Shown: positions 1-38,096 of the stretch, one piece after another
Numbering within the stretch: position 1 is the stretch's first letter
How the letters are laid out: each line of letters begins with the position of its first letter
Position numbers and translations under genes: made by a program
The notes under the pieces: model-generated
Databases searched by the model: none
The model's input: only the letters and a program-made list of their open reading frames with translations
What the model was told of the DNA's origin: nothing
DNA from: Thermomonospora catenispora
GTDB taxonomy: Bacteria > Actinomycetota > Actinomycetes > Streptosporangiales > Streptosporangiaceae
Assembly: GCF_006363815.1 (NCBI RefSeq)
Contig: NZ_RRYT01000039.1
Coordinates: forward strand, 1-38,096
DNA length: 38,096 nucleotides
Direction: 5' to 3'

Positions 1-407
1 GCGGCCGCTCCCGGCGCGCCCGAGACGGTCGGGCCGGCGGCCCGTCCCGTCGCGGCCTCCTCCCGGCCGGCCGCGGCCCGCCCGGTGGCCGACTCCATGC
101 CGTAGTAGCGGTAGAGCTGCTGCTCCTCGGCGGCGGACAGATGCCCCTTGGCGTCGACGTCCACGTGCGGGGCGTGCTTGATGAACTCCTTGTCGTATCC
201 GGCCTCGACGTGGTCGCGCACCCACTGGGCGCGGCTGGTCGGCACGAACGCCTCCTTGTTGCCGAACAGCCCGGTCTTCACGCACAGCCATTCGGGCCGA
301 CCGGTCTCGTCGTCGATGAAGACGTGTTTGACGTCGCCGACCTTGCTCCCGTGATTGTCGTAGAGCGGATGATCCAGCACCTGCCGGACCTGTTGCTCAG
401 TGATCAT
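1..407 (-). CDS. PRC-barrel domain protein, 3' end outside the window
   Basis: Reading the minus strand from the ATG at 407 gives an open frame of about 135 codons that runs off the left edge, so the C-terminus is missing. The N-terminal 75 residues have the PRC-barrel pattern of a small beta-barrel: VGDVKHVFIDDETGRPEW followed by VKTGLFG and an AFVP strand. An acidic linker and YRYYGM follow, then an Ala/Gly-rich stretch at the edge. Actinobacterial proteins of this type often carry a second stress-related domain (DUF2382) after the barrel; that part is not visible. A purine-rich AGGGGGT lies about 8 bases before the start. The function is not established; PRC-barrel proteins are often linked to RNA processing or general stress. 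The family call is fairly sure, the role is not. Confidence 0.75.
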   Translation of the reverse strand, partial: MITEQQVRQVLDHPLYDNHGSKVGDVKHVFIDDETGRPEWLCVKTGLFGNKEAFVPTSRAQWVRDHVEAGYDKEFIKHAPHVDVDAKGHLSAAEEQQLYRYYGMESATGRAAAGREEAATGRAAGPTVSGAPGAA

Positions 408-513
408 GAGGTACCCCCTTTTTCTCTGATCTGGAGTACCGCGATAAAACCGGAGGACTCGGGCGGCGACGGTAAATCCTTGGTCAAGCGGTGACGCGCC
501 CCCGGCGCCGGCC

Positions 514-825
514 TCAGCCGGCCGCCAGCCGCAGCAGCGCGGCGGTGCCCGCGGCGGCCGCCAGCGCCACCAGGAACGGGGCGCGCAGCAGCAGCGCGAC
601 CACCGCCGCGCCGAGCCCGGCCAGCCGGGGCGCGTCCAGCTCCAGCGCCCGGCCGTCGGCGAAGGTCTGCACCGCCACCAGCGCGGTCAGCAGCGCCACG
701 GGGACCAGCTCGGTGAAACGGCGCACCCGCGGATCGGCCAGCACCCGCTGGGGGACGATCAGCCCGGAGAGCTTCAGCGCATAACAGCCCAGCCCGGTGG
801 CCAGCACGGCGATCCAGACGGCCAT
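514..825 (-). CDS. azlD: AzlD family branched-chain amino acid exporter subunit
   Basis: This 103-residue, strongly hydrophobic protein has about three to four membrane segments (near residues 3-20, 40-57, 70-85 and 86-101). It matches the AzlD family in size, in the early YALKLSG stretch and in the RRFTELVPVALLTALV segment. AzlD is the small partner of AzlC in LIV-E type export of branched-chain amino acids and analogues such as azaleucine. The ATG at 825 begins only two bases after the azlC stop (828-830), so translation is probably coupled. It is the last gene of the minus-strand azl operon. Substrate specificity cannot be read from sequence. Confidence 0.85.
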   Translation of the reverse strand: MAVWIAVLATGLGCYALKLSGLIVPQRVLADPRVRRFTELVPVALLTALVAVQTFADGRALELDAPRLAGLGAAVVALLLRAPFLVALAAAAGTAALLRLAAG

Positions 826-827
826 CG

Positions 828-1568
828 TCAGTCCCCCTCCCGTTCCGCGGCGGGCCCGGTCTCGGCCGTCCCCGCGGCGCCGACCATCCCCGCCAGGGCC
901 GCCACCGCCGCCAGCATCACCGGCACCCCGGGCGGCAGCAGCGGGGTGGCGGCGACCGCGATCGCCATCGCCGCGAGCGCCACGCGCGCCTCGGCGCGCC
1001 CGGCGGTCAGCCTCGGCCACAGCAGTGCCAGGAACGCCGCCGGCCCCAGCACGTCCATCCCGAACGCCTTCGGGTCGCCGATGCGGGCCGCGCCCAGCGC
1101 GCCGCCGAGGGTGCTGAGGTTCCAGACCGCGTACAGGCTGATCGCGGTGGCCCAGAACCCGGCGCGCGCCGACCTGGGGTCGGGCTGCGCGGTCGCCACC
1201 GCCGTCGTCTCGTCGATCACCATGTGCGCGGTGAGCAGCCGACGACGCCCGCGCGCCCCCAGCAGCCCGGCCAGCCGCAGCCCGTACAGCCCGTTGCGGG
1301 CGCCCAGCAGCACCGCGCCGAGGGTGCCGGCGACCAGGTTGCCGCCGCCTCCGAGCACCCCGGCCAGTGCGAACTGCGACGCCCCGGTGAAGGCCAGCAG
1401 GCTGAGCGCGCACGCCTGCGCCGTCGACATCCCCGCGGTGACCGCCGCCGCGCCGAAGGCCAGCCCGGACAGGCCCACCGAGATCCCCACGCCCAGCCCG
1501 TCGCGGATCGCCGAGCGTCTCGCGGCGGGGTCGTGCCCGGCGTGCTCGGCGGCGTCCACGGCGGTCAT
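828..1568 (-). CDS. azlC: AzlC family branched-chain amino acid exporter, large subunit
   Basis: The product is a 246-residue polytopic membrane protein. It has the AzlC hallmarks: an early GLSGLAFGAAAVTAGMS segment, TGASQFALAGVLGGGG, GARNGLYGLRLA and HMVIDETTAVA. AzlC with AzlD exports branched-chain amino acids across the inner membrane. I place the start at the ATG at 1568 because it overlaps the upstream gene's stop as ATGA (1565-1568) and gives a normal family length. The frame stays open for 40 codons further upstream, but that part is basic, low in complexity and lies within the preceding gene. The gene is co-transcribed with azlD and a 92-codon ORF behind the leader described at 1844-2052. 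Confidence 0.9.
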   Translation of the reverse strand: MTAVDAAEHAGHDPAARRSAIRDGLGVGISVGLSGLAFGAAAVTAGMSTAQACALSLLAFTGASQFALAGVLGGGGNLVAGTLGAVLLGARNGLYGLRLAGLLGARGRRRLLTAHMVIDETTAVATAQPDPRSARAGFWATAISLYAVWNLSTLGGALGAARIGDPKAFGMDVLGPAAFLALLWPRLTAGRAEARVALAAMAIAVAATPLLPPGVPVMLAAVAALAGMVGAAGTAETGPAAEREGD

Positions 1569-1843
1569 CGGGCCTCCTCGGCGGTCTCCGGGCCGGCCTC
1601 GATCACGGCGTTCATGATGCGGCTCAGGCGTTCGACCCCGAGCGCCGGCGCCCGTCGCGCCGTCGTCTCCACGATCCGCCGTTCCCACCGGGGGGCGCGT
1701 CCGGCCGTTCCGCCGACCGGCTCGGGCCGCTGCGCCGCGTCCACCTCGTCGATGGCCGCCCTGGCCCGCTCCGACGATGCCGCCTCCGCGGCCAGGGGCG
1801 GCCGCACCGCGAGGGTGCCGCCGACCGCATCCGCCGTCGTCAT
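1565..1843 (-). CDS. Hypothetical 92-aa protein, first structural gene of the azl operon
   Basis: This short protein (MTTADAVGGTLAVRPP...) has no signal peptide or membrane segment and I do not recognise its family. It is alanine- and arginine-rich, with a likely helical C-terminal half containing WERRIVETTARRAPAL and VERLSRIMNAVIEAG. The start at 1843 is favoured by an AAGGAG ribosome site five bases upstream, one of the better ones in the window. Its stop overlaps the azlC start by four bases, so the two are translationally coupled. A role as a regulator or accessory of the exporter is only a guess from position. The long open frame upstream of 1843 is leader sequence, not coding. Confidence 0.6.
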   Translation of the reverse strand: MTTADAVGGTLAVRPPLAAEAASSERARAAIDEVDAAQRPEPVGGTAGRAPRWERRIVETTARRAPALGVERLSRIMNAVIEAGPETAEEAR

Positions 1844-1890
1844 GCCGTCTCCTTCACTCCGCGCGGGCCGGCGGAACAGGACGCCGGCCC

Positions 1891-1930
1891 GAAAAAGCAA
1901 AGAGCAGAGGCCCCGGCGGGGAACTCTGCT
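1891..1930 (-). terminator. Terminator-like hairpin in the azl operon leader (candidate attenuator)
   Basis: On the minus strand the 7-bp arms AGCAGAG (1924-1930) and CTCTGCT (1903-1909) enclose an inner CCCC/GGGG pairing with a 3-base loop. They are followed at once by the T-rich tract CTTTGCTTTTTC (1891-1902). This is the form of an intrinsic terminator. It lies about 48 bases upstream of the first structural gene's start and downstream of a 20-codon reading frame, so it would act as a conditional terminator inside the leader. An alternative view is that it simply ends transcripts from the toxin/antitoxin pair further upstream. Confidence 0.6.
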
Positions 1931-1935
1931 CGGTC

Positions 1936-1983
1936 GGCTCCGGGATCGTCGCTCAGGAGAGGTCGACCGGCCCGCCCGGAGCC
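1936..1983 (-). promoter_or_regulatory. Long-range stem in the azl leader
   Basis: On the minus strand GGCTCCGGG (1975-1983) lies inside the 20-codon leader frame. It is perfectly complementary to CCCGGAGCC (1936-1944) just after that frame, a 9-bp stem around a 30-base loop. The overlapping 6-bp pairing CGGTCG/CGACCG is an alternative. The bases CTCTCCT at the end of the leader frame could also pair, with one mismatch, with the 5' arm of the terminator at 1924-1930. Such mutually exclusive pairings are typical of ribosome-controlled attenuators; the pairing scheme itself is my inference. Confidence 0.4.
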
Positions 1984-2015
1984 GGCCCGCCGAACCCGAT
2001 GCGGCGTCGATCCAC
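1953..2015 (-). CDS. Candidate 20-aa leader peptide of the azl operon
   Basis: A GTG at 2015 opens a 20-codon frame reading MDRRRIGFGGPAPGGPVDLS and ending in TGA at 1953. Codons 3-5 are three arginines in a row (CGA CGC CGC); the rest is rich in Gly and Pro. There is no ribosome binding site. Instead the hexamer TAGGCT ends seven bases before the GTG, so the transcript would begin at or next to the start codon. The frame ends inside the loop of the leader stem and before the terminator hairpin at 1891-1930. I infer a regulatory leader peptide; translation is not demonstrated. Confidence 0.45.
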   Translation of the reverse strand: MDRRRIGFGGPAPGGPVDLS

Positions 2016-2022
2016 GGGCCCC

Positions 2023-2052
2023 AGCCTAGGCGTCTTCCCAAGTGTCCGCCAA
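2023..2052 (-). promoter_or_regulatory. Predicted azl operon promoter
   Basis: Reading the minus strand, a -35-like TTGGCG (2047-2052) and a -10 TAGGCT (2023-2028) are separated by 18 bases. The expected transcription start coincides with the GTG at 2015. The same TAGGCT hexamer sits six bases before the starts of the Lon-domain gene (9346) and the trpM-position ORF (31130), which supports its use as a -10 element in this genome. Confidence 0.5.
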
Positions 2053-2111
2053 CTTCGTGGCGTTCTGTCCCGTTCCCCGACCGTTCGCGGGGGCCGGTCC
2101 CGTTCACGGAA

Positions 2112-2165
2112 CACGCCCGTCTGGTCGGTCCGGCCGTGCGGTGCCGGATCGACCAGACGGGCGTG
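2112..2165. repeat. Very long perfect hairpin between the MazF-like gene and the azl leader
   Basis: Two 16-base arms (2112-2127 and 2150-2165, beginning CACGCCCGTC and ending GACGGGCGTG) are perfect inverted copies. The hairpin continues inward through one G-T pair and another perfect 6-bp pair (TCCGGC/GCCGGA), giving about 23 paired positions with an 8-base loop. There is no T tract on either side. It lies 160 bases beyond the toxin gene stop and about 60 bases upstream of the azl promoter. It may be a U-less terminator for the toxin/antitoxin transcript, or a protein-binding site. The rest of 2053-2324 shows no gene that I can support. Confidence 0.6.
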
Positions 2166-2324
2166 GTCGCCGCGGCCCGCCCGCCGTGGACCGGCCGCCA
2201 TGGCCCGCCCGGGTGCCGCGGGCGGCGTCGGGACCGCCGCATCCGGTCCCGCCCGTGCGGACGGGACGTCGCGGGTCCGCCGACCGGTCCGGGCCGGAGC
2301 CTGGCCGGCCGGCGCGGCGGGAGG

Positions 2325-2630
2325 TCAGTCGCGGATGCCGAACAGCAGTCGTAGGGCGATCTCCATGTGGTCCAGGACCGGCTGCTCGACGTCGCCGATG
2401 TGCTCGATGAAGCGCTTGGGGGAGAACGGGCCCACGTCGTAGACCGCCGCGATGCCCTTCACGGGGGTGTCGATGCGGACGCTCAAGACCGTTTCGGGGA
2501 CCTCTCCGGGGTCCTTGATCGGCACCACCTGGATGCCGCGCAGATGCGGGATGAACACGTCGTCGAGGACGACGATGCCCGTCCGCTCGCGGTTGACGGT
2601 CTGCAGTCGCCACACCTGGCCGCGCTTCAC
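2325..2630 (-). CDS. Type II toxin of the MazF/PemK family
   Basis: The 101-residue product begins MKRGQVWRL, the usual opening of MazF/PemK mRNA interferases, followed by the strands GIVVLDD and GIQVVPIKD. MazF toxins cleave mRNA in the cytoplasm and are blocked by a co-encoded antitoxin. The start is the GTG at 2630, which overlaps the antitoxin stop as GTGA (2627-2630). The order antitoxin then toxin, the coupling, and the size all fit a type II module. The central and C-terminal sequence is divergent from textbook MazF, so the cleavage site cannot be predicted and activity is not assured. Confidence 0.75.
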   Translation of the reverse strand: MKRGQVWRLQTVNRERTGIVVLDDVFIPHLRGIQVVPIKDPGEVPETVLSVRIDTPVKGIAAVYDVGPFSPKRFIEHIGDVEQPVLDHMEIALRLLFGIRD

Positions 2631-2869
2631 GCCGCACCCGCGGCGGCGCCCCAGAAATCCGGGTCGCGGTCGGCCTCCACGGTGTCCAGCCAGTCGTCGT
2701 CGTTCAGCGCGCCCGCCCGGCCGAGCTGAGCCAGGGCGTCCTCCAGCAGCGCCTTGCGCACCGACTCGCCGATGAACAGCGACCTGGACACGCCGATCCG
2801 CTTGACGTGCGCATCCAGCATGCGCAGCTGAGCCGTGGGCAGTGACACGTTGATCCGCTCAGTCGCCAT
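2627..2869 (-). CDS. Ribbon-helix-helix antitoxin
   Basis: The 80-residue product starts MATERINVSLPTAQLRML, the beta strand and first helix of a ribbon-helix-helix DNA-binding fold, followed by GVSRSLFIGESVRKALLED as the second helix. The C-terminal part (DDWLDTVEADRDPDFWG) is acidic and aromatic, suited to wrapping a toxin. I choose the ATG at 2869 rather than the in-frame GTG at 2890. The hexamer TAGTGT (2877-2882) ends seven bases before the ATG, a leaderless arrangement, and the GTG lies inside the operator palindrome. Proteins of this class repress their own promoter, alone and with the toxin. Confidence 0.8.
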   Translation of the reverse strand: MATERINVSLPTAQLRMLDAHVKRIGVSRSLFIGESVRKALLEDALAQLGRAGALNDDDWLDTVEADRDPDFWGAAAGAA

Positions 2870-2876
2870 GTCCACA

Positions 2877-2916
2877 ACACTAATACACACTGAGCGTGTG
2901 TATCGCCGGTGTGTAC
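2877..2916 (-). promoter_or_regulatory. Autoregulatory operator and promoter of the toxin/antitoxin pair
   Basis: The plus strand carries ATACACAC (2883-2890), five bases, then the exact inverse GTGTGTAT (2896-2903), followed by a third half-site GTGTGTA at 2910-2916. The palindrome abuts the putative -10 hexamer TAGTGT (2877-2882, minus strand), so a protein bound there would cover the -10/-35 spacer. Ribbon-helix-helix antitoxins bind such repeated short half-sites. The architecture is visible; the binding is inferred. Confidence 0.6.
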
Positions 2917-3049
2917 GGCTGAACGGCCGGGTTTTTCTGTGACTTGGGACACAATGGGTGGAAGGCGTGCGATGTCGCAGTTAAAACCGACTGTTATGCG
3001 GCAAAACGGGCATCCGGAGTGTCGGGCGGCGGGCGGGGTCGGAGGGCGT

Positions 3050-3143
3050 TAGGCTCGCATCCACGCGTCGTCCCGGCCGCTGAACCGGGGCGGCCGCATC
3101 CTCCCTCGGTTCGGTTCGGGCGACACGTGCCCGCGGGCACGTG
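3050..3143 (+). promoter_or_regulatory. dnaE upstream region with a 20-bp perfect palindrome
   Basis: A possible -10 TAGGCT lies at 3050-3055, without a convincing -35. Further on, 3124-3143 is a perfect 20-bp palindrome (half-site CACGTGCCCG). It ends 16 bases before the AGGAGG ribosome site (3160-3165), which is 10 bases before the dnaE start. The palindrome could be an operator or an RNA hairpin in the leader. The rest of 2917-3049 contains an AT-rich patch (2985-3010) but no gene that I can support. Confidence 0.5.
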
Positions 3144-3175
3144 CGCGGTCGCATGCACTAGGAGGCGCAGCGGGC

Positions 3176-6100
3176 ATGAGCGACTCGTTCGTACATCTCC
3201 ACGTACACACCGAGTACTCCATGCTCGACGGCGCGGCCCGGCTCCAGCAGATGTTCGCCGAGGTCGAGCGGCAGAAGATGCCGGCGGTCGCGATGACCGA
3301 CCACGGCAACATGCACGGCGCCTACGACTTCTGGAAGCACGCCAAGGACGTCGGCGTCACCCCGGTCATCGGGATCGAGGCGTACATGGCGCCCGCGTCG
3401 CGCTTCCACAAAAAGAAGGTGCAGTGGGGTGAGCCCTCCCAGAAGCGCGACGACGTCTCCGGCGGCGGCCTGATCAACCACATGACGCTGTGGGCGCGCA
3501 ACAAGACCGGCCTGCACAACCTGTTCAAGCTGTCCTCGCGGTCCTACACCGAGGGGTTCGTCTTCAAGTACCCCCGCATGGACGAGGAGCTGCTGGCCGA
3601 GCACGCCGAGGGCGTGATGGCCACCACCGGCTGCCCGTCCGGCAAGATCCAGACCCGGCTGCGGCTGGGGCAGTTCGACGAGGCGCTCAAGGCCGCGGCC
3701 ACCTTCCAGGAGATCTTCGGCAAGGAGAACTACTTCCTGGAGCTGATGGACCACGGCCTGGAGATCGAGCGCCGGGTCCGCGACGGGCTGCTGGAGATCG
3801 GCAAGAGGCTGGGCATCCCCCCCGTCGTCACCAACGACTCGCACTACACCCACGAGTCCGAGGCGGCCGCGCACGACGCGCTGCTGTGCGTGCAGGTGGG
3901 CAAGCAGCTGTCGGACCCCGACCGGTTCCGCTTCGACGGGTCCGGCTACTACCTCAAGAGCGCCGAGGAGATGTACTCGATCGACACCTCCGACGTGTGG
4001 ATCGAGGGCTGCAAGAACACCCTGCTGATCGCCGAGCGGGTCGACCCGACGGGCTTCTTCGAGCACCGGAACCTGATGCCGCGCTTCCCGGTCCCCGAGG
4101 GCGAGACCGAGGCCTCCTGGTTCCGCAAGGAGGTCATGCGCGGCATGGAGCGCCGGTTCCCCGACGGGTACGACGAGGCGCACCGCAAGCAGGTCGAGTA
4201 CGAGATCGAGATCATCACCCAGATGGGGTTCCCCGGCTACTTCCTGGTGGTCGCGGACTTCATCATGTGGGCCAAGAACAACGGCATCGCGGTCGGCCCG
4301 GGCCGCGGATCGGCCGCCGGCTCGCTGGCCGCCTACGCCCTGGGCATCACCGACCTGGACCCGCTGCAGCACGGGCTGATCTTCGAGCGGTTCCTCAACC
4401 CCGAGCGCGTCTCGATGCCCGACATCGACGTGGACTTCGACGAGCGCCGGCGGGGCGATGTGATCCGCTACGTCACCGAGAAGTGGGGCGCCGACAAGGT
4501 CGCCATGATCGCCACGTTCGGCACCATCAAGGCCAAGGCGGCGGTCAAGGACGCCGGGCGGGTCCTGGGCTTCCCCTACGCGCTGGGGGACCGGATCTCC
4601 AAGGCGTTCCCGCCCGCGGTGATGGGCAAGGAGATCCCGCTGTCGGCGATCTTCGACGAGAAGCACCCCCGGCACGCCGAGGCCGGCGAGCTGCGCAAGC
4701 TGTACGCCGAGGACGGCGACGTCAAGCAGGTCCTGGACCTGGCGCAGGGCCTGGAGGGGCTGATCCGGCAGTGGGGCGTGCACGCGGCCGGTGTGATCAT
4801 GTCCTCCGAGCCGCTGACCGAGCACATCCCGATCATGCGCCGGGACAGCGACGGGGCGATCATCACGCAGTTCGACTACCCGACCTGCGAGACGCTCGGC
4901 CTGCTGAAGATGGACTTCCTGGGCCTGCGCAACCTCACGATCATGGACGACGCCCTGAAGGCCATCAAGGCCAACAAGGGCGTCGAGATCGACCTGCTCA
5001 AGCTGCCGCTGGACGACAAGAAGACCTTCGAGCTGCTGTCCCGCGGCGACACGCTGGGGGTGTTCCAGCTGGACGGCGGGCCGATGCGGTCGCTGCTGCG
5101 GATGATGAAGCCGGACAACTTCGAGGACATCTCCGCCGTCCTGGCGCTGTACCGGCCCGGCCCGATGGGCGCCAACTCCCACATCAACTACGCCCTGCGC
5201 AAGAACGGCCAGCAGGAGATCACCCCGATCCACCCCGAGCTGGAGGAGCCGCTCAAGGAGATCCTCGACACCACCTACGGCCTGATCGTCTACCAGGAGC
5301 AGGTCATGGCCATCGCGCAGAAGGTCGCCGGGTACACCCTCGGCGGCGCCGACCTGCTGCGCCGCGCCATGGGCAAGAAGAAGAAGGCCGAACTGGACCG
5401 GCAGTTCGAGTTCTTCGAGAAGGGCATGAAGAAGAACGGCTACTCCGACGAGGCCATCAAGGCCTTGTGGGACATCCTGCTGCCGTTCTCCGACTACGCC
5501 TTCAACAAGGCCCACACCGCCGGGTACGGGCTGGTGTCGTACTGGACCGCCTACCTGAAGGCCAACTACCCGGCCGAGTACATGGCCGCGCTGCTGACGT
5601 CCGTCAAGGACGACAAGGACAAGAGCGCCCTGTACCTCAACGAGTGCCGCCGGATGGGGGTCACCGTCCTGCCGCCGGACGTCAACGAGTCCGACGCCGA
5701 CTTCACCCCCAAGGGCGACAGCGAGGTCCGCTTCGGCCTGTCGGCCATCCGCAACGTCGGCGAGAACGTGGTGGAGGCCATCATCGCCGCCCGCCGTCAG
5801 AAGGGCGCCTTCACCGACTTCAACGACTTCCTCAACAAGGTGCCCGCCCAGGTCTGCAACAAGCGGGTGGTGGAGTCGCTGATCAAGGCCGGCGCGTTCG
5901 ACAGCCTCGGGCACAAGCGCAAGTCGCTGCTGATGATCCACGAGCAGGCCATCGACGCGGTCATCGACATCAAGCGCAAGGAGGCGATCGGCCAGGACTC
6001 GCTGTTCGGCTCGCTCGAGGAGAGCGGCGACGGGAGCGCGTTCTCGGTCGCCATCCCCGACGGGGAGGAGTGGGACAAGACCACCAAGCTGTCCTTCGAG

Positions 6101-6715
6101 CGCGAGATGCTCGGCCTGTACGTCTCCGACCACCCGCTGCTGGGGGTGGAGCACATCCTGGCCAGGGAGGCCGACACCCCCATCGCCTCGCTCACCGGCG
6201 ACGGCGACTCCGACCGGCCCGACGGGCAGGTCGTCACCGTCGCCGGCCTGCTGTCGGGCCTGCAGCGCAAGGTCACCAAGCAGGGCAACTCGTGGGCGAT
6301 GTTCCAGCTGGAGGACCTGGGCGGCTCCATCGAGGTGATGTGCTTCCCCTCGACCTACCAGCTGTGCTCCACGCTGCTGGTCGAGGACGCCATCCTGGTG
6401 GTCAAGGGCCGGCTGGACCGACGCGAGGACGTCGCCAAGCTCATCGCGATGGAGATCACCCAGCCCGACCTGACGGTGAGCGACTCGGGCACGCCGCTGG
6501 AGGTCGCCATGCCGATCGGCCGGGTCACCCCTCCGGTGGTGGAGCGGCTCAAGGAGGTGCTGAGCACCCACCCCGGCTCCAACGAGGTGCATCTGCACCT
6601 GCAGGACGGGCCGCGCACCACGGTGGTCAAGCTGGACGACTCGCTGCGGGTGCAGCCCTCGCCGGCCCTGATGGGGGATCTCAAGCAGCTGCTCGGGCCG
6701 TCCTGCCTGCTGTGA
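3176..6715 (+). CDS. dnaE: DNA polymerase III alpha subunit (DnaE1 type)
   Basis: This 1179-residue protein is the replicative polymerase. The PHP domain is at the N-terminus with an intact metal-binding start (H7, H9 and H11 in [13 protein letters not shown], then MTDHGNMHG and NDSHYT). In mycobacterial DnaE1 this domain is the proofreading exonuclease. The palm domain contains [11 protein letters not shown] and the catalytic aspartates D416 and D418 ([11 protein letters not shown]), with the third at D580 ([11 protein letters not shown]). Helix-hairpin-helix motifs follow, then an OB domain near residues 1020-1075 ([18 protein letters not shown]). Length is normal for DnaE1. The start ATG is preceded by AGGAGG. 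It appears to be a single-gene transcript ended by the hairpin at 6734-6773. Confidence 0.97.
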
Positions 6716-6733
6716 GGGTCCGGTGGGCGCGCG

Positions 6734-6773
6734 GGTCCCGCCCCGCTCCGTTCCGTCCGGGCGGGGCGGGACC
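6734..6773. terminator. Bidirectional terminator hairpin between dnaE and the DUF6882-like gene
   Basis: Two perfect 13-base arms (GGTCCCGCCCCGC at 6734-6746 and its inverse at 6761-6773) enclose a 14-base loop. The hairpin lies between two convergent genes, 18 bases after the dnaE stop and 23 bases from the stop of the minus-strand gene. It has no T run, as is common for actinobacterial terminators. Confidence 0.7.
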
Positions 6774-6796
6774 GCGCCCGGACGGACGGGGCCGCC

Positions 6797-7537
6797 TCAC
6801 GCCTGTGCGGAGGCCCGGTCGCCTTGGTCGGCGGCCGGCTGAGCGGTCCAGCCCGTCAGCCGCCCGTGCTCGTCGAAGGTCGCGCGGGCGAGGCCGCCGC
6901 CGGGCAGCCGGGCCTCCAGCCCGTCGGGCGTCTCCCGGTACGGCACCCGGTGATGGCTCAGCAGCCGGGCCAGGGTGAGCCGCGGGTCGTGCGGGAACAG
7001 CGTGACGGCGTTGACCACCAGCCGCGGCACGGGGATGACGTCCCAGCCCGCCCGCGGGGCCTGCGGGTCGTCGACGTGCAGGTACGCCGACCCGCCGTCG
7101 TATCCGGCGCCGATGTAGCCGCCTCCGCCCAGCAGCCCTCCGGCCACCACCGCGATCAGCTCGCCGCCGTGCCCGGCCGGGCCGTCGTACCAGGACAGAT
7201 CGATCTCGGGGGTGACCAGCTCCGGCACGCCGAGCCGCTCGCCGATCTCGCGCACCGGAAGGGTCGGCCGCACCGCCGGGTGGTCCTCGCCGAACTGCGG
7301 ATTGGCCCACCCCCACAGCCAGGTCTGCTCGCGCACCGCGTAGCTCCCCAGCAGCGACACCCGCACCGTGACGCCGCCGCTGGAGTAGGTCCGGGCGGTC
7401 AGGTCGGCGGTCCAGTCCTCGCGCGGCAGGAACTCCGCCAGCGTCTCTTGCTGCTGCAGGACCACCGCGGCCAGGGCCGCGCCGAGACGGTGGAAGGCGG
7501 GGCTGAACCCGGCCTGCGTCGAGGTGGGGGCGGACAT
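6797..7537 (-). CDS. DUF6882-like hypothetical protein
   Basis: The 246-residue soluble protein has no signal peptide or membrane segment. The segment VRVSLLGSYAVREQTWLWGWANPQF resembles DUF6882 proteins, where a WGWAN motif follows a beta strand. Similar proteins in actinobacteria have no known function. A glycine cluster near residue 135 (GGLLGGGGYIGAGYDGG) and a C-terminal half with LPGGGLARATFDEHGRLTGW suggest beta-rich repeats. The ATG at 7537 has no ribosome site, but TAATGT ends six bases before it, so it is probably leaderless. Family assignment is from memory of the motif only. Confidence 0.6.
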   Translation of the reverse strand: MSAPTSTQAGFSPAFHRLGAALAAVVLQQQETLAEFLPREDWTADLTARTYSSGGVTVRVSLLGSYAVREQTWLWGWANPQFGEDHPAVRPTLPVREIGERLGVPELVTPEIDLSWYDGPAGHGGELIAVVAGGLLGGGGYIGAGYDGGSAYLHVDDPQAPRAGWDVIPVPRLVVNAVTLFPHDPRLTLARLLSHHRVPYRETPDGLEARLPGGGLARATFDEHGRLTGWTAQPAADQGDRASAQA

Positions 7538-7543
7538 GTCCGC

Positions 7544-7549
7544 ACATTA
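7544..7549 (-). promoter_or_regulatory. Leaderless -10 element of the DUF6882-like gene
   Basis: TAATGT on the minus strand is separated from the ATG at 7537 by six bases (GCGGAC), placing the transcript start at the start codon. No Shine-Dalgarno sequence lies between. Confidence 0.5.
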
Positions 7550-7638
7550 TCTCAGGGCGGGCGGCGCCCCGCCGCCCGCTCGGTCGCGGGGCGCGGGGGA
7601 GGAGGGCCGATACCCTTCCTCTCAGGGGGACACGCGAT

Positions 7639-8262
7639 GTGTCATGGACACAGGGGAGCGCGCGAGTGGGCCGGGGCGTACGGGGGTTGCGGATCTGGGC
7701 GGTCACCACGCTGTCGCTGGCGGTCTGCGGTCTGCCGCTGGGCCTGCTGTGGGCGGCCTGGGCCCCGCCGGTCCGGTACGTGCTGCTGGAGGACTCCGTG
7801 GTGCTGGCCGACCCGGAGACCCAGGCGCTGATCGCCACCGACGGCCGGTTCGCGGTGATCGCCGCGGCCGCCGGCCTGCTCAGCGGTGCGCTGGCCTACC
7901 TGGCCGGGGGACGCGACAACGACGTCCCGCTGGTGCTCGGCCTGGGGAGCGGCGGACTCGCCGGCGCGCTGCTGGCCTGGTGGGCGGGGCACCAGACCGG
8001 GCCGGACGACCTGGGCGCGGCGCTGCGGGCCGCCGCCGGCCGGGCCGTGGAGGGCCCGGCCGACCTGCAGGCCACCGGGGTGGTGGTGTTCTGGCCGCTG
8101 TTGGCGGTGGCGATGTACGGGTTCCTGGAGGTCGTCTTCGGCCGGCTAGCCCCGCGCTATGCGGGCCACGGCGGCGTCGACGAGCCGTATCAGATCCCCG
8201 GGGTCCAGTTCCATCTGCAGGCCGCGCCGGCCGGCCGAGACGAAGACCGTGGGAAACCGTGA
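7639..8262 (+). CDS. DUF2567-like integral membrane protein
   Basis: The product has about 207 residues and four predicted membrane segments (near residues 18-43, 70-90, 95-117 and 146-167). The first segment ends in WAAWAPPVRYVLLEDSVVLADPE, typical of the actinobacterial DUF2567 family: one helix, an extracellular loop, then three helices. Function is unknown. Two GTG starts are possible: 7639, preceded by AGGGGGAC, and 7666, preceded by CAGGGGAG. A TACCCT hexamer at 7611-7616 would give a transcript including both. The last 39 codons overlap, on the opposite strand, the 3' end of the convergent YbaK gene, so both frames are constrained there. Confidence 0.65.
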   Translation: MSWTQGSARVGRGVRGLRIWAVTTLSLAVCGLPLGLLWAAWAPPVRYVLLEDSVVLADPETQALIATDGRFAVIAAAAGLLSGALAYLAGGRDNDVPLVLGLGSGGLAGALLAWWAGHQTGPDDLGAALRAAAGRAVEGPADLQATGVVVFWPLLAVAMYGFLEVVFGRLAPRYAGHGGVDEPYQIPGVQFHLQAAPAGRDEDRGKP

Positions 8263-8637
8263 GGCCGAGGCGTCCACCACGGTCGGCAGCCTGCGGCGCT
8301 GCCCGAGCGGGCTGATCCCGCCGACCACGTAACCGGTCGCCCGTTCGGCCGTCGCCGGATCCGCCAGCCGCGCCTTCTTGCCGCCCGCCGCCGCGGCCAG
8401 CGCCTTGAGGTCCAGCTCGCCCGACACCGGCACCACCCCGACCGTCGGGTTCCCGTCCACGACGGCGACCAGGGTCTTGAACAGCCGTTCGCGCGGCACG
8501 CCGAGGGCGTCGGCGACCCGCGCGCCGTAATCGGCGACTCCGTGATCTACATCGTAAGGGTGGAGGGTGTAGGCGATCCCCGCCTTCTCGGCGGCCGCCG
8601 TCGCCGGGGTCCGGCCGCCCTTGCTCTTGGATCCCAT
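8146..8637 (-). CDS. ybaK: Cys-tRNA(Pro)/aminoacyl-tRNA deacylase, YbaK/EbsC family
   Basis: The 163-residue protein covers the whole YbaK fold: an N-terminal AEKAGIAYTLHPYDVD, the catalytic-site lysine region RLFKTLVAVVDG, VVPVSGELDLKALA, and the C-terminal GYVVGGISPLGQRRRLPTVVD. In this family the lysine after the first beta strand and the GGISPLG loop line the active site. It hydrolyses cysteine mischarged onto tRNA(Pro) in the cytoplasm. The length is normal and the catalytic motifs are intact. The 3' end is shared with the antisense end of the DUF2567-like gene (8146-8262). Confidence 0.93.
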   Translation of the reverse strand: MGSKSKGGRTPATAAAEKAGIAYTLHPYDVDHGVADYGARVADALGVPRERLFKTLVAVVDGNPTVGVVPVSGELDLKALAAAAGGKKARLADPATAERATGYVVGGISPLGQRRRLPTVVDASASRFPTVFVSAGRRGLQMELDPGDLIRLVDAAVARIARG

Positions 8638-8683
8638 GCCGGGAGTGAACCACCCCTCGACCCGTCGCGCCCCCGCCCCGGCG

Positions 8684-9346
8684 TCAGTTGGGGTGCACCG
8701 CGCCGGACAGGAACCGCCCGGCCGGGACCGACGGCAGCACCTCCAGCAGCCGGATCTCCCGTTCCAGCAGGTCCTGTTCCAGGCGCAGCCGTGACGCGGC
8801 GTCCTCGGCCTCCAGCAGCAGCTGCTCCTCGCCCGGATCCAGCACCGCCGCCGCGGCGATCAGGTACGACAGCCGCACCGGGTCGACGGGCGGCTCCGAC
8901 GGCTCCTCGACCTCCGCGCCCACCGACAGCAGCCGCTCCCGGTAGACGCGGAACAGCCGGGCCGCCCCGGCGGCCGCCGCCTCGGCGCCCGCGCCGACCT
9001 CCTCGCCGAGGTGCTCCACCTCGCCGACCGGGTACGGCCCCGACCGGTCGACCTCCTTGAGGCGGAACCGGGCGGTGCCCACGGTCACCACGTCGAACCG
9101 GCCGTCGGCGTGCGGCCGGACGGTGCGCAGCTCGGCCGTGCAGCCGACCGCGGCCAGCCGGCGGGCGGCGCCCGCGCCGACCTCATGGCCGAGCTCGATC
9201 GCCACCACCCCGAACCGGCGCGGCTCGGGCGTCTTCAGCAGGTCCCGCATCAGCAGCCGGTACCGCTCCTCGAACAGGTGCAGCGGCAGCACCAGCCCGG
9301 GGAACAGCACCGTGCCCAGGGGGAACAGCGGCAGGCGTGCGGTCAC
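8684..9346 (-). CDS. Lon-protease substrate-binding (LON) domain protein
   Basis: The 220-residue protein is a stand-alone version of the Lon N-terminal domain: LPLFPLGTVLFPGLVLPLHLFEERYRLL at the start, then GVVAIELG and a GTARFRLKEV strand. A helical half follows that ends RLRLEQDLLEREIRLLEVLPS. It has no ATPase or protease domain, so it is a substrate- or partner-binding protein of unknown role, common in actinobacteria upstream of hisD. The start is the GTG at 9346, with TAGGCT six bases before it and no ribosome site. It is divergent from hisD, with 157 bases between them. Confidence 0.88.
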   Translation of the reverse strand: MTARLPLFPLGTVLFPGLVLPLHLFEERYRLLMRDLLKTPEPRRFGVVAIELGHEVGAGAARRLAAVGCTAELRTVRPHADGRFDVVTVGTARFRLKEVDRSGPYPVGEVEHLGEEVGAGAEAAAAGAARLFRVYRERLLSVGAEVEEPSEPPVDPVRLSYLIAAAAVLDPGEEQLLLEAEDAASRLRLEQDLLEREIRLLEVLPSVPAGRFLSGAVHPN

Positions 9347-9352
9347 GCCGCC

Positions 9353-9358
9353 AGCCTA
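9353..9358 (-). promoter_or_regulatory. Leaderless -10 element of the LON-domain gene
   Basis: TAGGCT on the minus strand is followed by GGCGGC and then the GTG start at 9346. The spacing of six bases and the absence of a ribosome site point to a leaderless mRNA. Confidence 0.55.
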
Positions 9359-9491
9359 TGCCGCCGTGATGATCATGACATGAGGGGAAATCTCAGATGA
9401 TGAAGGGCGCCGAGCCGGCCCCGCCCCGGCGGCGCGTCCCAAGATCTTCTCAAGACCTGAGACCGATGCCCGATCCGCGGGCGGCCCTCCG

Positions 9492-9497
9492 TAGACT
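9492..9497 (+). promoter_or_regulatory. Leaderless -10 element of the his operon
   Basis: TAGACT is followed by GGAGCG and the hisD GTG at 9504. No good -35 is seen. The GGAG lies too close to the start to be an ordinary ribosome site. The operon would then start with a leaderless hisD message. Confidence 0.5.
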
Positions 9498-9503
9498 GGA
9501 GCG

Positions 9504-10808
9504 GTGATCTCCCGTATCGACCTGCGCGGATCTCTGCCCGACGACCTGCGCTCGGTGCTGCCTCGCGCCGAGCTCGACGTCGAGGCCGCCCTGGAGAAGG
9601 TGCGGCCCATCTGTGAGGACGTGCGCCGTCGCGGCTCGGCGGCGGTCCGGGAGTACACCCGGCGGTTCGACGGGGTGGAACCGGCGTCGCTGCGCGTCCC
9701 GGCCTCGGCGCTCGAGCGGGCGCTGGCCGACCTGGACCCGGCCGTCCGCGACGCCCTGGAGGAGTCGATCCGCCGTGCCCGCCTGGTGCACCGCGACCAG
9801 CGCCGCACCGACGTCACCACGCGGGTCGTGCCCGGCGGCACCGTCACCGAGCGGTGGATCCCGGTCGACCGGGTCGGCCTGTACGTGCCGGGCGGCCGCG
9901 CCGTCTACCCCTCCAGCGTGGTGATGAACGTCGTGCCCGCGCAGGAGGCCGGGGTCGGCTCGCTGGCCGTCACCTCCCCGCCGCAGCCCGAGCACGACGG
10001 CCTGCCGCATCCGACGATCCTGGCGGCGTGCGCGCTGCTGGGCGTGGAGGAGGTGTACGCCGCCGGCGGCGCGCAGTCCATCGCGATGCTGGCCTACGGC
10101 ACCGAGGAGTGCCGCCCGGTCAGCCTGGTCACCGGTCCGGGCAACATCTGGGTGGCCGCCGCCAAGCGCCATCTGCGCGGCGTGGTCGGCATCGACTCCG
10201 AGGCCGGCCCCACCGAGATCGCCGTCCTCGCCGACGACACCGCCGACCCGGTGCACGTGGCCGCCGACCTGATCAGCCAGGCCGAGCACGACACGATGGC
10301 CGCGGCGGTGCTGGTCACCGACAGCGTCGAGCTGGCCGAGCGGGTGGAGCGGGAGCTGGCCGAGCAGGTCGCCCGCACCAAGCACGTCGAGCGCATCACC
10401 GAGGCGCTGCGCGGCAGGCAGTCGGGCATCGTGCTGGTCGACGACCTGGAGGCCGGGCTCGCGGTGGTCAACGCCTACGCCGCCGAGCACCTGGAGATCC
10501 AGACCGCCGACGCCCGTGAGGTCGCCGCCCGGGTCCGCAACGCCGGGGCGATCTTCATCGGCCCGCACTCGCCGGTGTCGCTGGGCGACTACCTGGCCGG
10601 GTCCAACCATGTGCTGCCCACCGGCGGCTGCGCCTGCCACTCCTCGGGCCTGTCGGTGCAGTCGTTCCTGCGCGGCGTCCATGTGGTGGAGTACGACCGC
10701 GCCGCGCTGGCCGAGGCCACCGCCCGGGTGGTGGCGCTGGCCGAGGCCGAGGACCTGCCCGCCCACGGGGCCGCGATGAAGGCTCGCTTCGACTGGGAGA
10801 TCCCTTAA
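9504..10808 (+). CDS. hisD: Histidinol dehydrogenase
   Basis: The 434-residue product oxidises L-histidinol to histidine in two NAD-dependent steps, the last steps of the pathway. Recognisable blocks are [19 protein letters not shown], a [13 protein letters not shown] segment, [26 protein letters not shown], and the catalytic Glu-His pair in [10 protein letters not shown]. It ends with the HVLPTGG and [11 protein letters not shown] motifs. Length is normal. The start is the GTG at 9504. It is the first gene of the his operon, and its TAA is directly followed by the hisC GTG. Confidence 0.97.
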
Positions 10809-12499
<1,691 letters not shown>

Positions 12500-12502
12500 C
12501 GC

Positions 12503-12673
12503 ATGGAGATCGGGGGCCTGCACTTCACCTATCTCAACGTCGCGCTGTTCGGGCTGGGGGTCTTCCTGCTGACCGGCGTGATCAGCTTTCTCAGGCAAGG
12601 ACTCAAGGCCGGCGCGCTCCTCCTGCTGATGCTCACCGCGCTGGCCTTCACGGCGGGGGCGTTGTGGCTGTGA
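12503..12673 (+). CDS. 56-aa predicted membrane protein inside the his operon
   Basis: A 56-codon ORF starts three bases after the hisB stop and ends at 12673, overlapping the hisH start (GTG at 12670) as GTGA. The product begins [17 protein letters not shown] and has two hydrophobic helices, about residues 11-29 and 37-56, joined by a short basic turn (RQGLKAG): a small hairpin membrane protein. Its tight fit between hisB and hisH, a coherent hydrophobic pattern and the GTGA overlap support it as a real gene. No function can be read from it. A link to histidine biosynthesis or transport is only positional. Confidence 0.7.
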
Positions 12674-13299
12674 GATCCAAGGTCGTCATATTGGACTACG
12701 GTTCGGGCAACCTGCGCTCGGCCGAGCGCGCGGTGGCCCGGGTGGGCGCCGAGGTGACCGTCACCTCCGACTACGACGCGGCCATGAACGCCGACGGGCT
12801 GGTGGTGCCCGGCGTCGGCGCGTTCGCGGCGTGCATGCAGGGGCTGCGGGCGGTCCGCGGCGACCAGATCGTGGGCCGCCGGCTGGCCGGCGGGCGCCCC
12901 GTGCTGGGCATCTGCGTCGGCATGCAGATCCTGTTCGCCAAGGGCGTCGAGCACGGCGTCACCACCGAGGGCTGCGCCGAGTGGCCCGGCACGGTGGAGC
13001 GGCTGAACGCCCCGGTCCTGCCGCACATGGGGTGGAACACCGTGGAGGCGCCGGAGGAGTCGGTGCTGTTCCGCGGCCTGGACCCCGACACCCGCTTCTA
13101 CTTCGTGCACTCGTACGGGGTGCGGCGCTGGGAGCTGCCGCCGGGACGGCTGATCCCGCCGATCGTCACCTGGGCCGAGCACGGGGAGCGGTTCGTGGCG
13201 GCGGTGGAGAACACCGCGCTGTGCGCCACCCAGTTCCACCCGGAGAAGTCCGGGGACGCGGGCGCCCACCTGCTGCGCAACTGGCTGTCCACGCTCTAG
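12670..13299 (+). CDS. hisH: Imidazole glycerol phosphate synthase, glutamine amidotransferase subunit
   Basis: This class I glutaminase has about 209 residues and feeds ammonia to HisF. Visible are [15 protein letters not shown] at the start, VPGVGAF, the nucleophile C82 in [10 protein letters not shown], and the His-Glu pair in QFHPEKSG. Starts at 12664 and 12670 are both GTG; 12670 is preferred because it overlaps the upstream small ORF's stop. It forms the heterodimeric synthase with HisF, encoded three genes further on. Confidence 0.96.
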
Positions 13300-13333
13300 A
13301 TCTCACGACAGGCACCGATCAGATGGGTTCGCG

Positions 13334-14053
13334 ATGACACTGACTCTCCTTCCCGCCGTGGACGTCGCCGACGGTCAGGCCGTTCGGCTGGTGCAGGGCG
13401 AGGCCGGCACCGAGACCTCCTACGGATCGCCGCTGGAGGCCGCGTTGGCCTGGCAGGCGGCCGGAGCGGAGTGGATCCATCTGGTGGACCTGGACGCGGC
13501 GTTCGGGCGGGGCTCCAACCGAGAGCTGCTGGCCGAGGTGATCGGCCGGCTGGACGTCAAGGTGGAGCTGTCGGGCGGGATCCGCGACGACGAGTCGTTG
13601 AAGGCGGCCCTGGCCACCGGCTGCGCCCGGGTCAACCTCGGCACCGCCGCGCTGGAGAACCCCGAATGGTGCCGCGCCGTCATCGCCGAGCACGGGGAGC
13701 GCATCGCGGTCGGGTTGGACGTGCGGGGGACCACGCTGGCCGCCCGGGGCTGGACCCGCGAGGGCGGCGACCTGTGGGAGGTGCTGGAGAGGCTGGAGGC
13801 CGACGGCTGCCCCCGCTACGTGGTCACCGACGTCACCAAGGACGGCACGCTGCGCGGCCCCAACATCGAGCTGCTGCGCCGGGTGTGCTCGCGCACCGAC
13901 AAGCCGGTGATCGCCTCCGGCGGGGTGTCCTCCCTGGACGACCTGCGCGCCCTGGCCGCGCTGGTGCCGGAGGGCGTGGAGGGCGCGATCGTGGGCAAGG
14001 CCCTGTACGCGCGGGCGTTCACCCTGGAGGAGGCCCTGGAGGCGGTGCAGTGA
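13334..14053 (+). CDS. hisA: Phosphoribosyl isomerase A (HisA/PriA type, probably also TrpF activity)
   Basis: The 239-residue beta/alpha barrel isomerises ProFAR. The catalytic pair D10 ([13 protein letters not shown]) and D170 ([13 protein letters not shown]) are present. The loop [12 protein letters not shown], with R138 and W140, matches the actinobacterial PriA enzymes, in which the corresponding Arg and Trp allow the same active site to isomerise phosphoribosyl anthranilate (the TrpF step). No trpF is seen in the trp block of this window, which fits a dual role. The start ATG at 13334 lies 34 bases after hisH. The stop overlaps the Rid-family gene. Confidence 0.95.
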
Positions 14054-14448
14054 TCCGCCGGATCGGCTCGGGCGCCCCCTGGGAGCGCGTCGTCGGCTAC
14101 AGCCGAGCCGTCGCCGCCGGCGACCATGTGCACGTGACCGGCTGCGCCCCGGTGGACCTGACCGACGGCAGGGTGCTGCATGAAGGGGACGCCTACGCCC
14201 AGACCAAGCAGTGCCTGGCCAACGTGGCGTGGGCGCTGGAGCGGTTCGGCTGCTCACTGGCCGACGTGGTGCGGACCCGGATCTTCGTCACCGACATCGA
14301 CCGGTGGGAGGAGTACGGCCGGGCGCACGGCGAGGTCTTCGGCGAGATCAGGCCCGCCACCTCGATGGTGGAGGTGTCCCGCCTGATCGACCCGGCGATG
14401 CTGGTGGAGATCGAGGCCGACGCCTACAAGCCGGGGGTGGGCCGATGA
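14050..14448 (+). CDS. Rid family protein (YjgF/YER057c/UK114 fold) of the his operon
   Basis: The 132-residue protein has the Rid fold: [28 protein letters not shown], then [33 protein letters not shown], and [26 protein letters not shown]. Classical RidA has an arginine in the PARS motif that binds the carboxylate of enamine/imine intermediates; here the position is T104 (PATS). It may therefore lack RidA deaminase activity and belong to another Rid subgroup. The GTG at 14050 overlaps the hisA stop, and its own stop overlaps hisF. The his-operon position suggests handling of a reactive pathway by-product, but that is inference. Confidence 0.9.
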
Positions 14449-15215
14449 GCGTGGCGGTGCGCGTCATCCCCTGTCTGGACGTGGACGCCGGTCGGGTGGT
14501 CAAGGGCGTCAACTTCCGCAATCTGCGGGACGCCGGCGACCCGGTGGAGCTGGCCCGGCGGTACGACGCCGAGGGTGCCGACGAGCTGACGTTCCTGGAC
14601 ATCACCGCCTCCAGCGCCGACCGGTCCACCACCTACGAGGTGGTGCGGCGCACCGCCGAGCAGGTGTTCATCCCGCTGACCGTGGGCGGCGGCGTCCGCA
14701 CCGTGGAGGACATCGACCGGCTGCTGCGCGCCGGCGCCGACAAGGTCTCGATCAACACCGCGGCGATCGCTCGGCCGGAGCTGCTGCGCGAGGCCGCGCA
14801 CCGCTTCGGCTCCCAGTGCATCGTGCTGTCGGTCGACGCCCGGCGCGTCACCGGCGACACCCGCACCGAGTCCGGATTCGAGGTCACCACCCACGGCGGC
14901 CGTCGCGGCACCGGCATCGACGCGATCGAGTGGGTCCGGCGCGGCGAGGAGCTCGGCGTGGGGGAGATCCTGCTGAACTCCATGGACGCCGACGGCACCA
15001 AGAACGGCTTCGACCTGGAGATGCTCCGCCGGGTCCGCGCCGCCGTCACCGTCCCGGTCATCGCCAGCGGCGGCGCCGGAGCCCTGGAGCACTTCCCGCC
15101 GGCCGTGGAGGCCGGTGCCGACGCCGTTCTTGCCGCCAGCGTCTTCCACTTCGGCGACCTGAAGATCTCCGAGGTCAAGGACGCCCTTCGCAGGGCGGGC
15201 CACCCGGTCCGCTGA
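14445..15215 (+). CDS. hisF: Imidazole glycerol phosphate synthase, cyclase subunit
   Basis: The 256-residue barrel enzyme joins ammonia from HisH to PRFAR, giving IGP and AICAR. The two catalytic aspartates are in [16 protein letters not shown] (near residue 11) and IVLSVDARR. Phosphate-binding loops are [10 protein letters not shown] and [11 protein letters not shown]. The ATG at 14445 overlaps the preceding stop as ATGA, and the N-terminus [12 protein letters not shown] is standard. It is the last gene of the his operon; an upstream in-frame extension lies inside the Rid gene. Confidence 0.97.
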
Positions 15216-15230
15216 GCCCCGCGCCCCCCG

Positions 15231-15251
15231 GGCCCGCGTTCTCGGCGGGCC
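15231..15251 (+). terminator. Possible his operon terminator
   Basis: GGCCCGC and its exact inverse GCGGGCC enclose a 7-base loop, beginning 15 bases after the hisF stop. There is no T run. The rest of the gap to 15455 is GC-rich and shows no gene that I can support. Confidence 0.4.
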
Positions 15252-15455
15252 GATCCCGAGGGCCGGTCCCCGCGTCCGGCCGTCAGCGGGCGCCGAGGCC
15301 GACGGGGCCGGAGAGACGGCGGGCGGACCTCGGCGGGCCGTGCGGAGCGGGCGCGCCCGCCGCGTGCGCGCCCTCCGCCGCCCCGCCGCGCACCGGCCGG
15401 GATCGGCGGCGGCCGCGTCGATGCGGGATCGTCGCTGCGCGTTCAGGATGCGGGG

Positions 15456-15722
15456 TCAGTGCGTGAGCCGTACCTGCCGGTGCTCGATGCGGCTGATCTC
15501 CTGGGCGGCGGCGTCCAGCAGACCGTGGGCGAGCTCGGCCAGGGCGCGGGACACCGCCAGTTCGTCGCCGATGCTGGGCACGTCGGCGTCGCGCGGGTTG
15601 CGGCGGGCGACGCCGCGGCCGGTGAGGGTGGTCTCGGGCGTGGTGAGACGTGCCTCGGCCTCGGTGTGCCGGTCCCGCTCGGTGATGTCCACGGTCAGCT
15701 GCCAGCTCTTGGTGGCGTGCAT
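15456..15722 (-). CDS. DUF1876 domain protein (dsRBD-like fold)
   Basis: The 88-residue protein matches the actinobacterial DUF1876 family over its whole length: [58 protein letters not shown]. The pattern of strands then a helix resembles a small double-stranded-RNA-binding fold, but no activity is established. The ATG at 15722 is preceded by CTGGGGGA, a usable ribosome site, and gives the usual family N-terminus. The open frame upstream is Pro/Arg-rich and not coding. It is transcribed divergently from phoD, with a 170-base AT-richer gap between. Confidence 0.85.
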
Positions 15723-15880
15723 GGTTCCCCCAGTTATGTGCGCCTTTTGGTGTTTCTTCTGATTGTTTGGGGTGTGAGCCCCGATGGTCGGATCGGTGCC
15801 CGTTGCAGGCGAATGAACACCTGGCTGAACGCGTGATGGCGGGTTGCGGCCACGGGCTTCCCGGCCGGGAAGAACATGAG

Positions 15881-15886
15881 TACTTT
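15881..15886 (+). promoter_or_regulatory. Leaderless promoter of the PhoD gene
   Basis: TACTTT is followed by six bases and the GTG at 15893. A weak -35 (TTCCCG, 15858-15863) lies 17 bases upstream. No ribosome site is seen, so the GTG is probably the first base of the transcript. Confidence 0.45.
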
Positions 15887-15892
15887 TCACAT

Positions 15893-17503
15893 GTGACTGC
15901 TCTCGATCGTCGTGGCTTCCTCCGGGCGGGTGCGGCCGGAGCCGTGGTGGTCTCTTCGCTGGCGGTGTCGGCGTCCGGTGCGCACGCCGCGCCCGCCTAC
16001 TTCCGGCACGGGGTGGCGTCGGGCGACCCGCTGCCGGACGGCGTGATCGCGTGGACACGGGTGACGCCCACCGACGAGGCGACACCGGGCTCGGGCGAGG
16101 GGCCCGTGGTGGACGTGGTCTGGCAGGTGGCGCGGGACGCGCGGTTCCAGTCGATCGTGGCGCAGGGGACGGTCCGCACCGGACCCGAGCGCGATCACAC
16201 GGTGAAGGTCGACGTGCGCGGGCTGACCCCCGGCACCTCCTACCACTATCGCTTCCTGCTGGACGGCACACCGTCCCCGGTGGGCCGGACCCGCACCGCC
16301 CCCGCGGCGTCCGCGCAGGTGGAGGCGCTGAAATTCGGCGTGGTGTCCTGCGCGAACTGGGAGGCGGGCCACTTCGCCGCCTACCGGCACCTGGCCGAGC
16401 GCGGCGACCTGTTCGGGATCGTGCACCTGGGCGACTACATCTACGAGTACGGGACGGGGGACTTCAGCGCGGGCGGCACGGTGGTCCGCCCGACCGTGCC
16501 GGCGCACGAGACCCTCACCCTGGCCGACTACCGGATGCGGCACGCCCTCTACAAGACCGATCCGGACCTGCAGGCGCTGCACGCCGCCTACCCGTGGATG
16601 ATCGTCTGGGACGACCACGAGGTGGCCAACGACACTTGGTCCGGCGGCGCGCAGAACCACGATCCCGCCACCGAGGGCTCCTGGGAGGCGCGTCTGGCGG
16701 CCTCCCGCAAGGCGTACTTCGAGTGGATGCCGGTGCGGGCCGGTGCGGGCGGCGAGATCTACCGGCGGCTGCGGTTCGGCCGGCTGGCCGAGCTCACCCT
16801 GCTGGACCTGCGCAGCCACCGGTCCAAGCAGGAGGGCGGCCTGGCGGTGGACGACCCGGACCGCACGATCACCGGTGATGCCCAGATGCGCTGGCTGAAG
16901 GAGGGGCTGTCGGCGAGCGCGGGGGAGACCCGTTGGCGGCTGGTCGGCAACTCGGTGATGATCAGCCCGGTGACGATCGGGTCGGTGCCCGCCCACCTGC
17001 TCGGCCCGCTGGCCAGGCTGCTGGGCGTTCCGGCCGGCGGGTATCCGATCAATCCCGACCAGTGGGACGGCTACACCGCCGACCGGCAGGAGCTGCTCGG
17101 CCACCTGCACGACGAGCGGATCGACAACACCGTCTTCCTGACCGGCGACATCCACACCTCGTGGGCCAACGACGTGCCGCTGACCGCCGCGACCTACCCG
17201 CTCACCCCCTCGGTCGCCACCGAGATGGTGGTCCCGTCGGTGACCAGCGACAACGTCGACGACTTCCTGAACGTCCCGCCGCGCACCCTCAGCCTGGCGG
17301 CGGAGGCCGCGCTGGCGCTGACCAACCGGCACGTGCGCTGGTCGGAGCTGGACTCGCACGGCTTCGGGGTGATCGAGCTGACCGCCGAACGGGCCCGGAT
17401 GGACTGGTTCAAGCTGTCGGACCGCACCCGCCGGGACGCCGCCGCCGCGCCGCTGGCCTCGTTCGCGGTGGGCAGCGGAACCCAGCGCCTCACCCGGCTC
17501 TAG
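15893..17503 (+). CDS. phoD: Alkaline phosphatase D (PhoD) family, Tat-exported
   Basis: The mature enzyme is a secreted phosphodiesterase/phosphatase with a Fe-Ca type metal centre. The N-terminus [20 protein letters not shown] is a twin-arginine signal followed by a hydrophobic stretch and an AHAAPA cleavage region. An N-terminal PhoD domain ([19 protein letters not shown]) precedes the catalytic part: [29 protein letters not shown] and LTGDIHTSW carry the metal ligands. About 536 residues is normal for the family. I choose the GTG at 15893 because the Tat motif follows at once; an upstream extension to 15767 would bury it. Low phosphate is the usual trigger for phoD genes, but I see no clear Pho box. 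Confidence 0.93.
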
Positions 17504-17518
17504 GGCCGACCGCGGGCC

Positions 17519-17560
17519 GCCCCGGCGCGCCGCGCTCGGACGGAGCCGGCGCGCCGGGGC
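17519..17560. terminator. Bidirectional terminator between phoD and the CocE-type gene
   Basis: Perfect 13-base arms (17519-17531 and 17548-17560, left arm GCCCCGGCGCGCC) around a 16-base loop lie in the 60-base gap between two convergent genes. There is no T run. Confidence 0.65.
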
Positions 17561-17563
17561 CGG

Positions 17564-19246
17564 CTAGTCCTCCGCCTCCGGGTCGCTGCGCGTGCGCTCG
17601 GCGGCGCGCTCCACCACCGGGAGCATGATCGCCGAGGGGCGGTCCGGGTCGTGGAACACCTCGTGGCGCTGCACGACCCGGTTCACGGCGCTGCCCAGGG
17701 GCTCACCGGTTCCGGGGTTGACCGCCACGATGGGGAACGCCCCGCCGGTCACGTGCACCCTGACCCGGTGTCCGCGGCGGAACCGATGACCGGCCGGCCA
17801 CAGCTCCACCGTCACCGCCCGCACCCCGTCGGCGTCGGCCGGAGGATCGCCGGGCCGCAGCCGTCGGCTGCCCTCGCACACGTTCAGCGAGGTCCCGTCC
17901 GGCGCCACGTCGCACAGCCGCACCACGAAGTCGGTGTGCTCGCGGTCGCAGCGCACGTGCAGCCGCGCCGACACCGGGCCGATGACGTCCAGGTCGGCGC
18001 GCAGCGGAGCGGAGGTGAACACCGCCACGTCGGGGCGCCGCTCCAGCGGACGCTGATCGACCGGCTTGCAGCTGCCCAGCAGGCTCGGCCCCGACAGCGC
18101 GGGCGTGGGGTCGGCGGGGTCGAAGACGTAGCGGGTGGGCCCGTCGCTCGGCGGGCCGTCCTCGCCGAGCCCGCCGCCCGGCTGCAGGAACCAGGGACGC
18201 GCCTTCATGCCCGGCGGCGGCCAGTCGCGATAGTCCCGCCACTGCTTCGCCCCCGTCACGTACACCCGCACCGGGTGGGCGCGGATGCCGGAGAAGTCGC
18301 CCTTGAGGTGGGCGCGGAACCAGGCCAGCGACTCGCGCATCGCCACCAGCCCGTGCCGGGCGTCGGCGTGCCACCACGGACCGATCGTCAGGAACGGCAG
18401 CCGTCCCGCCGCCCGCAGCGTCAGGTAGTCCTTGAGCTGCCAGGGCAGGAAGATGTCGTACCAGCCGCCCAGCAGCATCACCGGGGCGCCGACCTCGGCG
18501 ACCGAGGCGGTGAAGTCCCGGCCGCGCCAGTATTCGGCGCCGGGCTCGTCGTTGGCCAGCAGGTCCTGCCAGAACCGCAGCGGCGCCCCGGTGGTCAGCG
18601 CGTCCAGCTCGGCCAGCGGTCGGCCGGTGGCGGCGGCCCGGCGCGCTCGACGCTTGGCCAGCAGCGCCCCGTTGATCATGCCCAGCCGCCGTTCCTGCCG
18701 GGCGGTCAGGTCCGACCACATCAACACGGTCTCCAGCGCGAACGAACCGCCCACATAGGCGGCGTCGCGGAACGAGGAGGCGGTCACCTGCACCGACATG
18801 GCCTTGAGCGCCGGGCCGGCGGCGCTCGCCACCGCCCAGGAGGTGTAGCCGAGGTAGCTGGCGCCGTAGCAGGCCAGCGAGCCGTTGAACCACGGCTGCC
18901 GCCGGATCCACTCCACGGTGGCCAGCCCGTCCTCCTGCTCTCCGCCCAGCGGGTCGAACTCGCCGCCGGACCCGAACGTCCCCCGGGTGCTCTGCACCAG
19001 CAGCTGGAACCCGAACGGCACGAACGGCAGCCCGTTGAGCATCGAGGGCAGCCCGCGCCGTCCGTAGGGGGTGCGGACCAGGATCGTGGGGGCGTCCGGC
19101 CTTCCGGCGGGGGCGTACCGGTCGGTCAGCAGCGTCACCCCGTCCGGCATCGGCACCGGGATGTCGCGTTCCACGGTATAGCGGAGCCGGCCGGTGGGCA
19201 GCGACAGCCGGCGGGTCGGGGCGGGCAGGCGTCGGATGAGGGGCAT
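17564..19246 (-). CDS. CocE/NonD family hydrolase (X-Pro dipeptidyl-peptidase S15 fold)
   Basis: The 560-residue protein has an alpha/beta hydrolase core and a C-terminal jelly-roll (PepX C) domain. The nucleophile serine is in CYGASYLGYTSW; the triad is completed by Asp in GGWYDIFLPW and His in GPWWHADARHG. The oxyanion region PYGRRGLP and the C-terminal ISARLHVRCD fit family members such as cocaine esterase. Such enzymes hydrolyse esters or acyl-peptides; the substrate is unknown. The ATG at 19246 follows GGAGGAGGACGC, whereas the ORF extends 42 codons further without support. A TAGGTT hexamer at 19332-19337 may be its -10, with an 8-bp inverted repeat (19263-19270/19306-19313) in the leader. 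No signal peptide is evident. Confidence 0.88.
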   Translation of the reverse strand: MPLIRRLPAPTRRLSLPTGRLRYTVERDIPVPMPDGVTLLTDRYAPAGRPDAPTILVRTPYGRRGLPSMLNGLPFVPFGFQLLVQSTRGTFGSGGEFDPLGGEQEDGLATVEWIRRQPWFNGSLACYGASYLGYTSWAVASAAGPALKAMSVQVTASSFRDAAYVGGSFALETVLMWSDLTARQERRLGMINGALLAKRRARRAAATGRPLAELDALTTGAPLRFWQDLLANDEPGAEYWRGRDFTASVAEVGAPVMLLGGWYDIFLPWQLKDYLTLRAAGRLPFLTIGPWWHADARHGLVAMRESLAWFRAHLKGDFSGIRAHPVRVYVTGAKQWRDYRDWPPPGMKARPWFLQPGGGLGEDGPPSDGPTRYVFDPADPTPALSGPSLLGSCKPVDQRPLERRPDVAVFTSAPLRADLDVIGPVSARLHVRCDREHTDFVVRLCDVAPDGTSLNVCEGSRRLRPGDPPADADGVRAVTVELWPAGHRFRRGHRVRVHVTGGAFPIVAVNPGTGEPLGSAVNRVVQRHEVFHDPDRPSAIMLPVVERAAERTRSDPEAED

Positions 19247-19483
19247 GCGTCCTCCTCCCGCGCCCTGCGGAGGGCGCCGCGGCGGCCCTGACCTGCACCG
19301 GACCGCCGCAGGGTCGACTGCTCTTCCGTAACCTACCCGCCGGTCACTCCACTTCGTCAGCGTCGCCGTCACGTGCGGAGCGCACGGGACGCCCGAGGCG
19401 CCTGGGACGCACGGGGCGCGCCGCGGCGCACCCGGTGCGAGAGCCGTGCGGTCGGCGGCGCGCCCCTGGAGGCGGCCGCCCGG

Positions 19484-20623
19484 TCAGCGGGCCAGGTGAC
19501 GGGCGATGACCAGGCGCTGGATCTGGTTGGTGCCCTCGAAGATCTGCATGACCTTGGCCTCGCGCATGTAACGTTCCACGGGGAAGTCCCGGGTGTAGCC
19601 GTATCCGCCGAGGACCTGCACCGCGTCGGTGGTCACCTTCATCGCGACGTCGGTGGCGACCAGCTTGGCGATGGACGCCTGCCGCCCGAACGGCAGCCCG
19701 CGGTCGCGGCGGCGCGCCGCCTCCAGGTAGGTCGCCCGCGCCGACTCCACCGCCGCCGCCATGTCCGCCAGCAGGAACCCCAGGCCCTGGTGCTCGATGA
19801 TCGGGCGGCCGAACTGCTCCCGCTGCCTGGCGTACGCCACCGCCTCGTCCAGCGCGCCCTGGGCCAGTCCCACCGCGCACGCCGCGATGCCCAGCCGGCC
19901 CGAGTCCAGCGCCGACAACGCGATCGGGAACCCCTGGCCCTCGGCGCCGATCCGCCGCTCCACCGGAACCCGGGCGCCGTCGAACAGCAGTTGGGCGGTG
20001 GTGGAGCCGGTCAGGCCCATCTTGCGTTCCGGCGGCCCGAACGACAGCCCGTCCATCCGACCGTCGATCAGGAACGCGCTGATGCCCCGTCCGCCGTCGT
20101 CGGAGGTCCGGGCGAACAGCACGTAGAAGTCGGCCTCGCCGCCGTGCGTGATCCACGCCTTGGTGCCGGTGATCACGTAGTGGTCGCCGTCGCGGACCGC
20201 CCGGGTGCTCAGCGCGGCCGCGTCCGACCCGGCGTGCGGCTCCGACAGGGCGTACCCGCCCAGCAGTTCGCCGCCGAGCAGCTCCGGCAGCCGTTCGCGC
20301 TGCTCCTCGTCGCCGTACGTCGCCACCGGGTAGCAGGCCAGCGTGTGCACGCTCATCCCGACCGCCACCGACGCCCACGCCGCCGCGATCTCCTCCAGCA
20401 CCTGCAGGTAGACCTCGTACGGCTGGCCCCCGCCGCCGACCTCCTCCGGGTAGGGCAGCCCCAGCAGCCCGGCCCGGCCCAGGATGCGGAACACCTCGCG
20501 GGGGAACTTCTCCTCGGCCTCGGCCTCGGCGGCGCGGGGGGCCAGCTCGGCCTTGACGATCTGACGGGTGAGGTCGATGAGATCCTCGGCCTCAGGGGTG
20601 GGAAGCATGCGTTCTGCTGGCAT
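19484..20623 (-). CDS. Acyl-CoA dehydrogenase
   Basis: The 379-residue flavoenzyme introduces a 2,3-double bond in an acyl-CoA. It has YALSEPHAGSDAAALSTRA (FAD/substrate loop), ITGTKAWITHGG, GSTTAQLLFDGARVP, the GGYGYTRDFPVERYMREAKVMQ region and the catalytic-base position Glu in IFEGTNQIQR. This arrangement is that of short/branched-chain type enzymes. The start ATG at 20623 has CAATAT six bases before it and only GGGGAC between, so it could be leaderless; ATG at residue 6 is the alternative. No electron-transfer flavoprotein or CoA ligase is next to it, so the substrate is open. Confidence 0.94.
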   Translation of the reverse strand: MPAERMLPTPEAEDLIDLTRQIVKAELAPRAAEAEAEEKFPREVFRILGRAGLLGLPYPEEVGGGGQPYEVYLQVLEEIAAAWASVAVGMSVHTLACYPVATYGDEEQRERLPELLGGELLGGYALSEPHAGSDAAALSTRAVRDGDHYVITGTKAWITHGGEADFYVLFARTSDDGGRGISAFLIDGRMDGLSFGPPERKMGLTGSTTAQLLFDGARVPVERRIGAEGQGFPIALSALDSGRLGIAACAVGLAQGALDEAVAYARQREQFGRPIIEHQGLGFLLADMAAAVESARATYLEAARRRDRGLPFGRQASIAKLVATDVAMKVTTDAVQVLGGYGYTRDFPVERYMREAKVMQIFEGTNQIQRLVIARHLAR

Positions 20624-20674
20624 GTCCCCATATTGACTGATGTGTCCGCATGAGTCGGACGGGGGTGGCCGGGC

Positions 20675-21025
20675 TCAGCCCTTGAGCTGCACCTCGACCG
20701 TCCGGGCGGTCACCGAGTAGACCTTCACCCGGTAGCCGGCGACGTTGCCGGACTCGCCGGTGCGCAGGGTGATCAGCCGACCCTCCACCCGGAGCGTCAC
20801 GGTGTCGCCCTGCACGTCCACCAGCTCGGCCTCGGTGCCGATGGTGCGAACGCTGGAGTGGCCGGCGTCGCGCCGGAACTTCAGCAAGCAGTTCTTGGCG
20901 GAGCTGACGCAGCTGTACTCGGCGTTGGTGCTGCCTTCGCCGCAGGCGGCGACCCCGAGCAGCGGGAGCAGGGCGAGTGAGAGGGCCGCGAGGCGGCGGG
21001 GAGAGAAGTGGATCTTGCTTTTCAT
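20675..21025 (-). CDS. Small lipoprotein A (tandem paralogue)
   Basis: The 116-residue protein has a basic start, a hydrophobic segment and a lipobox (LLGVAAC, cysteine near residue 28), so it should be anchored to the outer face of the membrane by Lgt/LspA processing. The mature part has a second cysteine pair (YSCVSSAKNCLLKF) and ends in beta-rich ELVDVQGDTVTLRVEG. It is clearly related to the next upstream gene, whose product has ELVGVQGDSVTLRIAG at the same place. The start has no ribosome site; TAAAGT lies nine bases before. The function is unknown. Confidence 0.75.
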   Translation of the reverse strand: MKSKIHFSPRRLAALSLALLPLLGVAACGEGSTNAEYSCVSSAKNCLLKFRRDAGHSSVRTIGTEAELVDVQGDTVTLRVEGRLITLRTGESGNVAGYRVKVYSVTARTVEVQLKG

Positions 21026-21077
21026 CGAGGGAGGACTTTAGCCGTCTCAGGCGGATCGCGCCCGTTGCGCCGCGGCG

Positions 21078-21416
21078 TCAGCCCTCGCCGCCCTGGGAGA
21101 TCCGGACGACCACCTGCTCCTGGGTGATCGACTGGATCTGCACGCCGAAGCCCTCGACCTCCTGCCATCCGTCGACCGGCAGGGTGATCTGCTGGCCGGC
21201 GATCCGCAGCGTCACGCTGTCGCCCTGCACGCCCACCAGCTCCACCTTGACGCCCAGGATCGAGACGTTGGCCTCCACGCCCCGATCGAACGTCACGGTG
21301 CAGGCCTCGATGGAGCAGTCGGTGGTGACGCCCTCGCCGCCGCACGCGGCGACCGTGCCCAGCGGCAGCAGGACGAGGGGGATCACGGCGATCAGACGGC
21401 GGATGGGGGAGCTCAT
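21078..21416 (-). CDS. Small lipoprotein B (tandem paralogue)
   Basis: The 112-residue protein begins MSSPIRRLIAVIPLVLLPLG and has a lipobox (TVAACGG) with cysteine near residue 26. Like its neighbour it carries two further cysteines (DCSIEACTVTF) and the core ELVGVQGDSVTLRIAG. The ATG at 21416 is chosen because a good signal peptide starts there and TAGACT ends seven bases before it; the long ORF upstream is basic and not coding. The two lipoproteins are 52 bases apart on the same strand and likely arose by duplication. Confidence 0.75.
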   Translation of the reverse strand: MSSPIRRLIAVIPLVLLPLGTVAACGGEGVTTDCSIEACTVTFDRGVEANVSILGVKVELVGVQGDSVTLRIAGQQITLPVDGWQEVEGFGVQIQSITQEQVVVRISQGGEG

Positions 21417-21423
21417 GCCGCCG

Positions 21424-21429
21424 AGTCTA
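21424..21429 (-). promoter_or_regulatory. Leaderless -10 element of lipoprotein B
   Basis: TAGACT on the minus strand is followed by seven bases and the ATG at 21416. The same hexamer precedes hisD. Confidence 0.5.
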
Positions 21430-21451
21430 GGTGCGTTCGCCCCCTCGTTCT

Positions 21452-21469
21452 CCCCTCCGCGAGGAGGGG
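21452..21469 (-). terminator. Hairpin with GCGA tetraloop between the HEAT-like gene and lipoprotein B
   Basis: CCCCTCC and its exact inverse flank a GCGA loop on the plus strand; read from the minus strand the loop is TCGC. It is about 130 bases after the stop of the HEAT-like gene and just upstream of the -10 of lipoprotein B. It has no T run, so its role as a terminator is uncertain. Confidence 0.4.
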
Positions 21470-21596
21470 CCGGCGTCGCTCCCGGGAGCGATCCGGCCTT
21501 CCGCCGCCGCGGACCGTATCGCACTCGGGCCGGATGCCGGGGTCGGCGCGCGGCGGCGTGCGGCGACGATGCGGAGGCGACGGGCCGGGGCACCGG

Positions 21597-22853
21597 CTAG
21601 AACATCAGACGGTCGGCCGCGGCGGCCCGCACCCGCTGATCCTCCGCGGGGTCCGAGCGCAGCCGGTGCAGCCGCAGCCGGGCGTCGTCGGTGAACGGGA
21701 CCGCGGACACCGCCACGCGGCGGGTCTCCTCCTCGCAGTCCCACAGTCCTTCGACGGCGTAGGACTCGGCGGTGTGGGGGGCGGTGCGGGTCAGCGCGGT
21801 CAGCACCCGGGGCCGTAGATAGGAGTAGGCGGACTCCACCCAGATCGTCTTCAGCAAGGGGACGGCCTCGCCGGCCCGCAGCCTGCCCAGTCCCTCCACC
21901 GGGCCGGCCGCCGCCCCCCAGTCGCGGCGCTCCACCGCGGCCTCCAGCTCCGACATCAGCAGCGGGATGTCCTGATGGGTGCCGTGACTGGCCAGGATGC
22001 ACAGCGCCAGGGCCTGGCAGCCGGTGTGCGTCCGCACCCAGGCCCTCGCCCGCGGCAGCGCCGCCGACCCGTACTCCCGCAACGCCCGGCACAGCGCCCC
22101 GCCCCAGCGGTCGTTGCGCTGCGGCAGCAGCTCCTCGGCCAGGTCCAGCAGCGCGGGGGTCCGTCGCCGCCCCAGCTCGAATATCGCCGCCACCGCCCCC
22201 TCGTCGTCCCGTCGTCGGGCCAGCTCCAGCAGCTCCGACTCCGAGCGGCCCGACCGCTCCCCGCCCCGGGCCGGCCCGCTCGGGCGGGGCGGTCGCGCTC
22301 TGCCGCCGGTCCCGGCCCGGCGCCGCTCCAGCGCGGCGGCGATCCGGGGCCGTCGGCCCGCCCACCGCCGGATGACCGGGTTGTCCGGGTCGACGGCCAG
22401 CCATTCCAGCTCACGGTCGTCGCACCGGGCCACCACCAGCGCGTCCAGCCCTTCGGCCAGCGCCGGATCGCCCAGCCGGACCAGCGCCTCCACCGCCTCG
22501 AACCACAGGTCGCCCTCCTCGGCGCAGGCCCGCAGCGCCCCGGCGGCCTCCCGGCGGCTCAGCCGGACCAGCTCGGTCAGCACCTCCACGGCCAGCCGCC
22601 CCTCCTCGCCGCAGCCCGGCTCCAGCAGCCGCTCGCCGATCGGCCCCGCCGGCAGCTCCAGGTCGACCACCAGCCGCGCGTAATACAGCCCGCGCGACTC
22701 CACCCGGGGGTCTTGGCGCGGATCTCGGCGAACACAGTCCAGGACCAGTTCTCCGGCCCCCGCGACCCCGGCCGCTCGCCGCGCGGCCCTGCCCAGGCCG
22801 CGCTGCAGTTGTCCGTGCAGCGTGCCCGCTGATTCGATGCCGACCTCGTTCAC
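21597..22853 (-). CDS. HEAT-repeat-like hypothetical protein
   Basis: The product of about 418 residues is alpha-helical and made of loosely repeating helix pairs such as LAVEVLTELVRLSRREAAGAL, FEAVEALVRLGDPALAEGL and ALCRALREYGSAALPRARAW. This suggests an Armadillo/HEAT-like scaffold. A low-complexity linker (near residues 180-205, Arg/Gly/Pro-rich) separates two helical parts. No catalytic motif is seen, and it has no signal peptide. The GTG at 22853 has CATATT six bases before it; a TTG at 22889 would add 12 residues. Such proteins usually mediate protein contacts; the partner is unknown. Confidence 0.65.
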   Translation of the reverse strand: MNEVGIESAGTLHGQLQRGLGRAARRAAGVAGAGELVLDCVRRDPRQDPRVESRGLYYARLVVDLELPAGPIGERLLEPGCGEEGRLAVEVLTELVRLSRREAAGALRACAEEGDLWFEAVEALVRLGDPALAEGLDALVVARCDDRELEWLAVDPDNPVIRRWAGRRPRIAAALERRRAGTGGRARPPRPSGPARGGERSGRSESELLELARRRDDEGAVAAIFELGRRRTPALLDLAEELLPQRNDRWGGALCRALREYGSAALPRARAWVRTHTGCQALALCILASHGTHQDIPLLMSELEAAVERRDWGAAAGPVEGLGRLRAGEAVPLLKTIWVESAYSYLRPRVLTALTRTAPHTAESYAVEGLWDCEEETRRVAVSAVPFTDDARLRLHRLRSDPAEDQRVRAAAADRLMF

Positions 22854-22981
22854 TGCGCCAATATGCGCAGACAGCGTCGAACCGGGCAAGTTTGATTTGC
22901 GCTCTCCCTCCCGCCCCTTCCCGCTCCGTCCGCTCCTCCGCGGGCGGCGACGCCCGTCGGCCCGGTGCCGGCCGTGCCCTT

Positions 22982-23007
22982 CCCGCCCCGCGCCGCCGCG
23001 GGGCGGG
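22982..23007 (-). terminator. Terminator of the ABC exporter operon
   Basis: Perfect 11-base arms (CCCGCCCCGCG and its inverse) with a 4-base loop lie 28 bases past the stop of the second ABC gene. There is no T run. Confidence 0.6.
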
Positions 23008-23034
23008 CCTTCCGACCCCCGCCGGGGCCTCGCG

Positions 23035-24822
23035 TCAGACCGTGCGCTGGGCCGTCCAGGAGGCGTGCAGGTCGGCGTAGACCCCGGGGACGGCGACGAG
23101 CTCGCTGTGCGGGCCGCGCTGGACCAGCCGGCCCCGGTCGAAGACCAGGATCTCGTCGGCGGCCTCGGCGGTGGACAGGCGATGCGCGATGGAGATGGAG
23201 GTGCGGCCCCGGGTGACGCCGTCGAGGGCGCGTTGCAGGCGCATCTCGGTGGCGGGGTCGACGGCGCTGGTGGCCTCGTCGAGGACCAGCAGGTCGGGGT
23301 CGGCGAGGTAGGCGCGGGCCAGGGCGACGAGCTGGCGTTCGCCGGCCGACAGGGACTCCCCGCGCTGGCCGACCGGGGTGTCCAGCCCCTGGGGGAGCCC
23401 GGCGACCCAGTCGGCCAGGCCGAGATCGGCGAGGGCCAGCAGGATGTCCTCGTCGGTGGCGCCGGGTCGGCCGTACCGGATGTTGTCGCCCACGGAGGCG
23501 TCGAACAGGAACCCGTCCTGGGGGACCATCACGATCCGTTCCCGCAGGGAGGAGAACCGGATCCGGTCCAGGGGGACGCCGTCGACCAGGATGCGTCCCT
23601 GCGCCGGGTCCATCAGGCGGGTCAGCAGCTTGGCGAACGTGGTCTTGCCCGAGCCGGTCTCGCCGACCACCGCGACGCGCGAGCGCGGCGCGATGTCCAC
23701 CGTCACCCCGTGCAGGACGGTGGGGCCGCCGGGATAGGCGAACGACACGTTCTCGAAGCGCACCTCGATGGGGCCGCGCGGCAGCCGGTGCCCCCGCTCG
23801 CCCGGATCGGCCACGTCGGGCGCGGTGTCCAGCACTCCGAGCACCCGCCGCCAGCCCGCGATGGCGTTCTGCGCCTCGGTGAGCACCTCGGTGGCGACCT
23901 GCATCGGGCCGACGAACAGCGTCACCAGGAACATGAACGCCACCAGCTCGCCGGCCGTCAGGTGCCCGCCCGCCCCCAGCAGGGTGCCCGCCACCACGAC
24001 CGCGGCGGTCGCCAGCGCCGCCACCAGCTCGCTGGAGGGGAACGTCAGCGCCACGAGCCCCTGGGCCCGGGTCTGCGCCCTGCGGTAGGCCTCCACCGAC
24101 TCGTCGATCCGCCTGGCGGTCCGCTCCTCGACGGCGTACGCGCGGATCACCGGCGCGCCCACCACCGACTCGCTGATCGCCGCGAGCATGTCCCCGACCC
24201 GCTCCCGGACCGCGGTGTACGCCCGCGACAGCAGCCTCTGGAACGTGCGCAGCGCCAGCGCCAGCGGCAGGAACGACGCCCACACCAGCAGCGCCAGCGG
24301 CCAGGAGTAGATCGCCATCAGCACGCTGGCCACCACCAGCTGGCCCACCGACACGATGATCATCAGCCCGCCCCACTGCATGAACTGGCTGATCTGATCG
24401 ACGTCGCCGGTGACCCGCGACACCAGCGAGCCGCGCCGCTCGCCGCTCTGGGTCAGCATCGACAGGTCGTGCACGTGCCGGAACGCCTTGATCCGCAGCG
24501 TGGCCAGGCCGCTCTCGGTGGTCCGGTAGAGCCGGACGTTCATCAGGTAGCCCGACACCGCGGTGAGCGCCACGACCGCCGCGGACACCAGCACCGCGGC
24601 GCGGACGAACGCCAGGTCCGGTCCGCCGGGGGCGCGCAGGCCCCGATCGATGGTCTGCTGCACGGCGATGGGCACCACCACCCGTCCCGCCGTGGCCACC
24701 AGCGCCAGCAGCAGCGTGACCGGCAGCCCCGTGGCGAACTCCGGGCTCAGCCGCAGCCCCCGCCGCAGCGTCCGCAGCGCGCTCTCCAGGGCGGCCGACT
24801 CATCCAGCGCGCTCGCCGTCAT
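23035..24822 (-). CDS. ABC exporter half-transporter with the canonical catalytic site
   Basis: The 595-residue half-transporter has a six-helix membrane domain (residues ~35-330) and a nucleotide-binding domain. The motifs are Walker A GETGSGKT (387-394), Q-loop VPQDGFLF, signature LSAGE (491-495), Walker B LLVLDEATSA with catalytic E516, and the H-loop His547 in SIAHRLST. The signature is off-consensus (LSGGQ expected) but the catalytic residues are intact. It is the complement of its partner upstream, whose signature is canonical but whose catalytic Glu and His are replaced; together they should form a heterodimer with one working ATP site. The ATG at 24822 overlaps the partner's stop as ATGA. 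The substrate is unknown; lipid or drug export is typical. Confidence 0.93.
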   Translation of the reverse strand: MTASALDESAALESALRTLRRGLRLSPEFATGLPVTLLLALVATAGRVVVPIAVQQTIDRGLRAPGGPDLAFVRAAVLVSAAVVALTAVSGYLMNVRLYRTTESGLATLRIKAFRHVHDLSMLTQSGERRGSLVSRVTGDVDQISQFMQWGGLMIIVSVGQLVVASVLMAIYSWPLALLVWASFLPLALALRTFQRLLSRAYTAVRERVGDMLAAISESVVGAPVIRAYAVEERTARRIDESVEAYRRAQTRAQGLVALTFPSSELVAALATAAVVVAGTLLGAGGHLTAGELVAFMFLVTLFVGPMQVATEVLTEAQNAIAGWRRVLGVLDTAPDVADPGERGHRLPRGPIEVRFENVSFAYPGGPTVLHGVTVDIAPRSRVAVVGETGSGKTTFAKLLTRLMDPAQGRILVDGVPLDRIRFSSLRERIVMVPQDGFLFDASVGDNIRYGRPGATDEDILLALADLGLADWVAGLPQGLDTPVGQRGESLSAGERQLVALARAYLADPDLLVLDEATSAVDPATEMRLQRALDGVTRGRTSISIAHRLSTAEAADEILVFDRGRLVQRGPHSELVAVPGVYADLHASWTAQRTV

Positions 24823-26666
24823 GCGGTCACCTCCTCGCCCTCGACGGCGTCGCGTTCGGCCTCGGCCCGCTCGTAGGCGTTCACCAGGTCGCGGTAGCCC
24901 GCCGACCGCTCCAGCAGCTCGGCGTGCGTGCCGCGGTCCGCCACCCGGCCGTGCTCGAGATAGACCACCTCGTCGGCGAGCGCGATGGTGGCCTTGCGGT
25001 AGGCGATCACCACGACGGTCGAGCCGGACCCGGCGCTCTGCGCCGCCCGCAGCCCTTCCAGGATCCGCGCCTCCACCTGCGGGTCCACGCTGGAGGTCGC
25101 GTCGTCCAGCACCAGCAGCCGGGGACGGCGCACCAGCGCCCGGGCCAGCGCCAGCCGCTGCCGCTGCCCGCCCGACAGGGTCGCGCCGCGCTCGCCGACC
25201 CGGGTGTCCAGCCCGTGGGGCAGTGCGGCCACGAACCCGTCGGCCTGCGCCAGCCGCAACGCCTCCCACACCTGCTCGTCGGGGACGTCGGCGCCCAACG
25301 TCACGTTGCCGCGGACGGTGTCGTCGAACAGGAACGTCTGCTGCGGCACCAGCGCCGCCGTCGCCGCCACCGCGCCCCGCCGGGCCTGACGGACGTCCAC
25401 CCCGTCCAGCAGCACGGTCCCGTCGGCCGGGTCCACCAGCCGCACCAGCAGCGTCGTCAGCGTCGACTTGCCCGACCCGGTCGGCCCGACCACCGCGATC
25501 GTGCGGCCGGGCCGCACGGCGAACGACACGTCCCGCAGCACGTGCGCCCGCCCCTCGTCCTCTCCGTCCGCCGCGCCGTCGGCGTAGGCGAACCGCACCC
25601 GGCGGACCTCCAGGCCGGCGGGCCCGTCGCCCGGCAGCGGGAGCTCCCCGAACGGCAGCGCCCCTTCGGCGTCCAGCACCGCCCGCACCCGGTTCCACCC
25701 CACGACGCTGCGCGGCACCTCCGCCAGCACCCAGCCCAGCGCCCGGATCGGCCAGGCCAGCAGGGTGAACAGGTACGCCACGTTCACCAGGTCGCCGGCG
25801 TTCAGCGCGCCCGCCTCCAGCCGCACCGACCCGACCAGCAGCACCGCCAGCACCCCCAGGGTCGGCAGCGCCTCCAGCATCGGGTCGAACAGGCCGCGGA
25901 TCCGGCCGACCGCCACATTGGCCTCCTGCAGCGCGCGGGCGCGCTCGGTGAACCGTTCGGTCTCGGCCTGCTCCCGGCCCAGGGTCTTGACCACCAGGCC
26001 GCCCTCGAAGCTCTCGTGCGCGACCTCGCTCACCTCGGCCCGCAGCTGCTGGGCGCGCGCCGCCAGGGGCGACAGCCGCCGCTGGTAGACCACGTTGAGC
26101 AGCGCGATGGCGGGGAACACGCAGAACCCGATCAGCGCCAGCGTCACATCCACCAGCACGATCGCCACCGCCGCCACCAGCAGCATGAACACCACGCCCA
26201 CCGCCATCGGCAGCGGCGCGATCGGCGCCCAGGCGGCCTCCACGTCGGCGTTGGCGTTCGACAGCAGCTGACCGGTGGGGTGCCGATGGTGCCAGGCCAG
26301 CGGCAGCCGCAGGTACTGCCGGGTCACCGCGCGCCGGTAGCGGGCCTGCATCCGGTACTGCATCAGCCCGGCGTAGAACCGCCGTCCGGCAACGCCCAGC
26401 GCCTTCAGCACCGCGACCGCGACGATCGCCAGCGCCCCGGTCGCCAGCGCTCCCGCCGTCGTGCGGCCTTCCTGGAACGCCGGCAGCACGACGTTCTCGG
26501 TCGCCCACCCCAGCACCCACGCGCTGGCCACGGTCATCGCCGCGTACAACGCGCTGGCCAGGACGGACACGGTGAACACGAGGGGTTCGGCCGTGACGGC
26601 GACCCAGAGCACCCGCATCCCTTCGCGCAGGATGCGGGGCTCGACCCTCGAGGGCCCTGCTGGCAC
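24819..26666 (-). CDS. ABC exporter half-transporter with degenerate catalytic site
   Basis: The 615-residue half-transporter has an N-terminal six-helix domain and an NBD with Walker A GPTGSGKS (394-401) and a canonical signature LSGGQ (497-501). Walker B reads LLVLDDATSS, with Asp522 where the catalytic Glu is expected, and the H-loop His is replaced by Tyr556 (IAYRKATI). This is the pattern of the regulatory half in heterodimeric exporters such as TM287/288. I choose the GTG at 26666 because GGAGG lies five bases upstream; the TTG at 26678 is not supported. The long low-complexity frame further upstream is not coding. It is the first gene of the two-gene operon. Confidence 0.92.
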   Translation of the reverse strand: MPAGPSRVEPRILREGMRVLWVAVTAEPLVFTVSVLASALYAAMTVASAWVLGWATENVVLPAFQEGRTTAGALATGALAIVAVAVLKALGVAGRRFYAGLMQYRMQARYRRAVTRQYLRLPLAWHHRHPTGQLLSNANADVEAAWAPIAPLPMAVGVVFMLLVAAVAIVLVDVTLALIGFCVFPAIALLNVVYQRRLSPLAARAQQLRAEVSEVAHESFEGGLVVKTLGREQAETERFTERARALQEANVAVGRIRGLFDPMLEALPTLGVLAVLLVGSVRLEAGALNAGDLVNVAYLFTLLAWPIRALGWVLAEVPRSVVGWNRVRAVLDAEGALPFGELPLPGDGPAGLEVRRVRFAYADGAADGEDEGRAHVLRDVSFAVRPGRTIAVVGPTGSGKSTLTTLLVRLVDPADGTVLLDGVDVRQARRGAVAATAALVPQQTFLFDDTVRGNVTLGADVPDEQVWEALRLAQADGFVAALPHGLDTRVGERGATLSGGQRQRLALARALVRRPRLLVLDDATSSVDPQVEARILEGLRAAQSAGSGSTVVVIAYRKATIALADEVVYLEHGRVADRGTHAELLERSAGYRDLVNAYERAEAERDAVEGEEVTA

Positions 26667-27297
26667 GTGGTCCTCCAATCCGGCGGCGGAGCCCCGGCGG
26701 ACGTCTCCGGCCGGGTCCGCGATGGGGTGGTGTGAGGGCTTGCGGCCCGCTCATGCCTACCATCCCCGGGCGTCCCGTTATTCCCGCCGTCGACCGCCGC
26801 CTCGCGGAGGCCCGACGCCGGACGCGGCCGAGTCCGGCGTCGGCGGGGCGGTCTTCCGCCGGGCCGGGGCCGGGCCGGGCGGGCGGTCGGATCGCGGGCG
26901 GGCGGCGTCCTCGGGCGTCCGATCCCGGGCGCACGGCCTTCCCGTGGACCTCCTCGCTCCTGCGGGCCGCTCGTCGCGGGACGGCGGCGACGGCCGGGGC
27001 GGCGCCGGTCGCTCTTTGCCGTGGCCGCGCACGAAAAATCACGCCATGGGCACTGGTAAAGCGTCGATTTACATAAACGTGAGATATCACGCATCGGGGA
27101 GGCGGGGGAGGATATGCCGAGGAGGCCGGACGGCGTCGGACCTCGGCGCCGCGCGATCCCGATCCGGCGGACGGCCTCGCCGCGGTCGGAGAGAACGGCG
27201 AATCCGCCGCATGTCCGGCCGCGCGTCCCGCCGGCCGGCCCCGCGCCGCCCCGGCGCGGGACGGCGCGGCCGGAATCGGCCGCCGGGACCCCTCCAA
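26667..27297. other. Gene-free divergent region between the ABC operon and the csp leader
   Basis: About 630 bases of GC-rich sequence without a supportable gene. The only AT-richer island is 27030-27095. Long open frames here have shadow-like compositions (Arg/Pro/Ala) and no ribosome sites. An upstream promoter for the ABC operon should lie here, but none is convincing. Confidence 0.5.
27078..27091. promoter_or_regulatory. Small palindrome in the AT-rich island of the divergent region
   Basis: CGTGA-GATA-TCACG is a 14-base inverted repeat in the middle of the sole AT-rich patch of the region, with further TCACGC copies nearby (27039-27044 and 27087-27092). It could be an operator for a divergent promoter. 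Confidence 0.3.
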
Positions 27298-27363
27298 TTC
27301 ACGCCCGACTGGTGATACGGTGGAGCCGTCGGTTGCAGTCGTAGTTCACGATCGTTTTACAGG

Positions 27364-27402
27364 AACGCCCGCGGACTGATGACGGCGGGCGTTTTGGCTT
27401 TT
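27364..27402 (+). terminator. Terminator-like hairpin in the cold-shock gene leader
   Basis: AACGCCCGC (27364-27372) and its exact inverse (27385-27393) enclose a 12-base loop and run into TTTTGGCTTTT. This is one of the two best intrinsic-terminator shapes in the window. No plus-strand gene lies upstream for over 11 kb, so it is not the end of a coding transcript; it must terminate or regulate a transcript starting nearby. It starts about 128 bases before the csp ATG. Confidence 0.65.
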
Positions 27403-27491
27403 CCGGGACGGTTCGGAAGGCGAGAACGCGCCGCAGCGACCGCACCGGGCCCGCGAGGTGCGGACCCGAGCTTTGCCGCAAGGAGAAAGAC

Positions 27492-27698
27492 ATGCCCCAG
27501 CAGGGCACCGTGAAGTGGTTCAGCGCCGAGAAGGGCTTCGGTTTCATCGCCGTGGACGACGGCGGTCCGGACGTGTTCGTGCACTACTCGGCGATCCAGA
27601 CCTCCGGTTACCGGACCCTCGATGAGAACCAGCGCGTCGAGTTCGAGGTGACGCAAGGCGACCGGGGACCGCAGGCCGACCAGGTCCGTCCCCTGTAA
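27492..27698 (+). CDS. Cold-shock domain protein (CspA family)
   Basis: The 68-residue protein is a single OB-fold cold-shock domain: [20 protein letters not shown] with the RNP1 motif (KGFGFI), DVFVHYSAI with RNP2 (VFVHY), and [17 protein letters not shown]. It binds single-stranded RNA and DNA and acts as an RNA chaperone. AAGGAG lies eight bases before the ATG. It has a long structured leader with a terminator-like hairpin (27364-27402) and its own terminator (27729-27763), so it is monocistronic. Which of the several actinobacterial csp paralogues it is cannot be said. Confidence 0.95.
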
Positions 27699-27728
27699 CG
27701 CCTGCAGATGTGACACCTGCGGACGTTC

Positions 27729-27763
27729 CGCCGGGCCCGCGCCGTCCAGGCGCGGGCCCGGCG
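27729..27763 (+). terminator. Terminator after the cold-shock gene
   Basis: Perfect 15-base arms (left arm CGCCGGGCCCGCGCC) around a 5-base loop GTCCA, 30 bases after the csp stop, followed by TGTTCTC. Confidence 0.75.
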
Positions 27764-27772
27764 TGTTCTCCG

Positions 27773-27792
27773 CGACATTCGGCGACATTCGG
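27773..27792 (+). repeat. Tandem 10-bp repeat upstream of hisI
   Basis: The decamer CGACATTCGG occurs twice in direct tandem, one helical turn apart, about 50 bases before hisI. It may be a protein-binding site, or a chance repeat. A possible hisI -10 (CACAAT, 27828-27833) lies downstream. Confidence 0.4.
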
Positions 27793-27840
27793 CGCGGTGA
27801 AGTGCCGAGGCGGAGCGCGGCGACGGGCACAATGGAGGGC

Positions 27841-28221
27841 ATGTCCGAGCGTGAGTCCAAGCTGGACCCGAAGATCGCCGCGCGCCTCAAGCGCGATCCC
27901 AACGGGCTCGTCCCCGCCATCGCCCAGCAGTACGACACCGGTGAGGTGCTCATGCTGGCGTGGATGGACGACGAGGCCCTGCACCGCACCCTGACCACCG
28001 GCCGCGCCACCTACTGGTCGCGCAGCCGCCAGGAGTACTGGGTCAAGGGGGAGAGCTCGGGCCATCAGCAGTGGGTGAAGTCGGTCGCCCTCGACTGCGA
28101 CGGCGACGCCATCCTGGTGAAGGTCGACCAGGTCGGGCCGGCCTGCCACACCGGCGACCGCACCTGTTGGGACGCCGACGTGCTCGACGCCGTCGTCGGT
28201 GAGCGCCCCGAGAACCCTTGA
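27841..28221 (+). CDS. hisI: Phosphoribosyl-AMP cyclohydrolase
   Basis: The 126-residue enzyme opens the purine ring of PR-AMP, the third step of histidine synthesis. The family blocks are all present: [46 protein letters not shown], a DCDGDA magnesium site, and the zinc site CHTGDRTCW. It is the single-domain form, without HisE. The ATG at 27841 gives the usual N-terminus; GGAGGG is only 2 bases before it, which suits a leaderless start (CACAAT seven bases upstream). It lies 12.6 kb from hisF and leads the trp-side cluster; its stop overlaps the next gene by one base. Confidence 0.96.
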
Positions 28222-28805
28222 TGGACGTTCGCCGTGAGCGGGCGGGCGCCGTGTCGGCGTGCGCGGCCGGCGCCGGGCTGGTGCTGCTGGCCGCGGGCCG
28301 CCAGTGGGCCTCCGTCCGAGCCCACGGCGCCATCACCCCCATCGATCGGACGCTGACCGGGAACGACCTGACCGGCGCCGTGAGCGCCCTCGGCTGGGCC
28401 GGACTGGCGGCGCTGGCCGCCCTGGTCGCCGCCCGCGGCCGGGCCCGCGTCGCCGTCGGGGCCCTGCTGGTGCTGCTGGGCGCGGCCGCGGCCGCCGCCG
28501 CGGCCGCCGCGGTGCGCCGCCCCCATGTCCTGGCCGCCGCCGAGGAGCGCAGCACGCTGCTGCGGCTGGGCTCCGATCTGGCGGTGACCACCACCGGGTG
28601 GTGGACGGTCGCGGCGACCGGGGGCGTGCTGCTGGCCGCCGCCGGGCTCCTCACCGCGCTGCGGGGGCACCGCTGGCCCGGCATGTCCGCCCGCTACGAC
28701 CGCCCCGGCGCCGGTCGCGCCGCACAGCGGCCCGCCCCCGACGATCCCGCCGGGCTGTGGAAGTCGCTGGACCGGGGCGAGGATCCCACCGCCCGCGACG
28801 AATGA
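28221..28805 (+). CDS. Trp biosynthesis-associated membrane protein (TIGR02234-like)
   Basis: The 194-residue protein has four predicted membrane helices and the family pattern: an early LVLLAAGRQWASV segment, an extracellular DRTLTGNDLTGAVSALGWAGLAALAALVA segment, a long alanine run, and a C-terminal tail with LWKSLDRGEDPT. This family occurs in actinobacterial trp clusters and its function is unknown. Its ATG overlaps the hisI stop (TGATG) so the two are coupled. In related clusters trpE normally precedes it; here hisI does. The stop overlaps a 45-codon ORF as ATGA. Confidence 0.85.
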   Translation: MDVRRERAGAVSACAAGAGLVLLAAGRQWASVRAHGAITPIDRTLTGNDLTGAVSALGWAGLAALAALVAARGRARVAVGALLVLLGAAAAAAAAAAVRRPHVLAAAEERSTLLRLGSDLAVTTTGWWTVAATGGVLLAAAGLLTALRGHRWPGMSARYDRPGAGRAAQRPAPDDPAGLWKSLDRGEDPTARDE

Positions 28806-28939
28806 CCCCGCTGACCCCGCTCGTGATCCCGCTCGTGACTCCGCTCGGACCGATGACGCCCATGACGCATCCGGGAGCACTGATGGCCGTCGACCACGAC
28901 GCGGCCCGGGCCGCCGGGCCGACCGCGGGCCGCCCATGA
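28802..28939 (+). CDS. Candidate 45-aa Thr-Pro-Leu-repeat ORF, overlapped at both ends
   Basis: The frame begins at 28802 with ATG overlapping the preceding stop (ATGA). It ends at 28939 with its TGA overlapping the next start (ATGA at 28936-28939). The product starts MTPLTPLVIPLVTPLGPMTP, an imperfect repeat of T/I-P-L, followed by a hydrophilic second half. The DNA shows direct repeats of the CCGCTCGTGA type that can expand by slippage. Its exact fit between two genes suggests it is translated as part of the coupled operon. It has no recognisable domain and could also be an expendable spacer. Confidence 0.45.
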   Translation: MTPLTPLVIPLVTPLGPMTPMTHPGALMAVDHDAARAAGPTAGRP

Positions 28940-29601
28940 CCGAGTCCGCCGGCGGGCTGGTCCTGATCGCCGAACACGACTCCGGCGTGGCCGAGCTGGT
29001 CCGCCGCTATCTGACCCGCGCCGGATACGACGCCGAGATCGAGCTCGACACCGCCCGCGCCGCGGCCGCCACGGCCCGGCTCCGCCCCGACGCGGTGGTC
29101 CTCGACCTGTCCACCGCCGCCTCGCCCGGGGAGCTGTACCGCCGGGTCCGCCAGGCCGCCGGAGACGCCCCCGTGGTGTGCGTCGTCGCCGCCGGGCAGC
29201 CCGCGCCGGCCGGCGAACGGGACGCGGCCGTGCTGACCCGTCCGTTCGGGCCGCGGGTCCTGGTGGACGCCGTCGCCCGGGCGCTGCGCGGCCGGGACGG
29301 CGAGGGGGAGGCCCAGGTGCTGCGCGCCGGCTCCGTGGTGCTGGACCCCCAGTCCCGCACCGTCACCGCCGGGGACCGGCCGGTCGCCCTGACCGCCACC
29401 GAGTTCGACCTGCTGCGGTTCCTGATGGGCCGACCGGGGCGGGTGTTCACCCGCGAGCAGCTGCTGGAGGCGGCCTGGGAGCCGGGGGCCAGCGCCGGCA
29501 ACCGCACCGTCGACGTGCACATCGCCCAGCTGCGCGCCAAGCTCGGCGAGGCCAGCCCCATCCGCACCGTCCGCGGCGTCGGCTACGCCGTCGACGCCTG
29601 A
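28936..29601 (+). CDS. Atypical OmpR/PhoB-family response regulator
   Basis: The 221-residue protein has an N-terminal receiver domain (residues 8-117) and a winged-helix DNA-binding domain (about 128-220, ending TVRGVGYAVDA) of the OmpR type. The receiver keeps the phosphoacceptor D57 (VVLDLST). It has lost other signature residues: the acidic pair has His14 (AEHD), the switch Thr/Ser is Ala85-86 (VVAAGQ), and the invariant Lys is Arg102 (TRPF). It may thus act without phosphorylation. No histidine kinase gene is adjacent. Coupling to the upstream ORF and its place in the trp cluster suggest control of amino acid genes, which is inference. Confidence 0.88.
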   Translation: MTESAGGLVLIAEHDSGVAELVRRYLTRAGYDAEIELDTARAAAATARLRPDAVVLDLSTAASPGELYRRVRQAAGDAPVVCVVAAGQPAPAGERDAAVLTRPFGPRVLVDAVARALRGRDGEGEAQVLRAGSVVLDPQSRTVTAGDRPVALTATEFDLLRFLMGRPGRVFTREQLLEAAWEPGASAGNRTVDVHIAQLRAKLGEASPIRTVRGVGYAVDA

Positions 29602-29701
29602 GGGGCGCGCCGGGACCGGTCTCGGGCCTCCTGCGGGCCTCTTCGGGGCCGTCGCCGCGGGCGGGCCCGGCGCGGCGCCGTCGGGACGACCGTCGGACCC
29701 G

Positions 29702-29707
29702 TACGCT
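29702..29707 (+). promoter_or_regulatory. Leaderless -10 element of the DUF2752 gene
   Basis: TACGCT is followed by six bases and the ATG at 29714, without a ribosome site. The gap after the regulator stop (29602-29701) is otherwise GC-rich and featureless. Confidence 0.45.
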
Positions 29708-29713
29708 GGGACC

Positions 29714-30142
29714 ATGACGCAGGTCGGCGCGACCCGTACCGGGGGCGTGGGACGCAGGCTGCTGGGGCCGGCCGCGGTGCTCGGCGCCGTCGCCGCCGGG
29801 ACGACCTGGGTCGCCCTGGTCGATCCGCACGAGCCGGGGCGTTATCCGACCTGCCCGCTGCTGTGGGCCACGGGGCTGTACTGCCCGGGATGCGGCGCGC
29901 TGCGCATGGTGCACGAGCTGGCGCACGGCCGGCTCGACGCGGCCCTGGGGCTCAATCCGCTGCTGTTCGCGCTGCTGCCGGTGTTCGGTTACCTGTACGC
30001 GCGCTGGGTCGTGCTGTCGGTGCAAGGGCGGCCGATGAGCTCGCGGTTGCTGCGGCCCGCGGCGGTCTACACGCTCCTGGCGCTGGTGATCGTGTTCTGG
30101 GTCGTCCGGAATCTTCCGTTCGGGGCGTCCTTGGCCCCGTGA
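29714..30142 (+). CDS. DUF2752 membrane protein
   Basis: The 142-residue protein has three predicted membrane helices and the DUF2752 signature: PTCPLLWATGLYCPGCGALRMVHELAHG, with paired cysteines in CPGCG, then LNPLLFALLPV. The cysteines could bind metal or form disulfides. The family is common near actinobacterial trp genes and has no assigned function. The ATG at 29714 is preceded by TACGCT at six bases. The next gene block begins after an 80-base gap containing a 6-bp hairpin (30153-30170). Confidence 0.85.
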   Translation: MTQVGATRTGGVGRRLLGPAAVLGAVAAGTTWVALVDPHEPGRYPTCPLLWATGLYCPGCGALRMVHELAHGRLDAALGLNPLLFALLPVFGYLYARWVVLSVQGRPMSSRLLRPAAVYTLLALVIVFWVVRNLPFGASLAP

Positions 30143-30192
30143 CGACGGGTCGGGTGACCGGGCCGTCACCGCCGGGGGCTACGATCGGCACG

Positions 30193-30221
30193 TACAGTCC
30201 GCAGACGAGGGGGCCTGACCC
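30193..30221 (+). promoter_or_regulatory. Possible trpC-trpBA promoter and ribosome site
   Basis: A TACAGT hexamer (30193-30198), with a predicted start near 30205, is followed by a strong ribosome site GAGGGGG (30207-30213), eight bases before a GTG at 30222. No clear -35 is seen. Confidence 0.4.
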
Positions 30222-30317
30222 GTGAGCGACGTGACGAGCCGGCAGGCGCGGAACGGAGCCGAGCCGGCGGCGCGCCCGGACGCGGCCGCCGGGCCGCTGG
30301 GGGAGGAGGCCGCGTGA
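30222..30317 (+). CDS. Candidate 31-aa ORF coupled to trpC
   Basis: The GTG at 30222 has a strong ribosome site (GAGGGGG). The frame ends at 30317 with its TGA overlapping the trpC start as GTGA. The product starts [12 protein letters not shown] and is Ala/Pro/Glu-rich with no tryptophan, so it is not a classical trp attenuator peptide. It might deliver ribosomes to trpC. Composition is hydrophilic and no family is recognised. Confidence 0.45.
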
Positions 30318-31120
30318 GCGTGCTCGCAGAGATCGTGGAAGGCGTCCGGGCCGACCTCGCCGAACGGCAGGCGGCGGTGCCCTTGGAGGCGCTCAAGGAG
30401 AAGGCCGCCGCCGCCCCGCCGCCGCGCGACGCCATGGCCGCCCTGCGCGCCGACGGAGTCAGCGTGATCGCGGAGGTCAAGCGGTCCAGCCCGTCCAAGG
30501 GCGCGCTCGCGGCGATCGCCGACCCGGCCGCGCTGGCCCGTGACTACGAGGCCGGCGGGGCCAAGGTGATCAGCGTGCTCACCGAGCGGCGCCGGTTCGG
30601 CGGCAGCCTGGACGACCTGGCCCAGGTCCGCGCCAACGTCGACGTCCCGGTGCTGCGCAAGGACTTCATCGTCACCTCCTACCAGCTGTGGGAGGCCCGC
30701 GCCTACGGCGCCGACCTGGCCCTGCTGATCGTCGCCGCGCTCGACCAGGAGGCGCTGGTCTCGCTGGTGGAGCGGGCCGAGTCGATCGGGCTGGTCCCGC
30801 TGGTGGAGGTGCACACCGAGGAGGAGGTGGCGCGGGCGTTGGACGCCGGCGCCAAGGTCATCGGGATCAACGCCCGCGACCTGAAGACCCTCAAGGTGGA
30901 CCGGAGCGTGTTCGCCCGGCTCGCCCCCCTGCTGCCCCGCGACGTGGTCAAGGTCGCCGAGTCCGGCGTGCGCGGCCCCCACGACCTGCTCGCCTACGCC
31001 TCCTCCGGCGCCGACGCGGTGCTGGTGGGGGAGAGCCTGGTCACCGGGCGCGACCCGCGCGGCGCCGTGGCCGATCTGGTCGCCGCCGGAGCCCACCCGG
31101 CGCTCCGTCAGGGCAAGTAG
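30314..31120 (+). CDS. trpC: Indole-3-glycerol phosphate synthase
   Basis: The 268-residue barrel enzyme closes the indole ring. Motifs: [15 protein letters not shown] (substrate-binding lysine), [39 protein letters not shown] and [10 protein letters not shown]. It is the stand-alone enzyme, without a fused TrpF, in line with PriA taking that step. The GTG at 30314 overlaps the stop of a 31-codon ORF and has GGAGGAGG nearby. Its TAG stop is part of the -10 hexamer of the next small gene. Confidence 0.97.
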
Positions 31121-31123
31121 GCT
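31118..31123 (+). promoter_or_regulatory. Leaderless -10 element overlapping the trpC stop
   Basis: TAGGCT, whose first three bases are the trpC stop codon, ends six bases before the ATG of the 52-codon ORF at 31130. This gives the trpM-position ORF and trpBA a possible internal promoter. Confidence 0.5.
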
Positions 31124-31129
31124 TTGCCC

Positions 31130-31288
31130 ATGCCCGACGAGCCTTTGTCGACGTCGCCGCGCGGCCGGGTTCGGCCGCGCCGCCCAGAGGGCATGACCGT
31201 CGTGTCCGGCGTCGCGGCCGTGGCGGGGGACGCCGAGCCGCTGCGCGAGCGATGGTGCGCTCATCCGGATCCCGCTCTGCCCGCATAG
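31130..31288 (+). CDS. 52-aa ORF in the trpM position between trpC and trpB
   Basis: The 52-codon ORF (starting [20 protein letters not shown], ending in [11 protein letters not shown]) lies exactly where Streptomyces carries trpM, a small gene reported to modulate tryptophan synthesis and development. I cannot confirm homology from memory, so no symbol is given. The first half is basic, the second ends with a Trp-Cys-His cluster. It has no ribosome site but a TAGGCT six bases before the ATG, so the mRNA would be leaderless. A 46-base spacer precedes trpB. Confidence 0.55.
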
Positions 31289-31334
31289 CCCGGATAAGCC
31301 ACGCCTTTCACGTTCGACGCACGACAGGACGATC

Positions 31335-32578
<1,244 letters not shown>

Positions 32579-32582
<4 letters not shown>

Positions 32583-33400
32583 GCTCCTCCGTCGCGTTCG
32601 CCAAGGCGCAGGCCGAGGACCGCGCCGCGCTGGTCGGCTACCTGCCCGCCGGCTTCCCCTCCTATCGGGGCGCCATCGAGGCCGCCAAGGCCATGGTCGA
32701 GGCCGGCTGCGACGCCGTCGAGATCGGCCTACCCTACACCGACCCGATGATGGACGGCCCCACCATCCAGGACGCCGTCCACCGGGCGCTGACCGGCGGC
32801 ATCCGCGTCGCCGACGTGCTGCGCACCGTCGAGGCGGTGGCCGCCACCGGCGTGCCCGTCCTGGTGATGACCTACTGGAACCCGGTCGACCGGTACGGCG
32901 TGGAGGCGTTCGCCCGCGACCTGAAGTCCGCCGGCGGCGTCGGGCTCATCACCCCCGACCTCACCCCGGAGGAGGCCGACCCGTGGCTGGCCGCCTCCGA
33001 CGCCCATGACCTGGACCGGGTGTTCCTGGTGGCGCTCAGCTCCACCGACGAGCGCATCGCCAAGATCGTCGACGTGTGCCGGGGTTTCGTGTACGCCGCG
33101 TCGCTGATGGGCGTCACCGGCACCCGCAGCGCCGTGGACACCGGGGCGCCCGGGCTGGTGGAGCGGACCCGCCGGATCCTGGCCCGGCGCGGCCCGGACG
33201 CTCCGACCCTGCCGGTCGGGCTGGGCCTGGGGGTCAGCAACGGGGCGCAGGCCGCCGAGGTCGCCGGCTTCGCCGACGGGGTGATCGTCGGATCGGCGTT
33301 CGTCCGCCGCCTTCTGGACGCACCGGACGAAAAAGCCGGAATCCAGGCCGTTCGGGAATTCGCCGCCGAACTCGCCGAAGGCGTACGTCGCGGCGCGTGA
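32579..33400 (+). CDS. trpA: Tryptophan synthase alpha chain
   Basis: The 273-residue barrel cleaves indole-3-glycerol phosphate to indole, passed to TrpB. The catalytic Glu48 and Asp59 are in [18 protein letters not shown], with LVMTYWNPV, a [12 protein letters not shown] loop and [11 protein letters not shown] at the phosphate site. Translation is coupled to trpB by a four-base overlap. The 128 bases after the stop include a 12-bp GC palindrome (CGCCGGCCGGCG) which may help end the transcript. Confidence 0.97.
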
Positions 33401-33528
33401 ACCGCTCCCGGCGCCGGCCGGCGTGGCAGGATGGGGCCCGCGCCGGCCGCTAACGGTCTCCTTATCGGGGTCCGGTTAGCCTGCGAGCCGCGAGAAGCCG
33501 CCAGGACATCACGGGAGTCGACGCCACG

Positions 33529-34203
33529 GTGGTCACAGACAAGGCCGAGGATCGTCAGAATCGGATCGCGCCGAGCGACGACCCGTCGCCCGGCGGCCCC
33601 GTCCGCTGGACGCCGCCCGTCCTCATCGTGCTGCTCGCGGTGCTGCTGGCGTGGACCGCGTGGGCGCAGATCGGCGAGCGGTGGACCGGCATCGTCGGCG
33701 GCCTGGGGCTGTCGGCGGTGCTGGTCTGGGCCGCCCGCACCGCGCCGGCCGACCAGTGGACCACCGCAGCCGCCCGCGCCGGTCTGGCCGTCGTGCTCGG
33801 CTGGGCGGGCCTGGCCAAGGCCCTCGAGCCGCCGGCGCTGCAGAAACTGGCGGTGGAGGCCTACCAGCTGCTGCCCGAAGGGCTGATCACGCCGGTGGGG
33901 CTGGGCCTGCCGATCCTGGAGATCGTGCTGGCCCTGCTGTTGCTGGCCGGATTCGCCACCCGGCTCGGCGGGGTGCTGTCCGGGCTGTTGATGGTGGTGT
34001 TCATCGCCGGCATCGCCTCCGCCTGGGCCCGTGGTCTGAAGATCGACTGCGGCTGTTTCGGCGGCGGCGGCCAGGTCGCCGATCCGCCCTACCTCAGCGA
34101 GATCGTGCGAGACCTCGGCTTCCTGGCGCTGGCCGCCTGGATCGCCGTGTGGCCGCCCGGCCGGGCGGCGGTGGACCGCAGGCTCGGCCTGTACGAGGAC
34201 TGA
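33529..34203 (+). CDS. MauE/DoxX-type redox-associated membrane protein
   Basis: The 224-residue protein has about six membrane helices and the MauE/DoxX pattern: an AWAGLAKALEPPALQKLAVEAYQLLPE-like first part, LPILEIVLALLLLAGFATRLGG and an RGLKIDCGCFGGGGQV loop, whose Cys-Gly-Cys is likely redox active. MauE-type proteins supply electrons or handle disulfides for exported thioredoxin-like partners, and the next gene encodes one. The start is a GTG at 33529 with GGGAG about 13 bases upstream. A possible -10 (TAGCCT, 33477-33482) lies before it. Physiological partner not proven. Confidence 0.85.
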   Translation: MVTDKAEDRQNRIAPSDDPSPGGPVRWTPPVLIVLLAVLLAWTAWAQIGERWTGIVGGLGLSAVLVWAARTAPADQWTTAAARAGLAVVLGWAGLAKALEPPALQKLAVEAYQLLPEGLITPVGLGLPILEIVLALLLLAGFATRLGGVLSGLLMVVFIAGIASAWARGLKIDCGCFGGGGQVADPPYLSEIVRDLGFLALAAWIAVWPPGRAAVDRRLGLYED

Positions 34204-34298
34204 TCGACCATTCCCTCGGCCGCGGCGGGCGAGACGGGGCTCCCGGACGCGCCCACGGTGCGCCCGTGCGGCCCCGAGCGTTCGGAGGACGACCCACC

Positions 34299-35051
34299 AT
34301 GAGCAAGGCCGAGCGTCATCGCAGCGCTCGTGAGCGGCTGGCCGAACAGCGCCGCCGAGAGGAGCAGCGGCGTCGGCGACTGCGCGCCCTGCTGGTCGGC
34401 GTGGGCGCCGTCGCGGTGATCGCGGTCGTGGCCGCGGCGGTGGTGCTGATCCGGAGCCGCGGCGACGAGGACGCGGTGGCCACCGCCCCGCTCTCCCGGC
34501 AGCCGGACGGATCGGTGGTGATGGCCCAGCCGGGGGTGACCGCTCCGGTGCTGGAGATCTATGAGGACTTCCAGTGCCCGGCCTGCAAGGCGATGGAGAA
34601 GGAGACCGGCACCACCATCAAGAAGCTGGCCGCCGAGGGCAAGGTCAAGGTGGTCTACCGGCCGTTCTCGCTGTTCCGCTCCATGGGCGAGCCGGTCAGC
34701 GGCAACTCGCTGCGGGCGCTGAACGCCTCCCTGTGCGCACCGGCCGACAAGTGGCTGGCCTACCACGACAAGCTGTTCGACGAGCAGGGTCCGGAGAACG
34801 CCAAGGGCTTTGAGAACGCCGACCTCATCAAGTGGGCCGCCGAGGTGGGCATCACCGACGAGGCGTTCGCCGCGTGCGTCGAGGGCACCCAGAGGCAGCA
34901 GCAGATCGACCAGGCCAACGCCGCCGCCGACCGGGCCGGGGTGCAGGGCACCCCGTGGGTGACGCTCGACGGGCGCCGGCTCGGCCAGGACGCCGTCTTC
35001 GACGCCAAGGGCATGCGCAAGGCCGTCGAGAACGCCAAGTCCAAGGCCTGA
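34299..35051 (+). CDS. DsbA-like membrane-anchored thiol-disulfide oxidoreductase
   Basis: The 250-residue protein has a very basic cytoplasmic N-terminus, one membrane helix (residues 29-52) and an outward thioredoxin-fold domain. The active site is C93-P-A-C96 (YEDFQCPACKAM), with cis-proline P219 in GVQGTPWV and an inserted helical domain between. It should introduce or shuffle disulfides in exported proteins. The ATG at 34299 has GGAGGA 10 bases before it. It lies 95 bases after the MauE-like gene, a pairing seen widely in actinobacteria. GC-rich hairpins at 35128-35148 and 35167-35188 separate it from lgt. Confidence 0.9.
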   Translation: MSKAERHRSARERLAEQRRREEQRRRRLRALLVGVGAVAVIAVVAAAVVLIRSRGDEDAVATAPLSRQPDGSVVMAQPGVTAPVLEIYEDFQCPACKAMEKETGTTIKKLAAEGKVKVVYRPFSLFRSMGEPVSGNSLRALNASLCAPADKWLAYHDKLFDEQGPENAKGFENADLIKWAAEVGITDEAFAACVEGTQRQQQIDQANAAADRAGVQGTPWVTLDGRRLGQDAVFDAKGMRKAVENAKSKA

Positions 35052-35223
35052 TCTTCAAGGCCTGGCCGTCGCATCCCGACCCGTCCGCCGTCGGCGCCGG
35101 GGCGGGGCACGCCCTCCGCCCCGGCGGCCGGGCGGGCCGGAGGCCCGGATGAGCGCGCGGGCCGCCGGCCGGCCTTCGCGGACCGGCCGACACGACGGTC
35201 CGAAGGCGGTAACGTCAACGCTC

Positions 35224-36861
35224 ATGCAGCCCCTTGCGACGATTCCGAGTCCCGCCGAGGGCGTCTGGCACCTCGGGCCGTTCCCCCTGCGCGCCTATGC
35301 CCTGATGATCATCCTGGGCATCGTGGCGGCGGTCTGGCTGGGGGAGCGGCGCTGGACCGCCCGGGGCGGCACGCCCGGCGCGGTGATCGACGTGGCGGTC
35401 TGGGCGGTGCCGTTCGGCCTGCTGGGCGGTCGGCTCTACCACGTGCTCACCGACTGGCAGCGGTACTTCGGCGAAGGCGGAGACCCGGCCGCCGCCCTGC
35501 AGATCTGGCGCGGCGGACTCGGCATCTGGGGCGCCATCGCGCTCGGCGGCGTGGGCGCCTGGATCGGCTGCCGCCGCCGCGGCATCTCGGTGCTGGCGCT
35601 CGGCGACGCCGTGGCCCCCGGCCTGGCGCTGGCGCAGGGCATCGGCCGCTGGGGCAACTGGTGGAACCAGGAGCTGTACGGCCGTCCCCTGAACGCCTGG
35701 TGGGCCCTGGAGATCGATCCCGAGCACCGGCCCAGGCTGCCCGGCACCGACACCCTCGATCCGCGCTACGCCGACGTGGCCACCTATCACCCGACCTTCC
35801 TGTACGAGTCCCTGTGGTGCATCGCGCTGGCGTTCGCGGTGATCTGGGCGGGCCGCCGGTTCACGCTCACCCACGGCCGCGCCTTCGCCCTGTACGTCGC
35901 CGGCTACACCCTGGGCCGCTTCTGGATCGAGTCGCTGCGCATCGACGAGGCCCACCACATCCTCGGCATGCGGCTGAACAACTGGACCTCCCTGCTGGTC
36001 TTCGCCGGGGCCGTCGCCTACCTGTGGTGGGCGCGCAACCGCACCGGCCCCGAGGCGGTCGTGGTCGAGGGCGCCGATGCCGACGCCCCGGCCGTCCCCG
36101 CGGAGGACGCCTCGTCCGCGGCCGGCGAGTCCCGGCCGTCCGGCTCCGCCGCGGCGGCGGACCGGCCCGAGGGGGCCGGCGGGGACGGGTCCGGCGGGGA
36201 CGCGGAGGACGCCCCCGCCGGGGAGTCCGGCGAGACGGGGAAGGACGTCCGGAGGCCTGAGTCGGCCGAGACGGGCCGGGACGAGGCCTCGCGGGACTCG
36301 CGGGACTTCACCGCCCCCGACGCCGAGGAGCGGCAGGGGCCCTCGGGCGCCGGGACCGACGCGGACTCCGGGACCGAGGAGCGGCGGGAGTCCTCAGGCG
36401 CCCCGAAGGCCGAGGAGCCGACGGCCCCCGCGGCCGTCGGGGAACGGGACGCCGGGGAGTCCCGGGACGATGAGCCCGCGGACGAGGAGCGCGACGCGGC
36501 GGAAGCCGAGGAGCGCGACGCCGGGGACCGGAGGGAGGAGTCCGCCGAGGCCGCCGGGGAGCGGGACTCCGCGGACGAGGACGCTCCGCGCGCCGAGGAG
36601 CGGACCGCCGAGGCCTCCACGGACTCCACGGTCTCCGCGGTCTCCGCGGACGCCGAGGAGCCGAAGGACTCGAAGGAGGAGACCGGGGACTCCGCCGCGG
36701 CCGCGGAGGCGGGGGAGCCCCGGGCCGAGGCGCCCGAGGAGGCCGAGGACGCCGACGGCGGAGAGGACCGCACGGAGGCGCCCGAGCCCGCCGAGGCGGG
36801 CGAGGAGGACGGCGCCGGGCGGCGGGCGCCCGATCGCGCGGCCGAGGCCGTCAAGGACTGA
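35224..36861 (+). CDS. lgt: Prolipoprotein diacylglyceryl transferase with long acidic C-terminal tail
   Basis: Residues 1-275 form the seven-helix Lgt, which transfers diacylglycerol to the lipobox cysteine of lipoproteins. Present are LLGGRLYHVLTDW, IWRGGLGIWGA (the position of the E. coli His103 is tryptophan here, as I recall for other actinobacterial Lgt), the signature GIGRWGNWWNQELYG, YHPTFLYESLW and LGRFWIESLRID. Residues ~278-545 are a low-complexity tail rich in Glu, Ala, Asp, Ser and Arg, predicted disordered and cytoplasmic. I choose the ATG at 35224, which starts at the usual Lgt N-terminus, with TAACGT eight bases before it; the ORF could extend to 35149. It is the enzyme for the lipoproteins encoded at 20.7-21.4 kb. 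Confidence 0.94.
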   Translation: MQPLATIPSPAEGVWHLGPFPLRAYALMIILGIVAAVWLGERRWTARGGTPGAVIDVAVWAVPFGLLGGRLYHVLTDWQRYFGEGGDPAAALQIWRGGLGIWGAIALGGVGAWIGCRRRGISVLALGDAVAPGLALAQGIGRWGNWWNQELYGRPLNAWWALEIDPEHRPRLPGTDTLDPRYADVATYHPTFLYESLWCIALAFAVIWAGRRFTLTHGRAFALYVAGYTLGRFWIESLRIDEAHHILGMRLNNWTSLLVFAGAVAYLWWARNRTGPEAVVVEGADADAPAVPAEDASSAAGESRPSGSAAAADRPEGAGGDGSGGDAEDAPAGESGETGKDVRRPESAETGRDEASRDSRDFTAPDAEERQGPSGAGTDADSGTEERRESSGAPKAEEPTAPAAVGERDAGESRDDEPADEERDAAEAEERDAGDRREESAEAAGERDSADEDAPRAEERTAEASTDSTVSAVSADAEEPKDSKEETGDSAAAAEAGEPRAEAPEEAEDADGGEDRTEAPEPAEAGEEDGAGRRAPDRAAEAVKD

Positions 36862-37064
36862 ACGACGCCGCAGGTCCGGGACGCGCCCGGTCGTCGTCGC
36901 GAGCGCCGTGAGGCGGCGGCGACCGGACGCGCGGGTCGGCCGCGGGCCGACCCGGACCGATCGGCCTCGATGGGGCATGGCGGAAAGTATCTTTTCGGCA
37001 CGCCGTGCACCGCTTGGGCGATAAGCTCACCGCTGCTGATCGACCTGTGCGAACCGGAGGCGAA

Positions 37065-37868
37065 GTGAGCGAGACGGGCTCGCGCGTGGCCGTGCACCAG
37101 GCCGCGCAGGACGACTTTGGGTCGGGCGACGCCCCACGGCGGCAGCGGCGGTCCCGCTCCGGCAAGCCGCTCATCGCGATCGCGGTCGCGGTGGTCGTCG
37201 TGGCCGCCGCGGTCGTCGTCGGAGTGGTGCTGATGGGCGGCGAGGACAAGGGCGGCGCCGCTCCCGCGAAGGTGCTGCCCACCGTCTACACACCGCAAGC
37301 GCCGAACGCCCACACCGCCGGGCTCGCCAGGCGCACCGCCGACCCGCGCCCGCTGACCGAGGCCGAGGTCTTCACCGAGGCCACCAGGCGGGTGTCCTAC
37401 CGCGACTACGCGTTCACGCTGGCGGGCTCGCACGTGTCGGCCGACTGCAAGGCCGTGACCTGGGGCGAGCGTCTCCAGGCGGACCTGGAGAAGCACGGCT
37501 GCAACCAGATCGTGCGCGGCGCCTACGTCAGCGCCGACAAGGCCCACGTCGGCCAGTTCTTCGCCGTCAACCTGGCCGACCAGGCCGGCGCGGAGCAGAT
37601 CTCCCGCGACCTGAACCCGCAGGCCCAGGCCGGCTTCGTGGTGCCGCTGGAGGCCCCGGGCGTGAAGGACTTCGGCCGCGGGTACAGCGCCGCCTACGGC
37701 CAGATCTACGGCCACTATCTGATCGTCGCGTGGGTGCAGCGGGCCGGCGGCGCCGAGCCCGCCCGCGGGCTCAGCGAGCTGATCGACATCAGCCTGGCGG
37801 TGGAGAAGCCCGGCGACTTCGTGTGGGGACGGCTGCAGCTGCTGCCCGACGTCAGGAGGAACAACTGA
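37065..37868 (+). CDS. Hypothetical single-pass membrane protein with external domain
   Basis: The 267-residue protein has a charged cytoplasmic start (about 35 residues), one membrane helix (LIAIAVAVVVVAAAVVVGVVLM, about residues 36-57) and an external domain of about 200 residues. The external part contains two cysteines (SADCKAVTW and KHGCNQIVRG) that could form a disulfide and a VGQFFAVNLAD segment. No family is recognised. The GTG at 37065 is preceded by GGAGG at four bases. TAAGCT at 37022-37027 may be its -10. It is separated from lgt by 200 bases without a gene. Confidence 0.8.
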   Translation: MSETGSRVAVHQAAQDDFGSGDAPRRQRRSRSGKPLIAIAVAVVVVAAAVVVGVVLMGGEDKGGAAPAKVLPTVYTPQAPNAHTAGLARRTADPRPLTEAEVFTEATRRVSYRDYAFTLAGSHVSADCKAVTWGERLQADLEKHGCNQIVRGAYVSADKAHVGQFFAVNLADQAGAEQISRDLNPQAQAGFVVPLEAPGVKDFGRGYSAAYGQIYGHYLIVAWVQRAGGAEPARGLSELIDISLAVEKPGDFVWGRLQLLPDVRRNN

Positions 37869-37890
37869 TCCGCCGACCCGTCCGCCGCGA

Positions 37891-37913
37891 CCCCTCTCCT
37901 CGCCGGTGAGGGG
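37891..37913 (+). terminator. Possible terminator after the last gene
   Basis: CCCCTC (37891-37896) and GAGGGG (37908-37913) form a 6-bp hairpin with an 11-base loop, 22 bases after the stop. There is no T run. Confidence 0.4.
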
Positions 37914-38053
37914 CGACGACATGGGCGGGCCCGAGGGCGCCCGCCGCACCGGCCCGCAGCCCGCCCGGCGCGGCGACGGCCGTCCTCGCCCGGCCGGCCC
38001 GCCTCGCCGGGGCGTCCCCGCCGGCGATCCCCGACCGCCGGCTCCGTCCCGTT

Positions 38054-38092
38054 CCTCCCGGGGCACCCCGCCGCGGGGCGTTTCCCGGGAGG
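38054..38092. repeat. Nested inverted repeat at the right edge
   Basis: Outer arms CCTCCCGGG (38054-38062) and CCCGGGAGG (38084-38092) enclose an inner CCCCG/CGGGG hairpin. It could be a terminator for a gene outside the window. The stretch 37914-38053 shows no gene that I can support. Confidence 0.45.
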
Positions 38093-38096
38093 ACGG

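Follow-up and report, generated by a model that had tools for sequence, protein, structure and literature searches.

Which signal does the leader upstream of an azlC-azlD exporter operon in Thermomonospora catenispora respond to, and which gene does it control? In the window, by which we mean the whole stretch of 38,096 nucleotides that was analysed, the initial annotation had described an attenuator on the minus strand, with promoter boxes, a GTG frame, a 9-bp stem and a terminator with a T-rich tail, and we located all of these. It had also taken arginine as the signal and azlC as the first gene under control. However, relatives conserve a phenylalanine codon at a constant spacing from the stem, and a degenerate 92-codon chorismate mutase (CM) gene stands between the leader and azlC. 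The earlier reading is half right: the leader is of the attenuator type, but the signal it points to is phenylalanine and the gene behind it is that of CM. With a probability of roughly four in five, we propose an attenuator of the aromatic amino acid pathway that works through a leaderless leader peptide and stands before a CM gene.

Organisation of the leader locus

The features of the locus are collected in Table 1. Within the predicted leader peptide of the window, codons 3–5 are CGA CGC CGC (Arg), and one Phe codon, TTC at 1994–1992, is left at the spacing from the stem that is described below. The 9-bp stem (GGCTCCGGG/CCCGGAGCC) turned out to be part of a 12-position stem formed by arms A and C, with one C.A mismatch in the window. 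The terminator-like hairpin (1931–1902) has a dG of −19.0 kcal/mol and is followed by the tail TTTGCTTTTT. A simple sigma-70 scan returned no promoter in the window leader, and the whole window gave no match to Rfam families at gathering score.

Table 1. Coordinates of the leader and the genes behind it in the window.
Feature	Position	Strand	Remarks
−35-like TTGGCG	2047..2052	−	from sequence; weakly conserved
−10 box TAGGCT	2023..2028	−	18 nt spacer from TTGGCG; 7 nt upstream of GTG
Leader peptide VDRRRIGFGGPAPGGPVDLS, predicted leaderless	1953..2015	−	20-codon frame, GTG 2015–2013, TGA at 1953
Stem arm A (GCCGGCTCCGGG)	1975..1986	−	starts 8 nt after first base of Phe codon
Arm B (GGGCCGGT)	1966..1973	−	alternative partner of A, replacing C
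Arm C' (CGAC)	1951–1948	−	can pair with GTCG 1967–1964
Arm C (CCCGGAGCCGAC)	1944–1933	−	pairs with A; C' and C together 1933..1951
Intrinsic-terminator-like hairpin and T-rich tail	1892..1931	−	1931–1919 with 1914–1902; tail 1901–1892
AroQ-type chorismate mutase remnant, 92 aa	1565..1843	−	45-nt in-frame deletion
azlC	828..1568	−	PF03591, E 2.5e-27; overlaps CM stop codon by 4 nt
azlD	514..825	−	ATG 825–823; PF05437, E 5.2e-15 (for 514–828)

Taken by itself the fold of the window leader is not striking. Over 131 nt its z score was −0.90, and 36 of 200 shuffled sequences folded equally well or better; over 180 nt the z score was −2.55 and none of 200 shuffles equalled it, a moderate value. Since the 131-nt fold is unremarkable, the case was made by comparison with relatives, and it is conservation there that sets the leader above chance.

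Upstream of the leader promoter lies an inverted repeat (2109–2168; 83% opposite-strand self-match), which may be a terminator shielding the leader. It is placed between the promoter and a two-gene unit on the minus strand (2325–2630 and 2627–2869) whose layout resembles that of a toxin-antitoxin pair. One of its genes encodes a ribbon-helix-helix/HicB-like protein (Pfam match below the cut-off) and the other a 101-aa protein with no Pfam hit; tblastn found neither protein in the 80 named CM loci.

Conservation of the promoter, the frame and the phenylalanine codon

Relatives of the 92-aa protein were present in 37 of the 100 genomes searched, its own genome included. Thirty loci were fetched, the window's among them, and in 27 a short frame was found behind a −10-like box upstream of the gene; of the remaining three, L022 is cut by a contig end and L029 and L038 yielded no leader. 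The rule by which leaders were sought required the −10 box, a selection bias in this set. A covariance model built from the 27 leaders, R1, matched 77 of 80 named CM loci, always on the strand of the gene. It missed L155, L165 and L187, the first and last of which have fewer than 180 bases of upstream DNA.

Across the 77 relatives, a TAnnnT motif ending 5–7 nt upstream of the start codon was present in every case, against none of 1540 random positions, a count that is not fully independent, because the first 27 leaders were chosen with the −10 rule, and that is partly built in, because R1 spans this stretch. A −35-like T[TG]G[AG]C motif 17–19 nt further upstream was found in 23 of the 77, and a Shine-Dalgarno-like motif upstream of the start codon in none. 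The spacing from the −10 box and the overall layout point to a leaderless start of the leader peptide.

When the loci are aligned, the frame, the stems and the terminator are kept, whereas the Arg codons at the stem, on which the initial annotation had rested its choice of signal, are not conserved. The consensus of the genus, the window excepted, is V-D-R-R-Y/H-F-G-F-x-x-P-A-P. Its other four members read DRRYFGF (three) or DRRHFGF (one) where the window reads DRRRIGF, so that the third Arg and the Ile of the window occupy the site of Tyr-Phe or His-Phe in its congeners. The last Phe of this motif is present in 27 of 27 leaders, encoded by TTT in 25 and by TTC in the window and one other (L015). 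From the first base of this codon to the first base of arm A the distance is 8 nt in all 27, whereas the distance from the start codon varies, the Phe being codon 7, 8 or 10.

The same holds in the larger set. The codon 8 nt upstream of arm A was TTT in 69 of the 77 CM loci, TTC in 4 and another codon in 4, which places Phe there in 73. Among the exceptions, L156 and L166 still encode FAF, an altered arm pattern having misled the automatic position call, and L147 and L200 are without the Phe. TTT is a rare codon by the usage of the downstream genes, where it accounts for 7 of 141 Phe codons. Counting back from the conserved Phe in the 77 relatives, Phe occurs 47 times at −2 and Tyr 36 times at −3, while Arg is found at −4 in 54 cases, at −5 in 40 and at −3 in 10, so that Arg at −3 is tolerated elsewhere. 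Adjacent aromatic codons are thus common in the relatives; in the window they are lost to Arg-Ile. We suggest that the conserved leader probably senses the supply of phenylalanine.

RNA structure and covariation

We scored A:C, B:C' and the terminator as one structure over the 27 leaders. In 90.6% of cells the positions were paired, compared with 83.1% in shuffles, and 18 of 29 pairs had changed on both sides, compared with 9.0 in shuffles; none of 500 shuffles reached either value. Sliding the partner by 1–3 columns lowered pairing to 37–50%, a comparison in which the structure is favoured over its slid versions because it was drawn from one of the leader sequences. Taken separately, A:C was paired in 97.3% of cells, with 5 of 11 pairs changed on both sides, and B:C' in 79.0%, with 2 of 6. 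In the terminator helix (D:E), 11 of 12 pairs had changed on both sides. Arm C also paired better on average with the A of its own leader than with that of other genomes, with none of 2000 permutations as good. The alternative helix A:B, which excludes A:C, was paired in 96.3% of cells; as only 1 of its 8 pairs had changed on both sides, covariation is of little help here.

The helices A:B and A:C are mutually exclusive, and neither touches the arm of the terminator. We therefore looked for an antiterminator in three ways. When everything from the 5' end into the start of arm A was masked, to imitate a stalled ribosome, the minimum-energy structures of the 27 leaders still contained the terminator, as judged by eye. 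Folding of truncated transcripts revealed no arm that sequesters the 5' side of the terminator (mean pairing 0.22–0.62, local pairs included). Finally, mutual information over 64 non-redundant leaders, taken from 76 full-length rows, gave no further helix; isolated outlier pairs were seen, for example columns 54–193 and 56–192. Attenuation by a leader peptide, as originally put forward, thus gains from a frame, a stem and a terminator that are conserved with compensatory changes, but lacks the antiterminator of the classical scheme. Since none was found, we claim an attenuator-like mode of working rather than classical membership.

Distribution of the leader and the genes behind it

R1 matched 210 of 297 genomes in a sample of the family and 48 of 246 in a sample of the class, 31 of the latter lying outside the family; both sets are samples from larger groups. 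Carriers include Thermomonospora echinospora, Actinomadura, Nonomuraea, Streptosporangium, Microbispora and Planobispora. The window leader scored 92.6, compared with 112.3–119.4 for its four congeners. Of the loci hit by R1, 94 were classified, a number that includes repeats of the same place, and 91 of them, L074 having joined the other 90 after an orientation check, precede a CM gene, a fusion of CM with a DAHP-synthase-like domain, or a type I DAHP synthase gene. The other three are a locus ended by its contig (L106) and two weak matches with no aromatic-pathway gene behind them (L092 and L093).

Type I DAHP synthase genes follow the leader in 31 of the 94 classified loci, also in other families, and the matches before them are weaker. 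These leaders carry Trp, Tyr and Phe codons, as in SRWYWRF, RRYPYF, SYWRF and RWYWRF. The automatic arm finder placed a UUU at 8 nt in 15 of 30 of them, two of the 15 being one locus reached twice; for the remainder it settled on another stem, frame or distance, or found no frame. The 8-nt spacing of UUU is a trend in this group and not a rule.

Three further observations concern subsets of these leaders. Five DAHP synthase leaders of family f6, perhaps mycobacteria-like (L121–L125; SYWRFI, YWRFIEAPG), have a further helix next to A:C that joins the Phe codon itself to sequence downstream in the frame (GCGCTTTATCG with CGATAAAGCGC in L125; the others include G-T pairs). In family f21, 13 of 19 matching genomes have two leaders, and in the two genomes for which both leaders were read (G443 and G356; L104 with L127, L115 with L128) one stands before CM and one before a type I DAHP synthase, an arrangement that suggests a small aromatic regulon. 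Four DAHP synthase leaders (L084, L086, L088 and L089) retain arms A and C together with a second A-like arm further downstream, while the T-tract appears by eye to be lost, a hint that they may be controlled otherwise than by intrinsic termination.

The chorismate mutase gene, its decay and azlCD

All four of the full-length relatives that were scanned contain CM_2 (PF01817), and the best PDB match was to the intracellular chorismate mutase 5mpv (E 7.8e-5). The genes behind the leader belong with the AroQ chorismate mutases of the Rv0948c type and with DAHP synthase/CM fusions; in the relatives CM stands by itself or is joined to a DAHP-synthase-like domain. L030 was the one fusion scanned; there the DAHP_synth_1 profile matched over no more than 92–177 of 270, and the domain may be a non-catalytic relative. 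By length, L017, L019, L021, L027 and L033 are fusions too; in these proteins, L030 included, CM follows a shortened domain.

The window copy differs from these enzymes. It lacks the segment LAVLLxRRxELAGxV, a deletion of 15 core residues, and further conserved positions have changed, for example Lys to Glu and Asp to Ala. Going by the E. coli enzyme, the catalytic Arg and Lys belong to the region affected. No Pfam family was matched by the 92-aa protein at E values up to 1. A search of the window's genome for CM_2 found none, whereas each of seven comparison genomes has one or two. The genome does contain a CM_1-type mutase, a prephenate dehydratase and a type II DAHP synthase, so that the pathway may work without the 92-codon gene. 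The deletion may be an assembly error, but neighbouring conserved positions are changed as well, and with the CM_1-type mutase encoded at another place the loss of the gene could be tolerated.

The leader of the window shows wear of its own, with Tyr-Phe replaced by Arg-Ile, TTT by TTC, and a mismatch in A:C. From these sequences, sensor and enzyme appear to decay together. This raises the question of whether the window leader is a relic, conserved elsewhere and no longer regulatory here. The deleted CM core, the lost Tyr-Phe, the change from UUU to UUC, the stem mismatch and the lower R1 score all fit this account, but the promoter, frame, stems, terminator and azlCD are in place and one Phe codon is kept at the exact spacing. 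We regard loss of function in the window as possible, at somewhat worse than even odds; it is compatible with an aromatic-pathway attenuator in the relatives, and the odds of the two overlap.

In 24 of the 80 named loci, azlC follows directly behind CM on the same strand (23 in Actinomadura, one in T. echinospora), and the same order occurs in the other Thermomonospora genomes. Co-expression of a branched-chain amino acid exporter with a biosynthetic gene under phenylalanine shortage would be odd.

Proposed mechanism and alternatives

Comparison of the sequences gives the peptide frame, the Phe codon and its spacing, the stems, the terminator and the gene behind them. The rest of the scheme, from leaderless initiation to stalling and the direction of control, is an inference that can be fitted to this layout as follows. 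A 70S ribosome would start at the 5' end of the transcript and translate about 20 codons, in which a rare codon for Phe, UUU in most of the relatives, lies exactly 8 nt upstream of a long GC stem. If charged Phe-tRNA were scarce, the ribosome would stall at this codon and its front edge would enter the first bases of arm A, a reach that we infer from the usual ribosome footprint. If charged Phe-tRNA were plentiful, the ribosome would go on to the stop codon, which lies in the loop of the A:C hairpin. The choice between A:B on the one hand and A:C with B:C' on the other would then set the frequency of termination before the CM gene, presumably with more read-through when phenylalanine is short. 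The worn copy in the window would today mainly set read-through into azlCD. Against the proposal stand the terminator that still folds under masking and the sequestering arm that was looked for and not found, and also that the window leader has one Phe codon only and that its fold alone is not exceptional.

The proposal can be widened to an actinobacterial aromatic switch without a conventional antiterminator, in which a ribosome stalled at a single rare UUU, 8 nt upstream of a stem, picks one of two mutually exclusive stems beside the terminator, and which in Actinomadura and Thermomonospora also drives azlCD. In this wider form we consider it doubtful.

A different view of the same RNA gives weight to a third arm, X, a copy of A in the interval from the terminator to the start of the gene, which would compete with A for C and control translation or RNA stability. 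C:X is strong in some leaders (L019, z −3.9; L031, z −3.0; L032, z −2.8), and all three arms are retained in a few DAHP synthase leaders whose T-tract seems by eye to be absent. Over the 27 leaders, however, the energy of the own pair was barely better than after permutation (mean z −1.1, with 97 of 2000 permutations as good), and X is absent in the window (z +0.7), so that we think general control through X rather unlikely.

It could also be that the nascent peptide itself arrests the ribosome, rather than its codons reporting the charging of tRNA. The F-x-x-P-A-P core is indeed conserved, but PAP is accounted for by the RNA of arm A, and several relatives go on to read arm A in another frame (PAPGSRS, PAPEGRS). 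The preference for TTT over TTC, moreover, is a matter of the codon and not of the residue. An arrest peptide is very unlikely on this evidence.

Arg codons are common in GC-rich genomes, and the path from Tyr (TAT) through His (CAT) to Arg (CGT/CGC) takes few single-base steps. That the leader is an arginine-sensing attenuator of azlCD is hardly credible, for although the window has its Arg triplet and Arg is frequent at −4 and −5 in the relatives, the congeners read RRYF (three) or RRHF (one), other genera often have Thr, Cys or His at these positions, the downstream genes are those of the aromatic pathway, and the comparison with the congeners together with the decay of CM makes the triplet best read as wear of the sensor.

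Relation to known leaders

The closest known case to the proposed phenylalanine-responsive attenuator is AroR of Corynebacterium glutamicum. In the accessible text of two reports it is a leader with Phe-Tyr-Phe upstream of the DAHP synthase gene aroF, whose transcription rises on phenylalanine limitation while tyrosine availability has no effect (PMC4046766, PMC11802643). Both are actinobacterial leader peptides with aromatic codons and an aromatic-pathway gene behind them. They differ in that AroR controls a DAHP synthase whereas the window leader precedes a CM remnant, and in that the leaders described here conserve a single UUU, placed 8 nt from the stem; the likeness is drawn by description. 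Neshat et al. are said to have found AroR leaderless in 2014. Among the top-ranked results of our literature search, AroR was, besides trp, the only actinobacterial aromatic case, and a leader of CM or of azlC was not found described there, subscription journals being mostly uncovered.

With the trpL/pheL-type attenuators of Enterobacteria, and of the trp operons of Streptomyces and Corynebacterium, the leader shares codons of the pathway's amino acid, a stem that overlaps the frame, and a terminator. Unlike them, it has no antiterminator that we could find, no run of codons in the window, and a predicted leaderless start. Starts of this kind have parallels, since leuL, trpL and ilvL of Streptomyces lividans encode leader peptides that begin at or near the transcript start, and the eight leaders listed in the accessible part of that report include Trp but none of the Phe or Tyr type (PMC8079986). 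For ilvBNC of C. glutamicum, the accessible text describes an attenuator without a 5' leader in a three-hairpin model (PMC11857589); the ilvB1 attenuator of Mycobacterium tuberculosis, as far as its description is accessible, is a parallel. In the accessible part of their survey, Seliverstov et al. (2005) state that the Phe and Tyr operons of the actinobacteria under study are not preceded by any conserved RNA structure (PMC1262725).

Implications

The covariance model describes an aromatic-pathway leader family that spans several actinobacterial families, and it does so where the 2005 survey, in its accessible part, saw none for Phe or Tyr (PMC1262725). Its likely sensor is one rare codon set at an exact spacing from a stem. 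In T. catenispora the locus offers a case in which leader and enzyme appear to be decaying jointly. In one lineage the leader ties azlCD to the supply of phenylalanine, which makes the substrate of the transporter testable; if the wider form of the proposal were true, the amino acid transported by azlCD would be an aromatic one and not a branched-chain one.
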